Positions 1 through 64,000 of a stretch of DNA of 64,000 nt are shown here, piece by piece. The position numbers were made by a program, and so were the translations under genes. The first letter of the stretch is position 1. Each line of letters starts with the position of its first letter. The stretch lies in NCBI GenBank assembly GCA_027484145.1, contig JAIXUH010000013.1, positions 310,001 through 374,000 on the forward strand. Reading direction: 5' to 3'. The notes below the pieces were generated by a model. The model searched no databases. It had not been told where the DNA came from and saw only the letters and a list, made by a program, of their open reading frames with translations. This DNA comes from Rhodobacter sp. Its GTDB lineage: Bacteria > Pseudomonadota > Alphaproteobacteria > Rhodobacterales > Rhodobacteraceae.

Positions 1-40
1 CTGTCACCCCGGACCGGCACGTTTGCGGCAAACGGTGCGA

Positions 41-1183
41 TCAGGCCAGATGATCGATACGCGCCATGTATTGGGCAAGGGTGCCGATCTTGTCCATCCA
101 GCGGGCAATCAGCCGTGGATCATGCGGCGCCGGGTGGACACCGGCGGGAACCTCACGGTTCAGAATCGATTCGATGCCCAGCGAAACCGGCACCGACACC
201 AGCCGCGCCATCGCCGTGCCGCGTGCATCGCCCCAGGCGTCCATTGCCCATGTTTCGTGGAACACGGGCTGGCCGTCATGTTCCGCCTTCAGCGTGACGA
301 ACAGCACCACACGGTCCGGCTCTCCGGGGGCATAAGAGTTGTCTCTGACGAATTCGGCAGCCATTTCGGCCAGACGCGCATCACCCGCTGGCCCCTCCAG
401 CGTTTCAATCTCGCGGAACACCGGCGCCCATGCCTCGGCCCAGCCATTCAGGCGAATGGTGCCGCGCACGAAATCGCGCACCTTCCAGTCAGCATCAAAG
501 CGATAATCCTGCAGGAACGGATAGGAATCGCGGTTGGGATAAACCTCAAAGGTTTCCGGCTGCGGCAAAGGGGCGTCATAGGTGGTGATCGCATCCCAAG
601 GGCGCTGCACGCGCAACTCGCTGAAATTGCGCAGTGACCGCGAGGGCGAGCGCAAGGCCTTGAGCACGCCCAAGGGTGCCCAGCTAAACTTGTAGCGGAA
701 CGGGTTGGCAATCTTGGGCACGCCGCCGCAATAGCTGGTAAAGCTGAGGATGTTGTCCGCATGATAGGCCGGGCTGGCGCGATAGCGCGCCACCAGATCA
801 TGTGCCATCATGTGGTCGATGCCGGGGTCGAGCCCGATTTCGTTAAAGCTGACCAGCCCAGCCTCGCGAAAGCCCTGATCCAGCGCGCGCATTTCGGGCG
901 CGATGTAGCTGGACGAGACGAAATGCGCCCCCGCACCAAGACACGCCGTGGCGATGGCCACGTGCTGGTCGGCGGGCAACATTGAAACGGCAATGTCACC
1001 GGGTTGCAGCGCGGCAGTCAGCGCCTCAAGGCTGTAAGCGCGGATATCGGGGCAGATGTCGCCGACGGCCTCGCGCGCCTTGTCGACTGTCCGGTTCCAG
1101 ACGGTGACCTGGTGACCGCCCTCGATCAGCCGCCGCAGGCCCGGAACCGATGACAGCCCCGTGCCGCACCAATGGATTGTCAT
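41..1183 (-). CDS. Saccharopine dehydrogenase family protein (LYS9-like)
   Basis: 380 aa. Family members interconvert saccharopine and aminoadipate semialdehyde plus glutamate with NAD(P). The N-terminus carries a Rossmann-type nucleotide loop (HWCGTGLSSVPGLRRL) followed by VTVWNRT, then the LYS9-like segment FNEIGLDPGIDHM in which the active-site region lies. The chosen ATG at 1183 has AGGAG a few bases upstream; a longer reading to 1219 has no such support. It lies downstream of a LYS1-like gene on the same strand, so the pair could carry out both steps between lysine and aminoadipate semialdehyde. Direction (degradation is more likely in this group) is inferred. A carboxynorspermidine synthase homologue of the same superfamily occurs at 33766, so substrate specificity is not certain. 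Confidence 0.85.
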   Translation of the reverse strand: MTIHWCGTGLSSVPGLRRLIEGGHQVTVWNRTVDKAREAVGDICPDIRAYSLEALTAALQPGDIAVSMLPADQHVAIATACLGAGAHFVSSSYIAPEMRALDQGFREAGLVSFNEIGLDPGIDHMMAHDLVARYRASPAYHADNILSFTSYCGGVPKIANPFRYKFSWAPLGVLKALRSPSRSLRNFSELRVQRPWDAITTYDAPLPQPETFEVYPNRDSYPFLQDYRFDADWKVRDFVRGTIRLNGWAEAWAPVFREIETLEGPAGDARLAEMAAEFVRDNSYAPGEPDRVVLFVTLKAEHDGQPVFHETWAMDAWGDARGTAMARLVSVPVSLGIESILNREVPAGVHPAPHDPRLIARWMDKIGTLAQYMARIDHLA

Positions 1184-1216
1184 GTGAAGTTCTCCTCTGA
1201 ACGATTGGTCCGGGAA

Positions 1217-1261
1217 CAAAAATCTTCAAAGATTTTTGACAAATTTCTTTGAAGAAATTTG
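1217..1261. repeat. Two adjacent AT-rich palindromes
   Basis: Between the two saccharopine genes lie two perfect inverted repeats side by side: 1217-1238 (arms CAAAAATCT and AGATTTTTG, 4-base loop) and 1240-1261 (arms CAAATTTCTT and AAGAAATTTG, 2-base loop). They stand out as pure AT-rich hairpins in GC-rich surroundings. They could end or attenuate transcription between the genes, or be a REP-like dispersed element. Confidence 0.7.
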
Positions 1262-1269
1262 CGCTCCCC

Positions 1270-2319
1270 TCAGATGTTGGCTTTGTGATGGTCGAACTCG
1301 GCCTTGGCGCGCCCCCAGACCCCTGCGGACAGGTCCGTGAGGTCCAGCAGGCTGGGCAGCAATTGCGCAGCATAATCTTCGCTGCTTTCCACCGGCAGCA
1401 GGGACGGCAGGTTATCAATCGCCGTTACGTCCAGCATCGGGGCCTCATGCACCCGCAGGGCCGGGGCATCCCAGTCCGTGGCGCGATCATAGACCTTGAT
1501 CGGTGAAAAATCCGACGTGGGGTCGCAGGCGATGTCGCCGATCACGCGCAACAGCCGTGGGGCCGTCAGGGCCGAGGCGGGCACAAAGACCGGGCAGCCG
1601 GGGCGGGCCAGGATGCAGTTCAGGAAAATCTCATGCTCCAGCACCTGCGGAAACGGGCCGCCGCTGGCGGTTTCGGCCATGTCCCATTTGGTGACGGCGA
1701 CACCCATCGCCTCGCACAGATCCGACGCCCCGGTGCCCACGCGCCCCAATGCGCCGATGACGATGGCGCGCGGGCGTGGTGATGCGCTCAGTTCGCGCGC
1801 CAGATCGTCCAGCAGGGCCTGTTTGCCCGGATATTTTGCAATCGGCCCGGCCAGTTCGCCCCGCTGTTGCGCGGCCCAGCATTTCAGGCTGATTGCTGCC
1901 CCGGCAAACCCGGCCCAATAGCCAAAGGCCGCCACGCGGCGCCCCGCCTCATTCACCAGATACTCCAGATCATACAGCGTCCCGCCGCCCGCCTTGAAGC
2001 GTTTCAACAAGATCTGCCCCGCCGGTTGCCCCTTGTAGGCATGGCCAAACATGATGTGACGATGCCGCAGGGGTGTGCCATCATCGGGCAGTTCCTTTAG
2101 CCCAAAAATCACCGCATCGGCAGGCGCATCGGGCCACAGGTTTTCAGCCACAATTTCGCATCCGGCCGCGACATAGCCATCCAGCGCAATGGCGCGCACC
2201 GAAGACCGCTCGACCGAGACGCGGATACCCGCCTTGATCAGCGCGGCGGCACCTTGGGGTGTCAGCCCGACGCGCTCTTCGTTCGGACGTTGTTCTGCAC
2301 GCACCCACAGATGGGTCAT
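1270..2319 (-). CDS. Saccharopine dehydrogenase (NAD+, L-lysine-forming), LYS1-like
   Basis: 349 aa. The family couples lysine and 2-oxoglutarate to saccharopine (or the reverse) with NAD(H). The N-terminal AlaDh/PNT-like domain begins with LWVRAEQRPNEERVGLTP, followed by FGLKELP and MFGHAYKGQ typical of LYS1 and of the lysine-ketoglutarate reductase half of LKR/SDH. The central VIGALGRVGTGA is the dinucleotide loop. Start chosen at 2319 because AGGAAGGAT precedes it and the longer N-terminus (to 2370) is not conserved-looking. The ATG overlaps the stop of the upstream WGR gene (ATGA), so the two are translationally coupled; the LYS9-like gene follows downstream. Confidence 0.87.
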   Translation of the reverse strand: MTHLWVRAEQRPNEERVGLTPQGAAALIKAGIRVSVERSSVRAIALDGYVAAGCEIVAENLWPDAPADAVIFGLKELPDDGTPLRHRHIMFGHAYKGQPAGQILLKRFKAGGGTLYDLEYLVNEAGRRVAAFGYWAGFAGAAISLKCWAAQQRGELAGPIAKYPGKQALLDDLARELSASPRPRAIVIGALGRVGTGASDLCEAMGVAVTKWDMAETASGGPFPQVLEHEIFLNCILARPGCPVFVPASALTAPRLLRVIGDIACDPTSDFSPIKVYDRATDWDAPALRVHEAPMLDVTAIDNLPSLLPVESSEDYAAQLLPSLLDLTDLSAGVWGRAKAEFDHHKANI

Positions 2320-2564
2320 GGCTGCAATCCTTCCTGATGATAGCCCCGCCGCATCGCCCGCTTGCGCCACCGTTCAGCGGCCAGACAGGCGTCGCGCAGG
2401 TTCGAAAACCAGACCAGCAGGTGGTGTCCCTGCCGCCCGGCCGGCCCCCATTCGCGGGTAACCGAGTATTCCCCGAACAGGTTATAGGCCACCTCGACCC
2501 GATAGAACCGGGCACGGGGCTGGCTTTGGCGGGTCAAAAGAAAGCTCAGCACTAGCGGCCCCAT
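2316..2564 (-). CDS. WGR domain-containing protein
   Basis: 82 aa, essentially one WGR domain: RFYRVEVAYNLFGEYSVT then REWGPAGRQG, the W-G-R signature, and a C-terminal helix. WGR domains bind nucleic acid in PARPs and occur alone in many bacteria; the function of single-domain versions is unknown. Its stop overlaps the LYS1-like start by four bases, so it is probably the first gene of the saccharopine operon, though nothing in the protein links it to lysine metabolism. Confidence 0.8.
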   Translation of the reverse strand: MGPLVLSFLLTRQSQPRARFYRVEVAYNLFGEYSVTREWGPAGRQGHHLLVWFSNLRDACLAAERWRKRAMRRGYHQEGLQP

Positions 2565-2624
2565 CTGGTCTTTGGTGGTTACGATTACCAGATATCAGCG
2601 CAGGCAAAGGGGAGTAAAGCGGCG

Positions 2625-3560
2625 ATGCGACGTGGTCTTGCGGCATCAGTATTGGCTGGGGTGGCGGTTCTGGCGGCGGGCATCTGGGTCAGCCTGACCC
2701 CCGCGCGCATTTCCGAAGCCGCCCTTGCCCGCCATTATGCCCAGCCGCTGACGCCGCCCGATCGGGCGCTTGCCGTCTATCATCTGGGCCACAGCCTTGT
2801 GGGCCGCGACATGCCGGCCATGCTGGCGCAACTGGCGCAGCACGACCACGCAAGCCAGTTGGGCTGGGGCGCCACCCTGAAGGGGCATTGGGACGGCGAC
2901 GTGCCGGGCTTTGCCGAGGAAAACACCCACGCCACCTTTCGCCCCGCGCTGGAGGCCGTGGACAGTGGCGACTATCCGGTTGTGGTGCTGACAGAGATGG
3001 TCGAATTGCGCGATGCCATCCGCTATTTCGACAGTCCACGCCACCTTGCCCTGTGGGTAAAGCGTATTCGCGCGGCGCGCCCCGATGCGCGCGTGTATCT
3101 CTATGAAACATGGCATCGGCTGGATGACCCCGCGGGCTGGGAAGACCGGATCGCCGTTGACCGCGTGGTACATTGGGAAGGCGATCTTTTGCGCGGGGCC
3201 AAGGCATTTGGTGAGATCGGCACCATCCATGTCATTCCCGGGGGTCAGGTTATGGCCGCCGCCGTGTCAAAGATCGAGGCAGGGGCCGTACCCGGCCTGT
3301 CAGACCGCACCGACCTTTTCGCCCGCGATGCCGAGGGTGCCCCGGACCCGATTCATTTCAACGATGTCGGGGCCTATCTGATGGCGCTGACGCATTATGC
3401 GGTTCTTTACCACCGCTCTCCGGTTGGTTTGCCCTCGGCCCTGACCCGTGCCGATGGCACGCCGGCCACGCCTCTCGCGCCAGAAACAGCGCAGGCCCTG
3501 CAAACGATAGTCTGGGAGGTCGTGACAAGCTATGCTCTGACAGGTGTTTCGGGCGGTTAG
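2625..3560 (+). CDS. SGNH-hydrolase-like protein with N-terminal membrane anchor
   Basis: 311 aa. Residues about 5-25 form a hydrophobic signal or anchor segment after MRRG. The rest resembles an SGNH/GDSL fold: a block-I-like motif VYHLGHSLVG near the start and a C-terminal DPIHFND that supplies the Asp/His pair. SGNH enzymes are esterases or acyltransferases, often acting on envelope glycans; the substrate here is unknown. The same domain recurs at the start of the next gene (shared features: G-x-SLVG, RVYLYE-WH, I-PGGQ or IPAGQ, and an ALQTI-WE-V-Y tail), so the two look like a tandem duplication. Expected location is the periplasm. Confidence 0.7.
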   Translation: MRRGLAASVLAGVAVLAAGIWVSLTPARISEAALARHYAQPLTPPDRALAVYHLGHSLVGRDMPAMLAQLAQHDHASQLGWGATLKGHWDGDVPGFAEENTHATFRPALEAVDSGDYPVVVLTEMVELRDAIRYFDSPRHLALWVKRIRAARPDARVYLYETWHRLDDPAGWEDRIAVDRVVHWEGDLLRGAKAFGEIGTIHVIPGGQVMAAAVSKIEAGAVPGLSDRTDLFARDAEGAPDPIHFNDVGAYLMALTHYAVLYHRSPVGLPSALTRADGTPATPLAPETAQALQTIVWEVVTSYALTGVSGG

Positions 3561-3569
3561 GGTGGTGTT

Positions 3570-6203
3570 ATGAATATGCTTTCTGTGCTGACGGACATTC
3601 TTTTTGTGGGCAACAGCCTTGTCGGGCCTGACCTGCCGGTTCTGGTCGAGGCGGGCCTGCGGCAGATGCAGCAGCCCGCCGAAGTGGCCGCGCAGGTGAT
3701 CAACGGCGCGCCGCTGAAGTTCAGCTTTGAAAACGCCTCCTCGGGCGAAGGTGTCGATGCCCGCGCCGAACTGGCCAAGGGTAGCACGCGGGCGCTGATC
3801 CTGAACGAGGCGGTTCCCTTGGCCGCGCAACTGCAATGGAACGACACACCGGGCCAGATTGCTGCCTTTGCCGGGCTGGCGCGTGAGGCGAACCCCGAGG
3901 TGCGGGTATACTTGTATGAGGTCTGGCACAGCCGCAAATCAGGCCCTGGCACCGAAATGGCGGGTGATCCCGGCGCAGGCGTGCCATGGCGGGAACGTCT
4001 GACAGCCGACCTGCCCCTGTGGGAAGGGGCCATCCGCGACGCCGAGGCCAAGGGTGCGGTGGGCGTGACGCTGATCCCAGCGGGGCAGGCGATGGCACGG
4101 CTTGCCGATGCGGTTGACGCCGGCAAGGTGCCGGGGATTTCTTCCATGGATGCGTTCTTTTCCGACGACATCCACCTGTCGGACCGTGGGGTCTATTTCG
4201 TGGCGCTGGTGCATCTTGCGGCGCTGACCGGAACTTCGCCCGAAGGCCTGCCCGCAAAGCTGACCCGCAGTTGGAAAAGCCGCGATGCGGTGATTGATGA
4301 AGCAACCGCTGCGGCGCTGCAAACGATCGCGTGGGAGACCGTTTCGGGCTATACCCCCGCCCCGGCGCCGCAACAGGCAAAAGCGCCAGAAACACCGCCT
4401 GTGGATGATACCTCCGAGGCCATGGCGGCGGAACCAGCAAACGCATCTGACGCCGCCCAGACAGATGAGGCCACGGCCACGCCAGCCATGGATACAACTG
4501 CCACAGCGCCGGCTGATCCAGCCAAAGTGGACGCACCATTGCCCGACGCCCCGGTCGCGGCCTTGCCTGCGGGCCTGACGCCCGTCACCAACCCCAACCT
4601 TGGGCTTGGTCTGAACGGAGTTGCCGACTGGACGGTGCAACAGCCGTTTCTGGATGTGATGAAAACGTCGCGCGAATGGACGGGTCACCTGCCCGGACAG
4701 TTTGGCGGCTGGGACCATGCCAAGTTGGAAAGTGCAGGCTATCTGGATGCGAACGGCTGGCCAAAGGCGATGCCCCCCGAATTGACCGGGATTTCGGCCC
4801 TGTTCCTGACCGATTTGCCCGCAAATGCCCTTGGCGTGGCGGGCCGCTATCTGCTGACCCATGCAGGCAGGGGCAGCCTGCGGGTGGAAGGGCGCGCGCA
4901 AGTGGTGGCGCAAAGCGACGGGCAGGTGATCTTTGACTATACGCCCGGCGAAGGCAGCGTGATTGTCACGCTGGACGCCATCGACCGCGATGATCCGATC
5001 CGCGACATTATCGTGGTGCGGCAGGACCGTGCGGCGCTTTTGGCGCAAGGCCAATGGTTCAATCCTGACTGGCTGGACCGGATCAGGGGGGTCAAGACCA
5101 TTCGCCTGATGGACTGGATGAAGACAAATGACTCGCCGCTGGTCAGCTTGGATGACCGCCCGAAAACAGCCGACTATACTTGGGCGCGGATTGGCGTGCC
5201 GGTCGAGGTGATGATCGAACTGGCCAATACGTTGAACGCTGACCCGTGGTTCACCATGCCGCATCTGGCCGATGACGCGCTGGTGCGGGCCTATGCCGAA
5301 GCGGCGCGCGACGGGTTGAAACCGGGCCTGAAAGCGCATGTGGAGTATTCGAACGAGGTCTGGAACTGGCAATTCGCACAGGCGGGCTGGGCCGAGGCGC
5401 AGGGCAAGGCGCGATGGGGGCGCGAGTCCACGTGGGTGCAGTTTTACGCCCTCCGCGCGGCCGAGGTGGCCGATATCTGGACCGCCGCCTATGGCGACGC
5501 GGCAAAGGACCGTCTGGTGCGGGTGATTGCCACCCAGACCGGATGGCTGGGGCTGGAAGAACAGATCCTGCAGGCGCCGGACGTCATCGCCGAAGGCCGA
5601 CCCGCACCCGCCACCCGGTTTGATGCCTATGCCATCACCGGCTATTTCAGCGGGATGCTGGGCAGCGAGGGCAAAGTGGCGATGGTTCGCGACCTGCTGA
5701 AGCAATCCGAGGCCGAGGCGAAAAAGGCGGGGGAGGCACTGGGACTTTCCGGCACGGCGCTGGCCGACCTTATCGCCGCACGCCAGCATGATACTGCCAT
5801 CGCCATGGCCGCCGAAGAGCTGTCAAATGGTGCCCTGACGGGTGATCCGGCAGACAGCGTGGCCGACTGGCTGACACGCACCCTGCCCCATCATGCCGCC
5901 GTGGCCAAGAAGAACGGGCTGACCCTGATGATGTATGAAGGGGGGACGCATGTGGTGGGCATGGGTGGGGCTGTCGATGATGCGGCGCTGACCCGCTTTT
6001 TTCAGGACTTGAACTATGCGCCCGCCATGGCTGCGCTTTACGCGCAGATGATGGAGGGATGGGCCAAGACCACTGATGCGCCGTTCATGGCTTTTGTCGA
6101 TGTTGCGGCGCCGTCAAAGTGGGGCAGTTGGGGCGCGTTGCGGCATCTGGGTGATGACAACCCGCGCTGGCAGGTGTTGGCAAAGGGATGCACCGCGTGC
6201 TGA
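3570..6203 (+). CDS. SGNH-like domain fused to clan GH-A glycosidase-like domain
   Basis: 877 aa. Residues 1-250 repeat the SGNH-like domain of the previous gene (ILFVGNSLVG with Ser16; DDIH with Asp199/Asp200 and His202). Residues about 260-340 are a low-complexity Ala/Pro/Thr/Asp linker. From about 345 a TIM-barrel-like region follows, with the clan GH-A signature EYSNEVWNW (Glu596 as likely acid/base) and LMMYEGGTHV (Glu790 as likely nucleophile). This suggests a polysaccharide-active enzyme that both deacylates and cleaves or transfers glycans. No signal peptide is visible, which is odd for such an enzyme; the upstream gene has one and lies in the same frame, separated only by TAG and nine bases. 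The end overlaps the GT2 gene by 16 bases. Confidence 0.65.
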   Translation: MNMLSVLTDILFVGNSLVGPDLPVLVEAGLRQMQQPAEVAAQVINGAPLKFSFENASSGEGVDARAELAKGSTRALILNEAVPLAAQLQWNDTPGQIAAFAGLAREANPEVRVYLYEVWHSRKSGPGTEMAGDPGAGVPWRERLTADLPLWEGAIRDAEAKGAVGVTLIPAGQAMARLADAVDAGKVPGISSMDAFFSDDIHLSDRGVYFVALVHLAALTGTSPEGLPAKLTRSWKSRDAVIDEATAAALQTIAWETVSGYTPAPAPQQAKAPETPPVDDTSEAMAAEPANASDAAQTDEATATPAMDTTATAPADPAKVDAPLPDAPVAALPAGLTPVTNPNLGLGLNGVADWTVQQPFLDVMKTSREWTGHLPGQFGGWDHAKLESAGYLDANGWPKAMPPELTGISALFLTDLPANALGVAGRYLLTHAGRGSLRVEGRAQVVAQSDGQVIFDYTPGEGSVIVTLDAIDRDDPIRDIIVVRQDRAALLAQGQWFNPDWLDRIRGVKTIRLMDWMKTNDSPLVSLDDRPKTADYTWARIGVPVEVMIELANTLNADPWFTMPHLADDALVRAYAEAARDGLKPGLKAHVEYSNEVWNWQFAQAGWAEAQGKARWGRESTWVQFYALRAAEVADIWTAAYGDAAKDRLVRVIATQTGWLGLEEQILQAPDVIAEGRPAPATRFDAYAITGYFSGMLGSEGKVAMVRDLLKQSEAEAKKAGEALGLSGTALADLIAARQHDTAIAMAAEELSNGALTGDPADSVADWLTRTLPHHAAVAKKNGLTLMMYEGGTHVVGMGGAVDDAALTRFFQDLNYAPAMAALYAQMMEGWAKTTDAPFMAFVDVAAPSKWGSWGALRHLGDDNPRWQVLAKGCTAC

Positions 6204-7015
6204 GTGTCATTGTTCCGGCTTCGAACGAGGAACGCCTGATCGGGGCGTGCCTTAGTTCGGTCTTTGCGTCACAGGGCGCGACCGGGGAGGTGATCGTGGT
6301 GGCCAACGGCTGCCATGACCGCACTGCAGGGGTTGCGCGGGACATGGCCGCCACGGCCGCTGCCGCAGGTTGGGCACTGACAGTGATTGACCTTGCGCAG
6401 GGGTCAAAGCCGGCCGCGCTGAACGCCGGTGATGCTGCGGCCACCTGGCCGAACCGGGTGTATCTGGATGCCGATGTCACCCTGTCGCCGGGAATTCTGA
6501 GCGCGATGAAAGCCGCGCTTGAGACGGGCATGGCGCGCTATGTCGGTGGTACCCCCCGCATTCCGCGCGCCGAAAGCGCGGTGACCCGGGCCTATGCGCG
6601 GTTCTGGCAGCGCCTGCCGTTCAATCGCAGCATCGCCCCCGGCTATGGGCTGTTCGCCGTGAACGCGGCCGGGCGGGCGCGCTGGGGCGAGTTTCCAGAC
6701 CTGATTTCGGACGACACCTTTGTGCGGTTGCAGTTTGCGCCAGAAGAACGGGTGCAGGTGGCCGATTTCTATGACTGGCCGATGATCGAAGGATTCGCGG
6801 CCCTGACGCGCGTGCGGCGGCGGCAGAATGCCGGTGTGGCCCAACTGCACAAGGCGTTTCCCGGCCTTTTGGCGCGCGAGGGAAAACCGCCCCTTGGCCT
6901 AGCAACTCTGGTGCGGCTTGCCCTGCGCGATCCGGCCGGATTTTTCAGCTATTCTGCGGTCACGCTGGCGGTGAAGCTGCGCCGGGGCGGGCCGGGTTTT
7001 ACCCGCGGGCGCTGA
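6188..7015 (+). CDS. Glycosyltransferase family 2 protein
   Basis: 275 aa. GT-A fold: LSVIVPASNEERLIGACL at the N-terminus, EVIVVANGCHDRT, then VYLDADVTLSP carrying the DxD metal/nucleotide-sugar site. No transmembrane helices are obvious, although a mildly hydrophobic segment near residues 250-268 could be membrane-associated. It overlaps the preceding SGNH/GH gene, so the three genes are probably one operon making or editing an extracellular polysaccharide. Sugar donor and acceptor cannot be told from sequence. Confidence 0.85.
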   Translation: MHRVLSVIVPASNEERLIGACLSSVFASQGATGEVIVVANGCHDRTAGVARDMAATAAAAGWALTVIDLAQGSKPAALNAGDAAATWPNRVYLDADVTLSPGILSAMKAALETGMARYVGGTPRIPRAESAVTRAYARFWQRLPFNRSIAPGYGLFAVNAAGRARWGEFPDLISDDTFVRLQFAPEERVQVADFYDWPMIEGFAALTRVRRRQNAGVAQLHKAFPGLLAREGKPPLGLATLVRLALRDPAGFFSYSAVTLAVKLRRGGPGFTRGR

Positions 7016-7057
7016 CCTCGGCGGGACACTTTGACCATGACAAGTCTTTCGCCAAAG

Positions 7058-7104
7058 GCCGGGGGCTCTGCCCCGGACCCCCGGGATATTTGCAGAAGGG
7101 GAAG
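7058..7104. repeat. Rhodobacterales-type intergenic GC-rich repeat
   Basis: The gap between the convergent GT2 and xthA genes holds GGGGGCTCTGCCCCGGACC followed by CCCCGGGATATTT and a purine tail. I recall very similar blocks as frequent intergenic repeats in Rhodobacterales genomes. It can fold as a GC-rich hairpin and may end transcription from one or both sides. Confidence 0.55.
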
Positions 7105-7107
7105 ACC

Positions 7108-7896
7108 TTAAAGATCGAAGGTGGCAAAGACCGGGACGTGATCGGAGGGTTGATCCCACCCGCGGGCGACGCGCAGGATACGGCTGGAATGCGCTGCGGT
7201 GGCGATGTCGGGCGTGGCCCAGATGTGATCAAGCCTGCGGCCCTTGTCGGCACTGTCCCAATCAGGGGCACGATAGGACCACCAGCTGTAGAGCGGGCCG
7301 TCCGGGATATCCTGCCGGGTGATGTCGACCCAAGCGCCGGAGGATTGGACCTGCGCCAGATGTTCGACCTCGACCGGGGTGTGGCTGACGATCTTGAGCA
7401 GGGCCTTGTGGTTCCAGACATCATCTTCGCGGGGGGCGATGTTCAGATCGCCGACCAGAATGGCGCGGTCCGGGCGTTCCCAGTGGAAATGGTCTCGCAT
7501 CTCAGTCAGGAAGTCGAGCTTCTGGCCGAATTTGGCATTCTCCTCACGGTCGGGGATGTCTCCGCCAGCCGGGACGTAGCAGTTGTGGATGGTCACGCCA
7601 TTTTCCAGCCGGGCCGCAACGTGTCGCGCATGGCCAAGACCCGCGAAATCCTTTTCGCCCGCATCCATCAGCGGCAGTTTCGACAAGATGGCGACGCCGT
7701 TGTAGCCCTTTTGCCCGCGGGCGACGATGTAGCGGTATCCCAGCGTCTGAAATTGCTCGGTCGGGATTTTCTCGACGGGGCTTTTGCATTCCTGCAGGCA
7801 CAGGATATCGGGCATCTCCTCCGCCATCAGGCGGGCCACCAGACCTTCGCGCAGGCGGACAGAGTTGATGTTCCAAGTCGCAAGGGTGAAGGTCAT
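7108..7896 (-). CDS. xthA: Exodeoxyribonuclease III
   Basis: 262 aa, full length. AP endonuclease and 3'-5' exonuclease of base excision repair. Begins TLATWNINSVRLR (metal-binding Asn), followed by LCLQECK (metal-binding Glu), YNGVAILSK, LVGDLNIAP (catalytic Asp/Asn) and a C-terminal SDHVPV (catalytic His). All family motifs are intact. It lies alone on the minus strand, 45 bases below a terminator hairpin that closes the second small-RNA-like unit. Confidence 0.96.
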   Translation of the reverse strand: MTFTLATWNINSVRLREGLVARLMAEEMPDILCLQECKSPVEKIPTEQFQTLGYRYIVARGQKGYNGVAILSKLPLMDAGEKDFAGLGHARHVAARLENGVTIHNCYVPAGGDIPDREENAKFGQKLDFLTEMRDHFHWERPDRAILVGDLNIAPREDDVWNHKALLKIVSHTPVEVEHLAQVQSSGAWVDITRQDIPDGPLYSWWSYRAPDWDSADKGRRLDHIWATPDIATAAHSSRILRVARGWDQPSDHVPVFATFDL

Positions 7897-7941
7897 CGCG
7901 CGCTCCTGTTGCAGGGGCGGAGACTAGCCTTGGGGCGGCGC

Positions 7942-7983
7942 AAAGAAAAGCCCGGGCGCGGCCGATCTGACATTCGCCCGGGC
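7942..7983 (-). terminator. Rho-independent terminator of small-RNA unit B
   Basis: Stem GCCCGGGC/GCCCGGGC with an 18-base loop, then TTTTCTTT on the minus strand. Confidence 0.55.
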
Positions 7984-8010
7984 AAGGTTCGACAGGGAAG
8001 TGCTGTGAAA
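7942..8010 (-). ncRNA. Candidate small RNA B (distal copy of a tandem pair)
   Basis: Read on the minus strand, a core CAGCACTTCCCTGTCGAACC (within 7984-8007) is followed by a hairpin whose arms are both GCCCGGGC (7976-7983 and 7950-7957) and then TTTTCTTT. The same core plus terminator layout occurs about 140 bases upstream (unit A). The CTTCCC core could pair with Shine-Dalgarno sequences. The 5' end is unknown. With unit A it fills the 336-base gap between xthA and the response regulator; I see no coding sequence there. Confidence 0.4.
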
Positions 8011-8093
8011 ACGCACGGCGGACCGAATGGTTCCGCGCAAAGGCCATGATTTCGGAAAAAGTTCGTTCAACTTTCGATTGAAACCCGCAGGCC

Positions 8094-8121
8094 AAAAAAA
8101 GGCCGGGCATAAAGCCCGGCC
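8094..8121 (-). terminator. Strong Rho-independent terminator
   Basis: Perfect 8-bp stem GGCCGGGC/GCCCGGCC with a 5-base loop followed by seven Ts on the minus strand. It ends unit A and would also stop readthrough from the response regulator gene. Confidence 0.85.
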
Positions 8122-8150
8122 AGGTCCAACAGGGAGGTGCCGTGCCATAA
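8094..8150 (-). ncRNA. Candidate small RNA A (proximal copy of a tandem pair)
   Basis: On the minus strand a core CGGCACCTCCCTGTTGGACC (within 8122-8144) runs directly into a strong terminator. About 25 of 31 positions match unit B through the start of its hairpin. CACCTCCC is complementary to a Shine-Dalgarno sequence, as in the 'cuckoo'/CcsR small RNAs of Rhodobacter, which also come in tandem homologous copies; membership in that family is inference. The unit could be cut from the 3' UTR of the response-regulator mRNA or have its own promoter; no convincing promoter was seen. Confidence 0.45.
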
Positions 8151-8232
8151 CCCCGACACGACAAGGGGAACCAAATGTCATCAATCTCAACCCTAAAGGT
8201 ATATGATTGATGAATGCGGCGACAATAGGACG

Positions 8233-8919
8233 TTAGGCGACCAGTCGATATCCGCCGCTTTCTGTGACCAAAATGCGCGCATTCGAGGGATCAGGCTCGA
8301 TTTTCTGGCGCAACCTGTAGATGTGCGTCTCAAGCGTATGGGTTGTTACCCCGGCGTTGTAACCCCAAACCTCGTGCAGCAGCACGTCACGGGCGACGAC
8401 GCCCGATTGCGCGCGGTACAGATACTTGAGGATGTTCGTCTCCTTCTCGGTCAACCTGATTTTCTTCTCACGCTCATCAAGAAGCAATTTCTGTGCCGGT
8501 TTGAACGTGTAGGGCCCAAGTTGGAACACGGCATCTTCAGATTGTTCGTGCTGACGCAGTTGCGCGCGGATGCGGGCCAGCAGAACAGGGAATTTGAACG
8601 GCTTGGTGACATAGTCATTGGCGCCGGCATCAAGGCCCAGAATCGTGTCGGCATCGGTGTCATGGCCGGTCAGCATCAGGATCGGGCATTTGACACCCTG
8701 CTTGCGCATGCGGCGGCACAACTCGCGGCCATCGGTATCGGGCAGGCCCACATCGAGAATCACAAGGTCATAGATGGCGGCCTTTGCCTTATCCATGCCT
8801 TCGGCACCGGTGCGGGCTTCGAACACGTCGAAGTCCTCGGTCATCACCAGTTGTTCGCTGAGTGCTTCACGCAGGTCATCATCATCATCGACCAACAGGA
8901 TCTTGCGAAGTCCGGCCAT
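8233..8919 (-). CDS. OmpR/PhoB-family response regulator (CenR-like)
   Basis: 228 aa. Receiver domain: ILLVDDDDDLREAL acidic pocket, phospho-acceptor Asp in LVILDVGLPDTDG, the Thr switch in MLTGHD, and the Lys in YVTKPF. The C-terminal winged helix ends THTLETHIYRLRQKIEPDP. No histidine kinase is adjacent, so it is an orphan here. The sequence resembles the alphaproteobacterial cell-envelope regulator CenR, from memory only. ATG at 8919 is preferred over the TTG just upstream because GGAGAG lies five bases before it. It is divergent from ribA. Confidence 0.9.
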   Translation of the reverse strand: MAGLRKILLVDDDDDLREALSEQLVMTEDFDVFEARTGAEGMDKAKAAIYDLVILDVGLPDTDGRELCRRMRKQGVKCPILMLTGHDTDADTILGLDAGANDYVTKPFKFPVLLARIRAQLRQHEQSEDAVFQLGPYTFKPAQKLLLDEREKKIRLTEKETNILKYLYRAQSGVVARDVLLHEVWGYNAGVTTHTLETHIYRLRQKIEPDPSNARILVTESGGYRLVA

Positions 8920-9071
8920 CAAACTCTCCGTGGTTGTCTGATCAAGACATGCGGCGCGATCACGGCTGCTGCAAGAATTGCAACGGATGCCTCACGCGGA
9001 CGTGTCGCCTGTTGGGGATATGTTTCAATTCGGCCATGCCGGGAGTAGAGAGGGAGCGAACGGAGACGACG

Positions 9072-10160
9072 ATGCCCCTTGCCCCGACCATCACAGAACG
9101 GCTGAACCGTGCGCGGGGCGATCTGCGCATGGGTGTGCCCGTCGTTCTGGCGGCAGAGGGGCGCGCAGCTTTGGCGGTGGCGGTGGAGTCGCTGAATCAG
9201 GCGCGACTCGCGGCGCTGCGCGATGTTGGCACGCCCGAACTTGCGATTACGGTGCGCCGGGCCGAAACGCTGAAAGCCCGCGCCTATGATGATGATCTGG
9301 CAAGGCTGGCGGTTCCGGCCGAGGCGGATGTAGCATGGCTGCGGGCCTTGGCAGACCCGGCCGATGATCTGCGGATGCCATTGAAGGGGCCGCTGCGATC
9401 TTTGCGCGACGGATCGGCCGATCTGCACCGGGCCGCCATCCGACTGGTGAAATCGGCGCATCTGTTGCCGGCGGCACTTTTGGTGCCGGTGCCTGACGGC
9501 TTTGCAGCAGCGGCGCGTGATGCGCTGACCTTTCTGCCCCTGGCCGAAGTGGCCCCGGTGCTGAATGACCTGTCGCCGATGCATGCGGTGACATCGGCGC
9601 GCGTGCCCATGGTTGCCTCGCAGGCGGGGCGCGTGCATATCTTTCGCCCCGAGGACGGCACCGAGGAACACTATGCCATCGAGATCGGTCGCCCGGACCG
9701 TGACGCGCCGGTTCTGGCGCGGCTGCATTCGGCCTGTTTCACTGGCGATGTTCTGGGCAGCCTGAAATGCGATTGCGGCCCGCAGTTGCGCGCGGCGCTG
9801 ATGCAAATGGGTGAAGAGGGTGCCGGTATGCTACTTTACCTTAATCAGGAAGGGCGCGGGATCGGGCTGGCCAACAAGATGCGCGCCTATTCGCTGCAGG
9901 ACCAAGGGTTTGACACGGTCGAGGCCAACCACCGCCTTGGGTTCGAGGATGATGAGCGTGATTTCCGGATCGGTGCCGATATTCTGCGCCGGATGGGGTT
10001 TTCCAGCGTGCGGTTGCTGACGAACAACCCGCGCAAGATTGCGATGATGGAAGGCTGCGGTCTATCTGTGGTGGAACGGGTGCCCCTGAAGGTGGGCCGC
10101 ACGATGCAGAACGCCGAGTATTTGGCCACCAAGGCCGCAAAATCGGGGCATATGCTGTGA
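9072..10160 (+). CDS. ribA: GTP cyclohydrolase II
   Basis: 362 aa. First step of riboflavin synthesis: GTP to diaminohydroxyphosphoribosylamino-pyrimidine, formate and pyrophosphate. The C-terminal half has the zinc ligands Cys222, Cys233 and Cys235 (CFTGDVLGSLKCDCGPQL), then YLNQEGRGIGL and the LLTNNPRK motif. The N-terminal 150 residues look like a degenerate extension rather than an active DHBP synthase. Start at 9072 has GGAG upstream; longer readings run back over the response-regulator gene. The stop overlaps the GTG of the next gene. Confidence 0.94.
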   Translation: MPLAPTITERLNRARGDLRMGVPVVLAAEGRAALAVAVESLNQARLAALRDVGTPELAITVRRAETLKARAYDDDLARLAVPAEADVAWLRALADPADDLRMPLKGPLRSLRDGSADLHRAAIRLVKSAHLLPAALLVPVPDGFAAAARDALTFLPLAEVAPVLNDLSPMHAVTSARVPMVASQAGRVHIFRPEDGTEEHYAIEIGRPDRDAPVLARLHSACFTGDVLGSLKCDCGPQLRAALMQMGEEGAGMLLYLNQEGRGIGLANKMRAYSLQDQGFDTVEANHRLGFEDDERDFRIGADILRRMGFSSVRLLTNNPRKIAMMEGCGLSVVERVPLKVGRTMQNAEYLATKAAKSGHML

Positions 10161-10660
10161 AGCCAAGCGATATCGTGGTGACGCGGCAGGGCGCGCGGTT
10201 CATGGGGCGGTCGTTTCCCTGTTCCTTCGGGCGCGGCGGCATTGTGCCCGCGCGCAAGAAACGCGAAGGCGATGGTGCGACGCCTGCTGGCACGCATCGG
10301 CTGGTGGGCATGTTGTTCAACCCGGCCCGCCTGACACCGCCAGCCGACTGGGCCTTGCCCGTCAGCCATGCCGACCGCTGGTCGGATGATCCGCGCGACC
10401 CGGACTATAACATGATGGTGCGCCTGCCCCATACGTTCAGCCATGAGCGGTTGTGGCGGGCGGACCCTCTGTATGATCTGGTCCTGCTGACCGATTGGAA
10501 CTGGCCCGAAGCGGTGCCGGGGCGCGGTTCTGCCATCTTTGTGCACACATGGCGCGGCCCGCGCATTCCGACGGCGGGCTGTGTGGCCTTTGCCCGCGCA
10601 GACCTGTTGTGGATCGCGCCCCGCATCCGGCATGAAACCCGGCTGGTGATCTGCGGCTAA
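10157..10660 (+). CDS. L,D-transpeptidase (YkuD) family protein
   Basis: 167 aa. YkuD catalytic motif HTWRGPRIPTAGCVAF with His130 and nucleophile Cys142. Such enzymes cross-link peptidoglycan or attach proteins to it. No clear signal peptide is present, as in many short YkuD proteins, so the exact role is open. The GTG start overlaps the ribA stop (GTGA), giving translational coupling with riboflavin synthesis; this may be incidental. Confidence 0.85.
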   Translation: MKPSDIVVTRQGARFMGRSFPCSFGRGGIVPARKKREGDGATPAGTHRLVGMLFNPARLTPPADWALPVSHADRWSDDPRDPDYNMMVRLPHTFSHERLWRADPLYDLVLLTDWNWPEAVPGRGSAIFVHTWRGPRIPTAGCVAFARADLLWIAPRIRHETRLVICG

Positions 10661-10687
10661 GCCCAAGACAACAGCTAAGGAAACCCT

Positions 10688-10705
10688 TTCCAAACCGCTT
10701 TGGAA
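10688..10705. promoter_or_regulatory. Palindromic operator-like site before amylosucrase
   Basis: TTCCAAACCGCTTTGGAA is a perfect 7-bp inverted repeat around CCGC, about 35 bases before the amylosucrase start. Its form suits a sugar-responsive repressor of LacI or GntR type; no such gene is in the window. Confidence 0.4.
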
Positions 10706-10739
10706 GCCCTATCCTGCCCGAGGAACAGGGAGGATAACC

Positions 10740-12617
10740 ATGGCCAAAGCGGCGCCATCCACGGATGACGACATTTTTGCATTGCGTCTTGAACGCTCGG
10801 CCCCTGATCTTTGGCCCATGCTGGATGCGCTTTATGGGCAGCTTCCCACCTATGCCACCTTCAAGGCGGCCTTGCTGAAAACGCTTCGCACGGCTTGGGC
10901 ACAGCGGCCGGCCGAGTTGAAGTTGCTGGACCTGCGCCGCGATCTGGAGCCGGACTGGTTTCAGCGGTCAGACATGGCTGGCTATGTCTTTTACATCGAC
11001 CGTTTCGCCGGCAACCTGAAGGGTGTTCTGGACAAGCTGGATTACCTGCAAGACCTTGGGGTCAGCTATGTCCACTTCATGCCCTGCCTGAAACCACGGC
11101 CCGGCGACAGTGACGGCGGCTATTCGGTGATGGATTACCGCCAGATCAACCCCTCCTATGGCACGATGGCCGAGTTTGAAGAGGTCGCCGCCGCCCTGCG
11201 CGCGCGTGGCATTTCGCTGTGTGTCGATCTGGTGCTGAACCATACCGCCAAGGAACACGCCTGGGCGAAAAAGGCAGCAAATGGCGATGTCAAGTTTCAG
11301 GACTATTACCTGATGTTTGATACGCCCGACCTGCCCCGGCAGTATGAGCGCACGCTGGTCGAGGTGTTTCCCGACAATGCGCCGGGCAATTTCACCCATT
11401 ACCCCGATTTCGGCAAATGGGTCTGGACTACCTTCAACGAACATCAGTGGGACCTGAACTGGGCCAACCCGCAGGTGTTTCTTGAGATCGTCGACATCAT
11501 GCTGTTCCTTGCCAACCGCGGGGTGAACATCCTTCGGCTGGATGCCGTTGCCTTCATGTGGAAGCGCATGGGCACGCGCTGCCAGTCAGAGCCGGAGGTT
11601 CACATGCTGCTGCAGGCTTTGCGGGCCTGTTCGCGCATCGCCTCACCCGCCGTGCTGCATCTGGAGGAGGCCATCGTCGCCCCAGCCGAAATGTTGCCCT
11701 ATCTGGGGCGCGGCAAGCATGACGGCAAGGAAGGCAACCTTGCCTATCACAACAGCCTGATGGTGCAGTTCTGGTCATCGCTGGCCACCCGCGATGTGCG
11801 ATTGATGGCGCATGTGATCCGCGCCCACTTTCCCGAAACACTAACGAATGCAACCTATGCCACTTACATCCGCTGCCACGATGATATCGGCTGGGCTGTG
11901 ACCGATGAGGATGCCGCAGCCATGGGCATCTCTGGCTCCGGGCACCGGGCGTTTCTGTCCGATTTCTACGAAGGTGGCTTTCCCGGTTCCTTTGCCCAAG
12001 GGGCGCTGTTTCAGGTGAATGAGGCCACCGGCGACAAGAGGATTTCCGGCAGCTTTGCCTCACTCGCCGGGCTGGAAAAGGCGCGCGATCCGGCCGAGGT
12101 AGAACATGCGGTGCAACGCATTCTGATGGGCCATGCGCTGATCGCGGCCTTTGGCGGTATTCCCCTGATCTATATGGGCGACGAATTGGCCCTGCTGAAC
12201 GACTACGGCTATCTGTCGGTCAAGGAACACGCACATGACAGCCGCTGGGTGCATCGCCCGCGCATGGATTGGGACAAGGCCGCCACGCGGCATGAAGGGG
12301 AGACACCGGCGCAGCGCGTCTTTGCCGGCACCAAGCATATTCTGGCGCGGCGCAAGGCAACGCCAGCCCTGCACGCGGGCTATGGGACGCGGGTAGTCGA
12401 AACCGGCAACAGCGGGGTGTTTGCCTTTGTGCGGGTTGCGCCGACCGGGCCTGTCTTGTGCATGTTCAACTTTACCGAAACCTGGCAGCACCTGCCCGAA
12501 GGCTGGGCGCGGTCAATGGGCGTGACACATATGCATGATGCGTTGTCTGATCAGGCGGTTGTCGCACACCACGGCAACATCGCCCTGCCACCCTATGCGC
12601 GGGTCTGGCTGACCTGA
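10740..12617 (+). CDS. Amylosucrase (GH13 subfamily 4)
   Basis: 625 aa, the usual family length. Amylosucrase uses sucrose to build alpha-1,4-glucan, releasing fructose. After an N-terminal helical region comes a GH13 barrel: SDGGYSVMDYRQINPSYG, LVLNHTAKEHAWA, nucleophile Asp268 in ILRLDAVAF, acid/base Glu310 in EEAIVAP, and His380-Asp381 in RCHDDIGW. The DPF/EAIV/HDDIGW pattern separates it from ordinary amylases. It stands alone with GGGAGG upstream and no sucrose transporter beside it. The enzyme may process imported sucrose or make storage glucan. Confidence 0.88.
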   Translation: MAKAAPSTDDDIFALRLERSAPDLWPMLDALYGQLPTYATFKAALLKTLRTAWAQRPAELKLLDLRRDLEPDWFQRSDMAGYVFYIDRFAGNLKGVLDKLDYLQDLGVSYVHFMPCLKPRPGDSDGGYSVMDYRQINPSYGTMAEFEEVAAALRARGISLCVDLVLNHTAKEHAWAKKAANGDVKFQDYYLMFDTPDLPRQYERTLVEVFPDNAPGNFTHYPDFGKWVWTTFNEHQWDLNWANPQVFLEIVDIMLFLANRGVNILRLDAVAFMWKRMGTRCQSEPEVHMLLQALRACSRIASPAVLHLEEAIVAPAEMLPYLGRGKHDGKEGNLAYHNSLMVQFWSSLATRDVRLMAHVIRAHFPETLTNATYATYIRCHDDIGWAVTDEDAAAMGISGSGHRAFLSDFYEGGFPGSFAQGALFQVNEATGDKRISGSFASLAGLEKARDPAEVEHAVQRILMGHALIAAFGGIPLIYMGDELALLNDYGYLSVKEHAHDSRWVHRPRMDWDKAATRHEGETPAQRVFAGTKHILARRKATPALHAGYGTRVVETGNSGVFAFVRVAPTGPVLCMFNFTETWQHLPEGWARSMGVTHMHDALSDQAVVAHHGNIALPPYARVWLT

Positions 12618-12630
12618 TCCGTCAGGCCGG

Positions 12631-13290
12631 TCACTGGGCGGCATAGTCGCGCGCGCCGAAAATGGCGCTGCCCACACGAATATGGGTGGCGCCATGGGCA
12701 ATGGCCGCCTCAAAATCGCTGCTCATCCCCATCGACAGGCCCGAAAGCCCGTTGCGCGCTGCCAGTTCGGCCAGCATCCGGAAATGCGGCGCGGTCTCCT
12801 CCCCCTCGGGCGGGATGCACATCAGGCCCTGCAACGGAAGGTCCATGGCGCGGCAGGCGGCAATAAAATCATCTGCTGCGTCTGGCAGGATGCCCGCCTT
12901 TTGCGGCTCAAGCCCGGTGTTCACCTGAATGAACATCTGCGGTGACGTGCCGCGCGCCTGTGCCAGCTTGGCCAGTTTCTCGGCCAAGGACGGGCGGTCC
13001 ACCGTGTGAATCGCATCAAACAGTTCCACCGCCACCTTGGCCTTGTTGGTCTGCAACGGGCCGATCATATGCACGTCGACTGCGCCGTAACGGTCGCGCA
13101 CTGCAGGCCATTTGCCAAGCGCCTCTTGCACATAGTTTTCACCAAAGACGCGGTGGCCTTGATCCAGCACTGCCTGCACCCGCTCCAACGGCTGCACCTT
13201 TGACACCGCGATCAGTCGCACTGATCCGGCCACGCGGCCTGCGGCAGATTCGGCGGCAGCAATACGGGCGGCAATCAGGGATAGTGACAT
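12631..13290 (-). CDS. YggS family PLP homeostasis protein
   Basis: 219 aa. Single-domain PLP-binding barrel without known catalysis; members balance pyridoxal phosphate and amino-acid pools. PLP lysine is Lys31 in LIAVSKVQP; other family marks are FGENYVQEA, HMIGPLQTNK and LSMGMSSDFEAAIAHGAT. Full length. Convergent with amylosucrase with a 13-base gap. Confidence 0.95.
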   Translation of the reverse strand: MSLSLIAARIAAAESAAGRVAGSVRLIAVSKVQPLERVQAVLDQGHRVFGENYVQEALGKWPAVRDRYGAVDVHMIGPLQTNKAKVAVELFDAIHTVDRPSLAEKLAKLAQARGTSPQMFIQVNTGLEPQKAGILPDAADDFIAACRAMDLPLQGLMCIPPEGEETAPHFRMLAELAARNGLSGLSMGMSSDFEAAIAHGATHIRVGSAIFGARDYAAQ

Positions 13291-13354
13291 GCGGGCTTCC
13301 TGCGCTGGGGTCGGGCCACCCTAGCGCAAAGGTCCGGCCAGCGGGAGGGGGGTG

Positions 13355-14275
13355 TCAGAGTTGCCCCAGCCGCACTGCGTCGGTCGTCAAAGCCGAAGGT
13401 GGAATGCCAAGAATGACAGAAACCACAACACCGTTCACCCGCACCAGTGTATTGGCCGCCGGGCTTGATGCGTCCAGCGTCAACACCGCCGTGGACGGGT
13501 TGGCCACAAGGATGACGATCTCATCGGCACCCGGCACAAAATCCGTCACGGTGGTGGCGGCGGGGTTATTGGCCACAACGGCGGTGGAAAAGATGTCGTC
13601 GCCATCGCCGCCGGTCATGGTGTCGCCCAGATCGCCCAACAACAGATCAACGCCCGCACCACCGTTCAGGCTGTCTGCCCCTGTGGTGCCGGTCCAGTTG
13701 TTCAACTCGTTGATCACGCGATCAACCTGGGGGTTGGTCGCCTCGGGGAAAACGCGGTCAATGCCACTGCGGAATTCTGCCAGTTCAGCGGGGCTGTAGA
13801 AATCTTCGGGCAACTGGTCGATGCCGAACACAAGGTCGGACCCGGTTCCGCCAAACAGGGAATCGGCCCCTGTGCCGCCCACCACTATGTCATTGCCGCC
13901 CAGACCCGACACGCTGTCATTGGCGGCCCCGCCAAACAGGGCATCGTTTCCGCCATCGCCGTCGATCGTATCGTTGTTGCCGCCGCCAAGGATCAGGTCG
14001 TTGCCATTGCCGCCCGACAGATCATCTTCGCCGCTTTCACCGGCGATCACATCATTGCCTTCGCCACCGGTCACGAAATCTTCTTCGCCCGCTGCCAGCA
14101 CAAGGTCAGCCACCGAAGTGCCGTTGAGGGCGTTGATGCCGTCATTGCCAAGGATGATGTTGCCGTCAGCCTCGGGCTCTGGTTCCGGGGCAGGTGGGGG
14201 TTCGTCATCAGACCCGCCACCCGACCCGAGGGCACCCAAAAGAAGGGCAGGCAAAAGCAGCAACAGGAATTCCAT
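13355..14275 (-). CDS. RTX-repeat calcium-binding protein
   Basis: 306 aa. A hydrophobic N-terminus (EFLLLLLPALLLGALGSGGG) leads to an acidic Pro/Glu spacer, then roughly eight RTX nonapeptides of the form GGxGNDxLx between residues 70 and 150, a spacer, and a further RTX pair near 200-225. RTX repeats bind calcium and fold outside the cell, usually after type I secretion. The combination of a signal-like N-terminus and RTX repeats is common in Rhodobacteraceae. No catalytic domain or type I exporter gene is visible here, so the role is unknown. Confidence 0.8.
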   Translation of the reverse strand: MEFLLLLLPALLLGALGSGGGSDDEPPPAPEPEPEADGNIILGNDGINALNGTSVADLVLAAGEEDFVTGGEGNDVIAGESGEDDLSGGNGNDLILGGGNNDTIDGDGGNDALFGGAANDSVSGLGGNDIVVGGTGADSLFGGTGSDLVFGIDQLPEDFYSPAELAEFRSGIDRVFPEATNPQVDRVINELNNWTGTTGADSLNGGAGVDLLLGDLGDTMTGGDGDDIFSTAVVANNPAATTVTDFVPGADEIVILVANPSTAVLTLDASSPAANTLVRVNGVVVSVILGIPPSALTTDAVRLGQL

Positions 14276-14445
14276 GATCTGATCTGTTCCATAAGGATGG
14301 CACTACGTCGACGATCGTAGGTCATCGCCGGGCAATTCGTCAAATTTTTATGTAAAATCAATCTGCTTTCGCCGTTTGGCGTGAACAGTGGTTCGGTTAC
14401 CGCCTGACTGTCTGGCCAGACAAAACAAAACAATCGTGATGTCAC

Positions 14446-14480
14446 CAAAAAGAAAAGAGCGGGCACAAGGCCCGCTCTTT
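14446..14480 (-). terminator. Rho-independent terminator of the porin gene
   Basis: Perfect 11-bp stem AAAGAGCGGGC/GCCCGCTCTTT with a 5-base loop, followed by TTTCTTTTT on the minus strand, 21 bases after the porin stop. The rest of the 226-base gap to the RTX start holds only a short CTACG/CGTAG inverted repeat near 14305. Confidence 0.9.
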
Positions 14481-14501
14481 CAAACCATCTGATCGGTTAG
14501 A

Positions 14502-15371
14502 TCAGAACTTCATCGACACACCGAAGTCTGCACGTGCCTTCAGGCCCTTGACCTTCTGGATGCCGCCGACAACAGTCGCGCCGCCGCCGAGGTCATAGGA
14601 AGCGCCGATGCCATAGGCGTTCGACTTGACGGTCGCGCCGCCAGCTTTGAAGTCCTTGTTGGCGTAGAACGCGCTGACCGACAGAGCATCCATCTTGTAG
14701 GTGCCCGACAGAGCATACTGGGTCTTGCCAGTCGACTTGCGGTCAGCGATCACAGCCTTGACCGTGAAGTTGCTGAACGTGGCTTCGCCAGCCAGCGACA
14801 GCTGGTCGTCTTTCACGCCCAGAACTTTCGCCTGTTCGTAGCCCAGAGCAACCGAGTAGCCGTCAACGGCATACTTCACAGCAACCGAGGTTGCGTCGGT
14901 GGTGCCCAACTGGCCAGCCGACAGAGCGAACGTCAGACCACCGGTGGTGTATTCGTACAGAACCGAAGTGTCGGTCTGGCCGATGTAGCCGAGTTCGTTG
15001 TTGTCGCCCAGACCGGTCAGCGAGATCGCGTTGACATGGCCAACCAGAGCGTTTGCTGCGGTGTCGTTGTCACCGAAGGTCAGCTTGCCGAATGCGCCCG
15101 AGATGAACACGGTCGAGTCGTCGTTTGCAGTGTTGCCCTGACCGCTCTGGTCAGCGCGAACCGCGAAGCCGAACGACAGGCCGCCATCGGTTTCGCCCGA
15201 GCCAGCAAACTTCACACGCACACGGCTCGTGAACTTTGCCTTGGAATCCGGCGCTGCCGTGTTTCCGTTGTAAACCACGCCCAGACGAGCTTCGCCGGTC
15301 ACAGCGACTTCAGCAGCGGCGACGGTGGCGGACATCGCCAGAACGGTCGTCGCGAGAAGAACTTTTTTCAT
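14502..15371 (-). CDS. Outer-membrane porin
   Basis: 289 aa including a signal peptide (MKKVLLATTVLAMSATVAAA, cleavage before EVAVTG). The mature protein alternates short amphipathic strands and ends in VSMKF, the C-terminal Phe recognised by the Bam complex. It matches the Rhodobacter-type 16-stranded trimeric porins. Start at 15371 is set by the signal peptide; a longer reading to 15515 adds non-porin sequence. A strong terminator follows, as expected for an abundant single-gene transcript. The 242-base upstream gap should hold its promoter, but I could not place one with confidence. Confidence 0.92.
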   Translation of the reverse strand: MKKVLLATTVLAMSATVAAAEVAVTGEARLGVVYNGNTAAPDSKAKFTSRVRVKFAGSGETDGGLSFGFAVRADQSGQGNTANDDSTVFISGAFGKLTFGDNDTAANALVGHVNAISLTGLGDNNELGYIGQTDTSVLYEYTTGGLTFALSAGQLGTTDATSVAVKYAVDGYSVALGYEQAKVLGVKDDQLSLAGEATFSNFTVKAVIADRKSTGKTQYALSGTYKMDALSVSAFYANKDFKAGGATVKSNAYGIGASYDLGGGATVVGGIQKVKGLKARADFGVSMKF

Positions 15372-15613
15372 GTTATTCCCTCTTTCCTCAAGGTAAGCCC
15401 CGCTGCAGGGGAATCCGCAGCAGGAATAAAGTGTTTTTCCACCCGCGGGCCTTGGATTGCAATGATGACCGCAATCGCCGGGGAAATGCCGGAATGCGTG
15501 GTGCAGCAATGCCACAGGTTCATGTCGCAGCCCACGGAACGCTCCGCGCGAAAGCCCTTGGCACGCAAAGCCCCCTAGGCTAGACAGCCAATAAGATGAT
15601 TACGGGGGCGCGT

Positions 15614-16165
15614 ATGCAGGTTCACCGTCTGGCAAAGATGGCGATGATCGCGGGGCTGACAGTCGCGCTTGCTGGTTGCGGTGGCGGCTTTGCCAGCGGC
15701 GACAGCGGCCTGTTCCGGCGGTCTTCGGGCATCCCCACGGCCGACCAGATCACCAACAAGGAACGCGCCGATGCGCAGCGCGAGGCATTGGCCCGTGCCC
15801 GCGGCGAGGACGATCAGGGGTCCACCCTGTTTGATCTGTTCCGCAACTCGGACGATCCGAACACCACGGTCGAGGTCAACAAGTATCTGTGGCAGGCGTC
15901 GCTGGATATTCTGAATTTCCTGCCGATTGAATCGGTTGACCCGTTCACCGGTGTTATCGTGACAGGCTATGGCGCGCCACCCGGTGGTGGCCGGGCCTAT
16001 CGCGCCACGATCTATGTGCAGGACCCCGCGTTGGATGCGCGGTCCTTGCGCGTGGCCTTGCAGACGCGCGGCGGCGGGGCGGCATCGGCCGAAACATCCC
16101 GCGCGATCGAGGATGCGATCCTGACGCGCGCGCGCCAGTTGCGGATTCAGGACAGCAAGCTGTAA
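15614..16165 (+). CDS. DUF3576 lipoprotein
   Basis: 183 aa. A lipoprotein signal (MQVHRLAKMAMIAGLTVALA then GC) predicts lipidation at Cys22. The body carries NKYLWQASLDILNFLPIESVDPFTG and ends in a charged helix, as in the DUF3576 family. It sits just before leuS and lptE, an arrangement I recall from other Rhodobacteraceae. Function unknown; an envelope role is suggested by lipidation and by the lptE neighbour. An ATG at 15596 would add six residues. Confidence 0.85.
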   Translation: MQVHRLAKMAMIAGLTVALAGCGGGFASGDSGLFRRSSGIPTADQITNKERADAQREALARARGEDDQGSTLFDLFRNSDDPNTTVEVNKYLWQASLDILNFLPIESVDPFTGVIVTGYGAPPGGGRAYRATIYVQDPALDARSLRVALQTRGGGAASAETSRAIEDAILTRARQLRIQDSKL

Positions 16166-16339
16166 GCGGTCAACGGCGGGCCTTGCCAAGGCATCGACCG
16201 GCGCGTGGCGCAAGCCTTTGCGCCGCCAACCTGCATCCCATCCATGTGACAGCGCCCTTGGCCAACAGGTCTTTGCCTGACCACTGGACGTTTCCTGCTG
16301 CATCGGTGTAATTCCGCGCGTGATACCCGGAGGTCAGAC

Positions 16340-18898
16340 ATGTCGCGCTACGAGCCCAGCCAGATTGAACCCAAATGGCAAAAGGTCTGGGAGGATGCAG
16401 CGGTTTTCGCCGCGCGGCGCGATCCGGCAAAGCCAAAGTATTACGTGCTTGAGATGTTCCCCTATCCGTCGGGGCGCATCCACATGGGCCATGTCCGCAA
16501 CTACACGATGGGCGATGTGGTGGCGCGCTACAAGGCTGCGCAGGGGTTTTCGGTGTTGCACCCGATGGGCTGGGATGCCTTCGGCATGCCCGCCGAGAAT
16601 GCTGCCATGGAACGCGGCGGCCACCCCAAGGACTGGACCTATGGCAACATCGCGGACATGCGCGCGCAGATGAAGCCCTTGGGTCTGTCGATTGACTGGA
16701 GCCGCGAATTTGCCACCTGCGACCCGGAGTATTACGGGCAGCAGCAATCCATGTTCATCGACATGATGGAAAAGGGGCTGGTCTACCGCAAGGCCGCCGT
16801 GGTGAACTGGGACCCGGTCGATATGACCGTTCTGGCCAATGAACAGGTGATCGACGGCAAGGGCTGGCGGTCGAACGCCCCGGTGGAACGGCGCGAGCTG
16901 ACGCAGTGGTTCTTCCGCATCTCCGACTATTCCGGCGAATTGCTGGACGCGCTGGATGGTCTGACCAACTGGCCCGAAAAGGTCCGGATCATGCAGGCCA
17001 ACTGGATCGGCAAGTCGCGCGGTCTGCAGTTTGCATTCTCGACGGTTGGTGCGCCCGCGGGCTTTGACCAGCTGGAGGTTTACACGACGCGGCCCGATAC
17101 GCTGATGGGAGCATCTTTCGCCGCCATTTCGCCCGATCATCCGCTGGCAAAATCGCTGGAGGCGACCAACCCCGAGATTGCCGCCTTTGTGGCCGATTGC
17201 CGCCGCGTTGGCACGTCAGCCGAGGCGCTGGAAACCGCCGAGAAAAAGGGGATGGACACCGGCATTCGCGTCAAGCATCCGCTTGATCCTGCTTGGGAAT
17301 TGCCGGTCTACATCGCCAACTTCATCCTGATGGATTACGGCACGGGTGCGATCTTTGGCTGCCCCGCACATGATGCGCGCGACTTTGAGTTTGCCACCAA
17401 ATACGGGCTGGCCATCACGTCGGTTTTCGTAGCCGAAGGGGCCGACGATGCCCCCTTGGCCGAGGCTTTCGTGCCGATGAAATCCGAGCGCGTGCACTAT
17501 GTGCGCGGCTTTGCCGGCGATGCGGTGCAGACCGGCGAAGCCGCGATTGCCGCCGCCATCGCCCATGCAGAACAGCATAGCTATGGCCAGGGTGTCACGA
17601 ATTACCGCCTGCGCGACTGGGGTGTTTCGCGGCAGCGCTATTGGGGTTGCCCGATCCCGGTGATTCACTGCGCGACCTGTGGCGTGGTGCCGGAAAAGAA
17701 GGAAAACCTGCCGGTCGAGCTGCCCTATGACGTGACATTCGACATTCCGGGCAACCCGCTGGATCGCCACCCCACATGGCGCAACTGCACCTGCCCGAAA
17801 TGCGGTGCCACCGCCCGGCGCGAGACGGATACGATGGATACCTTCATGGATTCGTCGTGGTATTACGCCCGCTTTACCGCACCCCATGCCACAACCCCCA
17901 CCGACGCGGCCGAGGTGGACTACTGGATGAACGTCGACCAATACATCGGCGGCATCGAACACGCGATTTTGCACCTGTTGTATTCCCGCTTCTTTGCCCG
18001 CGCGATGCACGCCACAGGCCATCTGCCCGCCAAAGCGATCGAGCCGTTCAACGCGCTGTTCACCCAAGGCATGGTGACGCACGAAATCTACAAGACGAGC
18101 GATGCCAATGGCCGCCCGGTCTATCACCTGCCCGAAGATATCGTCCGCAGCGAGGCCGGTGCGACCTTGCAGGACGGCACGGTGGTGGATGTTATCCCAT
18201 CGGCCAAGATGTCGAAATCAAAGAAGAATGTCGTCGATCCGATGAACATCATCGCCGCGTTCGGGGCCGATACGGCGCGCTGGTTTGTCATGTCTGACAG
18301 CCCGCCCGAGCGTGACGTGGAATGGACAGCCTCTGGTGCCGAAGCCACGTTCAAGCATCTGTCGCGCGTCTGGACCCTGTGCAGCCGCATTGGCGAGATG
18401 CCCGCCGACCATGTCGGCGAAGGTGATGATGACCTGCGCCGCGCCACAGCGCGCGCCGTGCATGATGTGACACAGGCGATCGAGGGGTTTGCCTTTAACA
18501 AGGCCATTGCCGTGCTTTATGGCTTCACCAACACGCTGGCCAAGGCCAACGGGTCAACCGCCGAGATGAAGCAGGCGATTCGCACGCTGGCGCAACTGAT
18601 GCAGCCCATGGTGCCCCATATCGCCGAATCGATCTGGACCTATCAGGGCGGCGCAGGTTTGTGCGCGCAGGCCCCATGGCCCAAGGCCGACCCCGCCCTT
18701 CTGATCGATGATACCGTGACCCTGCCCATCCAGATCAACGGCAAACGACGGGCGGAAATCAGCGTGCCCAAGGATATGCCCGCCGCCGAGGTTGAAAAGA
18801 TTGCGCTGGCGAATGAGGATGTCATCAAGTTTCTGGCCGGACAGCCGGTCAAGAAACTCATCGTCGTTCCGGGGCGCATCATCAATGTCGTCGTTTAA
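16340..18898 (+). CDS. leuS: Leucyl-tRNA synthetase
   Basis: 852 aa, full length class Ia synthetase that charges tRNA-Leu. HIGH-type motif in [11 protein letters not shown] (48-51) and KMSKS at 623-627. The large editing (CP1) domain lies between about 220 and 430, and a zinc-like CATCGVV...CTCPKCG segment near 445-490 precedes the second half of the catalytic domain. The anticodon-binding domain and C-terminal domain close the protein. The stop lies 14 bases inside lptE, suggesting coupled translation leuS-lptE-holA. Confidence 0.98.
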
Positions 18899-19370
18899 CC
18901 GCCGCAGCGTGATCCTGATGCCGTTGGCCCTTGCGGCCTGCGGCTTTGCCCCGGTTTATGGGCCGGGCGGCGTGGCCGAAGGGGTGCAGGGCAGCATTCG
19001 TGTGGCTGACCCGAAAGACAAGAACGGCTTTGATCTGGTTGAACGGCTGGAAGAACGCCTTGGCAGACCCACGGCCCCCCGTTTCGATCTGGCCTTTACC
19101 ATCACGACCGACGTGGTCGGTGTGGGTGTGACGCCAGAGAATGCCATCACCCGCTTTCACCTGAAGGGCCGGGTTGACTGGTCGCTGACCGCGCGCGACG
19201 GCAGTACACGGGTTGCGGGCGGGCGGGTCGACAACTTTACGGCCTATTCGGCCACCGGCAGCACGGTTGCCGGTTTGGCCGCGCAGGAAGATGCCAACCT
19301 GCGGCTGATGCGAATACTGGCTGACCAGATCGTGACGCGGCTTTTGGCCAGTGCGGGCGACTGGGCATGA
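18885..19370 (+). CDS. lptE: LPS assembly lipoprotein LptE
   Basis: 161 aa. A short signal with lipobox LALAAC predicts an outer-membrane lipoprotein; LptE plugs and supports the LptD translocon for lipopolysaccharide. The sequence [11 protein letters not shown] after the lipid-modified Cys is typical. ATG at 18885 overlaps the end of leuS; longer readings run into leuS. The stop overlaps the holA start (ATGA). Confidence 0.9.
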
Positions 19371-20380
19371 TCCTCAAGGGGATCGAGGCCAGCCGCTACT
19401 TTGCCAAACCAGATCCGGCCAAGGCGGGCCTTTTGATCGCCGGGGCCGATGCCATGCGCGTGGCCCTGAAACGCCAGGAAGTGATCCTTGCCCTGATCGG
19501 CGCTGAAGGCGAAGGCGAAATGCGCCTGACGCGGATACAGGGCGCGGCCCTGCGCAAGGACGGTACAGCCCTGCTGGATGCGATCAAGGCGGTGGGGTTT
19601 TTCCCCGGCCCGCGCGTCGCCTTCGTGGAAGATGCGACCGACACCCTGACCGAAACCATCGCGGCAGCCCTGAACGACTGGCGGCCCGGTGATGCACAGA
19701 TCGTGGTCACAGCCGGGGCGCTGACGGCGAAATCCGCCCTCAAGACGCTGTTCGAAAAGCACCTGAATGCCTTTTGCGCCGTGCTGTATGATGATCCGCC
19801 CACCCGCGAAGAGATTGAAGATGCGCTGAAGAAGGCGGGGCTGGCCAGCATCGACCGTGATGCCATGGCAGACCTGACCACCCTTGCCCGCGCGCTGGAC
19901 CCCGGTGATTTTCGTCAGACGCTGGAAAAGATTTCGCTGTATAAATACGGCGATGCCGCCCCGCTGACCCCTTCTGACGTGGCGGCCATGGCCCCCACAA
20001 CGCTGGAGGCCGAGGTGGATGATCTGCTGCACGCCACAGCCGAGGGCCGCGCGGGCGAGATTGGCTTGTTGATGCGGCGGCTGGAAGGGCAGGGTGTCTT
20101 GCCCGTGACGATCTGCATTCAGGCCCTGCGGCATTTCCGATCGCTGCACATTGCGGCGTCAGACCCCGGCGGTGTTGGGGCAGGCATGCAAAAGGCTCGC
20201 GTCTTTGGCCCCCGCCGCGACCAGATGCAGCGGCAGGCGCAAAACTGGGGCATGCGAGCGTTGGAAAACGCGGTCAGCCAATTGCTGGACACCGACCTGA
20301 CGTTGCGCTCGGCCTCGCGCGCGCCGGGCATGGCCCTGATGGAACGCGCCCTGATCCGGCTGGCAATGATGAGGAGATAA
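19367..20380 (+). CDS. holA: DNA polymerase III delta subunit
   Basis: 337 aa. Clamp-loader subunit that opens the beta clamp. Begins with the holA-type segment IEASRYFAKPD and LLIAGADAMRV; shows FFPGPRVAFVEDATD and the C-terminal collar helices (QALRHFRSLHIAA, RSASRAPGMALMERALIRLA). The start overlaps lptE by four bases. The leuS-lptE-holA order is common in alphaproteobacteria. Confidence 0.93.
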   Translation: MILKGIEASRYFAKPDPAKAGLLIAGADAMRVALKRQEVILALIGAEGEGEMRLTRIQGAALRKDGTALLDAIKAVGFFPGPRVAFVEDATDTLTETIAAALNDWRPGDAQIVVTAGALTAKSALKTLFEKHLNAFCAVLYDDPPTREEIEDALKKAGLASIDRDAMADLTTLARALDPGDFRQTLEKISLYKYGDAAPLTPSDVAAMAPTTLEAEVDDLLHATAEGRAGEIGLLMRRLEGQGVLPVTICIQALRHFRSLHIAASDPGGVGAGMQKARVFGPRRDQMQRQAQNWGMRALENAVSQLLDTDLTLRSASRAPGMALMERALIRLAMMRR

Positions 20381-20383
20381 GTG

Positions 20384-20698
20384 ATGGCCGACTATGATGC
20401 CACCGTCGAGGCGCTTGCCACGCTGGCCATGAACGATCCGGGGCTGGAGGCCGAAGTGCTGTGGCACCGTGACACCGGCTGGTCCGATGCCTCGGGCGAG
20501 GTGCTGGAAGCGGAAGAGATCGCGTTTTACGCCGAAGGTCTGCTGATGGAAGGCTTTGGCATGGCGTGGCAGGCCCTCGCTACCGCCGATGACCCCGAGC
20601 CTGTGCTGGTGCGTCTGATGTTCTGGCAGGGTGCAGCGCCCGCCCTGCCCGACACCCCCGCCGGTTGGGTGGTGGCTGCGGGGCGGCACCCGGCCTGA
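20384..20698 (+). CDS. Hypothetical protein after holA
   Basis: 104 aa, acidic, no signal or membrane segment. Motifs such as EVLWHRDTGWSDASGE and AEGLLMEGFGMAWQAL suggest a small alpha/beta protein, but I do not recognise a family. Start at 20384 (ATG) is favoured by GAGGAG eleven bases upstream; a GTG three bases earlier is possible. It is probably the last gene of the leuS operon. The CAP gene converges on it with a four-base gap. Confidence 0.65.
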   Translation: MADYDATVEALATLAMNDPGLEAEVLWHRDTGWSDASGEVLEAEEIAFYAEGLLMEGFGMAWQALATADDPEPVLVRLMFWQGAAPALPDTPAGWVVAAGRHPA

Positions 20699-20702
20699 TC
20701 TG

Positions 20703-21173
20703 TCACTTCGAACGGCCCGCGTTCATCACCCAAAAGTCACGCCCGCCTGCCGAGGCGATGCCAATGCCCACCTCGGTCACCTTGGCGTTCAGGATGTTGC
20801 GCCAGTGCCCCGACGAGTTGCGCCACAGTTCCGCGGCATTGCCAACGCTGCCCGGACGAACCTTCGCGATGTTCTCCACGGCGGCGCGGTAGCGATAGCC
20901 CTCTTGCCGCAGCCGGGCAGCAAGGTCCGGCCCGCCTGCGCGCTGATGCGCGAAAAAGCCCCGCTCGGCCATATCGCAAGCATGCCCCTGTGCGGACGCC
21001 GCCAGTTTGGATGATTTCTTCAGGGCGGGCAGACCGTTGGCCTGACGCTGGTCATTGATCCATGCCACCATGGCATTTTCCAGTTGAGCCGCCCCCGCGG
21101 GCTGCGAACAGGCAAAGGCAGCCGATTGGGCAGCAACGGCAAAGGTCACGGCAAGTAGGCAGGCGCGCAGCAT
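20703..21173 (-). CDS. CAP domain secreted protein
   Basis: 156 aa. Signal peptide MLRACLLAVTFAVAAQSAAFA, then a compact CAP (SCP/PR-1-like) domain: WINDQRQANGLPALKKSSKL, SAQGHACDMAERGFFAHQ, AVENIAK and LWRNSSGHWRNILN, which supply the conserved His/Glu cavity residues. Bacterial CAP proteins are secreted or periplasmic and mostly uncharacterised. It is a single gene. Confidence 0.9.
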   Translation of the reverse strand: MLRACLLAVTFAVAAQSAAFACSQPAGAAQLENAMVAWINDQRQANGLPALKKSSKLAASAQGHACDMAERGFFAHQRAGGPDLAARLRQEGYRYRAAVENIAKVRPGSVGNAAELWRNSSGHWRNILNAKVTEVGIGIASAGGRDFWVMNAGRSK

Positions 21174-21246
21174 GGTCTGATCCCTTTTTCAATTCTGGTC
21201 CTGAGCAATGCAGGAATATTACCGTGATAACGCGGTAAATCAGCCC

Positions 21247-22419
21247 CTATTCCATCTCTTTTGCGAAAACCCGCGCAGCCTGCCTTCCGGCCCAACGGCC
21301 CGTGGCCCAGCAGCCTGTCAGCAGATAGCCGCCCGTGGGCGCTTCCCAGTCCAGCATTTCGCCACAGGCAAAGACCTGCGGCAGCGCGCGCAGCTCCAGC
21401 CTATCGGTCAGCGCGGCACGGGCTATGCCACCGGCAGACGAGATTGCCTCATCCAGTGGCCTTGGCCCGACCAGCGGAAAAGGCAAGGATTTCAGCGCCA
21501 GATGCAAGGGAAGCGCGCGGCCAAACTCCATCACCAAGGCGGCAGAAATGGGGGGCAAACCCAGTTTGCGCAGGCGGTTGGGCAAGGAGTCGGCGGGTTT
21601 CAGGCGGGCAAGCCGGGTCTGCAGCGCCTCGGCGGGCACATCAGGCAAAAGGTCCACCGTCAGGCGCGCGCCATCGCGCAGGGCACGGCTGATGGTGTAG
21701 ATGCCGCCCCCTTCCACACCTCGGGCCGAAATCACGAACTCACCCCGCTCGACCTGACCAGAGATGTGCAGGGCCACGCCCTTGACCGGCTGTCCGTAAT
21801 GACGGGCCATATGTGGCGACCAGTTGACCACAAAGCCCATATTGGCCGGGCGAAAGGGCACTATGTCCACGCCACGTGCCTGTAGCCACGGCACCCAAGC
21901 CGCATCAGAACCAAGCCGCGCCCAGCTTGCCCCGCCAAGGGCCAGCACCGTGACAACCGGCTGCAACAGGCGGGGGCCATCTGCGGTGTCAAAGGCGAAG
22001 GCATCGCCCTGCCACCCCGTCCAGCGCCAGCGGGTGCGGAAGCTGACCCCCTGCCCTGCCAACCGCCGCAGCCATACCCGGAGCAGAGGAGAGCCTTTCA
22101 TGGCCACCGGAAACACACGCCCGGATGATCCGGTGAACACAGGCTGGCCCAAAGCCTCGCACCACGCCGTTACCTCGGCAGGGCCGAATTCAGCCAGCAT
22201 CGGGGCAAGCCATGTGGTGTCATACTGGCGCGCAAAGGCATCGGGCGCCTCATCCTTGGTGATGTTCAACCCGGATTTGCCCGCCATCAGGAACTTGCGC
22301 GCCAATGTCGGCTTGGCCTCGGCCACAACCACCTTGCGGCCCGCGCGGGCCAATTCCTCGGCGGCCATCAACCCCGCTGGCCCGCCGCCAATGACCAGCG
22401 CATCCACCGTCTCGGTCAT
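21247..22419 (-). CDS. HI0933-like NAD(P)/FAD-dependent oxidoreductase
   Basis: 390 aa. FAD dinucleotide loop ALVIGGGPAGLMAAEELARAG at the N-terminus, then the family mark KFLMAGKSGLNIT, and a C-terminal CGEMLDWEAPTGGYLLTGCWA that closes the FAD site. Family members are flavoproteins of mostly unknown substrate. The start overlaps the stop of the MscS-type channel gene upstream (ATGA), so the two are coupled, although no functional link is known. Confidence 0.88.
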   Translation of the reverse strand: MTETVDALVIGGGPAGLMAAEELARAGRKVVVAEAKPTLARKFLMAGKSGLNITKDEAPDAFARQYDTTWLAPMLAEFGPAEVTAWCEALGQPVFTGSSGRVFPVAMKGSPLLRVWLRRLAGQGVSFRTRWRWTGWQGDAFAFDTADGPRLLQPVVTVLALGGASWARLGSDAAWVPWLQARGVDIVPFRPANMGFVVNWSPHMARHYGQPVKGVALHISGQVERGEFVISARGVEGGGIYTISRALRDGARLTVDLLPDVPAEALQTRLARLKPADSLPNRLRKLGLPPISAALVMEFGRALPLHLALKSLPFPLVGPRPLDEAISSAGGIARAALTDRLELRALPQVFACGEMLDWEAPTGGYLLTGCWATGRWAGRQAARVFAKEME

Positions 22420-23738
22420 GAGCTGACCGGCGCCACGGCGCCCTTGTGGTGGATCACCCGCTGCGGATAGGGCATCTCGATCCCCTCGGCCTTCAGCGCG
22501 TTCCAGATCGCGAACAGCACCGGCGATTTGTACTTGTTCTTGCCGTCGTCAATACCGTTCACCCAGTATTCCACTGCGAAATCAACAGCAGATTCGCCAA
22601 ACCCCGTCAGTTCGCAATCCGGCCCGTCAGGCTTTTTCAACACGAACGGCAGCGCCGCCACGGCCGCCTCGACAATCTCAGGAATGCGGTTGATGTCGGT
22701 GTCATAGCTGACCGAGAAAGTGGCCTCATAGCGATTGGCGCTGCCTTGGTCAGAATAGTTGACCACGCGACTGGTAATAAAGTGCTCATTGGGCACCATG
22801 ATCCATTTGCCGTCAAACGTCTCCAGCACGCAGGCGCGGGCGGTCATCTTGACGATGGTGCCCTTTTCGCCGCCGTCCAGTTCAACGTAATCGCCCACCG
22901 TCGTCTGCCCTTCGACGAGCAGGATGATGCCGCTGATAAAGTTGGCGGCAATCTGTTGCAGGCCAAGGCCGATGCCCACGCCCAAGGCACCGCCGATCAC
23001 GGCAATGGCCGTCAGGTCAATGCCCATGATCGACATCAACAAAAGGAAGGCCGCGCCAAAGATCATCACCTCGGCGGCCTTGACGGCAAGTTCGCGGGTG
23101 GCGGGGCGCAACTCCTTTTGCGCCTTGATATAGTCGGCCGATTGGCGGTTTGACCAAGACCCAAGCCAGAACAGCAGCGAACCCGCGATGATGCCGCGGA
23201 TCAGCGCCAATGCCGAAAAGCGGATGTTGCCAAGTTCCACCCGCGTAGCATCCAGCCAGGTGGTCACGTCATCCAGCAGGCCCAGCGCATAAAGTGCGGC
23301 TACCGGGACCACCACATAGCGGCCCAGCAGGCGCAGGAAGGGCTCGGTCAGCACATGTTGCACAAGGATGCGCGCCGCGATGAAGATGAACACGCGTTTG
23401 CCAAAGGCGATGACATCGCCCGAGCCGAACACTGACCGCGTCACCGCCTCGCCCGCCGCCGTCAGGCCGTAAGCGGCCAGCGGCATCAGCAAGGGCAGGA
23501 ACCGCAGCCCAAAGCGGCGCGCGGTGGTAATGATGCCCTCTTTCCCCTCGGGCGGGGTCAACAGGCGGGTCAGCAGCGGCGTGACCCGGGCGGCGATGAT
23601 CCGGGCCAGAAGGAAGGCCACGGCCAGCAGCGCGAACTGCGACCATGCGGCGGGGCTGGACAGCCAGCCCAGTGCGATCTGCAGGGCCTGATCCAGCCAG
23701 CCCAGAACCTTGTCCACGATCTGCGGTTGGCCGTTCAT
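22416..23738 (-). CDS. MscS-family mechanosensitive channel
   Basis: 440 aa. Five or so hydrophobic segments in residues 20-250 precede the MscS pore and beta domain: AVIGGALGVGIGLGLQQIAANFISG (TM3-like, Gly/Ala pattern), LVEGQTTVGDYVELDGG and VPNEHFITSRVVNYSD. It would act as an osmotic release valve in the inner membrane. Full length with an N-terminal extension compared with the 286-aa E. coli MscS. Confidence 0.9.
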   Translation of the reverse strand: MNGQPQIVDKVLGWLDQALQIALGWLSSPAAWSQFALLAVAFLLARIIAARVTPLLTRLLTPPEGKEGIITTARRFGLRFLPLLMPLAAYGLTAAGEAVTRSVFGSGDVIAFGKRVFIFIAARILVQHVLTEPFLRLLGRYVVVPVAALYALGLLDDVTTWLDATRVELGNIRFSALALIRGIIAGSLLFWLGSWSNRQSADYIKAQKELRPATRELAVKAAEVMIFGAAFLLLMSIMGIDLTAIAVIGGALGVGIGLGLQQIAANFISGIILLVEGQTTVGDYVELDGGEKGTIVKMTARACVLETFDGKWIMVPNEHFITSRVVNYSDQGSANRYEATFSVSYDTDINRIPEIVEAAVAALPFVLKKPDGPDCELTGFGESAVDFAVEYWVNGIDDGKNKYKSPVLFAIWNALKAEGIEMPYPQRVIHHKGAVAPVSS

Positions 23739-23760
23739 CCACTGCCCCCTTCACCTTGCG

Positions 23761-23802
23761 CCCCGGTCTTTGCACCCCGGTCTTTGCGCCCTTGCCTTTG
23801 CA
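23761..23802. repeat. Three 14-bp tandem repeats
   Basis: CCCCGGTCTTTGCA (23761-23774), CCCCGGTCTTTGCG (23775-23788) and a decayed third copy CCCTTGCCTTTGCA (23789-23802) lie between the divergent channel and HNH genes. Confidence 0.7.
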
Positions 23803-23838
23803 CGCGCCTGTTCCATCCTTAGGCCCCAAAGCCGCGCC

Positions 23839-23975
23839 ATGACAAGTGATCACACCCCCATCTGCCCCCTGTGCCTGCGCCCCATCCCCGATGGCGTGCC
23901 ACAAAGCCTGCATCACCTTGTGCCCAAGCTAAAGGGCGGCAAGGGCGGCGCGGTCGTTTTGCTGCACCACATCTG
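23839..23975 (+). pseudogene. HNH endonuclease-like gene, 5' fragment (interrupted)
   Basis: First 45 codons of a small HNH protein: MTSDHTPICPLCLRPIPDG with a CxxC knuckle (Cys9, Cys12), then LHHLVPK and LLHHIC. The reading frame is cut by a mobile element at 23976. Removing the element and one copy of the target duplication rejoins it in frame to the fragment at 27357-27530, giving an intact 100-aa protein with the HNH core LHHICHKEIH. The insertion is thus probably recent. Small HNH proteins of this kind are widespread in Rhodobacteraceae; their function is not known. As it stands the 5' part would add only a few foreign residues before a stop. Confidence 0.9.
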
Positions 23976-24001
23976 CGGTGTTATGTAGCAACTGCACCAA
24001 G
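23976..24001. repeat. Left terminal inverted repeat
   Basis: Begins CGGTGTTATGTAGCAA; matches the right end in 24 of 26 positions, with mismatches at positions 17 and 18. Confidence 0.95.
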
Positions 24002-24012
24002 ACTAACACACT

Positions 24013-24031
24013 GGATTCCTGTAAGGAATCC
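24013..24031 (+). promoter_or_regulatory. Hairpin covering the ribosome site of the first cargo gene
   Basis: GGATTCCTGTAAGGAATCC is a perfect 8-bp stem with a 3-base loop. The downstream arm contains AAGGAA, the only ribosome-binding site for the ATG at 24034. Transcripts entering from outside the element would fold this hairpin and hide the site. IS10 and IS50 protect their transposase genes in a similar way. Confidence 0.55.
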
Positions 24032-24033
24032 CC

Positions 24034-24456
24034 ATGGAACGCCGCTATTACTATCGCCCGTGGAAAGATGAAACGCTTGTTTCGGCGCTGCACTTCTTGC
24101 GATGCAGGACCGCGCGCGAAGGTGGCGACCTTGGCCATGTGGACGCGCTTCTTCTGCGGCTTGGCGTTGATCCCGCTACCTTGCCAATGCCGCGCCCGAC
24201 GCCAAAGCACTTCGCGCGGGGCAAGCTGCGTATTGCGATCATGGAGGCGCTGCGCGATGGGCCAATGACTGGGGCCGATCTGGCAAGGCGCGTGCAGGGC
24301 AACGGACTGGACTATGCGGATGCGTACAGGAAGGTTTACGCGGCTCTGCATCGGCTCAAAGCGGCAAGGCATGTTATCCACAAAGAAGTTGGCCAATGGG
24401 CGCTGCCGCCTCAAAGGGCGGCTTGCGAATCTCGAACTGCTAGTGGTAGCGGTTAA
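24034..24456 (+). CDS. Cargo protein with winged-helix-like C-terminal half
   Basis: 140 aa, basic. The N-terminal half (RRYYYRPWKDETLVSALHFL) is not recognised. Residues about 65-125 look like a winged helix: LRIAIMEALRDGPMTGADLA, then a recognition-helix-like DYADAYRKVYAALHRLKA and a wing (HVIHKEVGQWAL). It may regulate element genes or assist transposition; both are inference. It is the first gene from the left end, behind the ribosome-site hairpin. Confidence 0.6.
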   Translation: MERRYYYRPWKDETLVSALHFLRCRTAREGGDLGHVDALLLRLGVDPATLPMPRPTPKHFARGKLRIAIMEALRDGPMTGADLARRVQGNGLDYADAYRKVYAALHRLKAARHVIHKEVGQWALPPQRAACESRTASGSG

Positions 24457-24558
24457 CTCTTGGCACCATCCCATGTGGGTGGCGCATTATGTTGCGCGTT
24501 TGCCCTTGACTCACCGCATGTTTGGATTCGATGCTGTCGATGACGGCTGGAAATGATT

Positions 24559-24591
24559 GCGCCGCCAAAGGGGTGCAACCCTCGGCGGCGC
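24559..24591 (+). terminator. Terminator-like hairpin inside the element
   Basis: Perfect 8-bp stem GCGCCGCC/GGCGGCGC with an inner GGG/CCC pairing; only a weak T-rich tail (TTCATT). It would separate the first cargo gene from the DUF3892 gene. The remainder of the 263-base gap (24457-24719) shows nothing else. Confidence 0.45.
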
Positions 24592-24719
24592 TTCATTCCG
24601 GTCTCCGCAGCCCGTTGCTGGGCCGCTGCGGATAGTCGGGAAAGTAGCTCTGAGTCTAGTACTCAGTGATTCGGCAAGTCAAGCGGCTCGGCACCCATTG
24701 GCCAAAGGAGTGCCAAAAG

Positions 24720-25004
24720 ATGGCTGCACAGACCGCACAGATTAAGTGCATCAACAAGCAAGACAGACAGAACCCGTGGGAACGAATTACTCACGTAGGC
24801 GGGTTCACCGACAAGCGCTGGAAGATTACTCAGCAAGACGCAATCAATCACATTGAAGCGGGGCGCTGGGATTTCTTCGTATCAGTCGGCGGCAAGTCCG
24901 TCTGGGTGGTTGTCGCGGAAAGCCGCTTCGGGAATAAGTACCTCAAGACGGAAGCGGATGAGGGTGAGAAGAACAACCTTCTGAGCCTTCCTGAATGCCC
25001 ATAA
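24720..25004 (+). CDS. DUF3892 domain protein (cargo)
   Basis: 94 aa. DUF3892 pattern: a variable N-terminus, ITHVGGFTDKRWKITQQDAI, NHIEAGRWDFFVSVGGK, and the ending YLKTEADEGEKNNLLSLPEC. Function unknown; the family is small, soluble and scattered among bacteria and mobile DNA. Start at 24720 has AAAGGAG nine bases upstream. Its last 62 bases overlap the 3' end of an opposite-strand cargo gene. Confidence 0.82.
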   Translation: MAAQTAQIKCINKQDRQNPWERITHVGGFTDKRWKITQQDAINHIEAGRWDFFVSVGGKSVWVVVAESRFGNKYLKTEADEGEKNNLLSLPECP

Positions 25005-25149
25005 CAAGGTCAAAGGGGGGTTTGTACCCACCCGGCTCCAAGGCCCAAGCCAGTGCCTGTTGGGCAATGTAAAGGCCTTGCGCATAAGGCTGATCAGGCC
25101 CTTCTCGAAGGGCCTGATTGACTTTGTCGATTTCGGCTTTGACGTGCAT
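24943..25149 (-). CDS. Small cargo protein on the reverse strand
   Basis: 68 aa: MHVKAEIDKVNQALREGPDQ, then YAQGLYIAQQALAWALEPGG and a polar tail. I do not recognise it. Support for a real gene is a perfect AGGAGG seven bases before the ATG at 25149, in an otherwise GC-moderate stretch. It is transcribed the same way as the transposase and follows it by 58 bases, so it may be its last operon gene. The 3' end overlaps DUF3892 tail to tail. Confidence 0.55.
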   Translation of the reverse strand: MHVKAEIDKVNQALREGPDQPYAQGLYIAQQALAWALEPGGYKPPFDLVMGIQEGSEGCSSHPHPLPS

Positions 25150-25207
25150 CGGCTTGCCTCCTAGTTGAGGTAATATTTTACCACATGATGAGAGGTATTT
25201 AAATACC

Positions 25208-26170
25208 TCACGCTGCCTTCTGCCAGTAGCCCTTCCATGCGCGGCTAACGGGGCACTCCATCGCATTCGCCACCAGACCGAAGGCAAGCGTGCCGTTGTC
25301 CTTGCGGCGGTTGTCCTCAAGCCATGCGGCTTGGGTCGCGTACTGGTGCAGGTAGCGCGGGCTGACGTGGTGATGTTGGCCGACAACCATACGACGCAGG
25401 CGCGAGAAATAGCTTTCGGCCCAGTTGGTGTGCTTGCCGTGGTCGCTGTAGACTTCGCTGTGGTTCACACGATCAACCGACCAGCCCGCATGCAGCATAT
25501 CCCAGTGAGAGGCTTCGTCAGCCGACAGGGTAGCCATGCGGTCAACGTTTTCGTTCACCAGTGCCACGCCTTCGGCTTCTGCCATGGTCACGACAGGCAG
25601 CGTGCGGCCAAGGCGTTCGCGCATGACGACAACGACGCGGCGGCGTCCGTTCTGGTTCTCTTTCAGGCGGCGGTCTTTGCGGTCTGCCTTGCGGTTCTCT
25701 GGGCGGATGGTGCCGCCAAAATATGCGCCATCAACCTCGACGTGGCCTTTCAGGATTTCGCCCGTATGAACCTCGTTGGCCATCGCTTCGCGCAGCTTGT
25801 GAGCCAGCACGAAGGCGGTCTTGTATTGGCAGTCCAGATCACGCGAAAGCTGCACCATGGACACGCCCTTAGCTGCGTTCACGGTGATGCAGATCGCGGC
25901 CAGCAGATCAACGAAGGCCATCTTGCGGCTGGCAAAGATGGTGCCTGACGTGACCGAGAACTGACGGTAGCAGCCCTTGCACTTGAACTTGCGACGGGTG
26001 GTGATCTTGTAGGTTTCGCAGCAGCCGCAGTCAGGGCAAACGGCTTCGCCATTGGTTTCGGGCCAACGCATCTTGCAGAACGTGTCATAGGCCGCTTCTT
26101 CACCAGCCTTGTAGACCGCCTTGAGGCTCAAGGTGCGAGCCGCTGCGGAAAGGAGGAAGTGCTGTGCCAT
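25208..26170 (-). CDS. IS1595-family transposase (ISXO2-like)
   Basis: 320 aa. N-terminal zinc ribbon with Cys45, Cys48, Cys64 and Cys67 (CPDCGC and CKGC), then the DDE_Tnp_IS1595 domain: catalytic Asp147 in VEVDGAYFGG, Asp218 in LSADEASHW, and Asn249/Glu252 in TNWAESYFSRLRR. All catalytic positions are intact and the frame is uninterrupted, so the enzyme is probably active. Transcribed divergently from DUF6471 across a palindromic control region. Confidence 0.95.
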   Translation of the reverse strand: MAQHFLLSAAARTLSLKAVYKAGEEAAYDTFCKMRWPETNGEAVCPDCGCCETYKITTRRKFKCKGCYRQFSVTSGTIFASRKMAFVDLLAAICITVNAAKGVSMVQLSRDLDCQYKTAFVLAHKLREAMANEVHTGEILKGHVEVDGAYFGGTIRPENRKADRKDRRLKENQNGRRRVVVVMRERLGRTLPVVTMAEAEGVALVNENVDRMATLSADEASHWDMLHAGWSVDRVNHSEVYSDHGKHTNWAESYFSRLRRMVVGQHHHVSPRYLHQYATQAAWLEDNRRKDNGTLAFGLVANAMECPVSRAWKGYWQKAA

Positions 26171-26184
26171 TTGTCATCGCCTGC

Positions 26185-26246
26185 GTTACTTATGTAACGT
26201 ATATAGTGCGTTGACGTACCGCGTGCAAGGGCATAAGTAACGTATA
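26185..26246. promoter_or_regulatory. Divergent control region with palindromic sites
   Basis: Between the transposase and DUF6471 starts, GTTACTTATG (26185-26194) is inverted as CATAAGTAAC (26232-26241), and TAACGTATA occurs twice in direct orientation (26195-26203 and 26238-26246). Two matching sites about 45 bases apart suggest a dimeric repressor covering both promoters; DUF6471 is the obvious candidate. Confidence 0.6.
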
Positions 26247-26273
26247 AGATACTTTTCTTATCGTAGGTGATAC

Positions 26274-26498
26274 ATGCCAGAGCAAACAGACTGGGAAATG
26301 ATGGCCGCAAACCTCTTAAAGGCCGAACTCAAGCGAAAAGGCGTGACTTATGCGCAGCTTGTCGAAAAGCTGACGGCAATGGGAATCGATGAAAAGGAGG
26401 TGAACGTCCGCAACAAGCTTTCACGAGGGAAGTTTAGCGCGGCGTTCATGTTGCAATGTTTAAGTGCGCTTGGGTGTTCATCGTTGCATTTGGATTGA
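26274..26498 (+). CDS. DUF6471 protein, probable small regulator (cargo)
   Basis: 74 aa. DUF6471 pattern: LLKAELKRKGVTYAQLVEKL, AMGIDEKEVNVRNKLSRGKF and SAAFMLQCLSALG. The layout resembles a Cro/C1-type helix-turn-helix, in which the NVRNKLSRG segment would be the recognition helix; this is inference. Divergent from the transposase, so it may repress transposition. Overlaps the next cargo gene by 43 bases. Confidence 0.75.
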   Translation: MPEQTDWEMMAANLLKAELKRKGVTYAQLVEKLTAMGIDEKEVNVRNKLSRGKFSAAFMLQCLSALGCSSLHLD

Positions 26499-27301
26499 TG
26501 CTATCAGGCTCATCAGGGCAAGCCCAAGAACAGGCACAAACCGAACAGGGCGGCGCAGGCAGCGAACAGAAGCCAACCTTTCCTTTTGTTTTTCAGGTTG
26601 ATGTCACCGAGAGCCAAGCCGAGGCCGAGTCCAGCAAACGCCGCGAAGCCGAAGCCCGCCAACGCGAGATTGATGACCTGATCGCCCAGCAAGGCATGAA
26701 CGCGGCTACGCAAGCCATGCGCCAGTATAGCTACGTTCAGACGTGGCTTATTGGCATCGGCACTGCGCTCCTGATTGCCACTCTCTGGCTCACCATCAAG
26801 GCAAACAATTCTGCCAGGGATGCCGTGCAAGTCGCCAGAGAGATAGGTCAAGCCCAGACCAGAGCCTACCTTTCTTTCAAGGTTGACGTTTCGGATACAG
26901 GCCACAACCCAGACCAAAACGGCATCCTTGTTACTTTCGCTGTAAACAACTCCGGCGCTTCGCCAGCCATTGGGGCAAACATCTACACCCACATACGTTG
27001 GTATCCAGTCAACGAATACAGGGATGAAGAAATCGTCTCTTGGCAACTGCTTGCCAGCAAAGTCAACATCGGCGCTCAAGGGATGGCAAGCATGGTCATA
27101 TTCAGAGTTCCCACAGATGTGATCCAAGCCACGCGGGATTCGGCATTTGAGATTGAGATTTCCGCAAAGGTCTGTTTCTTCGACGTATTCGCTAGGGAAG
27201 GGCAAGCTCCATACGAGTTGTCCCAGCGTTTTTACCTCTGCGGGAGCAACTTTTCCGCAATGATGCCTTTCAACCCAAGGGCAAAGCAAATCCAAGCATA
27301 A
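26456..27301 (+). CDS. Cargo membrane protein of unknown function
   Basis: 281 aa. N-terminal hydrophobic segment (residues 4-23, possible signal ending near GQAQ), a charged helical stretch at about 50-90 (SKRREAEARQREIDDLIAQQ) likely to be coiled coil, a transmembrane helix at about 96-115 (TWLIGIGTALLIATLWLTI), and a C-terminal domain (about 135-270) with beta-rich character. No known family recognised. It ends 30 bases before the right inverted repeat. Membrane-anchored cargo could serve host fitness or exclusion; there is no direct evidence. Confidence 0.6.
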   Translation: MFKCAWVFIVAFGLMLSGSSGQAQEQAQTEQGGAGSEQKPTFPFVFQVDVTESQAEAESSKRREAEARQREIDDLIAQQGMNAATQAMRQYSYVQTWLIGIGTALLIATLWLTIKANNSARDAVQVAREIGQAQTRAYLSFKVDVSDTGHNPDQNGILVTFAVNNSGASPAIGANIYTHIRWYPVNEYRDEEIVSWQLLASKVNIGAQGMASMVIFRVPTDVIQATRDSAFEIEISAKVCFFDVFAREGQAPYELSQRFYLCGSNFSAMMPFNPRAKQIQA

Positions 27302-27330
27302 GACAAGGTGCTTAATCATGAGCAGCTCAC

Positions 27331-27356
27331 CTTGGTGCGCTTGCTACATAACACCG
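27331..27356. repeat. Right terminal inverted repeat
   Basis: Reverse complement begins CGGTGTTATGTAGCAA; pairs with 23976-24001 and is followed directly by the target duplication. Confidence 0.95.
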
Positions 27357-27530
27357 CACATCTGCCACAAGGAGATCCACGCCCGGTTCACCGAAACCGA
27401 ACTGGCGCGGGGGTTCAACACGGTTGAGGCGCTGCGCGAGAGTGAGCGGTTGCGGCCGTTTCTGGATTGGGTCGCCAAACGGCCGCCCGCGTTTTCCAGC
27501 CGGGTGCCGGGCGGGCACCGCAGGCGGTGA
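27357..27530 (+). pseudogene. HNH endonuclease-like gene, 3' fragment
   Basis: Begins with the second copy of CACATCTG and continues the frame cut at 23975: HKEIHARFTETELARGFNTV and a basic tail GGHRRR. No start codon of its own beyond element-derived sequence, so it is probably not translated. Confidence 0.88.
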
Positions 27531-27563
27531 AAAGGCCCCGCCACGCGCAAGGCATGGCGGGGC
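27530..27563 (-). terminator. Terminator downstream of ccrM
   Basis: Perfect 8-bp stem GCCCCGCC/GGCGGGGC with a 13-base loop and TTTTC on the minus strand, about 100 bases past the ccrM stop. Confidence 0.65.
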
Positions 27564-27663
27564 AAGGTGCGCCGCAGGCGGACTACGGCGCAGGCGTAAA
27601 CTCTGTCTGAAAGGGCGGGTCGTCGGGGTAGGGCGGGGTTCACCCCGCCAACAATTCAAAAGA

Positions 27664-28818
<1,155 letters not shown>

Positions 28819-28887
28819 TCATTTGGTGCGCCGTTCTTGTGGACAAAGATGAGTCACAGATGATTCGCCGTCAAATTCTTTATTGAA

Positions 28888-29523
28888 TCAAGGGGTTATA
28901 GATTTGTCTTGATACAAGATGTTGTGGACGGGCGCGAACGAACGCCTATGCCAAGGGGTGACCCCAAGATTTAGAAGCGCGTTCAGGTGTGCCTGAGTCG
29001 GGTAGCCCGCGTTGGTTTCCCAGCCATAGCCGGGGTATTGTTGCGCCAAATCCACCATGATGCGGTCACGTGTGACCTTTGCGCAAATCGATGCCGCCGC
29101 GATGGAGAGTGATTTGGCATCACCTTTCACCACCGCCAGCGCCGGAATGGTCAGGCCATTCGGCAGCAGATTGCCGTCGATTAGGGCGAAATCGGCTGGC
29201 AGGGCGACGATGGCGCGGGTCATCGCAAGGTGGCTGGCGCGCAGGATGTTCAGCGCATCAATCTCGTCGACTGACGCATGGGCGACGGACACCTGCGCTA
29301 CGGCCTGCAATTCGGCAAAAAGCGCTTCACGGCGCGCAGACGTAAGCACCTTTGAATCGGCAAGGCCATCGGGAATGCGATCCGGGTCCAGCCACACCGC
29401 CGCCGCCGTGACAGGCCCGGCCAGCGGTCCGCGACCCACCTCATCCACCCCGACGACAAACGCCGCCCCTTGGGCAAGGGCGGCGGCTTCGCGGCTGAAA
29501 TCGGGGGGCGGTGTCTTTGGCAT
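28888..29523 (-). CDS. rnhB: Ribonuclease HII
   Basis: 211 aa. Removes RNA from RNA-DNA hybrids. Catalytic acids in [16 protein letters not shown] (Asp/Glu), FALIDGN (Asp), and the DSKVLT motif as [26 protein letters not shown] is the metal-site helix. Start at 29523 places the conserved core about 25 residues in; the longer reading to 29604 covers a terminator hairpin and was rejected. Same strand as ccrM with a 102-base gap. Confidence 0.95.
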
Positions 29524-29553
29524 GCCCTTGCCTAGCGTGGCGCGGACAGGATG

Positions 29554-29593
29554 AAAAGGGCGGGGGCAGAGGCTGCTCGGGCCCTCTGCCCCC
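29554..29593 (-). terminator. Rho-independent terminator
   Basis: 11-bp stem GGGGGCAGAGG/CCTCTGCCCCC, 10-base loop, then GCCCTTTTC on the minus strand. Ends the gene at 29638. Confidence 0.75.
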
Positions 29594-29637
29594 AGGTTGG
29601 GCATGGTCAGATGGGCGGGGCCATGCCCGAGACGGGG

Positions 29638-30234
29638 TCAGTCGCGATAGCCGTAGCCACCGTGACCGCGATCATGGCCATGCGGATGGCGCGGACGGTC
29701 CCAACCATTGTCGTCATCGTGGCGGGGGTAGCCGCCGCCCACCCGGAACCCGGCTTCGCGCAGGCAATCTTCGCTGTAGACGCGGTCGATACGGCCATAA
29801 AGGCGGGCCTCATGGGCGCAGTAACGCGGCAGGCGATAGTTGAATCCTTCGCGCCGCATGCAGCGTTCGGGGTAAACGGTCACATCACGCCGCTTGCCGG
29901 TGATCTCGATGGCGCAAACCTCGGGCACGCGGTCGGGCCGGTAATCATGCACGGGCGCAGGGGCCGGCGCGGGGGCGGGTTGCGGGGCCGGGTCGGCGCG
30001 GCCCTTGTTGATGGATTTGGCAATGGCCCCGATGGCGATGGCCGCGATGATTGCCTTGGCCAGCTCTTCGCCATTGCCGCCAGCCCGCACCGGGGTTGCA
30101 CTGGCAGTCATCAGGGCAAGCGCCGCGACGGCCGCCGTGATCAGCGCAAACATGCGGCGCTTGGGTGCGGCAAAGGCTGCCGGTGCGCAGCGGGTGATAT
30201 AGACGGTCTCGGCAAGCGTTTCAGAGTGGAACAT
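29638..30234 (-). CDS. Secreted or periplasmic hypothetical protein with Cys-rich core
   Basis: 198 aa. A polar N-terminus is followed by a hydrophobic segment near residues 28-50 that looks like a signal peptide ending in TPVRA. Then a short helix, a PAPAPAPAP spacer, and a domain with regularly placed Cys (EVCAIEI, PERCMRR, PRYCAHEA, SEDCLREAG) that could form disulfides. The C-terminus is rich in His, Asp and Gly (PRHDDDNGWDRPRHPHGHDR), a possible metal-binding tail. Function unknown. Start at 30234 is favoured by AGGAGG spaced five bases away; another ATG three bases earlier, or one at about 30150 at the signal itself, is possible. Confidence 0.65.
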   Translation of the reverse strand: MFHSETLAETVYITRCAPAAFAAPKRRMFALITAAVAALALMTASATPVRAGGNGEELAKAIIAAIAIGAIAKSINKGRADPAPQPAPAPAPAPVHDYRPDRVPEVCAIEITGKRRDVTVYPERCMRREGFNYRLPRYCAHEARLYGRIDRVYSEDCLREAGFRVGGGYPRHDDDNGWDRPRHPHGHDRGHGGYGYRD

Positions 30235-30463
30235 CATGGCCTCCTATCAGGCGTTCGGCGTTGCGATTTGCCCGGCACGACCGCCGCACCGGACTTGATG
30301 AACCAACCGTGGGGCCAGTGCCGAAAGACAGGCAATATCGGCACCGGGCTATGCGATAGCGTGCCCTCAAAGCCGGGTTGATAGGCGATAACACCGGGGC
30401 AAAGGCCCTGTGGTTATTGAATATCCGCGCGTTCCCGCGCAAAACTGGCACAGATCGAGCAGA

Positions 30464-30476
30464 CTCCTGAAAGGAG
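30464..30476 (+). promoter_or_regulatory. Hairpin over a ribosome-binding site
   Basis: CTCCTGAAAGGAG is a 5-bp stem with a GAA loop; the AGGAG arm is the ribosome site of the gene at 30484. It could damp translation. Confidence 0.35.
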
Positions 30477-30483
30477 CTATGAC

Positions 30484-30768
30484 ATGACCCGTTTTGCCCT
30501 GACCCTCGCCCTGTTTGCGGCGCTGGCAGGCCCCGTTTCCGCGGAATGCTTTGCCGACTACAAGGCCAAGCAGGATGCCCCCCTGCGCCTGCACTACGGC
30601 GTGGCGCAGGTCAGCGATGCCAATTGTTCCCCAGGGAACGCCGAAAGCGAACTTGCGCCCAGATTGGCCGCAGGGGGCTGGACGCTGCTGAATGTATTGT
30701 CCACATTCGGCCCCGAGGGTCTGGGCGAAAGGCAAGCAAGTGCTGGAGAATACTTCCTCCGTTTCTGA
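30484..30768 (+). CDS. Small periplasmic hypothetical protein
   Basis: 94 aa. Signal peptide MTRFALTLALFAALAGPVSA, then a 74-aa mature protein with two Cys (AECFADYK and DANCSPGN) that may form a disulfide. No family recognised. AGGAG seven bases upstream supports the start. The following gene overlaps it by about 29 bases, so the two are probably coupled and could work as a periplasmic partner and a membrane regulator. Confidence 0.65.
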   Translation: MTRFALTLALFAALAGPVSAECFADYKAKQDAPLRLHYGVAQVSDANCSPGNAESELAPRLAAGGWTLLNVLSTFGPEGLGERQASAGEYFLRF

Positions 30769-31444
30769 CAGCCTTCGGGCCGGGAACCGGGTTGTGACCG
30801 GCGGGATCGCGGCCATCGTGCTGATCCTGTTCGGCGCGGCGCTGTTCTTGTTCCTGAACCTGCCCGATGCCAATGCCTTCAACACCAAAGTGGAACGGCT
30901 GTTTGTCGAGAATGACAACCTGACCACCGGGGCCGAGATCAAGCTTCTGGAAATTCTAGCGCAATCGGGTACCTCGTTCGCCGAGGTTCTTGCCAGCTAT
31001 CGCATCGTCATATTTGTGCTGTTGATCTTTGCCACGGCCCTTCTGGTGGCTTCACTGGTGTTCCTGGTGATGATCATCGCCCTGAACCGCCGGATTTCAG
31101 CCATTCAGCGGTCTGGCATTCAGGTGGCCAGCCTGATGATCAGCCGCGAAGGGCGGGCCGTCTATATCAACGACATGGAGTTTCAGCTGACCGAGGCCGC
31201 GCTGGAAACCATGGCCGTGCTGGCAGAGGCGCGGATGGATGACGAAGTGCTGACCGGCGCCCAGATCGAAGCGGTGATCTCGGGGCGCAACGAAGTGGAT
31301 TGTGACGAAGCCGCTGGGGCCACACGGGTCAAGCGGCTGCGCGACACTCTGGGCAACCAGTTGGTCAGCGAATTGCTGGTCAAGACCATCGCCCGGCGTG
31401 GGTATGTTCTGGCCGTGGGTAAGGATGTCATCCGGATGGTCTGA
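30740..31444 (+). CDS. Membrane protein with C-terminal cytoplasmic winged helix
   Basis: About 234 aa from a GTG at 30740 (AAAGG upstream; start uncertain). Two transmembrane helices at about 18-40 and 88-115 enclose a periplasmic loop of roughly 45 residues. After TM2 (ending ALNRR) comes a cytoplasmic domain whose end, TRVKRLRDTLGNQLVSELLV then KTIARRGYVLAV, resembles the OmpR/PhoB-type winged helix and its GYxL wing. The layout is the reverse of ToxR (DNA-binding part at the C-terminus). It may sense an envelope signal, perhaps with the small upstream protein; target genes are unknown. Confidence 0.65.
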   Translation: MLENTSSVSDSLRAGNRVVTGGIAAIVLILFGAALFLFLNLPDANAFNTKVERLFVENDNLTTGAEIKLLEILAQSGTSFAEVLASYRIVIFVLLIFATALLVASLVFLVMIIALNRRISAIQRSGIQVASLMISREGRAVYINDMEFQLTEAALETMAVLAEARMDDEVLTGAQIEAVISGRNEVDCDEAAGATRVKRLRDTLGNQLVSELLVKTIARRGYVLAVGKDVIRMV

Positions 31445-31570
31445 CGGGCATCCGTTCGCGCACAGCAACGGGCCTAAAGCCACCCTGTAACCGGTCGTTT
31501 CTGCCTTTGAAGAGTGCCCGATCCGGCTGCCTGTGGGCTGCCTGTTGGTGCCCCGCGAAGGAACACGCCC

Positions 31571-32521
31571 GTGAATATTGCGCTGAACATCACAAGGTCC
31601 GAGGCCGAGCACCGGGCGCAACATGTGCTGTCGCGATTCCGCCCCAACCGTGAGTATCATCTGTTCCCGATCAACCCACGGGCAGAAGAAAATGCGGGCG
31701 TCGTCTTTCGGGCGCGTCCCGATGAAGGTGGTCAGACCCTTGTGGTCAAGGTCTTTGGCCATTCGGACGAGGCGCGCCGCAAGGTGACGCGGCAGTTCCG
31801 CAGACAGCGTCAGGTGCATGCCGCCCTGCGCAACGCCGAGGCTGGTGTGCCGCGCCCGATGTATCTGGATGATGTCGTGCCTGCGATGGTCATGCAGAAT
31901 ATTCCGGGCATGTCCTTCTTTGCGCTGTGGACGGCAAGCCGCCTGACCGAACTTTCTGAACATGCCGGCCGCTGGCTGTCGCGCTATCACGCCATTTCGG
32001 AAACCGACCAGTTGCTGGATACGGCCCCCATGCTGGCGTGGCTGGACCGCTTCTTTGCCGAACACCCCGACGCACATCTGCTGGAGGCCCCCGGCTTTAC
32101 CCAAGCACGGCGGCGGGTGGAAACGCTGGCACGGCTTGCCGATGGCCAGCCCGTGCAGCATTCGATCATTCATGGCGATTATCACGCGGCGAACCTTGTG
32201 CTTGACCATTCGCACCGCGTGTTCGGGCTGGATTTCGAAAACCGTCATCATGACATTGCGCTGCGCGATGCGTTTTCCTTTATTCTGGACGTGGTTCTGA
32301 ACACCGGCGCCGATGTCGAGGAATGCTCAAAGGCGTTTCGCGCAGGCTATGGCCTTGCGGGGGGCACGCCACCCGTGCTGCGCTTTGCCGATGCCTATCT
32401 TGCCACCATCGGCTGGGCGCGGCTTGGTGTGCATGCACATCTGCGCCCGCGTCGGCAGGCCCGGCTGGCCTTGCTGGAACGCGTGGCGATGGGTGACAGT
32501 TCGCTGTTGTGGTCTGCCTGA
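31571..32521 (+). CDS. Aminoglycoside-phosphotransferase-fold kinase-like protein
   Basis: 316 aa from the GTG at 31571 (AAGGAA upstream). APH/choline-kinase fold: ATP lysine in TLVVKVFG, catalytic loop IIHGDYHAANLVLD and metal-binding VFGLDFEN. These enzymes phosphorylate small alcohols, amines or sugars; the neighbours (polyamine genes 113 bases downstream on the same strand) hint at an amine substrate, but this is weak inference. An upstream in-frame ATG at 31514 would add 19 residues of unlikely composition. Confidence 0.75.
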   Translation: MNIALNITRSEAEHRAQHVLSRFRPNREYHLFPINPRAEENAGVVFRARPDEGGQTLVVKVFGHSDEARRKVTRQFRRQRQVHAALRNAEAGVPRPMYLDDVVPAMVMQNIPGMSFFALWTASRLTELSEHAGRWLSRYHAISETDQLLDTAPMLAWLDRFFAEHPDAHLLEAPGFTQARRRVETLARLADGQPVQHSIIHGDYHAANLVLDHSHRVFGLDFENRHHDIALRDAFSFILDVVLNTGADVEECSKAFRAGYGLAGGTPPVLRFADAYLATIGWARLGVHAHLRPRRQARLALLERVAMGDSSLLWSA

Positions 32522-32634
32522 CATAAAGTGTCGCCATAGTTTGCCGGGCCTGCGGAAGCGTTGGCCTTGCACCTGCTGGGGGGCGGGCCTATATCGCGCG
32601 GCTTGGTCCAGTCCGGACGCCTTGGGGTTGAGCG

Positions 32635-33729
32635 ATGATTCAGACGCCGTTTTACCTGATCGACCGTGCCAAACTGGCGCGCAACATGGCCATCATGGAT
32701 TTGCTTCGGCAGGCGTCAGGGGCAAAAACCTTGCTGGCCCTGAAGTGCTTTGCCACATGGGGCGTGTTCGATCAGATGCGTCAGCACATGGACGGCACCA
32801 CAAGCAGCAGCCTGTATGAGCTGAAACTCGGGCGTGAGCGGTTTGGCGGCGAAACCCATGCCTATTCCGTGGCTTGGGCCGACCATGAGATTGCCGAGGC
32901 CGTGGACTACGCCGACAAGATCATTTTCAACTCGATCGGTCAGCTGGAACGGTTCGACAATCATTCGGCCGGGATTGCGCGCGGCCTGCGTCTGAACCCG
33001 CGGTTTTCGACCAGCGGCTTTGATCTGGCAGACCCCGCCCGCCCGTTCAGCCGCCTTGGCGAATGGGACGCGGAAAAAATTGCGCGCGTGGTGGACCGGA
33101 TTTCCGGCTTCATGATCCACTACAACTGCGAGAATGCGGATTTTGACCTGTTCGACCGGCAACTGACGCGGATCGAGGATGAATTCGGCCATTTGTTACA
33201 GCAGTTGTCTTGGGTCAGCCTTGGCGGCGGCATTCACTTTACTGGCGAAGGCTATCCGGTTGGAAAACTGGCTGCCCGGCTGAAAGCGTTTTCCGACCGC
33301 TTTGGTGTGCAGGTCTATCTGGAACCGGGCGAAGCCGCGATCACAGGGGCAGCCTCGCTGGAGGTGACGGTGCTGGATGTGCTGAACAACGGCAAGGATC
33401 TGGCCGTGGTCGATGCCTCGGTCGAAGCGCACATGCTGGATCTGCTGATCTATCGCATTGCCGGGCGCATGGAGGAATCGGGCGCCCATCCGTTCATGGT
33501 CTGCGGCAAATCCTGCCTGGCGGGTGATGTGTTCGGCGAATTCCGCTTTGACCACCCGTTGCAGGTGGGTGACCGCATCAGCATTGCCGATGCTGCCGGT
33601 TACACGATGGTCAAGAAGAACTGGTTCAATGGGGTCAAGATGCCAAGCATCGTGATCCGCGAACTGGATGGGTCGATGACCGTGGCGCGCGAGTTCGGCT
33701 ATGCCGATTTTGAAGGAAACCTTGGGTAA
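32635..33729 (+). CDS. nspC: Carboxynorspermidine/carboxyspermidine decarboxylase
   Basis: 364 aa. PLP fold-III decarboxylase that turns carboxy(nor)spermidine into (nor)spermidine. PLP Lys37 in LLALKCFAT; YELKLGRERFG, HYNCENADFD, WVSLGGGIHFTGEGYP, YLEPGEA and the CGKSCLAGDVFGE active-site loop are all present. Full length. Followed after 36 bases by the synthase gene, so both steps of the carboxyspermidine route are encoded together. Confidence 0.94.
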   Translation: MIQTPFYLIDRAKLARNMAIMDLLRQASGAKTLLALKCFATWGVFDQMRQHMDGTTSSSLYELKLGRERFGGETHAYSVAWADHEIAEAVDYADKIIFNSIGQLERFDNHSAGIARGLRLNPRFSTSGFDLADPARPFSRLGEWDAEKIARVVDRISGFMIHYNCENADFDLFDRQLTRIEDEFGHLLQQLSWVSLGGGIHFTGEGYPVGKLAARLKAFSDRFGVQVYLEPGEAAITGAASLEVTVLDVLNNGKDLAVVDASVEAHMLDLLIYRIAGRMEESGAHPFMVCGKSCLAGDVFGEFRFDHPLQVGDRISIADAAGYTMVKKNWFNGVKMPSIVIRELDGSMTVAREFGYADFEGNLG

Positions 33730-33765
33730 TCCAATGGTTTTCGGGTTTGAAGGAGACGGTTTGAC

Positions 33766-35001
33766 GTGAAACGGAATGTCCTGATCATTGGTGCGGGCGG
33801 TGTGGCGCAGGTCGTGGCGCACAAGGCGGCGCAGCAGAACGACCGGTTGGGCGACCTTCACATGGCCAGCCGCACCAAGGCCAAGGCCGAGGCGATCATT
33901 GCGGGCGTTCATACCAAGGGCGCCATGAAGGTGCCGGGCGTGTTTGCTGCCCATGCCGTCGATGCGATGGACAGCGCCGCCGTTGCCGCCCTGATCCGCG
34001 CGACGGGCTGCCAGATCGTCATCAACGTCGGCTCCTCTTTTGTGAACATGACGGTGCTTGAGGCCTGTATCCAGACCGGCGCCGCCTATCTGGACACCGC
34101 CATTCATGAAGACCCGGCCAAGATCTGCGAAACACCGCCGTGGTATGGCAACTACGAATGGAAGCGCCGCGACGATTGCGCCGCAGCCGGGGTGACCGCC
34201 ATCCTTGGCGTCGGGTTTGATCCCGGCGTGGTGAACGCCTATGCCCGCGTGGCCGAAGGCATGATGGACAAAATCACCGCCATCGACATTGTCGATATCA
34301 ACGCAGGCAGCCACGGGCGCTGGTTTTCCACCAATTTCGACCCCGAAATCAATTTCCGCGAATTCACCGGCACGGTCTATAGCTGGCAAAACGGCGGCTG
34401 GCAGGAAAACACCATGTTCGAGGTGGGCCGCATCTGGGACATGCCGGTCGTGGGCGAACAAAAGGCCTATCTGACCGGGCATGATGAGGTGCACAGCCTG
34501 TCTGCCCGCTATCCGCAGGCCGATGTGCGGTTCTGGATGGGCTTTGGCGACCACTACATCAACGTGTTCACTGTGCTGAAAAACCTTGGCCTGCTGTCGG
34601 AAAAGCCTGTGAAAACCGCCGAGGGGCTGGAGGTGGTGCCGCTGAAACTGGTCAAGGCGGTGTTGCCCGACCCGGCCAGCCTTGCCCCCGATTATGTGGG
34701 CAAGACCTGCATCGGCACCATCGTGGCGGGCGAAAAGGACGGCAAACCCGCCGAGGTGATGATTTACAACGTCGCCGACCACAAAGAGGCTTATCTGGAA
34801 GTGGGCAGTCAGGGCATCAGCTATACCGCAGGCGTGCCGCCGGTGGCTGCAGCCCTGCTGATCGCCGATGGCACATGGGATGTGGGCACCATGGTCAACG
34901 TCGAAGGTTTGGACCCTGCCCCCTTTATCCGTCTGCTGAACGGCATGGGCCTGCCGTCGCGTATCAAGGATGCCTCGGGCGACAGGGCGTTGACGTTCTG
35001 A
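33766..35001 (+). CDS. Carboxynorspermidine/carboxyspermidine synthase
   Basis: 411 aa. Saccharopine-dehydrogenase-fold enzyme that condenses aspartate semialdehyde with diaminopropane or putrescine. Nucleotide loop NVLIIGAGGVAQVVAHKAA, MASRTKAKAEAI, the family mark GVGFDPGVVNAYARVA, and DINAGSHGRWFSTNF. GTG start with AAGGAGACG upstream. Forms an operon with nspC, so the pair likely makes spermidine or norspermidine independent of SAM decarboxylase. Confidence 0.92.
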   Translation: MKRNVLIIGAGGVAQVVAHKAAQQNDRLGDLHMASRTKAKAEAIIAGVHTKGAMKVPGVFAAHAVDAMDSAAVAALIRATGCQIVINVGSSFVNMTVLEACIQTGAAYLDTAIHEDPAKICETPPWYGNYEWKRRDDCAAAGVTAILGVGFDPGVVNAYARVAEGMMDKITAIDIVDINAGSHGRWFSTNFDPEINFREFTGTVYSWQNGGWQENTMFEVGRIWDMPVVGEQKAYLTGHDEVHSLSARYPQADVRFWMGFGDHYINVFTVLKNLGLLSEKPVKTAEGLEVVPLKLVKAVLPDPASLAPDYVGKTCIGTIVAGEKDGKPAEVMIYNVADHKEAYLEVGSQGISYTAGVPPVAAALLIADGTWDVGTMVNVEGLDPAPFIRLLNGMGLPSRIKDASGDRALTF

Positions 35002-35077
35002 CCCGAAGCGGCAGCCATCAACAGGCTGCCGCGACAGCCTGATTTCACAAAATTCTCAATCCCTTGGGCCAGAAATG

Positions 35078-35117
35078 CAAACGGGCGTCGAACCCTTTTG
35101 GGTGCGACGCCCGCTTT
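35078..35117. terminator. Long hairpin terminator, probably bidirectional
   Basis: Arms from AACGGGCGTCGAACCC and GGGTGCGACGCCCGCTT with a TTTT loop, between the polyamine operon (+) and tRNA-Lys (-). A T-rich tail exists on both strands but is short. Confidence 0.6.
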
Positions 35118-35141
35118 GCCTTGCCCCGGCGGGGGCTGTCA

Positions 35142-35217
35142 TGGTGAGCCGGACAGGATTCGAACCTGTGACCCGCTGATTAAAAGTCAGCTGCTCTACC
35201 AACTGAGCTACCGGCCC
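35142..35217 (-). tRNA. tRNA-Lys (anticodon UUU)
   Basis: 76 bases with an encoded CCA end. Acceptor arms GGGCCGG and CCGGCTC (one G-T pair), D-loop TAGCTCAGTTGGTAGAGCA, anticodon loop CTTTTAA, and T-arm with GGTTCGAATCC. All arms pair as expected. Confidence 0.97.
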
Positions 35218-35315
35218 ACGACAGGGGCGCTGATTACGGGCAAGGGCGGATGGGGTCAAGGGCAAAAACCTCGCACCTCTGGCAAATTTCTGCGGGCGCG
35301 CGTATATGGCTGTCC

Positions 35316-36155
35316 ATGAACAGCCAGACCCCTCCCCAAGGCCTGCCATTCCTGAAAATGCATGGTGCAGGCAATGACTTCTTGGTGATCGACTCGCGCG
35401 GGCGCGGGCCGGTGACCACGCCTGCATTGGCCAGTGCGCTGGGGGACCGCAACCGTGGCGTTGGCTTTGACCAACTGGCCGAGATTCGCGATGCCGATGG
35501 CGCGGACTTCACGCTTGATTTCTGGAACAACGACGGATCGCGCGCCGAAGCCTGTGGGAACGCAACCCGCTGCGTGGCCGACCTTGTGATGCGTGGTCTG
35601 GGGCGCAAGTCGGTCACGCTCTTTACCGTACGCGGCTCTCTATCTGCCGTGCGTCTGGCCGATGGCCGCGTGTCGGTGAACATGGGCCACCCGCAGCGCG
35701 CCTGGGAACAGGTGCCGCTGTCGCACGCGGTCGATGTGATGCACTTGCCCTTGCCCGGCGATCCGGTGGCGGTGGCGATGGGCAACCCGCATTGCGTGAT
35801 GTTTGTGCCCGATGCCGAGGCGGTTGATCTGCCAAAGCTGGGTCCCGCCTATGAACATGACCCGCTGTTTCCCAAGCGCACGAATGTTGAATTTGCCTCG
35901 CTGATCGGGCCTGACCATCTGCGCATGCGGGTGTGGGAACGCGGCGCGGGCATCACGCTGGCCTGCGGGTCGGGCGCCTGTGCCACCGCCGTGGCCGCAA
36001 ACCTGCGCGGGCTGACCGGGCGGCGCGTGACGCTGGACCTTGACGGTGGCGTGCTGGAGGTGGACTGGCGCGATGACGGCGTCTGGATGACCGGCCCCGT
36101 GGCGCATGTGTTCGACGGCTGGCTGTCGCCCGAATTTCTGGCCGCTCACGCATGA
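35316..36155 (+). CDS. dapF: Diaminopimelate epimerase
   Basis: 279 aa. Converts LL- to meso-diaminopimelate for peptidoglycan and lysine. Two-base mechanism cysteines in ACGNATRC and [19 protein letters not shown] at the N-terminus and [10 protein letters not shown] are family marks. Start at 35316; an upstream in-frame ATG at 35250 would run 22 residues without conservation. The stop overlaps the mtaB start (ATGA). Confidence 0.96.
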
Positions 36156-37405
36156 CAGCCCCGGTCTTTGCCACGCTGGGCTGTCGGCTCAATGCCTATG
36201 AGACCGAAGCGATGAAAGAACTCGCCGCCGCTGCCGGAGTCGAGGGGGCCGTGGTGGTGAACACCTGCGCCGTGACCGCCGAAGCAGTGCGCAAGGCCAA
36301 GCAGGAAATCCGCCGTCTTGCCCGCGAGAACCCCGGCGCGCCGGTGATCGTGACGGGTTGCGCGGCGCAGACCGAGCCTCAAACCTTTGCCGCCATGCCC
36401 GAGGTGACAAAGGTCGTGGGCAACCACGAAAAGATGCAACCCGAAACATGGGCCGCGCTGCGCGTGCCCGACCTGATCGGCACCACCGAACGCGTGATGG
36501 TCGATGACATCATGTCGGTGCGCGAAACGGCGGGGCACCTGATCGACGGGTTCGGCCGCCACCGCGCCTATGTGCAGGTGCAAAACGGCTGCGATCATCG
36601 CTGCACCTTTTGCATCATCCCGTTCGGGCGTGGCAATTCGCGCTCGGTTCCCGCCGGTGTGGTGGTGGAACAGATCAAGCGGCTGGTGGGCAATGGCTTC
36701 AATGAGGTGGTGCTGACCGGCGTTGATCTGACCTCATGGGGGGCAGACCTGCCCGCCACACCACGGCTGGGCGATCTGGTGATGCGGATTCTGCGGCTGG
36801 TGCCCGATCTGCTGCGCCTGCGTATCAGTTCCATCGACTCGATCGAGGCAGATGAAAACCTGATGCAAGCCATCGCGACCGAACCGCGCCTGATGCCGCA
36901 TCTGCACCTCAGCCTTCAGGCCGGTGATGACATGATCCTGAAACGGATGAAGCGCCGCCATCTGCGCGATGATGCCATCCGCTTTTGCGAAGACGCGCGC
37001 CGCCTGCGCCCCGACATGGTGTTCGGTGCAGATATCATCGCAGGCTTCCCGACCGAAACCGAAGAGATGTTCGCCAACAGCCTGAAGCTGGTGAATGATT
37101 GCGGCCTGACCTTCCTGCACGTCTTTCCTTTCAGCCCGCGCAACGGCACCCCGGCGGCACGTATGCCGCAGGTCAGGGGCCTGGCCATCAAGGACCGTGC
37201 CGCCCGCCTGCGCGCAGCTGGCGATGTGGCTCTTGCCGGCCACCTTGCCGCCCAGATCGGCACCACGCATCGTGTGCTGATGGAAGGCCCGCGCATGGGC
37301 CGCACCGAACAGTTCACCGAAATCGACTTTCAGGCCGACCAGCCCGAAGGGCAGATCGTGACGGCATCGGTCAAGGGAATGTCCGCGCAGCGGCTTTTGG
37401 CCTGA
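36152..37405 (+). CDS. mtaB: tRNA t6A37 methylthiotransferase MtaB
   Basis: 417 aa. Radical-SAM enzyme adding a methylthio group to t6A at tRNA position 37. N-terminal UPF0004 domain with cluster Cys in [18 protein letters not shown] and VTGCAAQ; radical-SAM Cys147, Cys151 and Cys154 in [16 protein letters not shown]-terminal TRAM-like end is short. Coupled to dapF by a four-base overlap, an arrangement seen in related bacteria. Confidence 0.94.
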
Positions 37406-37417
37406 ACTCGGCCGCCA

Positions 37418-38557
37418 TCAGCGCGGCTCTGGGTTCCGCGCCTTGTTATAGGGCGCCCAATCGGTGATGTCGGGATAGAACCGCTTGCGCCACGCCTTGA
37501 CCCGCGGGTTCATCACGCGCTTCCAGACCGGCGGCACCAGCGCCATCGCGGTCATCGCCGGATAGCCATAGGGCAGTTGCGGCGCCTCATCCTCGGCATA
37601 GGTTTGCAGCAGGGGAAAGCGGCGGTCAGGCTTGTAGTGATGATCCGAATGGCGTTGCAGGTTGATCAGCAGCCAGTTCGATGCTTTATGCGCCGCATTC
37701 CACGAATGGCGCGGCATCACATGCTCATACCGGCCATCGCCGTTATGGCGGCGGGTCAGGCCGTAATGTTCGATGTAATTCACCAGCTCCAGCTGCCAGA
37801 TCGCGACACCAGCCTGCAAGATGAACAGCGCCAGCCCTTCCCAACCGCCAAGGATCAGCGCAAGGACCAGCATGGCCAGTTGCAGGGCCCCATAGCGCCA
37901 ATAGGGGTTTGTCGGATGGAACCACGGCAATTCGCGCCGCGACAGCATGGCAACCTCGGCCTTCCACGCCGATTTGTGGCTGTTGATCACAACGCGCGGG
38001 AAAAAGCGGTGGAACCCTTCGTTGTAACGCGCCGTCGCCGGATCACGCGGCGTCGCCACATACAGGTGATGGACGCGCAGATGTTCTGACCGGAAGTGCG
38101 AATACAGCACCGTCGCCAACAAAAGGTCGGCCAGCCAGCGCTCCAACTGGTCTTTCTGGTGCATCAGTTCGTGGCTGTAATTGATCCCGATGGTGCCCGA
38201 AATGACCCCCATCCCGAAGAACAGCGCCACCTTTTCCGCCACGCCCAGATGCGCGGCCTGCGGCACATACCAGATCATCGCGAACAACAGCACGAACTGG
38301 ATCGGGAACCAGATCAGCGTAATCATCTTGTACCAGAAGAGGTCGTCTTCCGGCGTTTCGGTATCGGGGTTGTCGGGGTTCAAGCCCGAAAGGGCATCCA
38401 GAATGGTAAACAGCCCCCACGAGGACAGCGGCAACAGAATGACCGTCCAGCCACCGAACGTCGCCCCCGTCAGGGCCAGCGGAATCATCCCAAGCGACAG
38501 CCAGAATGGCACGGCATTCTGCAATCGACGTATCTGTTCGGGGGGAGTTGTGGTCAT
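37418..38557 (-). CDS. alkB: Alkane 1-monooxygenase (AlkB)
   Basis: 379 aa integral-membrane di-iron hydroxylase for medium-chain alkanes. Six hydrophobic helices and the histidine boxes HELMHQ, EHLRVHH and LQRHSDHH, plus the AlkB mark NYIEHYGLTRR. GGAG lies nine bases before the ATG. No rubredoxin or rubredoxin reductase is adjacent, so electron partners must be elsewhere. Convergent with mtaB (12-base gap) and 51 bases downstream of mutY on the same strand. Confidence 0.93.
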   Translation of the reverse strand: MTTTPPEQIRRLQNAVPFWLSLGMIPLALTGATFGGWTVILLPLSSWGLFTILDALSGLNPDNPDTETPEDDLFWYKMITLIWFPIQFVLLFAMIWYVPQAAHLGVAEKVALFFGMGVISGTIGINYSHELMHQKDQLERWLADLLLATVLYSHFRSEHLRVHHLYVATPRDPATARYNEGFHRFFPRVVINSHKSAWKAEVAMLSRRELPWFHPTNPYWRYGALQLAMLVLALILGGWEGLALFILQAGVAIWQLELVNYIEHYGLTRRHNGDGRYEHVMPRHSWNAAHKASNWLLINLQRHSDHHYKPDRRFPLLQTYAEDEAPQLPYGYPAMTAMALVPPVWKRVMNPRVKAWRKRFYPDITDWAPYNKARNPEPR

Positions 38558-38608
38558 TTCGCAATCTCCATTCCACTACACTACACTAACGACCGGGCGC
38601 GCCGCACT

Positions 38609-39676
38609 TCAACGCGACGAAAGGCTGGATGACGCCACGTCCCACGCCTTTCGCATCACCGTCGGCAGATCAGCGGGCCGAAACACGGCCGCCGGTGTGA
38701 ACATCCCCCGCGAAGGTGTCAACCCGGTGGGCACGGACGCAACAAACAGCGTCAGGTACAGGTCAAAATGGGTGAATGTATGGCGCACCTCGCCCACCTC
38801 CTGCCATGCCGCGGTCAGGGGTGCGGGGCCGCCCGCGCCATCCCACCCATCGCCGGGAAAGCCGATCATGCCGCCCAAAAGCCCGCGTTCGGGCCGCCGT
38901 TCCACCAAAATCCCCTCGTCTGATCGGGCGATCCAGACCATGCCACGGCGCACAGGCTTTGCTGTCTTGGGCAGTTTGCGCGGCAACTCTGCCTGAATGC
39001 CCGCCCGCCGTGCTGCACAGGGCTGCTGCCACGGGCAAATGCCACAGGCCGGGTTGCGCGGTGTGCAGATCGTCGCCCCCAGATCCATCACCGCCTGGGC
39101 ATAGTCGCCTGCCCGTTCCTGCGGCGTCAGAAGGGCGGCACATTGCGTCAACGCGGCTTTGGCCGCCGGAAGTGGCGTTTCTATGGCATAAAGCCGCGCC
39201 ATCACCCGCTCGACATTGCCATCGACCACCGTCGACGGTGCATCATGGGCGATGGCCGAGATGGCAGAGGCCGTATAGGGCCCGATCCCCGGCAGGGTCA
39301 GCAGCCCGTCACGCGTTGCCGGAAAACGGCCATCATGATCAGCCACTACGGCACGGGCACATTTCAGCAGGTTGCGCGCACGGGCGTAATAGCCAAGGCC
39401 CGCCCATTCCCCCATGACATCTTCATCGCGTGCGGCTGCAAGGTCCGCCACCGTTGGCCAGCGGTCGGTAAAGCGGCGAAAGTATTCGCGCACGGCTGCA
39501 ACGGTGGTCTGTTGCAGCATCACCTCGGACAACCAGACCCGATAAGGGTCTGGCACAACCCCGGCCCGGCGATCCTCGGGTGAGGTGCGCCACGGCATCA
39601 CTCGGGCGTGCCGATCATACCACGCCAGTAGGCTGTCACTTAGGGGGATGGCACCGCCCTCTTCGCCGTCACGCAA
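38609..39676 (-). CDS. mutY: A/G-specific adenine glycosylase
   Basis: 355 aa. Removes adenine opposite 8-oxoguanine. VMPWRTSPEDRR, EVMLQQTTV (catalytic-site helix), LPGIGPYTASAI helix-hairpin-helix with the catalytic Asp in TVVDGNVERV, and the 4Fe-4S Cys set CTPRNPACGICPWQQPC. C-terminal NUDIX-like domain recognises 8-oxoG. Start is a TTG with AGGAAAGG upstream; no ATG lies early enough to keep the conserved N-terminus. Confidence 0.94.
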   Translation of the reverse strand: MRDGEEGGAIPLSDSLLAWYDRHARVMPWRTSPEDRRAGVVPDPYRVWLSEVMLQQTTVAAVREYFRRFTDRWPTVADLAAARDEDVMGEWAGLGYYARARNLLKCARAVVADHDGRFPATRDGLLTLPGIGPYTASAISAIAHDAPSTVVDGNVERVMARLYAIETPLPAAKAALTQCAALLTPQERAGDYAQAVMDLGATICTPRNPACGICPWQQPCAARRAGIQAELPRKLPKTAKPVRRGMVWIARSDEGILVERRPERGLLGGMIGFPGDGWDGAGGPAPLTAAWQEVGEVRHTFTHFDLYLTLFVASVPTGLTPSRGMFTPAAVFRPADLPTVMRKAWDVASSSLSSR

Positions 39677-39757
39677 TGTTTATGCCTTTCCTGCCCTGTT
39701 GGCACTGGCGGCGCAGGGCCGCGCAGGTAAGATAGCGGCGAACGTTCAGGATACCAG

Positions 39758-40297
39758 ATGGCCCGTACACCCACCCCGCCCCCTTCTGCCTCACGCCGGA
39801 TGCGCGGGTTCGAGGCCGCCTTTGGCCTGATGAAGGAACCTGTGCGGGTGGCAGGGGAATCGCGCGGCTTTGCAGTGGCCCGGTTGTTGACGCATTGGGC
39901 AGATGTTGTGGGCGAGGATCTTGCCCGCGCCACCCGCCCGGTCAAGGTGGGCTATGCCCGCGAAGGCTTTGGGGCGACTCTGACGCTTTTGACCACAGGG
40001 GCCATGGCACCGATGATCGAGATGCAGAAAGAGACGATCCGCGCCAAGGTCAACGGCGTTTACGGCTATAACGCCATTTCGCGCATCGTCCTGACTCAGA
40101 CCGCACCCGTCGGCTTTGCCGAAGGGCAGGCCGAATTTCTGGCGGCACCCAAAGCACCAAAGGCTGTTGATCCGGCCACCCGCGCCGCCGCGGCTGAAAC
40201 GGCGGCACCTATCAAGGATGCGGGCCTGCGGGCCGCGCTTGAATCCCTTGCCGAAAACATCCTATCTCGGCGCAAGTTGAAGGAAGGCGATCAATGA
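39758..40297 (+). CDS. DUF721 (DciA-like) protein
   Basis: 179 aa. DUF721 fold at residues about 15-105 (RGFAVARLLTHWADVVGEDL, then ARATRPVKVG and ALTLLTT-like strands) and a flexible Ala-rich C-terminus. DciA proteins load the replicative helicase in bacteria lacking DnaC; alphaproteobacterial DUF721 proteins are probable relatives. Divergent from mutY and coupled to the DsbA gene by ATGA. Confidence 0.82.
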   Translation: MARTPTPPPSASRRMRGFEAAFGLMKEPVRVAGESRGFAVARLLTHWADVVGEDLARATRPVKVGYAREGFGATLTLLTTGAMAPMIEMQKETIRAKVNGVYGYNAISRIVLTQTAPVGFAEGQAEFLAAPKAPKAVDPATRAAAAETAAPIKDAGLRAALESLAENILSRRKLKEGDQ

Positions 40298-40977
40298 TGT
40301 CGATGAAAACCACCATGGCCGGCTTGGCCCTTGTTGCCGCAGCCGGGCTTGGCCTGTGGTCATTTGCCCCGCGCACCACGTCTGATGCGCTGTTGCCCGT
40401 TGGCGCGGCGCAAGCACAGGACACCACCGCCACGGCCGCCGAAACTGCTGTCGAGATCAAGGACATGACCCTTGGATCGGAAGACGCCAAGGTGACGCTG
40501 ATCGAATATGCGTCCTTCACCTGCCCGCATTGTGCCAACTTCCACGACACCGTGTTCGAGTCGCTAAAGAAAGACTATATCGACACCGGCAAGGTCAAGT
40601 TCGTCTACCGCGAGGTCTATTTTGATCGTTACGGCCTTTGGGCGGCAATGGTTGCGCGTTGCGGCGGCGAGATGAAGTATTTCGGCATTTCGGACATTCT
40701 GTATGAGACGCAAAAGGAATGGGCCGCGTCGGATGATCCGAATGTCGTGGTCGGCAACCTGAAGAAAATCGGCCGGACCGCCGGGATGGATGATGCCACG
40801 CTGGACGCCTGCCTGAAAGATGGCGCCAAGGCGCAGGCTATGGTCACACGGTTCGAAGAATCGATGAAGGAATACGACATTCAGGGCACGCCGTCCTTTG
40901 TCGTGAACGGCACCAAGCATTCGAACATGAACTATGATGAGATGAAGGCGCTGCTTGACGCCGAATTGGCCAAGTAA
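40294..40977 (+). CDS. DsbA-family thiol-disulfide oxidoreductase
   Basis: 227 aa. Signal or anchor segment at residues 8-25 and a linker to about 55, then a thioredoxin fold with a helical insert: active site Cys77-Pro-His-Cys80 in YASFTCPHCANFH and cis-Pro in QGTPSFVVNG. Acts in the periplasm on envelope proteins. Coupled to DUF721 upstream; the CoA-transferase gene starts two bases after its stop. Confidence 0.93.
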   Translation: MMSMKTTMAGLALVAAAGLGLWSFAPRTTSDALLPVGAAQAQDTTATAAETAVEIKDMTLGSEDAKVTLIEYASFTCPHCANFHDTVFESLKKDYIDTGKVKFVYREVYFDRYGLWAAMVARCGGEMKYFGISDILYETQKEWAASDDPNVVVGNLKKIGRTAGMDDATLDACLKDGAKAQAMVTRFEESMKEYDIQGTPSFVVNGTKHSNMNYDEMKALLDAELAK

Positions 40978-40979
40978 CC

Positions 40980-42122
40980 ATGTCGTCGGGCGTGGCGCCG
41001 CTGGACGGCATCAGGGTCATCGAACTGGCCCGCATTCTGGCAGGTCCGTGGGCGGGGCAGACGCTTGCCGATCTTGGGGCCGAAGTGATCAAGGTTGAGG
41101 CTCCCGAAGGCGATGATACTCGCCGCTGGGGGCCGCCGTTCATTGATCATGACGGCGAAAGGTCGGCTGCCTATTTCCACGCGACAAACCGGGGCAAACG
41201 CTCGGTCGTCTGCGATTTCCGCACGCCTGAAGGGCAAGAGACGGTGCGCCGCCTTGTGGCCGATGCCGATGTGGTGATCGAGAATTTTAAGGTGGGCGGG
41301 CTTGCCAAATACGGGCTGGACTATGTCAGCCTGCACAAGGTGAACCCGCGTTTGATTTACTGCTCCATCACCGGCTTTGGTCAGGATGGCCCCTATGCCC
41401 ATCGGGCGGGTTATGACTTTATCATTCAGGGCATGGCCGGGTTGATGAGCGTGACGGGCGACGCCGTAGGTCAGCCGCAAAAGGTGGGCGTCGCGGTGAC
41501 AGATGTGTTCACTGGCGTCTATTCAGCCACCGCCATTCTTGCAGCACTGGTGCAGCGCGGGCGCACTGGGGTGGGCCAACATATCGACATGGCGCTGATG
41601 GATGTGGCCACCTCGACCATGGCCAATCAGGCGATGAACTATCTGGCCACCGGCACCGCGCCACAAAAGATGGGAAATGCGCATCCAAACCTTGCGCCCT
41701 ATGCGGTGTTCGATTGTGCTGATGGCTGGATCATCCTTGCCACCGGGAATGACGGCCAATACCGCCGCCTGTGCACCATTCTGGGCCTGCCAGATCTGGC
41801 CACCGCGCCCGAGTATGCCACCAACGCCGACCGCATTGCCAACCGCGTTGCCCTGACCGCGCAACTGACAGCCGCGACAACCCGCTGGCAAAAGACCGAT
41901 CTTCTGGCCGCGTGTGAGGCCGAAGGCGTGCCCGCAGGCCCGATCAACGATCTGGCCGAAGTGTTCGCCGACCCGCAGGTGGTGGCGCGCGGGATGCAGA
42001 TCGCGCCAGATGGAGTGCCGGGCGTGCGGTCGCCCTTCCGCTTTTCGGGTGCGCGCCTTGAACTGGACCGCGCCGCGCCGCGGTTGGGGCAAGACCAGAT
42101 CTTGGTGCAGCCAAAGGGTTGA
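40980..42122 (+). CDS. CaiB/BaiF family CoA-transferase
   Basis: 380 aa. Family III CoA-transferase: GIRVIELARILAGPWAGQTL, LGAEVIKVEAPEGDDTRRWG, ENFKVGGLAKYGLDY, the catalytic Asp in GYDFIIQGMAGLM, and the C-terminal EAEGVPAGPINDLAEVFADPQ. Moves CoA between carboxylic acids; the substrate cannot be told from sequence. Follows dsbA with no gap, although the functional link is unclear. Confidence 0.93.
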   Translation: MSSGVAPLDGIRVIELARILAGPWAGQTLADLGAEVIKVEAPEGDDTRRWGPPFIDHDGERSAAYFHATNRGKRSVVCDFRTPEGQETVRRLVADADVVIENFKVGGLAKYGLDYVSLHKVNPRLIYCSITGFGQDGPYAHRAGYDFIIQGMAGLMSVTGDAVGQPQKVGVAVTDVFTGVYSATAILAALVQRGRTGVGQHIDMALMDVATSTMANQAMNYLATGTAPQKMGNAHPNLAPYAVFDCADGWIILATGNDGQYRRLCTILGLPDLATAPEYATNADRIANRVALTAQLTAATTRWQKTDLLAACEAEGVPAGPINDLAEVFADPQVVARGMQIAPDGVPGVRSPFRFSGARLELDRAAPRLGQDQILVQPKG

Positions 42123-42125
42123 CGG

Positions 42126-43115
42126 TCAGGCGAACAGCCGGTCCAGTGCCGCATCCAGCACGGCCCCATCATCAAACCGCAGCCGCACAACCAAGGTCAG
42201 CACCTTGGACCGAAACGCCATGGGCAGGCGCACAGCATCCTTTTCTGTGGTGACAAGCTGCGCGCCCAGTGCAGCCGCCTCGCCCTCTAGCCGTCGCAGC
42301 AGGGTGTCAGACAACTGCTGATGGTCATCCAGCGCCACGGAACGCAAAACCTCGGCCCCTTCGGCGCGCAGGGTGGCAAAGAATTTCTCCGGGTGGCCAA
42401 TTCCGGCAAAAGCGATGACCCGCTCCCCGCGCCAATCCATCCCCATCTGCAAGGGGTGCACCTGCCCGGTAAGATGCGGCAGGTGGATCCGAGCCCCCCA
42501 CGCGTGGCGAAGCGCCTGTTGCGCCGATGGCCCGCCGATCGACAACAGCAGATCGGCACGCTTCAGCCCGACATCCACAGGTTCGCGCAGGGGACCGGCG
42601 GGCAGGCAACGCCCGTTTCCGAACCCGCGTTCAGCATCCACCACCACGATGGAAAGCGACTTCACGACGGCCGGGTTCTGAAACCCGTCATCCAGCACGA
42701 CAGCCCCGGCGCCAGCAGCCTCGGCCGCGCGCACACCGGCCGCGCGGTCCTTGGCCACCCAGATCGGCGCAAAGGCTGACAGCAACAGTGGCTCGTCCCC
42801 CACTTGCGCTGCCGTGTGCTGCATCGGGTCCACCCGAACCGGCCCCGCAAGGCTGCCGCCAAACCCGCGCGACACAACGTGCCCCTGCACCCCCCGCGCT
42901 GCCAGACGTTCCAGCAAAGCAATCACCGTTGGCGTTTTCCCGGTGCCGCCCGCGTTCAGGTTGCCCACGCAAATGACCGGCACTGATGCCCGATACCCCG
43001 GTTGCGCCACGCGCCGTGCCGTCGCCATCGCATAGATCGCGCCCAGCGGCGACAACATCCGGGCCACGGCACCCGGTTGCTGGGGCGAATTGAACCAGAA
43101 TGCGGGCGGGCGCAT
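42126..43115 (-). CDS. lpxK: Tetraacyldisaccharide 4'-kinase
   Basis: 329 aa. Adds the 4'-phosphate of lipid A. N-terminal MRPPAFWF, P-loop [29 protein letters not shown] with catalytic Asp, and ITxGxxHP-type GIGHPEKFF. The start overlaps the waaA stop (ATGA), forming a lipid A/Kdo operon DUF4170-waaA-lpxK. Confidence 0.95.
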
Positions 43116-44311
43116 CAGGCCGCGCCGTCCAGCAGGTCGCGCAGAATCTGCAACACGCGCTCGGTCACCTCGGCCCCGTCCGACGCAACAGCCCAAGCCG
43201 ATTGCGCCAGACGTGCTGCCCGGTCCGGCGACAAAAGGTCTGACAGCGCCTCACCCAGATCATTGGCACTTCCCACCGCACGTGCAGCCCGCGCCGACCC
43301 CAGACGCCCGAAGATATTGGCAAAGGCACCCAGGCGCGGGCCATAAAGGATGGCCGACCCTAGTGCCGCCGGTTCCATCGGGTTGCGGATGCAGCCAGTG
43401 CCCGCCAGACTGCCACCCAGAAAGGTGATCGGCGCCAGACGATACCACAGGCCCAGCTCCGCCAGCGAATCGGCCACGAAAACCTCAACCTCGGACTCGG
43501 GCTCTTGGTCCAGCGCCCGCGACGCCACGATCCAGCCCTCTTGATCGGTCAGTCGCGCAACCAAGGGGGCCACACGTGCCGGGTCTTGCGGCACGATGAT
43601 CATCAGCAGCCGATGCGCCAGATTCTGCGCCGCACGATGGGCCGCGATCACAGCCGTTTCCTCGGCTTCGGGCACGGCGGCAGCCAGCCACACGGGCCGG
43701 GTGGCAAGCTGCCGCGCCAATGCCGCCCGTTCGGCTTCAAGGCAGGGCAGCGCCGCGCTGACCTCCTCCATCCGCCCTGTCACCTGCACCGCCGACAGCA
43801 TCGCCCCCGCCTTGCGAAAGCCGCGGGCCGAAGGTTCATCCAGCGCCAGCACATGGCGGAACCCCTGCAACGCGCTACGCATCAGCCCCGGATACCAGCC
43901 ATCGCGCCCCTGCAGGATCTGCGGCTTGCGCGCATCGACCATCAGCAGCGGAATGCCACGCTCATGCGCCTCGTGCAGCAGGGCGGGGCGCAATTCGCCA
44001 TCGGCAAAAACGCCCGCTTCAGGGCGCCAATGGTCCAGAAAGGCGCGCGCATCCGCTGGCGTGTCGACGGGCGGTTTCTGCACGATCGGCCCGCGCCGCA
44101 GCGCAAGATCGCCCGCGCAGGTCAAAAGCACCGCAACGCCATCATCCTCGGTCAGGCGCGCCGCCAGTTCCAACAGGCCGTGTGCTGTATCCGCAGATGG
44201 CGCATGCATCCACACCAGACGGCCCGGCGGCCGTTCAGCCCAACCCGTGCTGGCCGGAGCATCCTTGCCGGGCCGCAGATTGTAAAGGGTCAGGCCAAGC
44301 GAATGGACCAT
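43115..44311 (-). CDS. waaA: 3-deoxy-D-manno-octulosonic acid (Kdo) transferase
   Basis: 398 aa GT30 enzyme that adds Kdo to lipid A. The Rossmann-like halves are present, with [20 protein letters not shown] and the NPMEPAALG nucleotide-sugar loop in the C-terminal half and [10 protein letters not shown] matching the METELWP region. The N-terminal motif that normally reads HxxSVGE appears as HAPSADT, so the general-base Glu of characterised WaaA enzymes is not at its usual place. Start at 44311 has AGGGG upstream; the open frame further upstream (to 44980) is antisense to other genes. Confidence 0.82.
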
Positions 44312-44324
44312 GCCGCCCCTGCTG

Positions 44325-44570
44325 TCACGCGCCCAGTTCTTCTGTGTTCGAGCTGGAAATCTCTTCGTCGCGCAGGCGGTGAATATGCGCGATGAAATAG
44401 CGCATATGCGCATTGTCAACGGTGCGCTGGGCTTCGGCCTTCCACGCAAGGTGAGCCGAGGCATAGTCGGGGAACATGCCGACGATGTGAATCTTGTCGA
44501 CATCCGAGAACACGGTCTTGGACGGGTCCACAAGTTCACCACCAAAGACAAGGTGAAGACGCTGGGCCAT
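44325..44570 (-). CDS. DUF4170 protein
   Basis: 81 aa, soluble. LHLVFGGELVDPSKTVFSDV, HIVGMFPDYASAHLAWKAEA and MRYFIAHIHRL are the DUF4170 pattern. Function unknown. First gene of the waaA-lpxK unit (13-base gap), a placement I recall in other Rhodobacteraceae, so a role in lipopolysaccharide synthesis is inferred. Confidence 0.88.
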   Translation of the reverse strand: MAQRLHLVFGGELVDPSKTVFSDVDKIHIVGMFPDYASAHLAWKAEAQRTVDNAHMRYFIAHIHRLRDEEISSSNTEELGA

Positions 44571-44764
44571 GGAATACTCCGCTGTATCAGGGGGGAGGAG
44601 GAGCCACCCTTGTGACGGTTAGCCTTACCGAGGCCACCCGCAGGGTCAACCCCGTGCTGCACCTGCATAACAGGCATTCGTATGTTTTCGAATTGGAAAG
44701 ATTCGGCCCCTATCTTGCCTCTGATGGCCGCCCAGATCGGCGGTGCCAGTTCCGGGTGAAACCC

Positions 44765-45466
44765 ATGCCGTTCATGCTTGCCCTGCGACCCCTGACCCGA
44801 TGCCTGGGCCTTGCCATTCTGGCTTTTGCGCTGCCTTTTTTGGCGCAGGCGCGTACCGCTGCGGAGGAAGCGCTGGCCTGTGATCAGGCCGCCCAGCAGG
44901 CCGCTGAGCAAACTGGCGTACCGCTTGATGTGTTGTTGGCCATTTCGCGGGTTGAAACGGGGCGCACCGTCGACGGCCAACTTGCGCCTTGGCCATGGTC
45001 GGTCAATCAGGCCGGGGATGGCACATGGTTCGATACCCGCACCGCCGCAGAATTCGCGGTGTCCGAGGCGCTCTCAACCGGCGCCACCAACATCGACATC
45101 GGGTGCTTTCAGCTGAATTATCATTGGCATGGCCAAGAGTTCGCTTCGATCACGGATATGTTCGACCCGGTGCAGAACGCGCTTTACGCCGCGGGCTATC
45201 TGCTGCGGTTGCAATCCGAACATGGCGGGTGGGACGGGGCGATCGGCGCCTATCATTCCAAACGGGCCGAGGCTGCCGAAGCCTATCTGGCGCGCGTGAC
45301 ACAGATCATGGGTCTGTCGCCGGATCTTGTGACAGACCGGATTGCCGATGCATCGCCCCCGCTCCGTGAAAACCGCTATCCACTTTTGCGCGGGGGCACG
45401 GTGCGGCATCTGGGCTCGCTTGTGGCCACAGACCCCGACGCCCAGCCCGTGCCCTTGCTGCGCTAG
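44765..45466 (+). CDS. Lytic transglycosylase (SLT domain), probably flagellar
   Basis: 233 aa. Signal peptide (about residues 1-25, ending FLAQA), then a goose-lysozyme-like SLT domain: catalytic Glu in ISRVETGRTVDG, IDIGCFQLNYHWHG and AYHSKRAEAAEAYLARV. Cuts peptidoglycan glycan strands. It directly precedes flhA (11-base gap), and the FlgJ of this cluster lacks a muramidase domain. It may therefore open the wall for the rod, as SltF does in Rhodobacter sphaeroides. The start could be a GTG nine bases earlier. Confidence 0.85.
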   Translation: MPFMLALRPLTRCLGLAILAFALPFLAQARTAAEEALACDQAAQQAAEQTGVPLDVLLAISRVETGRTVDGQLAPWPWSVNQAGDGTWFDTRTAAEFAVSEALSTGATNIDIGCFQLNYHWHGQEFASITDMFDPVQNALYAAGYLLRLQSEHGGWDGAIGAYHSKRAEAAEAYLARVTQIMGLSPDLVTDRIADASPPLRENRYPLLRGGTVRHLGSLVATDPDAQPVPLLR

Positions 45467-45477
45467 GGGGTCAGCCG

Positions 45478-47547
45478 GTGAACCCACAGATTTCCCTTCT
45501 GTTCCGCCCCACAATTCTGCTGGCACTGGCGATCATGGCCGTCATCATGATGATGGTCTTGCCCGTGCCCGCCTTTCTGCTGGACCTTGGGCTTGCGCTG
45601 TCGTTCGCGCTTGCGATCCTGATGCTGACGGTGGTGCTGTTCATCGAACGGCCGCTCGATTTTTCGGCGTTTCCAACGATTCTGTTGGCCTCGCTCATGC
45701 TGCGGCTGTCGCTGAATGTCTCATCCACCAAGCTGATCATCGGGCAGGGCCACACCGGAACAGACGCCGCCGGGCATGTGATCGAAGGCTTTGCCAACTT
45801 CATCATGGGCGGCAACATCCTGCTGGGTCTGGTTATCTTTTGCGTGCTGCTGATCGTCAACTTCATGGTGATTACCAAGGGCGCAGGCCGGATGGCCGAG
45901 GTCAGCGCCCGCTTTGCTCTTGACGGGATGCCCGGCCGCCAACTTGCCATTGACGCCGACATGGCCGCCGGGGCCATTGACCACCACGAGGCCAAGGAGC
46001 GCCGTGAACGCGAATTGGCCGAGACGAACTTTTTCGGCTCGCTTGATGGCGTGTCCAAATTCGTCAAGGGCGATGCGGTGGCGGGCCTGCTGATCACGCT
46101 TCTGAACATCGTGATGGGCCTGATCATGGGCATCTTTGTACACGACATGCCGGTGGGCCGTGCTTTTGAAACCTATGCCATCCTGACGGTGGGCGATGGT
46201 CTGGTCAGCCAGATTCCGGCCGTCATCATCTCGGTCGCGGCGGCGCTGTTGCTGGCGCGGGGCGGGTCAAAGGGCGCGGCAGATGTGTCCTTCTTTGCCC
46301 AGCTAGGCCGCTATCCCGGCGCACTCGGTACAGTTGCGGTGCTGATGGCGCTGTTTGCGCTGGTGCCGGGCATGCCGTTTGTTCCGTTCATTTTGGGCGC
46401 ATTGGCCTTGGGGGGAACGGCACTGTGGGTTCACCGCAAGGGGCAGAAGGGCACGCCGGAGGCCGCCCCCCAGACCGAACCTGCCCGCAAACGGCCCTTG
46501 GGCGATGTGCTGGATTTTGACGAGATCCATTTGGAATTCGCCCCCGATCTGGTGACAATGGTGCTGGACCCAGCAACGGGGCTGGATGGGCGCATCGGCA
46601 ACATGCGCAACCATATCGCTGCCAGTTTTGGCCTGATCCTTCCCGAGATCCGCCTGACGGATGAACCGACCCTGCCGCCCGGCACCTATCGCATCCGCAT
46701 TCAGGGGGTGGAACGGGTCAGCAACCGGCTGAACCCGGACCGCGTTCTGGTGCTGTTGACCGACGGCATTCCCGCGCCGGATGGCCTTGATGTCAGCGAA
46801 CCGGTCTATGGCACGCCCGCACGCTGGATTCGTCCGGATCATCAGGAGCAGGCGGCCATTTCCGGCCTGACCGTCGTCTCCCCGCCCGAGGTTCTGGCCA
46901 CCCACCTGCTGGAGGTGATCCGCGCCAATCTGGCCCGCTTGCTGACCCTGCGTGGCCTGCGCCGCCTGCTGGACGAATTTGTGAATGTGACCGAACCCAG
47001 CCGGGCCGAGGCCAACCGCAAACTGCTGGAGGAACTGATCCCCGACAAGGTGCCGCTTGACCTGCTGCTTGCAGTGCTGCGGCTACTTTTGGAAGAGCGT
47101 GTGTCAATCCGCAACCTGCCGCTGATCCTTGAGGCCATCGCCGATGGCCGTGGCCTGCCCTCTCCCGAAGCGATTTGTGAGCATGTGCGCCAAAGGATCG
47201 GGTTCCAGCTTGTGGCAGACCTGAAGCGTCACGATGGCACCATTCCCCTGATCCAGATCGCGCCAGAATGGGAAAAGACCTTCGCCAACTATCAGATCGA
47301 CGGTGATCGCGGGCACCGCGACGTAGCCCTGCCGCCCGATGTCTTTGCCCGCCTTGCCGGGCTTCTGGCCGAACGTCTGAACCGTGCGGCCGAAGGCGGG
47401 GTCAGTGCGGCGGTGGTCACCTCGACCCTGCGGCGGCGGTTCCTGCGGACTGTGCTGTCGGCCAAGGGGCTGTCGGCCCCGGTGTTGTCCTATGAGGAGA
47501 TCGGGCTTGACGCGCGCCCTGCCATTGTCGGGATGGTTCCGCAATGA
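45478..47547 (+). CDS. flhA: Flagellar export protein FlhA
   Basis: 689 aa, full length, GTG start. Eight hydrophobic helices in the first 320 residues, including the FHIPEP segment LMLRLSLNVSSTKLII and VKGDAVAGLLITLLNIVMG; cytoplasmic domain from about 340 to the end that docks chaperone-substrate complexes. Forms the gate ring of the flagellar type III export apparatus. First gene of flhA-fliR-flhB; its stop overlaps fliR (ATGA). Confidence 0.96.
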   Translation: MNPQISLLFRPTILLALAIMAVIMMMVLPVPAFLLDLGLALSFALAILMLTVVLFIERPLDFSAFPTILLASLMLRLSLNVSSTKLIIGQGHTGTDAAGHVIEGFANFIMGGNILLGLVIFCVLLIVNFMVITKGAGRMAEVSARFALDGMPGRQLAIDADMAAGAIDHHEAKERRERELAETNFFGSLDGVSKFVKGDAVAGLLITLLNIVMGLIMGIFVHDMPVGRAFETYAILTVGDGLVSQIPAVIISVAAALLLARGGSKGAADVSFFAQLGRYPGALGTVAVLMALFALVPGMPFVPFILGALALGGTALWVHRKGQKGTPEAAPQTEPARKRPLGDVLDFDEIHLEFAPDLVTMVLDPATGLDGRIGNMRNHIAASFGLILPEIRLTDEPTLPPGTYRIRIQGVERVSNRLNPDRVLVLLTDGIPAPDGLDVSEPVYGTPARWIRPDHQEQAAISGLTVVSPPEVLATHLLEVIRANLARLLTLRGLRRLLDEFVNVTEPSRAEANRKLLEELIPDKVPLDLLLAVLRLLLEERVSIRNLPLILEAIADGRGLPSPEAICEHVRQRIGFQLVADLKRHDGTIPLIQIAPEWEKTFANYQIDGDRGHRDVALPPDVFARLAGLLAERLNRAAEGGVSAAVVTSTLRRRFLRTVLSAKGLSAPVLSYEEIGLDARPAIVGMVPQ

Positions 47548-48311
47548 ATGAGGTGTTTGCCCTGATCCTGCAGGCACAGGCCAGCCTGTCGACCATCGCC
47601 GAGGCCGCGGTGCTGACATTTCTGCGCGTCGGGGCGGCCATGGCCACGTTGCCCGCCTTTGGCGAACAGACCGTGCCCACCCGCATCCGGCTGGTGCTGA
47701 CGCTGATGTTCACCGCCGCGATCCTGCCCGCCACGGCGGCGGGGCTGGAGGGCATCTCGCTGGCGCAGGGGTTCTTGCCCGAGGTTGCGGTCGGCCTGAC
47801 AATTGGCCTGTCGCTGCGGATGTTCATTCTGGCGCTGATCACCGCCGGCACCATCGCGGCCAACGCGACCTCGTTGTCGCAACTGTTTCCCAGCGGGGCA
47901 GAACCGCAGCCCGCCATCGCGCAATTGCTGACTGTTGCCGGTCTGGCCCTTGCCCTGCAGGCCGATCTGCACCTGCGCATCGTGTCACTGCTGATCCTGT
48001 CCTACGACCTGCTGCCCGGCGGTCGCTGGCCCGATTCCGCCGCCATGGGGCAATGGGGCACCGAACGGGCGGGCCATGCGTTTTCGCTGGCCTTCATGAT
48101 CTCGATGCCGTTCCTGATTGCGTCTTTGCTCTATAACGTGGCGCTTGGCGTCATCAACCGGGCCATGCCGCAACTGATGGTGTCGTTTGTCGGGGCACCC
48201 GCCCTCAGTCTTGGTGGTCTGGTGCTGCTGGCGCTGGTCGCGCCTTTGGGCCTTGCCGTCTGGCTGCAGGCGCTGAACGGGTTTGCAGCCCTGCCCGGCC
48301 TCGCACCCTGA
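47544..48311 (+). CDS. fliR: Flagellar export protein FliR
   Basis: 255 aa with several hydrophobic helices; FLRVGAAMATLPAFGEQTVP at the N-terminus and LGVINRAMPQLMVSFVGAPA near the C-terminus are FliR/SpaR marks. Part of the export gate with FliP and FliQ; fliQ lies at 52881 and fliP is not in the window. Confidence 0.95.
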   Translation: MNEVFALILQAQASLSTIAEAAVLTFLRVGAAMATLPAFGEQTVPTRIRLVLTLMFTAAILPATAAGLEGISLAQGFLPEVAVGLTIGLSLRMFILALITAGTIAANATSLSQLFPSGAEPQPAIAQLLTVAGLALALQADLHLRIVSLLILSYDLLPGGRWPDSAAMGQWGTERAGHAFSLAFMISMPFLIASLLYNVALGVINRAMPQLMVSFVGAPALSLGGLVLLALVAPLGLAVWLQALNGFAALPGLAP

Positions 48312-48320
48312 GGTCCGGCC

Positions 48321-49409
48321 ATGAGCAACGCCGAAGATGACCAAAGCCCGGATGACAAGGAACATGATCCGTCACAAAAGCGGATCGACGATGCCCGCCG
48401 GCAGGGCGATATTGCAAAGTCCGCCGATCTGACCGCAGCTGCCGCATATGGGGGCCTTTTGTTGGCGGGGGTCGGCGGCATTGGTGTGCTTGGGATGGCC
48501 GCACAGGCGGGCATGATTCTGCTGGAACAGGCCCCCGGCATCGCCGCGCAGGCTGCGGAAGGGGCCCGTCCCGTGGTGGGGGGCATCATCATCGCGGCCC
48601 TGCCCTGCGCGCTTTTCCTGCTTTTGCCTGCCGCCACCAGCCTTGCCGCCCTGCTGGCCCAGCGTGCCTTGGTCTTTGCGCCGGAGAAGCTGGCGCCGAA
48701 ACTCTCCCGCATCTCGCCCTGGTCGATGGCCAAGCAGAAATTCGGGCGCGACGGGCTGTTCGAATTCGCAAAGAGCTTCCTCAAGCTGGTGCTTGTTGGC
48801 GTCGTGCTGGGGTGGTTCCTGACAGCGCGTGCCGACATGATCCTGGCCACCGCCGCGCTTGAGCCGCGCCTTGGCCTGATTGTTTTGGGCCAGCTTGCCG
48901 CCCAGTTTCTGGGCATCGTCGTGCTGGTTTCGGCGGGAGTTGGCCTGCTCGATTATCTGTGGCAGCGCCAATCCCTGCTGCGCCGCAACCGCATGTCGCG
49001 CAAGGACATGACCGACGAGATGAAGGAAAGTGACGGTGACCCGCAGGCCAAGGCACAGCGACGGCAGCGCGGGCAAGAGATTGCGATGAACCAGATGCTG
49101 GCCGAGGTACCAAAAGCGAGTGTGGTGATCGTCAACCCGACGCATTACGCCGTGGCATTGGCCTGGCAGCGTGGTGGCGGAACGGCTCCGGCCGTCGTGG
49201 CCAAGGGCGTGGACGAAATGGCGCGCCGCATCCGCGAGATTGCGGCCGAGCATGGCGTTCCCATCCACCGCGACCCCCCGGCCGCCCGCGCCATACATGC
49301 GACGGTCGATGTCGGCGCGCCGATCCGGCCCGATCATTTCCGGGCCGTGGCCGCGGCCATCCGCTTTGCCGAAACCATGCGCCGCCACGCCAAAAGGGTT
49401 CGGGGATGA
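48321..49409 (+). CDS. flhB: Flagellar export switch protein FlhB
   Basis: 362 aa. Starts with EKRIDDARRQGD-like DPSQKRIDDARRQGDIAKS, four hydrophobic helices, then the cytoplasmic domain with the self-cleavage site Asn272-Pro-Thr-His275 in VNPTHYAVAL. Cleavage switches export from hook to filament substrates together with FliK (59467). Overlaps the next gene by four bases. Confidence 0.96.
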   Translation: MSNAEDDQSPDDKEHDPSQKRIDDARRQGDIAKSADLTAAAAYGGLLLAGVGGIGVLGMAAQAGMILLEQAPGIAAQAAEGARPVVGGIIIAALPCALFLLLPAATSLAALLAQRALVFAPEKLAPKLSRISPWSMAKQKFGRDGLFEFAKSFLKLVLVGVVLGWFLTARADMILATAALEPRLGLIVLGQLAAQFLGIVVLVSAGVGLLDYLWQRQSLLRRNRMSRKDMTDEMKESDGDPQAKAQRRQRGQEIAMNQMLAEVPKASVVIVNPTHYAVALAWQRGGGTAPAVVAKGVDEMARRIREIAAEHGVPIHRDPPAARAIHATVDVGAPIRPDHFRAVAAAIRFAETMRRHAKRVRG

Positions 49410-49735
49410 CAACACCTGACCGTCTGGCAGACCTGAAACGTCTGGCTGACCTGATCCGTGACCGGGATCTGACCCAGCTGAACCGGGCCTCGCGGGCCAA
49501 GGCCGAGACCGAGGCCCTGATTCGGGCGCTGGATTACACCAGCCCGGCACCGGGGCTTGATCCGACCGTTCTTGCACGGGTTGAAGGGCAGTTCGGGCTG
49601 TGGACCGCCGAGCGCAGGCTTGCCCTCAACCGTCAGCACGCCCGCGATACCGCAGACTGGCTGAATGCAAAAGACGAGGCCCGGCGCGCCTTTGGCCGGG
49701 CCCATGTCTTGTCAAAGCTCTTGACGCGGCTTTAG
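49406..49735 (+). CDS. Hypothetical flagellar-cluster protein
   Basis: 109 aa, almost entirely helical and charged (RLADLKRLADLIRDRDLTQL, AKAETEALIRAL). The start overlaps flhB (ATGA). Size, charge and position recall small export chaperones such as FliJ, but similarity is too weak to name it. Convergent with fliL, six bases apart. Confidence 0.65.
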   Translation: MTTPDRLADLKRLADLIRDRDLTQLNRASRAKAETEALIRALDYTSPAPGLDPTVLARVEGQFGLWTAERRLALNRQHARDTADWLNAKDEARRAFGRAHVLSKLLTRL

Positions 49736-49741
49736 GGCGGG

Positions 49742-50212
49742 TCAGCCATCTTGCCGGATTATGTCGGTGATCAGCACGTCACCGACGATATCACCCAGTG
49801 CCTTGCGCGCCACCTCCAGCAAGCCTTCGCGCAAGGGCACAAGGGTTTCGGCGTCGGTAAATGACCCGCGAAAACCACCGGTATTGGCATGGTCGAACAG
49901 CACCTGCAGGAAAGCATCCCGCAGCTTTGGTTCGCGGCTGTAGACCTGCTCGGTCATACCAGTCTTGACCTCAAGGCTGAGTGACAAGATCACCATAGAT
50001 GTGATCTGCTCGCCCTCGACCACCGGAACGATGAACTGATTGCTCAGCTTGACATATTCGGGCAGCAATTCCGGCGAAACGGCCTCCTCGACCGCATCCT
50101 TTTCACTTGTCTCGGCGGCCTTTTCCGGCTGCGGGCGCAGAGCAAGCCCTGCCCCGGCACCGGCGCCAAGCCCGATCAGGGCCAGAAGAAGGGGAATGAG
50201 TTTGCGGATCAT
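49742..50212 (-). CDS. fliL: Flagellar basal-body protein FliL
   Basis: 156 aa. N-terminal anchor helix (KLIPLLLALIGLGAGAGAGLAL), acidic linker, then a periplasmic FliL domain (YVKLSNQFIVPVVEGEQITS, MVILSLSLEV) ending in VLITDIIRQDG. Supports stator function around the motor. Last gene of the flgB...fliL run; flgH is five bases upstream. Confidence 0.9.
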   Translation of the reverse strand: MIRKLIPLLLALIGLGAGAGAGLALRPQPEKAAETSEKDAVEEAVSPELLPEYVKLSNQFIVPVVEGEQITSMVILSLSLEVKTGMTEQVYSREPKLRDAFLQVLFDHANTGGFRGSFTDAETLVPLREGLLEVARKALGDIVGDVLITDIIRQDG

Positions 50213-50217
50213 GGCGA

Positions 50218-50949
50218 TCAGAACGGCAAGAGGATTTCGGCCACCTGCTGGCCGTATCGCGGTTGCTGCACATCGGTGATCTGGCCCCGTCCGCCATAGG
50301 AAATCCGCGCGCCCGCGATCTTGTCATAGGTGATCTCGTTCTGCCGCGAAATATCGGTCGGGCGCACATAGCCTGTGACGATCAGTTCGCGCAGCTCGAA
50401 GTTGACGCGCACCTCTTGCTGACCTTCAATCCGCAGAACGCCATTGGGTAGCTCCTCCACCACTGTGGCCGCCACCCGCAGGGTCAGCTTTTCGTTGCGC
50501 GACACATTTCCGGTGCCCGAAAAATCGGACGAGGAATTTGTCTCCACCGCCTCGGCCATCGAGGCGCCTTCCGGAAGGACGCGATCCAGCCGCTGGGGAA
50601 TGCCCAACAGCGATGGAATGCCCATTTGCTGGCTGCCCGTGCGGTTACGACCAGTCGAATTGGAAATCTCGGCGCTGTCGTCGATTTCGATCACCACCGT
50701 CAGTATGTCACCCCGCCCGCCAGCGCGGCGGTCCCCCAGCAGCGACACCCGGTTCGCCGTCCACAAGGACGAGGCATCCGAGGGCGCGTCCGGGTCGGCA
50801 TTCTCGGGCATCGGCGAGGAATACATGGCATGGTGCTGATAGCTTCCCTCCAGTGGCGAAAACGACGGGGCCTTGCCGACTTCTTCCAGCTTTGAACAGC
50901 CCATCAGCACGACAAGGCCGATCAGGGGGGCGATCCTTAGATAGCGCAT
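50218..50949 (-). CDS. flgH: Flagellar L-ring lipoprotein FlgH
   Basis: 243 aa. Lipoprotein signal with lipobox LMGC (Cys18), then SLWTANRVSLLGDRRAGGRGD, DILTVVIEIDDSAEISNST and VRPTDISRQNEI, all FlgH marks. Forms the outer-membrane bushing of the rod. Five bases below flgA. Confidence 0.95.
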   Translation of the reverse strand: MRYLRIAPLIGLVVLMGCSKLEEVGKAPSFSPLEGSYQHHAMYSSPMPENADPDAPSDASSLWTANRVSLLGDRRAGGRGDILTVVIEIDDSAEISNSTGRNRTGSQQMGIPSLLGIPQRLDRVLPEGASMAEAVETNSSSDFSGTGNVSRNEKLTLRVAATVVEELPNGVLRIEGQQEVRVNFELRELIVTGYVRPTDISRQNEITYDKIAGARISYGGRGQITDVQQPRYGQQVAEILLPF

Positions 50950-50954
50950 GGTCT

Positions 50955-51374
50955 TTATTCCTTTGTTTCATCAACGCGGACGGTGCCATCGGGCATGACG
51001 CGGCCCTGAACGGTGTTGCGAGAAGCAAGGTTCAGCACCCGCACCACATCGCCCGCGCCGCCACGATCCAGCGCGCGGCCTTCGGTCGTGATGGCCAGCG
51101 CACCCGCAAGATAGGCCAGCGGCACCACCTGATTGCGGTCCACCAGGGCCGGGGGGCCAACCTGCTCGGCGCGGATCGGGCGGCCGGGATAAAGGGTGAC
51201 ACGCGCCTCTTGCCCCACAATGGCCTCGGTCGCGGTCAGGGTGCCCGGAATGCGGGCCTCGACCCGGCTCAGATCGGCAACGGCGATCACGGTTCCGGCC
51301 CGGATCACCTTGGTTGTGACCCAGGCTTCGGCAAGAACCGGGGAGGGCAGCAAACACAGCAACAGCCAGCGCAT
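50955..51374 (-). CDS. flgA: P-ring assembly chaperone FlgA
   Basis: 139 aa, with signal peptide MRWLLLCLLPSPVLA. Contains only the SAF-type domain (IRAGTVIAVADLSRVEARIP, ARVTLYPGRPIRAEQV, VRVLNLASRNTVQGRV), the short version usual in alphaproteobacteria. Its start touches the flgG stop. The P-ring gene flgI itself is not in the window. Confidence 0.92.
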   Translation of the reverse strand: MRWLLLCLLPSPVLAEAWVTTKVIRAGTVIAVADLSRVEARIPGTLTATEAIVGQEARVTLYPGRPIRAEQVGPPALVDRNQVVPLAYLAGALAITTEGRALDRGGAGDVVRVLNLASRNTVQGRVMPDGTVRVDETKE

Positions 51375-52159
51375 CAGCGCACCTGTGTTGTGGCCGACAG
51401 CATCTGGTCTGCCGCTGAAATCACCTTGGCGTTCAGTTCATAGCCGCGCTGCGCCTTGATCAGTTCGGTCACCTCGCGCACCGCATCAACGGCGCTTTCC
51501 TCAAGATAGCCCTGACGCAAGGTGCCAAGCCCGTTTTCGCCCGGCGTGCCCTGTGCCGGCGGACCCGAGGCTTCGGTTTCAAGAAACAGGTTTGACCCCA
51601 TCGCCTCCAGCCCCTTGGGGTTGGTAAAGCCGACCAGTGACAACTGGCCCAGTAGTTCCGGCTCGGCCCGGTCGGCGAAATAGGCATAGACCTCACCTTC
51701 GGCATTGATCGACAGCGACCGCGCGTCCGAAGGAATAGTCAGGCCCGGCGCCACCTGATGGCCTTCAGATGTGACGATCAACCCTTCGCCCGTGCGTTTC
51801 AGCGCGCCATCTCGGGTAAAGGCTGCGCCGCCACCGGGAAGCAACACTTCAAGATAGCCCTGCCCTTCGATCGCCACATCAAGATCGCCCCCGGTCTGGG
51901 CTAGCGCGCCCTGGGCCAGAATGACCGACACCGCCGAAGGGCGCACACCCAACCCGATCTGGATGCCCGTGGGCAACATCGCGCCATCGGCCGATGAAAC
52001 CGTGCCGGGGCGGGCAAGCTGTTGATAGTGCAGATCGGCAAAGTCGGCGCGCCGGGGGTTGAAACCCGTGGTCGACATGTTGGCAAGGTTATGCGAGACG
52101 ACATCCACCCGCATTTGCTGCGCGCTCATGCCGGATGCCGCGATTTGAAGGGCTTTCAT
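51374..52159 (-). CDS. flgG: Distal rod protein FlgG
   Basis: 261 aa. Rod/hook N-terminus MKALQIAASGMSAQQMRVDV with NLANMSTTGFNPRRADF, FlgG-specific centre, and C-terminal LIKAQRGYELNAKVISAADQ. Follows flgF by nine bases. Confidence 0.96.
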   Translation of the reverse strand: MKALQIAASGMSAQQMRVDVVSHNLANMSTTGFNPRRADFADLHYQQLARPGTVSSADGAMLPTGIQIGLGVRPSAVSVILAQGALAQTGGDLDVAIEGQGYLEVLLPGGGAAFTRDGALKRTGEGLIVTSEGHQVAPGLTIPSDARSLSINAEGEVYAYFADRAEPELLGQLSLVGFTNPKGLEAMGSNLFLETEASGPPAQGTPGENGLGTLRQGYLEESAVDAVREVTELIKAQRGYELNAKVISAADQMLSATTQVR

Positions 52160-52168
52160 GGGTGTCTC

Positions 52169-52879
52169 CTATCGGCCAAGGGTCTGAACAACGCCGCGCA
52201 GACGGGCATCTTCGGCATCAAGAAACTTCTGGCCCAGTTCATAGGCGCGCTGCACCGTGATCATCCGGGCGATCTCTGACACGGGCTCCACGTTCGATTC
52301 CTCGATGAACCCCTGATGCAGCACCGCCGCCGCCGCAGGTTCCAGCGCGTCGGCGCTGAACATCGTTCCGGCCTGATGGCGCAACGACAGCGGATCTGCC
52401 GGTTGCCACAGGCCGATTTGGGCCACCGGCGCACCATCGGCTGACATCGTGCCATCCGACGCAATGGCAACCGTCCTCGCCCCAACGGGCACCGGCACAG
52501 GCGCACCGCCCGCGTCCAGCAGGGGGTAGCCGTCATTCGTGACCAGCACGCCTTCGGCCGATGGGGAAAAGCTGCTGGATCGCGTAAGCCGCTCACCCTC
52601 GGGCGTACCGATCAGAAAGAACCCCTCGCCCTGAATGGCCAGATCATAGGTGCCGCCAGTCTGACTCAGGCCTGCCTGCCGCAGATCAACGTGCCGGGCA
52701 TTGGCGTAACCCATGGAAAGCGACGGCTCTTCGCCCATGCGGCGCACATATTCCGAAAACACCACGCCCTCGCGGCGAAAGCCTGCGGTCGAGGTATTGG
52801 CGATGTTGTGGGCAATGACCTGCATTTCCCGCATCAGGCCAGACTGACGCGTCAGGGTGGTGTAGCCGGGCGTTTCCAT
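52169..52879 (-). CDS. flgF: Proximal rod protein FlgF
   Basis: 236 aa. Rod-family N-terminus (YTTLTRQSGLMREMQVIAHN, IANTSTAGFRREG), a FlgF-type centre (GEGFFLIGTPEGERLTRSSS) and C-terminal MITVQRAYELGQKFLDAEDA. ATG at 52879 overlaps the end of fliQ region by position only (fliQ stops at 52881); a TTG at 52894 is less likely. Confidence 0.93.
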   Translation of the reverse strand: METPGYTTLTRQSGLMREMQVIAHNIANTSTAGFRREGVVFSEYVRRMGEEPSLSMGYANARHVDLRQAGLSQTGGTYDLAIQGEGFFLIGTPEGERLTRSSSFSPSAEGVLVTNDGYPLLDAGGAPVPVPVGARTVAIASDGTMSADGAPVAQIGLWQPADPLSLRHQAGTMFSADALEPAAAAVLHQGFIEESNVEPVSEIARMITVQRAYELGQKFLDAEDARLRGVVQTLGR

Positions 52880-52880
52880 T

Positions 52881-53159
52881 TTACTGTCCTGCAATCAGGG
52901 GAATAATCCCGTCGGTAAAGAAACTGACGAGGGTCGAGGTCATAAAGCTCATCGACACCCAAAAGACGGCGAGCATCGCACCCACCTTGGGCACAAAGGT
53001 CAGCGTCATTTCCTGAATCGAGGTCAGGGCCTGAAACAGGCCAACCGCGACCCCGGCCACAAGGGCCACCACAAGCAGCGGCGCCGAAATGATGACGGCA
53101 ATCCACAGGCCCTGGCGTAGCGTGTCGAAGATGACGCTTTCGGTCACAAGACCGCTCAT
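52881..53159 (-). CDS. fliQ: Flagellar export protein FliQ
   Basis: 92 aa, two transmembrane helices (WIAVIISAPLLVVALVAG and AMLAVFWVSMSFMTSTLVSF) with the conserved AVGLFQALTSIQEMTLTFVP between. Four copies join the FliPQR gate. The start overlaps the fliE stop. Confidence 0.95.
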   Translation of the reverse strand: MSGLVTESVIFDTLRQGLWIAVIISAPLLVVALVAGVAVGLFQALTSIQEMTLTFVPKVGAMLAVFWVSMSFMTSTLVSFFTDGIIPLIAGQ

Positions 53160-53446
53160 ACCGGCATCCGCAGGATTTCCTGATAGGCCTCGACCACCCG
53201 GTCGCGCACGGTGACCACGGTTTCGACTGCCGTTTGCGAGGCGGCCAAAGCCTCGACGAGGGCATGGGGGTCCGCGCCACCTGTCATGGCGGCGCGGGCC
53301 GTTTCTTCGCCTTTGTTCAGGGTTTCCGCAAAGCTGCCCAGAAAACGGGCAGCCCCGTCTTCGGCCGAGTGCGGCTGCAATTCCGGTGCCGCGGCTGAGC
53401 GGGTTTGCGTATAGGCCTGTGCGGCCAGGGACTTTCTGACATCCAT
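53156..53446 (-). CDS. fliE: Hook-basal body protein FliE
   Basis: 96 aa. FliE pattern in FLGSFAETLNKGEETARAAM and VVTVRDRVVEAYQEILRMPV at the C-terminus. Links the MS ring to the rod. Between flgC (11 bases upstream) and fliQ. Confidence 0.92.
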   Translation of the reverse strand: MDVRKSLAAQAYTQTRSAAAPELQPHSAEDGAARFLGSFAETLNKGEETARAAMTGGADPHALVEALAASQTAVETVVTVRDRVVEAYQEILRMPV

Positions 53447-53457
53447 TCTGGATCTCC

Positions 53458-53835
53458 CTAAAGACGTATGAGGTCGAACAGGCTTTGCGTCATCTGCCGT
53501 GCCTGATCGAACAGTTTGAGGTTCGCCTCATAGCTGCGCTGCGCTTCGCGGGCGTCAGCGATTTCGATCACCAGATCGACATTCGATCCATCATAGTGAC
53601 CGGTATCGTCGGCCATCGGGTGGCCGGGATCGTAAATTCGGTCAGGCGCCCGCTGATCGAGGCGCACAGGGCCAGGCTCGACCATACCGCCCTCAACCAC
53701 CTGAAAAGACGTCACTTTGCGGTGATATCCCGGCGTATCGGCATTGGCGATGTTTTCCGACACATGGCGCAGCCGCATCGCCTGTGACTGCATACCCGAG
53801 GCGGAAAGGGACAAGGATTTCAACAGATCACTCAT
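53458..53835 (-). CDS. flgC: Proximal rod protein FlgC
   Basis: 125 aa. SLSASGMQSQAMRLRHVSEN with IANADTPGYHRKV at the N-terminus and SYEANLKLFDQARQMTQSLF at the C-terminus. Nine bases below flgB. Confidence 0.95.
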   Translation of the reverse strand: MSDLLKSLSLSASGMQSQAMRLRHVSENIANADTPGYHRKVTSFQVVEGGMVEPGPVRLDQRAPDRIYDPGHPMADDTGHYDGSNVDLVIEIADAREAQRSYEANLKLFDQARQMTQSLFDLIRL

Positions 53836-53844
53836 TGCCTACCC

Positions 53845-54228
53845 CTATGCATTTCGACCAAGCGATGTGCGCAGGATCGCGGATGTACTGCGATAGACGG
53901 CCAGCGCCATTTCATGGCTTTGCCGCGCCTCGACCGCCTTCATCATCTGCAAATCCAGCGACACATCATTGCCGTTCGGTTGCATCGCGCCGCCGGCGGC
54001 CTGCACCGCAACCGGCGTTGCCCCGATCACACGGCCCAGATGCCCCGGCCGCGTGGCCTTCAGCCGAAAGTCATCCGCCCGATAGCTGCTGGCGAAATCG
54101 ACCGCGTCTTGGGCGCGGTAACCGGGCGTATCGGCATTGGCCACATTGCGGGCAATGGTTCCCAACCGGGCACCGGAGTGGGTGGCAAGTGCCTGTGCCA
54201 TTCTGGTCAGTTCTAGTTTTTGAAACAT
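53845..54228 (-). CDS. flgB: Proximal rod protein FlgB
   Basis: 127 aa. FQKLELTRMAQALATHSGAR, NVANADTPGYRAQD, and MMKAVEARQSHEMALAVYR at the C-terminus. Start at 54228; an in-frame upstream start at 54255 adds nine residues that do not fit the family. First gene of the nine-gene flgB-fliL run, divergent from fliI. Confidence 0.94.
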   Translation of the reverse strand: MFQKLELTRMAQALATHSGARLGTIARNVANADTPGYRAQDAVDFASSYRADDFRLKATRPGHLGRVIGATPVAVQAAGGAMQPNGNDVSLDLQMMKAVEARQSHEMALAVYRSTSAILRTSLGRNA

Positions 54229-54266
54229 CGGGGCTTCTCCCTCGACCTGCTTCACCAGTTCTTAGG

Positions 54267-54294
54267 GGTGATTCCTTTAGAAACAGTAATCACC
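54267..54294. promoter_or_regulatory. Inverted repeat between flgB and fliI
   Basis: GGTGATT and AATCACC form a perfect 7-bp inverted repeat with a 14-base spacer in the 84-base gap between two divergent flagellar units. It may bind a dimeric regulator of both. Confidence 0.35.
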
Positions 54295-54312
54295 GAACAA
54301 AGAGAGAACCCG

Positions 54313-55623
54313 ATGGCAGATTTATTCGCACCTCTTGCGCAGGAACTGGGCCGGATTGCCGTGTCGCGCCCCTTGGGCCGGGTGGTTTCCATCGGTGCCG
54401 GAACCCTGACGATCCGCGGTTTGCACCATCTGGCCGCGCTGGGCGACCGCGTTGCCATCGGCGGGCCGCGCGTCATGGGGGGGGAGGTTGTGGGCCTGAC
54501 CGATGGCGCGCTGACCGTGCTGCCGGATGACGGTCTGCAAGGGCTTGGCATCGGCGCCGAGGTCACAGTGCAGGGGCCCGCAGAAATTGCGCCCGACAAT
54601 TCATGGATGGGGCGTGTGGTTGATCCTTTGGGCAGGCCGCTAGACGGGCGGCCGCTTTATCCGGGGGCGGTGGCGCGGACCTTGCTTTCCCCCCCACCGG
54701 CGCCCGCACAGCGCCGCCGTCTGGGCCAGCGGCTCAGCACGGGCAAGGCCGCCTTTGATACGGTGCTGCCCATCGTGCGCGGCCAACGGATCGGCCTTTT
54801 CGCGGGCTCGGGGGTCGGGAAATCCAGCCTGCTGGGGACATTCGCCCGCAATCTTCAGGCGGATGTGGTGGTGATTGCCCTGATCGGCGAGCGCGGGCGA
54901 GAGCTTCGTGAGTTCACCGAATTCGTGCTGGGGCCTGCGGGCATGCGGCGCAGCGTGGTTGTTGCTGCGACGTCTGACCAATCGCCGCTGCTGCGGCGGC
55001 GCTGTGCGCTGGCAGGTATGGCGGTGGCCGAGCATTTTCGCGATCAGGGCCTGCACGTGCTGTTTCTGGCGGACAGCGTGACCCGCTTTGCCGAAGCGCA
55101 CCGCGAAATCGCTCTGGCCGGGGGCGAACCGGCCAGTTTGCGCGGCTATCCGCCTTCGTTGCAGCACGCCATCATGTCGTTGGCTGAACGGGCCGGGCCG
55201 GGGCCCGAGGGGGCGGGGGATATCACCGGGATCTTTTCGGTTCTGGTGCCGGGGTCTGACATGGATGAACCCGTGGCAGATATCCTGCGTGGTGTCCTTG
55301 ATGGCCATGTCGTTCTCAGCCGGCAGATTGCCGAACGCGGCCGCTATCCTGCCATCGATCTGCTGCGGTCGGTTTCCCGCAGCCTGCCTTGGGCCGCAAC
55401 GACCGATGAGAATGAGCTGATCGCAAAGGCACGGCGCATTCTGTCCAGCTGGGAACGGGCCGAGATGATGGTTCAGGCCGGCCTTTACCAGAAGGGCTCT
55501 GACCCGATGGTCGATCAGGCGATCAGGCTTTGGCCCGGTCTGGATGCCTTTCTGGCAGAAGATGCCCCCGCAGGTGGTCTGGTCGGCAGTTTTCAACGGC
55601 TGCAGGCCTGTCTGCAATCGTGA
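54313..55623 (+). CDS. fliI: Flagellar export ATPase FliI
   Basis: 436 aa. F1-beta-like ATPase that energises export. Walker A AGSGVGKS at 164-171, Walker B region HVLFLADSVTRFAEA, SLRGYPPSLQH and the P-loop preceding FliI signature GIFSVLVPGSDMDEPVADIL. Start at 54313 chosen because residues before it, back to 54220, overlap flgB. Single gene; its stop abuts the DUF1217 stop from the other strand. Confidence 0.96.
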   Translation: MADLFAPLAQELGRIAVSRPLGRVVSIGAGTLTIRGLHHLAALGDRVAIGGPRVMGGEVVGLTDGALTVLPDDGLQGLGIGAEVTVQGPAEIAPDNSWMGRVVDPLGRPLDGRPLYPGAVARTLLSPPPAPAQRRRLGQRLSTGKAAFDTVLPIVRGQRIGLFAGSGVGKSSLLGTFARNLQADVVVIALIGERGRELREFTEFVLGPAGMRRSVVVAATSDQSPLLRRRCALAGMAVAEHFRDQGLHVLFLADSVTRFAEAHREIALAGGEPASLRGYPPSLQHAIMSLAERAGPGPEGAGDITGIFSVLVPGSDMDEPVADILRGVLDGHVVLSRQIAERGRYPAIDLLRSVSRSLPWAATTDENELIAKARRILSSWERAEMMVQAGLYQKGSDPMVDQAIRLWPGLDAFLAEDAPAGGLVGSFQRLQACLQS

Positions 55624-56436
55624 TCAGCGGTTCCGCCCGAATGAGACGTTCTGCAACAGCACAATGGCCGTCTGCGCACTGCTGAAACCGGTGGTAGAGG
55701 CCTCGATATCGGCCCGTACCAGAAACTGCCGGATCAGTTTTTCCTGCTTCTCGGCATTTATGAACTGACCTACGGTTTCGTCGCCAAACACCGAACGGGC
55801 GCGCGTTTTCAGTATTTCAACCTGTTTGTCGACATCCAGCGCTCCAAAAGATGCAGGCAAACCGAACGCCTTTTCAAACACAGACCGCAAGGGCGTGCTG
55901 CCGATAACTGAAAACCACTTTGCCTGCTCGCTCATCCCGGATCGGGCAAGATCGGACAACTCATCCCCCAGGTTCAGCGCCAGACGCATGTTGCCGTCTT
56001 GTTGACCCACAGCGACTGCAAACTGGCGTTCCTTGTAGGCGGCGAGCATCTTGTCCGGAAAATCGGAGATCTTGTTCCTTGGCACCGAAAGGTCGCCAAA
56101 GCCAAAGGCAACGGCGAGTTTCTGATAACGCTTGTCAGCCAGTTTGTTCGCCAGCGCATCGGGCTTCAACGTGCCGTCTTCCAGCACCTTGCGAATAAAA
56201 GCCTTGTTCGGCATGTCCGCCTCAAGTCCAAAGGCACCAAGGGCCACCCGCAACAACCGTGGGTCTGCCACAAGCTGGGCGGCGGTATCGATGCCGGCGA
56301 TCTTGCTGCGAAAGTAAGCCTCGTCCCGCTTGAGGGCGGGCTGCGCGTTGAAGGTCGCGGTCTGGGTGGCCATCGTCCGTTTCAGGAACGTCCATCCGGC
56401 ATAGCCACCCACAGGAAGCACGGGTGCAAAGGTCAT
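55624..56436 (-). CDS. DUF1217 flagellar-associated protein
   Basis: 270 aa. N-terminal VLPVGGYAGWTFLKRTMATQ, then tandem alpha-helical segments of DUF1217 (YFRSKIAGIDTAAQLVADPR, LLRVALGAFGLEADMPNKAF). This family is found with flagellar genes in alphaproteobacteria; the role is not established. The start overlaps the flbT stop (ATGA), so it is co-translated with the flagellin regulators. Confidence 0.85.
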   Translation of the reverse strand: MTFAPVLPVGGYAGWTFLKRTMATQTATFNAQPALKRDEAYFRSKIAGIDTAAQLVADPRLLRVALGAFGLEADMPNKAFIRKVLEDGTLKPDALANKLADKRYQKLAVAFGFGDLSVPRNKISDFPDKMLAAYKERQFAVAVGQQDGNMRLALNLGDELSDLARSGMSEQAKWFSVIGSTPLRSVFEKAFGLPASFGALDVDKQVEILKTRARSVFGDETVGQFINAEKQEKLIRQFLVRADIEASTTGFSSAQTAIVLLQNVSFGRNR

Positions 56437-56837
56437 GGCGGGCCAACCGCCATCAGCCGTTCTTCGCGCGGCAACAGACTGCGCAAGGCCTTGAGCGCAT
56501 GGTAATGCTGGTTTTCGACCACGGCCTTGCTGGCCACAGACAGCTGAAGGCGGCTGTCCGGATCTGTCATCACCTGACTGAGTTGTTCGATGCCCCGCAG
56601 CAGTTGCATCTGCGCGTCCGACGGGCTGACATCGCCGGACAGCACCAATTGCGCGATATAGCACACGCGCCTGACCGGGGTGTTCACCTCCTCCGGGTGG
56701 ATCGCGTCGCGAAGCCGAAGGATGTTTGCATTGGGCGTCATCACCGCCAGACGCGACCGGCGATCTCCGTTCTCAATCACCGCGCCGTTGATCAGCACAC
56801 GTTCGTGCGGGCCAAGTTTCAGAACCAAACCGCTCAT
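56433..56837 (-). CDS. flbT: Flagellin mRNA regulator FlbT
   Basis: 134 aa. LVLKLGPHERVLINGAVIEN, PVRRVCYIAQLVLSGD and VENQHYHALKALRSLLPREE match FlbT. In Caulobacter FlbT binds flagellin mRNA and limits its translation. GGAGGAGG precedes the ATG at 56837; the start overlaps the flaF stop. Confidence 0.94.
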   Translation of the reverse strand: MSGLVLKLGPHERVLINGAVIENGDRRSRLAVMTPNANILRLRDAIHPEEVNTPVRRVCYIAQLVLSGDVSPSDAQMQLLRGIEQLSQVMTDPDSRLQLSVASKAVVENQHYHALKALRSLLPREERLMAVGPP

Positions 56838-57211
56838 GCGCCTCCTCCATGTCCACGCAGGCCGCGCATCACGGCAGAGTTGATGTCGATCAGCACATCG
56901 ACAGTGGCCTGGCCATCCAGAACCGCGCGGCTGTGACGTTCTGAGAATTCGTACAGGTAGAATAGCTGCGCCCGCAGGCTGGCTGGCAGGCCATTGCCGG
57001 TGGATGCCACATCGGCTGCCAGAGTGGACCAAAGGGTCAGATTCTGGTGCAGCGCATCTGCAAGTGCGGGAAAATCGTCCTTTCGCTTGGGCCATGCGGC
57101 CGCAAGCAGTTTGGTCACCCGCGCCAAAGCCTCGTATTCGATGCTCCGCATGGGGCGCAACGTGGCATCCGGGGGCGCGTATCCGGTTTTCGGTTGGGTC
57201 AGGGCGGACAA
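56834..57211 (-). CDS. flaF: Flagellin regulator FlaF
   Basis: 125 aa. N-terminal TGYAPPDATLRPMRSIEYEA then ALARVTKLL, and LWSTLAADVASTGNGLPASL match FlaF, the alphaproteobacterial partner of FlbT in flagellin synthesis. The start is a TTG with AAGGA upstream; the family's conserved N-terminal stretch needs this start rather than the internal ATG at 57151. Confidence 0.92.
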   Translation of the reverse strand: MSALTQPKTGYAPPDATLRPMRSIEYEALARVTKLLAAAWPKRKDDFPALADALHQNLTLWSTLAADVASTGNGLPASLRAQLFYLYEFSERHSRAVLDGQATVDVLIDINSAVMRGLRGHGGGA

Positions 57212-57246
57212 GGGCGAATCCTTCGCTGTTTGTTACGGTTCAGCGG

Positions 57247-57271
57247 AAAGGGCCGGGGCTTCCCCCGGCCC
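57247..57271 (-). terminator. Rho-independent terminator of fliC
   Basis: Stem GGGCCGGGG/CCCCGGCCC with a short loop followed by TTT on the minus strand, immediately after the flagellin stop. Confidence 0.75.
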
Positions 57272-57277
57272 AACCCG

Positions 57278-58558
57278 TCAGCGGAACAGAGCGAGGATGC
57301 TTTGCGGGGCCTGGTTGGCGATCGACAGAGATTGGGTTGCCAGCTGCTGCTGAACCTGCAGTGCCTGCAACCGGGCCGAGGCTTCTTCCATGTTGGTATC
57401 CACCATCGACCCGATGCCGGACTTCAGCGAATCGACCAGACTGCTGACAAAGGACTGCTGCACATCGATCCGCTTTTGCGCTGTACCGAAATCAGACGCC
57501 GCCTGAATCGCGGTCTGGGTCAGACCTTCGATCACGCTCAGCGCAGCCTCGGCCCCGGCCGAGGTTGACACATCAACGTCGCGCAGCAGTTCAAGGCCGC
57601 CGCCCGCCGTACCGCCGGTGGTAACGGCAGAGGCCGAGGTCACGCTGGCGGTGGTGTTGTTGGTGATTGCGACCCCCGCCGTACCCGAGAAGGCCGCGAC
57701 AAAGTTCGCGCCAGCCTTCTTGGCTTCAAAGTTGATGCGATCCACCAGACCCTTGGCAATGTCAGTCACGTTGTCGCCATCACGTGCGACGTAGTTCAGT
57801 GTTGCCGAGATGCCGGTCAGGCCCGAGATGGTATAGGTATCGCCAGCCAGAACACGGTTGCCACCACGTGCCGCCGTACCGGTATCACCCACGATCGTGA
57901 TGGTGCCGGTCGCACCGGCGGCAATGGCACCTGCGCCGGTGGCGGCGGTGGCGGCGGCAATGTCGGTGCCGGCGCCGGCGGTGCGGGCGGCCGTCCCAAG
58001 GTCAGCCTTCGAGACATTGATGCTGGACGACGCGACCCCGGACGAGCTGCGGTCAAGCGAGGAAAGGATGGACATCACGCTGGAACCGAGGATGCCAGCG
58101 CCGGCACCCGTATTGCCGACAATCTGCGCCACCGTTGCACCGCCCTGCCGATTTGACAGCAGGTTCAGCCCGTTGAGCTGCGCCGCACCAACGACCGAGC
58201 CGATCTGATCGCGCAATGCCGAAACATCGGCCTGAATCTTCGTGCGGTCCACGTTCTCTTCCTGGGACGCAACGATCTTGCCCTTGATCTCGGTCAACAG
58301 GTCGGTGATCTGTTCCGCCGCAGACCGCGCCACAGCGATGGTCGACGAGCCGAGCGACAGGCTGTCCGAGATGCCCTTGAAGCCTTTCACGTCGGATTCC
58401 ATGGTTTTCGAGATGGCCCAGACGGCAGCATTGTCGCTTGCCGAGCCCACGGATTTGCCGGTCGAGATCTGCGACTGGACAATGCCCATATTCTTGTTGA
58501 TGGACTTCATGGTCTGAAGGGCCACCATCGCGCCGTTGTTCGTAAGAATGGACGACAT
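57278..58558 (-). CDS. fliC: Flagellin
   Basis: 426 aa. Conserved D0/D1 N-terminus (SSILTNNGAMVALQTMKSIN, QISTGKSVGSASDNAAVWAI) and C-terminus (RIDVQQSFVSSLVDSLKSGI, IANQAPQSILALFR). The central D2/D3 part, about residues 165-310, is Ala/Gly/Thr-rich and variable as expected for the exposed surface. Single-gene unit bounded by a hairpin upstream and a terminator downstream; no certain promoter was found in the 212-base upstream gap. Confidence 0.96.
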   Translation of the reverse strand: MSSILTNNGAMVALQTMKSINKNMGIVQSQISTGKSVGSASDNAAVWAISKTMESDVKGFKGISDSLSLGSSTIAVARSAAEQITDLLTEIKGKIVASQEENVDRTKIQADVSALRDQIGSVVGAAQLNGLNLLSNRQGGATVAQIVGNTGAGAGILGSSVMSILSSLDRSSSGVASSSINVSKADLGTAARTAGAGTDIAAATAATGAGAIAAGATGTITIVGDTGTAARGGNRVLAGDTYTISGLTGISATLNYVARDGDNVTDIAKGLVDRINFEAKKAGANFVAAFSGTAGVAITNNTTASVTSASAVTTGGTAGGGLELLRDVDVSTSAGAEAALSVIEGLTQTAIQAASDFGTAQKRIDVQQSFVSSLVDSLKSGIGSMVDTNMEEASARLQALQVQQQLATQSLSIANQAPQSILALFR

Positions 58559-58722
58559 ATTTACGTTCCTTCACAGGGCCGCGCTTTTCGCGGCTTAAAG
58601 CGCTGCCCGCCAAGGCAGCTGGAAGGGCATTCTTGCCTGTGCCGCCGGAGAACCTTTGGGGTATCGACCTTTGGCGCCACCCCGACCTCGGGGCGCAGTG
58701 CCGATCAAACCCCTGATCCCCT

Positions 58723-58761
58723 AATCAGCGGTGAACGACACAGGGTCATTCTCCGCTGATT
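58723..58761. repeat. Long hairpin between flgN-like gene and fliC promoter
   Basis: AATCAGCGG and CCGCTGATT form a perfect 9-bp outer stem; an inner GAATGAC/GTCGTTC pairing (one G-T) extends it. It starts ten bases after the flgN-like stop. No T-run follows, so it may act as an mRNA 3' end or as a regulatory structure. Confidence 0.5.
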
Positions 58762-58770
58762 TGAGTCAAT

Positions 58771-59085
58771 TCAGACACGACGCGGCTTTGCCGGAGCCAA
58801 AGGAAGGGTCGCGCGCACGCCAGTCTTGTCATAGGTTGTCAGCCCCTTGGCGGCATCGGCAATGTCGGCCAGCCGCCGCCGCGCCGATTTCACGCCCGAC
58901 ATGGCGGCATCAAGGCACAGGGCGTTGCGTTGCGCCTGTTTACGGATCCGTTGCGCCTCGGCGGCCGTCAGGGTCTGCGGGTTCGCCGCCTGCAGCGCCG
59001 GGGCAAGTTCGGCCAGCCGGGCCAGTTCCCCGCGAAGCAGCGCACCGTGCATATCGTCCAGAATCACCGCGATCTCATGGGGCAT
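58771..59085 (-). CDS. FlgN-like flagellar chaperone candidate
   Basis: 104 aa, helical: IAVILDDMHGALLRGELARL, LTAAEAQRIRKQAQRNALCL and a basic Pro-rich C-terminus. The pattern fits FlgN-type export chaperones for hook-associated proteins, but it is weakly conserved. GAGGAGG precedes ATG 59085, which overlaps the FlgJ-like gene by 11 bases. Confidence 0.65.
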   Translation of the reverse strand: MPHEIAVILDDMHGALLRGELARLAELAPALQAANPQTLTAAEAQRIRKQAQRNALCLDAAMSGVKSARRRLADIADAAKGLTTYDKTGVRATLPLAPAKPRRV

Positions 59086-59356
59086 GCGGGGCCTCCTCGG
59101 CGCGGACAAGGGCACGGAACAGCGTTTCAGCCAGCCCGATTCCCCCCTTTTCCACGATCAGTCTGGCCTGTTCATCGCGCAGGAACGAGCTGAACTGTTC
59201 TTCCCCCGTGCCACCGGAAAAGCTGCCCTCTTGCGGTGCAAGTCCAGCGTGAGCAAGCATTTCTGACAGAAAGGCCGCTTCCAGTTCTTCCGCCTTTTGC
59301 CGCAGCTTTGCCTGCAGGTCGGGGGGGAAAACGGCCCCGATGGGATGTGGTTGCAT
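59075..59356 (-). CDS. FlgJ-type rod-binding protein without muramidase domain
   Basis: 93 aa. Rod-binding domain: LRQKAEELEAAFLSEMLAHA, FSGGTGEEQFSSFLRDEQAR and GGIGLAETLFRAL. Only this domain is present; enteric FlgJ carries a muramidase as well. GGAGAA lies seven bases before ATG 59356. The separate SLT gene at 44765 may supply wall cutting. Confidence 0.85.
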   Translation of the reverse strand: MQPHPIGAVFPPDLQAKLRQKAEELEAAFLSEMLAHAGLAPQEGSFSGGTGEEQFSSFLRDEQARLIVEKGGIGLAETLFRALVRAEEAPHAP

Positions 59357-59402
59357 CTGGATTCTCCAATGGTTCGCATTTTCCGGACTCTCCATGGTCG
59401 AG

Positions 59403-59417
59403 GTAAACAGCCGGTAA
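59403..59417. promoter_or_regulatory. CtrA-like paired half-sites
   Basis: Between the divergent flgJ-like and fliK genes, GTAA is repeated with a 7-base gap; on the minus strand this reads TTAC-N7-TTAC. CtrA sites are TTAA-N7-TTAA, so each half has one mismatch. The ancestral alphaproteobacterial flagellum is often CtrA-controlled. Confidence 0.25.
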
Positions 59418-59466
59418 GCATTCTGCGGCATCGTCAGGGAAACCTCGGCAGAAGTCGGACCAGAAC

Positions 59467-61869
59467 ATGCAGATCACGCCCTTGCCCCTCCCCGTGGCCA
59501 CCCTGCCGCAGGCTGCCTTGCCCGTTCCGGGTGATGGTGGCTTTGCGGCGGTGTTTCTTGCGCTTGCGCTGCCCCCCATCACCCTGCCCGCATCCCCACA
59601 GCCATCGCCACCCGTGGCTGACAAAGCCACGCCTTCGGTTGGTGTGCCGTTGGAGGACACTTTGTCGGTCGCAAGTGCGGATGGTGGGGTTCCACCTGCC
59701 GCGCTGCCCCCGCCATTGCCGACGGCTGCCCTGCCCGTGCCCCTTGCGGCTTTGCCAGTTTCGACACCAGAGAAACGGCCAGTTGCGCCGCCCCCGCCCC
59801 GCTTGGCCGATCACCCTGCCCCGCTGACGAATCGCGCGGCACCCGCTTTCCCGCAGATGGCATCGCCTCGGCCTTTGACCGGGGACGCCGAAACAGCCGA
59901 TCCTTTGCCAGAGGTTGTGGTACCTGCCGAACCGCTGTGGCCCCAGCCTGTGTCCGTGTCCGAAACCCTATCCGGGCCCTCACCTGTACCCCAGCCAACC
60001 ACTGGCGACAGGCCAGAGCAGCGTCAGCAGATCGCCCCACTCGGTCATGGTCTGCCAGACCTGCCAAAGCCACGCCATAATCGCGCGGCGGCAGATCGCG
60101 TTGGCATGGCTCTGCCATACCCCATCGCTGCAAAGACGCCGCCGGTTCTGCAGGCCACCACGCAACAAGTGGCGGCAGCACCCGCTTCGAACCCTGACCT
60201 TCCGCCTTTGGCCCGGCTGACAGCCGCCCCCACGCGTGACCTGCCAGCGGCACCTTCACCGCCGATGCCGCCCAGCCCGCCCCGCAGCGCAGCAGATGCT
60301 GCACCCGTCCCGGCGGACATCCGACCGCGCGCCCTGCCCGTGGTGGCGCAGACCGTCGCACAGCCCATTTGGCGGCCAACTCCATTGCCCCAAACCGCCC
60401 TCGAAAACCTTCCCCCGGTGCCAACCCCTGCCGCGTTCACGCAGCCATCCGCAGCCATCCCCGATCTGCCTGCCATCAGCGACTCGGGGCGGTCAGCAGC
60501 CTTGCCCCGGCTGACCGACAATGTGCCGCTGCCGCCGATGCCCGCACCTGTGATCATTCACCAAACGCCAACACCCTTGGCTGCGAAAGCCCGCATTCCC
60601 GCTGCAGCCCAGCCCCCCACCATGCCAGAAACTCCTTGGGCTGCGCCAAAGACCACCAGCCCACCCCCCCGCAGCGAAGGTTCGCTGACCACAGCGATTC
60701 GCTTGCAAACGCTGACCAATACGCCGCGGCCCGCCTCGGATGCTTCCCTTGCCAAGCCGATACCGAACGCGGCACCAGCGGGCAGTACGCCGCCGTTGCC
60801 CATGCCACAGGTTACAGCGCCCGTTCCGCCCGCTGCCTTGCCGCAAAAGGCACCACTGCCGGTCTTGGTCGCGCCGCCCGGCACCCCTGCCACGAAGATT
60901 CAACATGTGCCGGATAATCTGCCACCAGCCAAGCCCGGCAAGATGCTCCCCCTGCCCGACACGGCGGCGCACTCACCCGTAGTTGATGGCCAATCCCGAA
61001 GGCAGCTACCCCTTCCCACGGCTGTACCCGCCGCGCTGCCGCCGGAACGACCCGCATCAGGCGTGGCAGTGCCGCATTCGCCCGCACCCGAACTGGTGGA
61101 GCACACGCAGGCGGCCCCGCCGTCCGCAGCGCCCCTGACACCAGCGCCCACGCCCGCCACCCACGCACAACCCGCGTTGCCAACCCGGTCACAGCCTCCG
61201 GCAACCGCCGATGCGCCTCCGACAGAGGCCGCGATGGCTGATACGCCCCCACCACCTAAGGCCGCGCCCGATGCCGGACCCAAAACCGCGGCATCAGACC
61301 CCATTTTGGCGCCAAAACTGCCGCCCGATCCGCTGGTGGCAGAGCCTGCAGTGGCAAAACCACAGCCATCGGCAAGCCCTTTTGCGGCCGATTCGCTTGC
61401 CCCCGCGCCAGCGCAAACCGCACCTGCCCCCCATACTCCCCATCCACAGGCACCCGAGCATCGCCCCAATCTGCTCAGCCAGACCAGCGAGGCGCTCATG
61501 GCCGCCGTGCGTCAGGGAGAGCCGGGTCGGCTTGACCTTGTCCTGCGCCCCGAGGAACTGGGCCAGATGCGGTTCGAAATGTCGGGCCGTGGGCAAACGC
61601 TGCACATCTGCATCTGCGTTGAACGCCCCGAGGCGATGGATCTTGTCCGCCGCAACGCCGAACATCTGCTGGCCGATCTGCGGCAGAACGGCTTTGCCGA
61701 AGCCACGCTCAGCTTTGGCTCTTGGGCGCAGAATCAGGGCGAACGCATGCCCACCCCTGCCAACCCGATGCTCTTTTCGCACGAGGCGGCATTGACCGCA
61801 CCAGACCAGCCAACCGCAGCCCCCTTTGTGCAAAGGGCAGCGGGCGGGCGGCTTGACATCAGGCTTTGA
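59467..61869 (+). CDS. fliK: Flagellar hook-length control protein FliK
   Basis: 800 aa. Residues 1-660 are strongly Pro/Ala-rich and of low complexity, as expected of the molecular ruler part but unusually long (E. coli FliK is about 375 aa). The C-terminal switch domain, about 670-765, carries GRLDLVLRPEELGQMRFEMS, LHICICVERPEAMDLVRRNA and LLADLRQNGFAEATLSFGS. It measures the hook and triggers FlhB. flgD follows after 13 bases. Confidence 0.9.
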   Translation: MQITPLPLPVATLPQAALPVPGDGGFAAVFLALALPPITLPASPQPSPPVADKATPSVGVPLEDTLSVASADGGVPPAALPPPLPTAALPVPLAALPVSTPEKRPVAPPPPRLADHPAPLTNRAAPAFPQMASPRPLTGDAETADPLPEVVVPAEPLWPQPVSVSETLSGPSPVPQPTTGDRPEQRQQIAPLGHGLPDLPKPRHNRAAADRVGMALPYPIAAKTPPVLQATTQQVAAAPASNPDLPPLARLTAAPTRDLPAAPSPPMPPSPPRSAADAAPVPADIRPRALPVVAQTVAQPIWRPTPLPQTALENLPPVPTPAAFTQPSAAIPDLPAISDSGRSAALPRLTDNVPLPPMPAPVIIHQTPTPLAAKARIPAAAQPPTMPETPWAAPKTTSPPPRSEGSLTTAIRLQTLTNTPRPASDASLAKPIPNAAPAGSTPPLPMPQVTAPVPPAALPQKAPLPVLVAPPGTPATKIQHVPDNLPPAKPGKMLPLPDTAAHSPVVDGQSRRQLPLPTAVPAALPPERPASGVAVPHSPAPELVEHTQAAPPSAAPLTPAPTPATHAQPALPTRSQPPATADAPPTEAAMADTPPPPKAAPDAGPKTAASDPILAPKLPPDPLVAEPAVAKPQPSASPFAADSLAPAPAQTAPAPHTPHPQAPEHRPNLLSQTSEALMAAVRQGEPGRLDLVLRPEELGQMRFEMSGRGQTLHICICVERPEAMDLVRRNAEHLLADLRQNGFAEATLSFGSWAQNQGERMPTPANPMLFSHEAALTAPDQPTAAPFVQRAAGGRLDIRL

Positions 61870-61882
61870 AGAGGAGGCCAGA

Positions 61883-62539
61883 ATGGACGTGACACAGACC
61901 CGCACAGCAGCGGCGGCGCAAACCGGCGGCACAAGGGCCGCCACATCACCGCTGAGTTCCGATTTTGAGACGTTTCTCAAGATGCTGACGGTGCAGATGC
62001 AGAACCAGGACCCACTGAACCCCATCGAATCGGCCGATTACGCTGTGCAACTGGCCACCTTTTCGGGCGTTGAACAATCGGTGCGGACCAACCAGCTGCT
62101 AGAGTCGCTGCACAGCCAGTTTGGGTTGCTGGGCATGGCGGAACTGGCCGGTTGGGTCGGGCAAGAGGCAAAGGTAGCAGCCGCGGCCTATATGGATGGC
62201 ACCGCTGTCACCCTTGCCCTTGATCCTGCCGCGCAGGCGGACCGGGCGGTGCTGGTCGTCCGCAACGCCAATGGCGACGTTGTCGCGCGCGAACCCGTGC
62301 CGCGCACGGATGGCCCCTATGACTGGCTGGGCAGCAGCGCCACGGGCGATGCTTTGCCCACGGGCCATTACACTTTGTCGCTGGAAAGCTATCGCGGCGA
62401 CGCCTTGCTGCGGACAGACCCCGTTCAGCACTATGCCCGTATCCTTGAGGCGCAGACCGGCACTTCGGGCACCAGCCTTGTCCTGCGCGGCGGTGAAAAG
62501 GTGGCAGCAACCGCGATCACGGCGCTGCGCGTTCCGTGA
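61883..62539 (+). CDS. flgD: Hook cap protein FlgD
   Basis: 218 aa. N-terminal FLKMLTVQMQNQDPLNPIES with YAVQLATFSGVEQSVRTNQL, then a Tudor/Ig-like pair ending in VLRGGEKVAATAITAL. Scaffold for hook assembly. GAGGAGG before the ATG at 61883; the longer frame to 61826 overlaps fliK and was rejected. Confidence 0.93.
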   Translation: MDVTQTRTAAAAQTGGTRAATSPLSSDFETFLKMLTVQMQNQDPLNPIESADYAVQLATFSGVEQSVRTNQLLESLHSQFGLLGMAELAGWVGQEAKVAAAAYMDGTAVTLALDPAAQADRAVLVVRNANGDVVAREPVPRTDGPYDWLGSSATGDALPTGHYTLSLESYRGDALLRTDPVQHYARILEAQTGTSGTSLVLRGGEKVAATAITALRVP

Positions 62540-62581
62540 CCGGTGGTTGCGGGGGGGCCACATGACCCTTAGGGTCGCGTC

Positions 62582-63391
62582 ATGTTGTCCGATCCGTTTT
62601 TCGAAAGTGTCGCACGCGCCTTGCCGCAGCTTGACCAGCCATGGCAGGCCTTGGCGGGCGGGCGCACGAATGCGGTGTGGCGGGTCGGCGATCTGGTCAT
62701 CAAGCGCCACGACCCCAGCGCCGCCTCAACCCTTTTTCCCAACGATCCGGCGGCCGAGGCTGCGGCCCTAGCCCGCCTTGGCCCACTGGGCCTGTGCCCC
62801 AGACTGCGGGCGGCGGGGCCGGATTGGGTCGCCTATGACCATTACCCCGGTGCCACGTGGGCAGAAGACCCCGCCGCCGTGGCCCGGCTACTGGGGCGGC
62901 TGCATCAGACCGGCATCGCGGACGCGCCGTTCCGCATCTGTCCCGGCGGCAGCCGCGCCCTGTTGGCGCAGACGGGGCAGATGATGGCAGCCGTCGCCCT
63001 GCGCTATCCATTGCCCGAACTGCCGCAGATTCCGCCGCCGCCGCCGTGCCTGCTCCACGGCGATGTAGTGGCCGGCAACATCATCGACGGGCCCGATGGT
63101 CTGCGGCTGATTGACTGGCAATGCCCGGCCATCGGCGATCCGGCCGAGGATGTGTCGACCTTTCTGTCGCCCGCCATGCAGATCATCTATCGCGGCGCAC
63201 CCCTGTCGGCACAGGATGAGCAAAGCTTTCTGTCAGCCTATCCGCTGCCCTTGGTGGCAGAGCGCTACTTTGCGCTGCGGCCCGCCTATCACCTGAGGAT
63301 GGCCGCGCATTGCCTATGGCGTGCCGCGCGCGGCGATGCAGGCTATGCCGCCGCCGCGCGGGCCGAGTTTCAGGCGCTGGCGTCCGTCTGA
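62582..63391 (+). CDS. Phosphotransferase-family (APH/choline kinase-like) protein
   Basis: 269 aa. LAGGRTNAVWRVGDLVIKRH (ATP-binding), catalytic loop CLLHGDVVAGNIID, and LIDWQCPAIGDPAEDVS (metal-binding Asp and following loop). Related to bacterial thiamine/choline-type kinases; substrate unknown. It follows flgD by 42 bases on the same strand and converges on ubiB, so it is probably not flagellar. Confidence 0.8.
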   Translation: MLSDPFFESVARALPQLDQPWQALAGGRTNAVWRVGDLVIKRHDPSAASTLFPNDPAAEAAALARLGPLGLCPRLRAAGPDWVAYDHYPGATWAEDPAAVARLLGRLHQTGIADAPFRICPGGSRALLAQTGQMMAAVALRYPLPELPQIPPPPPCLLHGDVVAGNIIDGPDGLRLIDWQCPAIGDPAEDVSTFLSPAMQIIYRGAPLSAQDEQSFLSAYPLPLVAERYFALRPAYHLRMAAHCLWRAARGDAGYAAAARAEFQALASV

Positions 63392-63398
63392 CGCGCAG

Positions 63399-64000
63399 TC
63401 AGATCAGCGTTCCCAGCCACATGCCCAGCGCCATCAGTGCGGCCCCACCACCAATCGCGCCCAGCACCTTCCAGCGGCGCGGCGGCGGCTGCACCTTCGG
63501 GTGTTCGGCTTGGGCAATCAGCGCCGCCTCAACCATGCGCGGCAGCTTTGGCCCGAACCGCGCCAGCACCCGCGCCGTCTTGGCCAGATCGCGCAACAGG
63601 GCACGCGGGCCGACGTTCTTTTTGATGTAACCCTCGACGATGGGCTTCGCGACTTCCCAGATGTTGATGTGCGGGTCCAGCCCGCGCGCCACGCCCTCCA
63701 CCACCACCATCGTGCGCTGCAACAATATCAGTTCGGTGCGTGTTTCCATGCCGAACCGTTCAGTCACTTCGAACAGATAAGCCAGCAGCCGCGCCATCGA
63801 AATGCGGCTGGCATCCATTCCGAATATCGGTTCACCAACAGCCCGCAAGGCCCGCGCGAATTCGTCAATGTCGCGATCGGCGGGCACATAGCCCGCCTCG
63901 AAATGCACCTCGGCCACGCGACGATAATCCTTGCGGATAAAGCCGAAAAGAATCTCGGCATAGACCCGGCGGGTGTATTCGTCGATCCGCCCCATGATCC
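63399..64000 (-). CDS. ubiB: UbiB, ubiquinone biosynthesis regulatory kinase-like protein (3' part)
   Basis: Partial: the last 200 or so residues of a protein normally about 510 aa; the 5' part lies beyond the window. GRIDEYTRRVYAEILFGFIR, DRDIDEFARALRAVGEPIFG, MARLLAYLFEVTERFGMETR and the C-terminal membrane helices (VLGAIGGGAALMALGMWLG) match UbiB of the ADCK/ABC1 family, needed for ubiquinone synthesis. Confidence 0.93.
   Translation of the reverse strand, partial: IMGRIDEYTRRVYAEILFGFIRKDYRRVAEVHFEAGYVPADRDIDEFARALRAVGEPIFGMDASRISMARLLAYLFEVTERFGMETRTELILLQRTMVVVEGVARGLDPHINIWEVAKPIVEGYIKKNVGPRALLRDLAKTARVLARFGPKLPRMVEAALIAQAEHPKVQPPPRRWKVLGAIGGGAALMALGMWLGTLI

What the first reader, a model, noticed from the sequence alone, without database searches (positions are those of the whole stretch)
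23968..27364. Intact IS1595-family element with five cargo genes inside an HNH gene
The element has 26-bp ends (24/26 match), an 8-bp target duplication CACATCTG, and an uninterrupted transposase. Excising it with one target copy restores the HNH frame exactly (LHHIC joined to HKEIH). Passenger genes are known in this family, but this set (winged-helix-like, DUF3892, a 68-aa gene, DUF6471, a membrane protein) is not one I recognise and could be an undescribed transposon type.
Basis: partly seen in the sequence, partly recalled or inferred. Interest (0 to 1): 0.75.

Follow-up and report, generated by a model that had tools for sequence, protein, structure and literature searches.

The report
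Cargo transposon with swappable target selector

Summary
In detail: 26-bp ends (24/26), CACATCTG duplication, intact IS1595-family transposase, and exact restoration of an HNH gene that is uninterrupted in six same-genus genomes. The element is one of 74 complete relatives with one plan: end, slot A, DUF6471, transposase, slot B, winged-helix gene (wHTH), end. Two of the five 'cargo' genes (wHTH, DUF6471) are therefore core. Parts reassort: transposases 95-98% identical travel with wHTH of 16-90% identity. Main result: wHTH subtype, not transposase, predicts the insertion site. Eight of twelve elements of the window's wHTH type sit at the same codon of the HNH gene, in both orientations; none of 60 others does. 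A second type hits one codon of comM; others sit beside distinct short motifs. In 12 held-out elements, nearest wHTH gave target similarity 0.578, nearest transposase 0.330, including elements whose transposase is only 50-59% identical. Best reading: wHTH is an exchangeable target selector, working like Tn7 TnsD/TnsF, in a family where my searches found none reported. DUF6471 is probably the transposase repressor. Cargo function is unproven. Some wHTH types show no clear target, and all evidence is comparative.

The parts
23968..23975 (.). left target duplication CACATCTG inside the HNH gene
   Evidence: exact 8/8 match to the right copy; same HNH position used by seven other elements of the 74
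23976..24001 (+). terminal inverted repeat, wHTH end
   Evidence: 24/26 to the other end; same type of ends in 73 of 80 related loci
24034..24456 (+). 140-aa winged-helix-like protein (wHTH), proposed target selector
   Evidence: core gene in 71 of 74 elements; subtype predicts target; weak PadR similarity E 0.043
24720..25004 (+). slot B cargo: DUF3892 protein, 94 aa
   Evidence: Pfam 3.8e-20; best match in the other elements only E 0.35
24943..25149 (-).
   Evidence: no match better than E 0.62 in the other elements; no Pfam match for the longer reading frame
25208..26170 (-). IS1595-family transposase, 320 aa, uninterrupted
   Evidence: Pfam and NCBIfam; D147, D218, E219, N249, E252 conserved in at least 97% of 73 homologues
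26171..26273 (.). divergent control region between transposase and DUF6471
   Evidence: covaries with DUF6471, not with transposase
26185..26198 (.). palindrome GTTACTTATGTAAC upstream of the transposase start, probable operator
26274..26498 (+). DUF6471 protein, 74 aa, XRE-like helix-turn-helix, probable transposase repressor
   Evidence: Pfam 7.7e-32; model pLDDT 93.6; XRE folds nearest in PDB
26456..27301 (+). slot A cargo: membrane-anchored protein, 281 aa
   Evidence: cluster of 32 slot A ORFs; model: N-terminal helix, long helix, beta sandwich
27331..27356 (-). terminal inverted repeat, slot A end
27357..27364 (.). right target duplication CACATCTG
23839..23975 (+). 5' part of the interrupted HNH gene
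   Evidence: Pfam HNH 0.017, below cut-off, for the fragment
27365..27530 (+). 3' part of the interrupted HNH gene

Best explanation
The element is a mobile IS1595-family cargo transposon. Its machinery has three parts. (1) A DDE-type transposase acts on the 26-bp ends and makes an 8-bp duplication (ends and duplication shown; chemistry inferred from the family). (2) The wHTH protein encoded at one end binds a specific sequence in the target and directs the transposase there. The window's subtype is aimed at the codons for L-H-[HQ]-I-C in a small HNH gene; other subtypes are aimed at the Walker B codons of comM, beside distinct short motifs, or at other shared sites. (Association shown; binding and recruitment inferred.) (3) DUF6471, an XRE-type repressor, binds palindromes in the divergent control region and keeps transposase expression low (fold predicted, covariation shown, repression inferred). 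Two slots between these parts carry exchangeable passengers. Recombination between copies reassorts the parts, so the same transposase can acquire a new selector, repressor and cargo (reassortment shown, route inferred).
For: Common plan in 74 complete elements. Duplication exact in 66 and at least 7/8 in 68 of 74; 68 of the 72 with both flanks readable. Eight of 74 elements lie at one HNH codon; all 8 carry one wHTH type of 12 members, and 0 of the 60 other elements with readable flanks are there (one of the 60, L050, has no assigned wHTH), Fisher 4e-8. Mantel on 68 elements, target flanks without the duplication: wHTH r 0.349, 0 of 5000 permutations; wHTH given transposase 0.336, 0 of 5000; transposase given wHTH 0.005, 2243 of 5000. 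It holds without the HNH group (0.357), without close pairs (0.431) and without both (0.423), 0 of 3000 each. CCTCCGGCGGG with up to 1 mismatch: 8 of 11 type-4 targets, 0 of 21 type-5, 2 of 39 others; CCCCGG: 12 of 21 type-5, 0 of 11 type-4, 1 of 39 others. Held-out 12: mean target similarity by nearest wHTH 0.578, by nearest transposase 0.330, random partner reached 0.578 in 0 of 20000; wHTH was the better guide in 11 of 12. They include L160 (transposase 59%) at the HNH codon and L140, L142, L162 (50-56%) at comM. ComM fragment: 5.2e-67 to PDB ComM. A minimal relative of transposase plus wHTH, 1.54 kb with 24/26 ends and 8-bp duplication, lies on a Limimaricola plasmid. Repressor: control region vs DUF6471 r 0.716, partial 0.705, 0 of 5000; vs transposase given DUF6471 -0.032, in 65 elements; palindrome with paired changes.
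Against: No binding or transposition experiment. The structure of wHTH was not predicted, and its DNA-binding fold rests on weak similarity (PadR 0.043; NmtR 0.095 and PadR about 1 in PDB). 4 of 12 elements of the HNH type are elsewhere (L021, L072, L081, L083). Type 10 (11 elements, plus held-out L138 and L155) shows no clear common target although many wHTH pairs there are 79-90% identical, so selection is not universal or is looser there. L147 was mispredicted, and for L156 the nearest transposase did slightly better (0.50 vs 0.48). One of 4 type-7 and one of 3 type-11 members lie elsewhere. The motifs were chosen after seeing the target lists; only L134, L152 and L156 test them independently. 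Control region and DUF6471 are neighbours, so their covariation could be linkage; two of five measures (pairs changed on both sides, 335 of 500; further pair types, 231 of 500) did not exceed shuffles.
Confidence: 0.74

Rival explanations
1. Linkage: wHTH lies next to the element's edge, so elements at one site descend from a few old insertions whose transposase and cargo were replaced by recombination while wHTH stayed linked to the flank. wHTH has no role in targeting.
For: Reassortment is real. L017 and L039 share the same unlike right junction at HNH, as expected for exchange or fusion at an occupied site. At comM, wHTH and transposase are more alike within an orientation than between (0.776 vs 0.625; 0.842 vs 0.519).
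Against: At HNH, insertions occur in both orientations (4 and 4 in the main set; 4 and 6 with L128 and L160), and wHTH identity does not split by orientation: 0.481 same, 0.499 opposite. comM also has both orientations (2 and 3). Types 4 and 5 share short motifs in flanks that are otherwise unlike. 68 of 72 readable elements have matching duplications, the mark of whole-element insertion.
Confidence: 0.13
2. Ordinary IS1595 element with passengers and a loose AT-centred target preference; HNH and comM are merely tolerated sites, and wHTH is a regulator.
For: A general S-A-W-A-T-W-T-S preference exists (68 duplications; 61 non-HNH targets); passengers are known in the family (ISsaga passages). 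The HNH gene was not found in 100 of 198 family genomes at E 0.001, so it is dispensable.
Against: 0.7% of window 8-mers score as well as the HNH site, yet 8 of 74 insertions hit that one. Tolerance does not explain why wHTH type sorts with the site and transposase does not.
Confidence: 0.08
3. The transposase and wHTH jointly fix the target, with wHTH only modifying transposase choice, for example by DNA bending rather than sequence recognition.
For: An AT-centred 8-bp core is common across the pooled targets, which may reflect the transposase; three distant plasmid relatives have a wHTH match just after the transposase (L107, L108, L109; L110 had none).
Against: Motifs outside the duplication are type-specific.
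Confidence: 0.15

Closest known systems
IS1595 family and its passenger-carrying members ('transporter IS', tIS; Siguier, Gagnevin, Chandler 2009, not held, known here from citing passages in PMC3129680 and PMC5704250)
   Same: transposase family, 8-bp duplication (recalled), passengers between the ends
   Different: a core wHTH that sorts with target site, a DUF6471 repressor and two exchangeable slots; I could not check whether ISfinder lists a two-gene relative
Tn7-like transposons with TnsD, TniQ or TnsF selectors (PMC10293859, summary and passages read)
   Same: dedicated exchangeable target selector, conserved coding sites, cargo; TnsF targets the Walker B region of comM, the same region as wHTH type 1 here
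   Different: no TnsA/B/C or TniQ seen here; a single wHTH of about 110-165 aa; both orientations used; 8-bp duplication by an IS1595 transposase
Tsy (tyrosine-recombinase element with TnsF, PMC10293859, passages)
   Same: comM site and cargo
   Different: different enzyme class, no inverted repeats detected by its authors
Tn3-family transposons with toxin-antitoxin pairs (PMC7157771, search listing with start of abstract only)
   Same: toxin-antitoxin-like genes inside a transposon
   Different: other transposase family; here such genes are one of many slot contents
MTnSag1 / tISCpe8 (passages of PMC5704250)
   Same: IS1595-family DDE transposase with passengers
   Different: integrative mobilizable elements; tISCpe8 is a lincomycin resistance element; no transfer origin was sought here

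Membership tests
IS1595 family | DDE_Tnp_IS1595 / transpos_IS1595 transposase | tested here: met
IS1595 family | inverted ends of 20-30 bp and 8-bp duplication (recalled) | tested here: met
IS1595 family | assignment to a named ISfinder subgroup | not testable with these tools
   ISfinder not available
transporter IS (tIS) | passenger genes unrelated to transposition between IS ends (definition in a PMC3129680 passage) | tested here: met
   slot A and B contents vary across 74 elements; that they are unrelated to transposition is inferred
Tn7-like transposons | TnsB-type transposase with TnsC AAA+ and TniQ/TnsD | tested here: not met
   no such family among Pfam hits of the window's element genes or of 78 slot cluster representatives, 24 of 26 slot A and 54 of 74 slot B clusters
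functional analogue of a target selector (works like) | selector type predicts insertion site independently of transposase | tested here: met
   not for every type
functional analogue of a target selector (works like) | selector binds the attachment site and is required for insertion there | not testable with these tools
   needs experiment
XRE-type repressors (DUF6471) | XRE helix-turn-helix fold | tested here: met
   predicted model pLDDT 93.6; top PDB folds are mostly XRE regulators, TM 0.5-0.73, but Foldseek E 0.057 at best
XRE-type repressors (DUF6471) | cognate operator in the divergent promoter | tested here: inconclusive
   covariation and palindrome; linkage not excluded

The most novel reading that the evidence does not exclude
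A family of small DDE transposons uses one interchangeable wHTH protein of about 110-165 residues as a protein-guided aiming device, with no AAA+ matchmaker. Each subtype reads a conserved host sequence (HNH zinc-ligand codons, comM Walker B codons, glycosyltransferase GGT codons, short motifs), and natural reassortment lets one transposase be re-aimed. That would be a categorically new, minimal targeted-transposition system.
Probability: 0.55. Interest if true: 0.92.

Novelty: new variant of a known kind. Interest (0 to 1): 0.84.

Why it matters
Site-specific transposition by a DDE enzyme is known mainly from the multi-protein Tn7 group (from general knowledge and PMC10293859 passages). If a single small protein can aim an IS1595 transposase, the minimal requirements for targeted insertion become directly testable with two genes and two 26-bp ends. 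The natural set of subtypes and their sites would give a code linking protein sequence to DNA target. It could also explain how passenger-carrying elements persist at low copy number in particular sites across Rhodobacterales, and it shows convergence with Tn6022 and Tsy on comM.

Tried and rejected
Considered that cargo is a defence island. PADLOC models matched some slot representatives (BstA 8.9e-16 for L073 and HEC-09 5.8e-48 for L090; PDC-S05 1e-96, which I attribute to the RhuM-type protein of L053; capP and RmrA among slot A). But 54 flanking control genes (54 of 70 candidates) also gave two systems, PDC-S31 and PDC-M57A. Among 54 slot B representatives at least 4 proteins matched; the exact number cannot be read, as one list shows 25 of 41 rows and does not name members. 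No enrichment is claimed. The window's own four genes scanned had no PADLOC match.

Toxin-antitoxin enrichment: by my own attribution of pooled Pfam hits to clusters, 13 of 74 elements carry Panacea, HicAB, RelE or DUF4258-type genes in slot B. Of 27 small flanking genes none gave those families, though one SUKH-1 (SMI1_KNR4) hit appeared; the full control list was cut at 25 of 53 families.

Considered adjacency of the HNH gene to ccrM as functional: no ccrM match at E 1e-10 in the 7 other HNH-site loci as held. Considered that an 8-mer preference alone explains HNH: rejected. The motif patterns searched in the window: none; the type-5 pattern as I wrote it was rare in whole genomes (4 matches in 2 of 8), so type 5 is not claimed to be a repeat. 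The transposase gave no match in phage records at E 1e-40 and 14 plasmid records at E 1e-60.

Localising specificity within wHTH: both halves correlate with target (0.374 and 0.320), so no part was singled out.

Rows dropped: seven of 80 loci lacked a pair of ends; L038 and L088 were left out of the control-region tests because of mis-set starts; 43 of 74 elements were given to the palindrome count; search hits that looked like duplicates or were partial were not fetched.
Full report
What is there. The window (contig C38 of a 4.97-Mb genome) holds a 3381-bp element with 26-bp ends matching at 24 positions and an exact CACATCTG duplication. Read with the transposase forward, its order is: end, membrane protein (slot A), DUF6471, control region, transposase, DUF3892 (slot B), winged-helix-like gene (wHTH), end. 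The transposase is IS1595 family. The host HNH gene is restored exactly by joining the flanks, and six same-genus genomes have it uninterrupted. In its own genome the element is single-copy; the next transposase is only 36% identical.

A family of elements. One scan of GTDB contigs with the transposase gave 183 relatives, of which the best 80 were kept. 73 of 80 have both ends of the same type, so with the window there are 74 complete elements; seven of 80 are incomplete. Lengths run from 2.3 to 4.6 kb. The duplication is exact in 66 and at least 7/8 in 68 of 74; two others (L016, L040) lie at contig edges and four (L017, L021, L039, L056) have unlike flanks. L052 was first paired with the wrong end; the corrected pair has an exact duplication.

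Core and slots. By clustering of all ORFs, transposase is present in 73, DUF6471 in 73 and wHTH in 71 of 74. The wHTH of L055 was later found on the other strand in slot B position, and L067 and L075 have diverged ones. Slot contents vary: 85 slot A ORFs include 32 like the window's membrane protein and 12 of a 282-aa type; 106 slot B ORFs, some doubtful, fall into 74 clusters. G+C content separates core from slots (64 to 67 elements): transposase 0.591 and wHTH 0.588 against flanks 0.612; slot A 0.504, slot B 0.491 and DUF6471 0.493. A Limimaricola plasmid has a 1.54-kb relative of transposase plus wHTH only, with 24/26 ends and an 8-bp duplication (L107); L108 and L109 show the same gene pair, without ends established. 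A cargo-bearing relative with 48% transposase identity, DUF6471, wHTH, 23/26 ends and an 8-bp duplication occurs in another family of the class (L111). The wHTH is therefore best seen as part of the machinery.

Copy number. In 394 family genomes 27 had the transposase at E 1e-90, one match each; in 390 order genomes 37 had it at E 1e-80, with two or three matches in two of them. Of nine genomes holding ten of my loci, two had two copies.

Reassortment. In the 21 pairs of elements with transposases at least 95% identical, wHTH identity runs from 0.16 to 0.90 and DUF6471 from 0.49 to 0.96; slot A types agree in 5 and slot B in 2 of these 21. In L018/L023, DNA identity of 94% begins 13 bases before the transposase gene, stops 7 bases before its end and resumes over the wHTH end. 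Four elements with unlike flanks, and L052 abutting a truncated second element, are footprints that recombination between neighbouring copies could leave (inference).

wHTH and the target. Eight of 74 elements lie at exactly the same codons (LH[HQ]IC) of the same HNH gene, four in each orientation. Their transposases are no more alike than background (0.819 vs 0.825) but their wHTH proteins are (0.410 vs 0.309 even with L055 miscalled; 175 of 20000 random groups as high). With L055's true wHTH, all eight belong to a 12-member type, while 0 of the 60 other readable elements are at HNH (Fisher 4e-8). Listing targets by wHTH type showed: type 1 (L067, L075) at the same codon of comM (PDB ComM match 5.2e-67); three of four type 7 (L031, L037, L038; transposases 97-98% alike) at one shared site; two of three type 11 (L053, L089) at a glycosyltransferase GGT motif (my reading of translations); type 4 beside CCTCCGGCGGG (8 of 11; 0 of 21 type 5; 2 of 39 others); type 5 beside CCCCGG (12 of 21; 0 of 11 type 4; 1 of 39 others). 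The type 4 motif is multi-copy: 0 to 38 matches in eight genomes, none for the reversed control. Over 68 elements, target flanks without the duplication correlate with wHTH (0.349, 0 of 5000 permutations, maximum 0.132) and, given wHTH, not with transposase (0.005). The result survives removing the HNH group, close pairs, or both (0.357, 0.431, 0.423; 0 of 3000 each).

Held-out test. Of 43 loci fetched from the search hits, 23 were duplicates of the first set and 20 had no counterpart among the 74; two of the 20 (L131, L132) have the contig lengths of L063 and L064, incomplete loci of the first set. 12 of the 20 gave a pair of ends with duplication and 8 did not. In the 12, nearest wHTH gave mean target similarity 0.578, nearest transposase 0.330, and random partners reached 0.578 in 0 of 20000 draws; wHTH was the better guide in 11 of 12. 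By nearest type, 9 of 12 were as predicted: L128 and L160 at HNH, L140, L142 and L162 at comM, L134 type 5, L152 and L156 type 4, L158 with L085. L147, L138 and L155 were not. L160 and the three comM elements have transposases only 50-59% identical to the window's, so target follows wHTH across transposase subfamilies. On 82 elements combined, wHTH correlates at 0.372 (0 of 3000) and transposase at 0.024 (974 of 3000). Among the eight without an end pair, L132 (genome G334) has a wHTH nearest the HNH type and a piece of the HNH gene on the same contig 1.6 kb from its transposase.

Linkage tested. If wHTH merely hitch-hiked with a flank, wHTH should split by orientation at HNH. It does not: 0.481 within and 0.499 between orientations for 10 elements. 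Both orientations are also used at comM, but there wHTH and transposase are more alike within an orientation (0.776 vs 0.625, and 0.842 vs 0.519), so comM alone would not exclude linkage. Host phylogeny was not used as a covariate.

Regulation. DUF6471 models as a four-helix domain (pLDDT 93.6), nearest in PDB to ClgR, restriction-modification controller proteins and HipB (Foldseek probability about 1, E 0.057 at best). The control region follows DUF6471 (0.716; partial 0.705) and not transposase (partial -0.032) in 65 elements. Five-base palindromes with a four-base spacer occur in 34 of 69 control regions against 7.7 in shuffles. On 43 of 74 elements, the palindrome about 20 bases before the transposase start has 26 cells changed on both sides (shuffled mean 10.6, 0 of 500) and 79% of cells paired against 27-46% when slid; the number of pairs changed on both sides and of further pair types did not exceed shuffles. 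An RNA hairpin is not excluded, because G-U cells count as pairs in that tool.

Cargo. The window's slot A protein has a predicted N-terminal helix, a long helix and a beta-sandwich with weak likeness to ApaG and Kir domains (pLDDT 74.5; best E 8.4e-5, TM about 0.3 on the query): a membrane-anchored sandwich of unknown function. DUF3892 is uncharacterised. Slot B elsewhere has toxin-antitoxin-like pairs, KilA-N/BstA-like, NYN and GIY-YIG-like proteins (GIY-YIG is my reading of the sequence). I regard addiction or defence as plausible but unproven.

Literature. No paper held mentions DUF6471. IS1595 with 'target site selection' gave two papers, seen only in the listing; at least three of IS1595, winged helix, target selector, DDE transposase and site-specific insertion gave one review without IS1595 (listing). 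IS1595 with Rhodobacter gave two papers, of which one was checked and only cites the 2009 paper. Passengers in IS1595 elements are known (passages; the 2009 paper itself was not held). The closest functional precedent is PMC10293859 (summary and passages), where TnsF targets the comM Walker B region. Subscription papers and ISfinder were not searchable, so novelty is provisional.

Noticed in passing
L052:2615-3794: A second element with a truncated transposase and its own wHTH abuts the complete one, sharing the duplication TAAATTTC; tandem neighbours that could recombine.
   Followed up: partly
L017 and L039, right junction of the element: Both HNH-site elements have the same unlike right flank GAAATTCA, 15 bases beyond the expected one; possibly fusion of two insertions at neighbouring sites.
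   Followed up: partly
L002:1306-1363 (own genome, contig C34): A 58-base stretch 81% identical to the start of the wHTH gene without the rest of the element: a possible remnant.
   Followed up: no
Rhodobacteraceae genomes, e.g. that of L026: The motif CCTCCGGCGGG[AG]ATATTT occurs up to 38 times per genome (up to one mismatch), none when read backwards; a multi-copy repeat of unknown role, absent in 2 of 8 genomes.
   Followed up: no
window:23839-27530: The interrupted HNH gene lies beside ccrM (27664-28809) and a mechanosensitive-channel-like gene (22416-23738) (names from my reading of the translations); the latter is near HNH also in L039 and L059.
   Followed up: partly
wHTH type 10 elements (L033, L035, L036, L043, L049, L056, L062, L073, L078, L079, L086): wHTH with a longer N-terminal part and no clear common target; three of the 11 right flanks (L033, L078, L086), and held-out L138, contain GACATT about ten bases beyond the duplication.
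   Followed up: no
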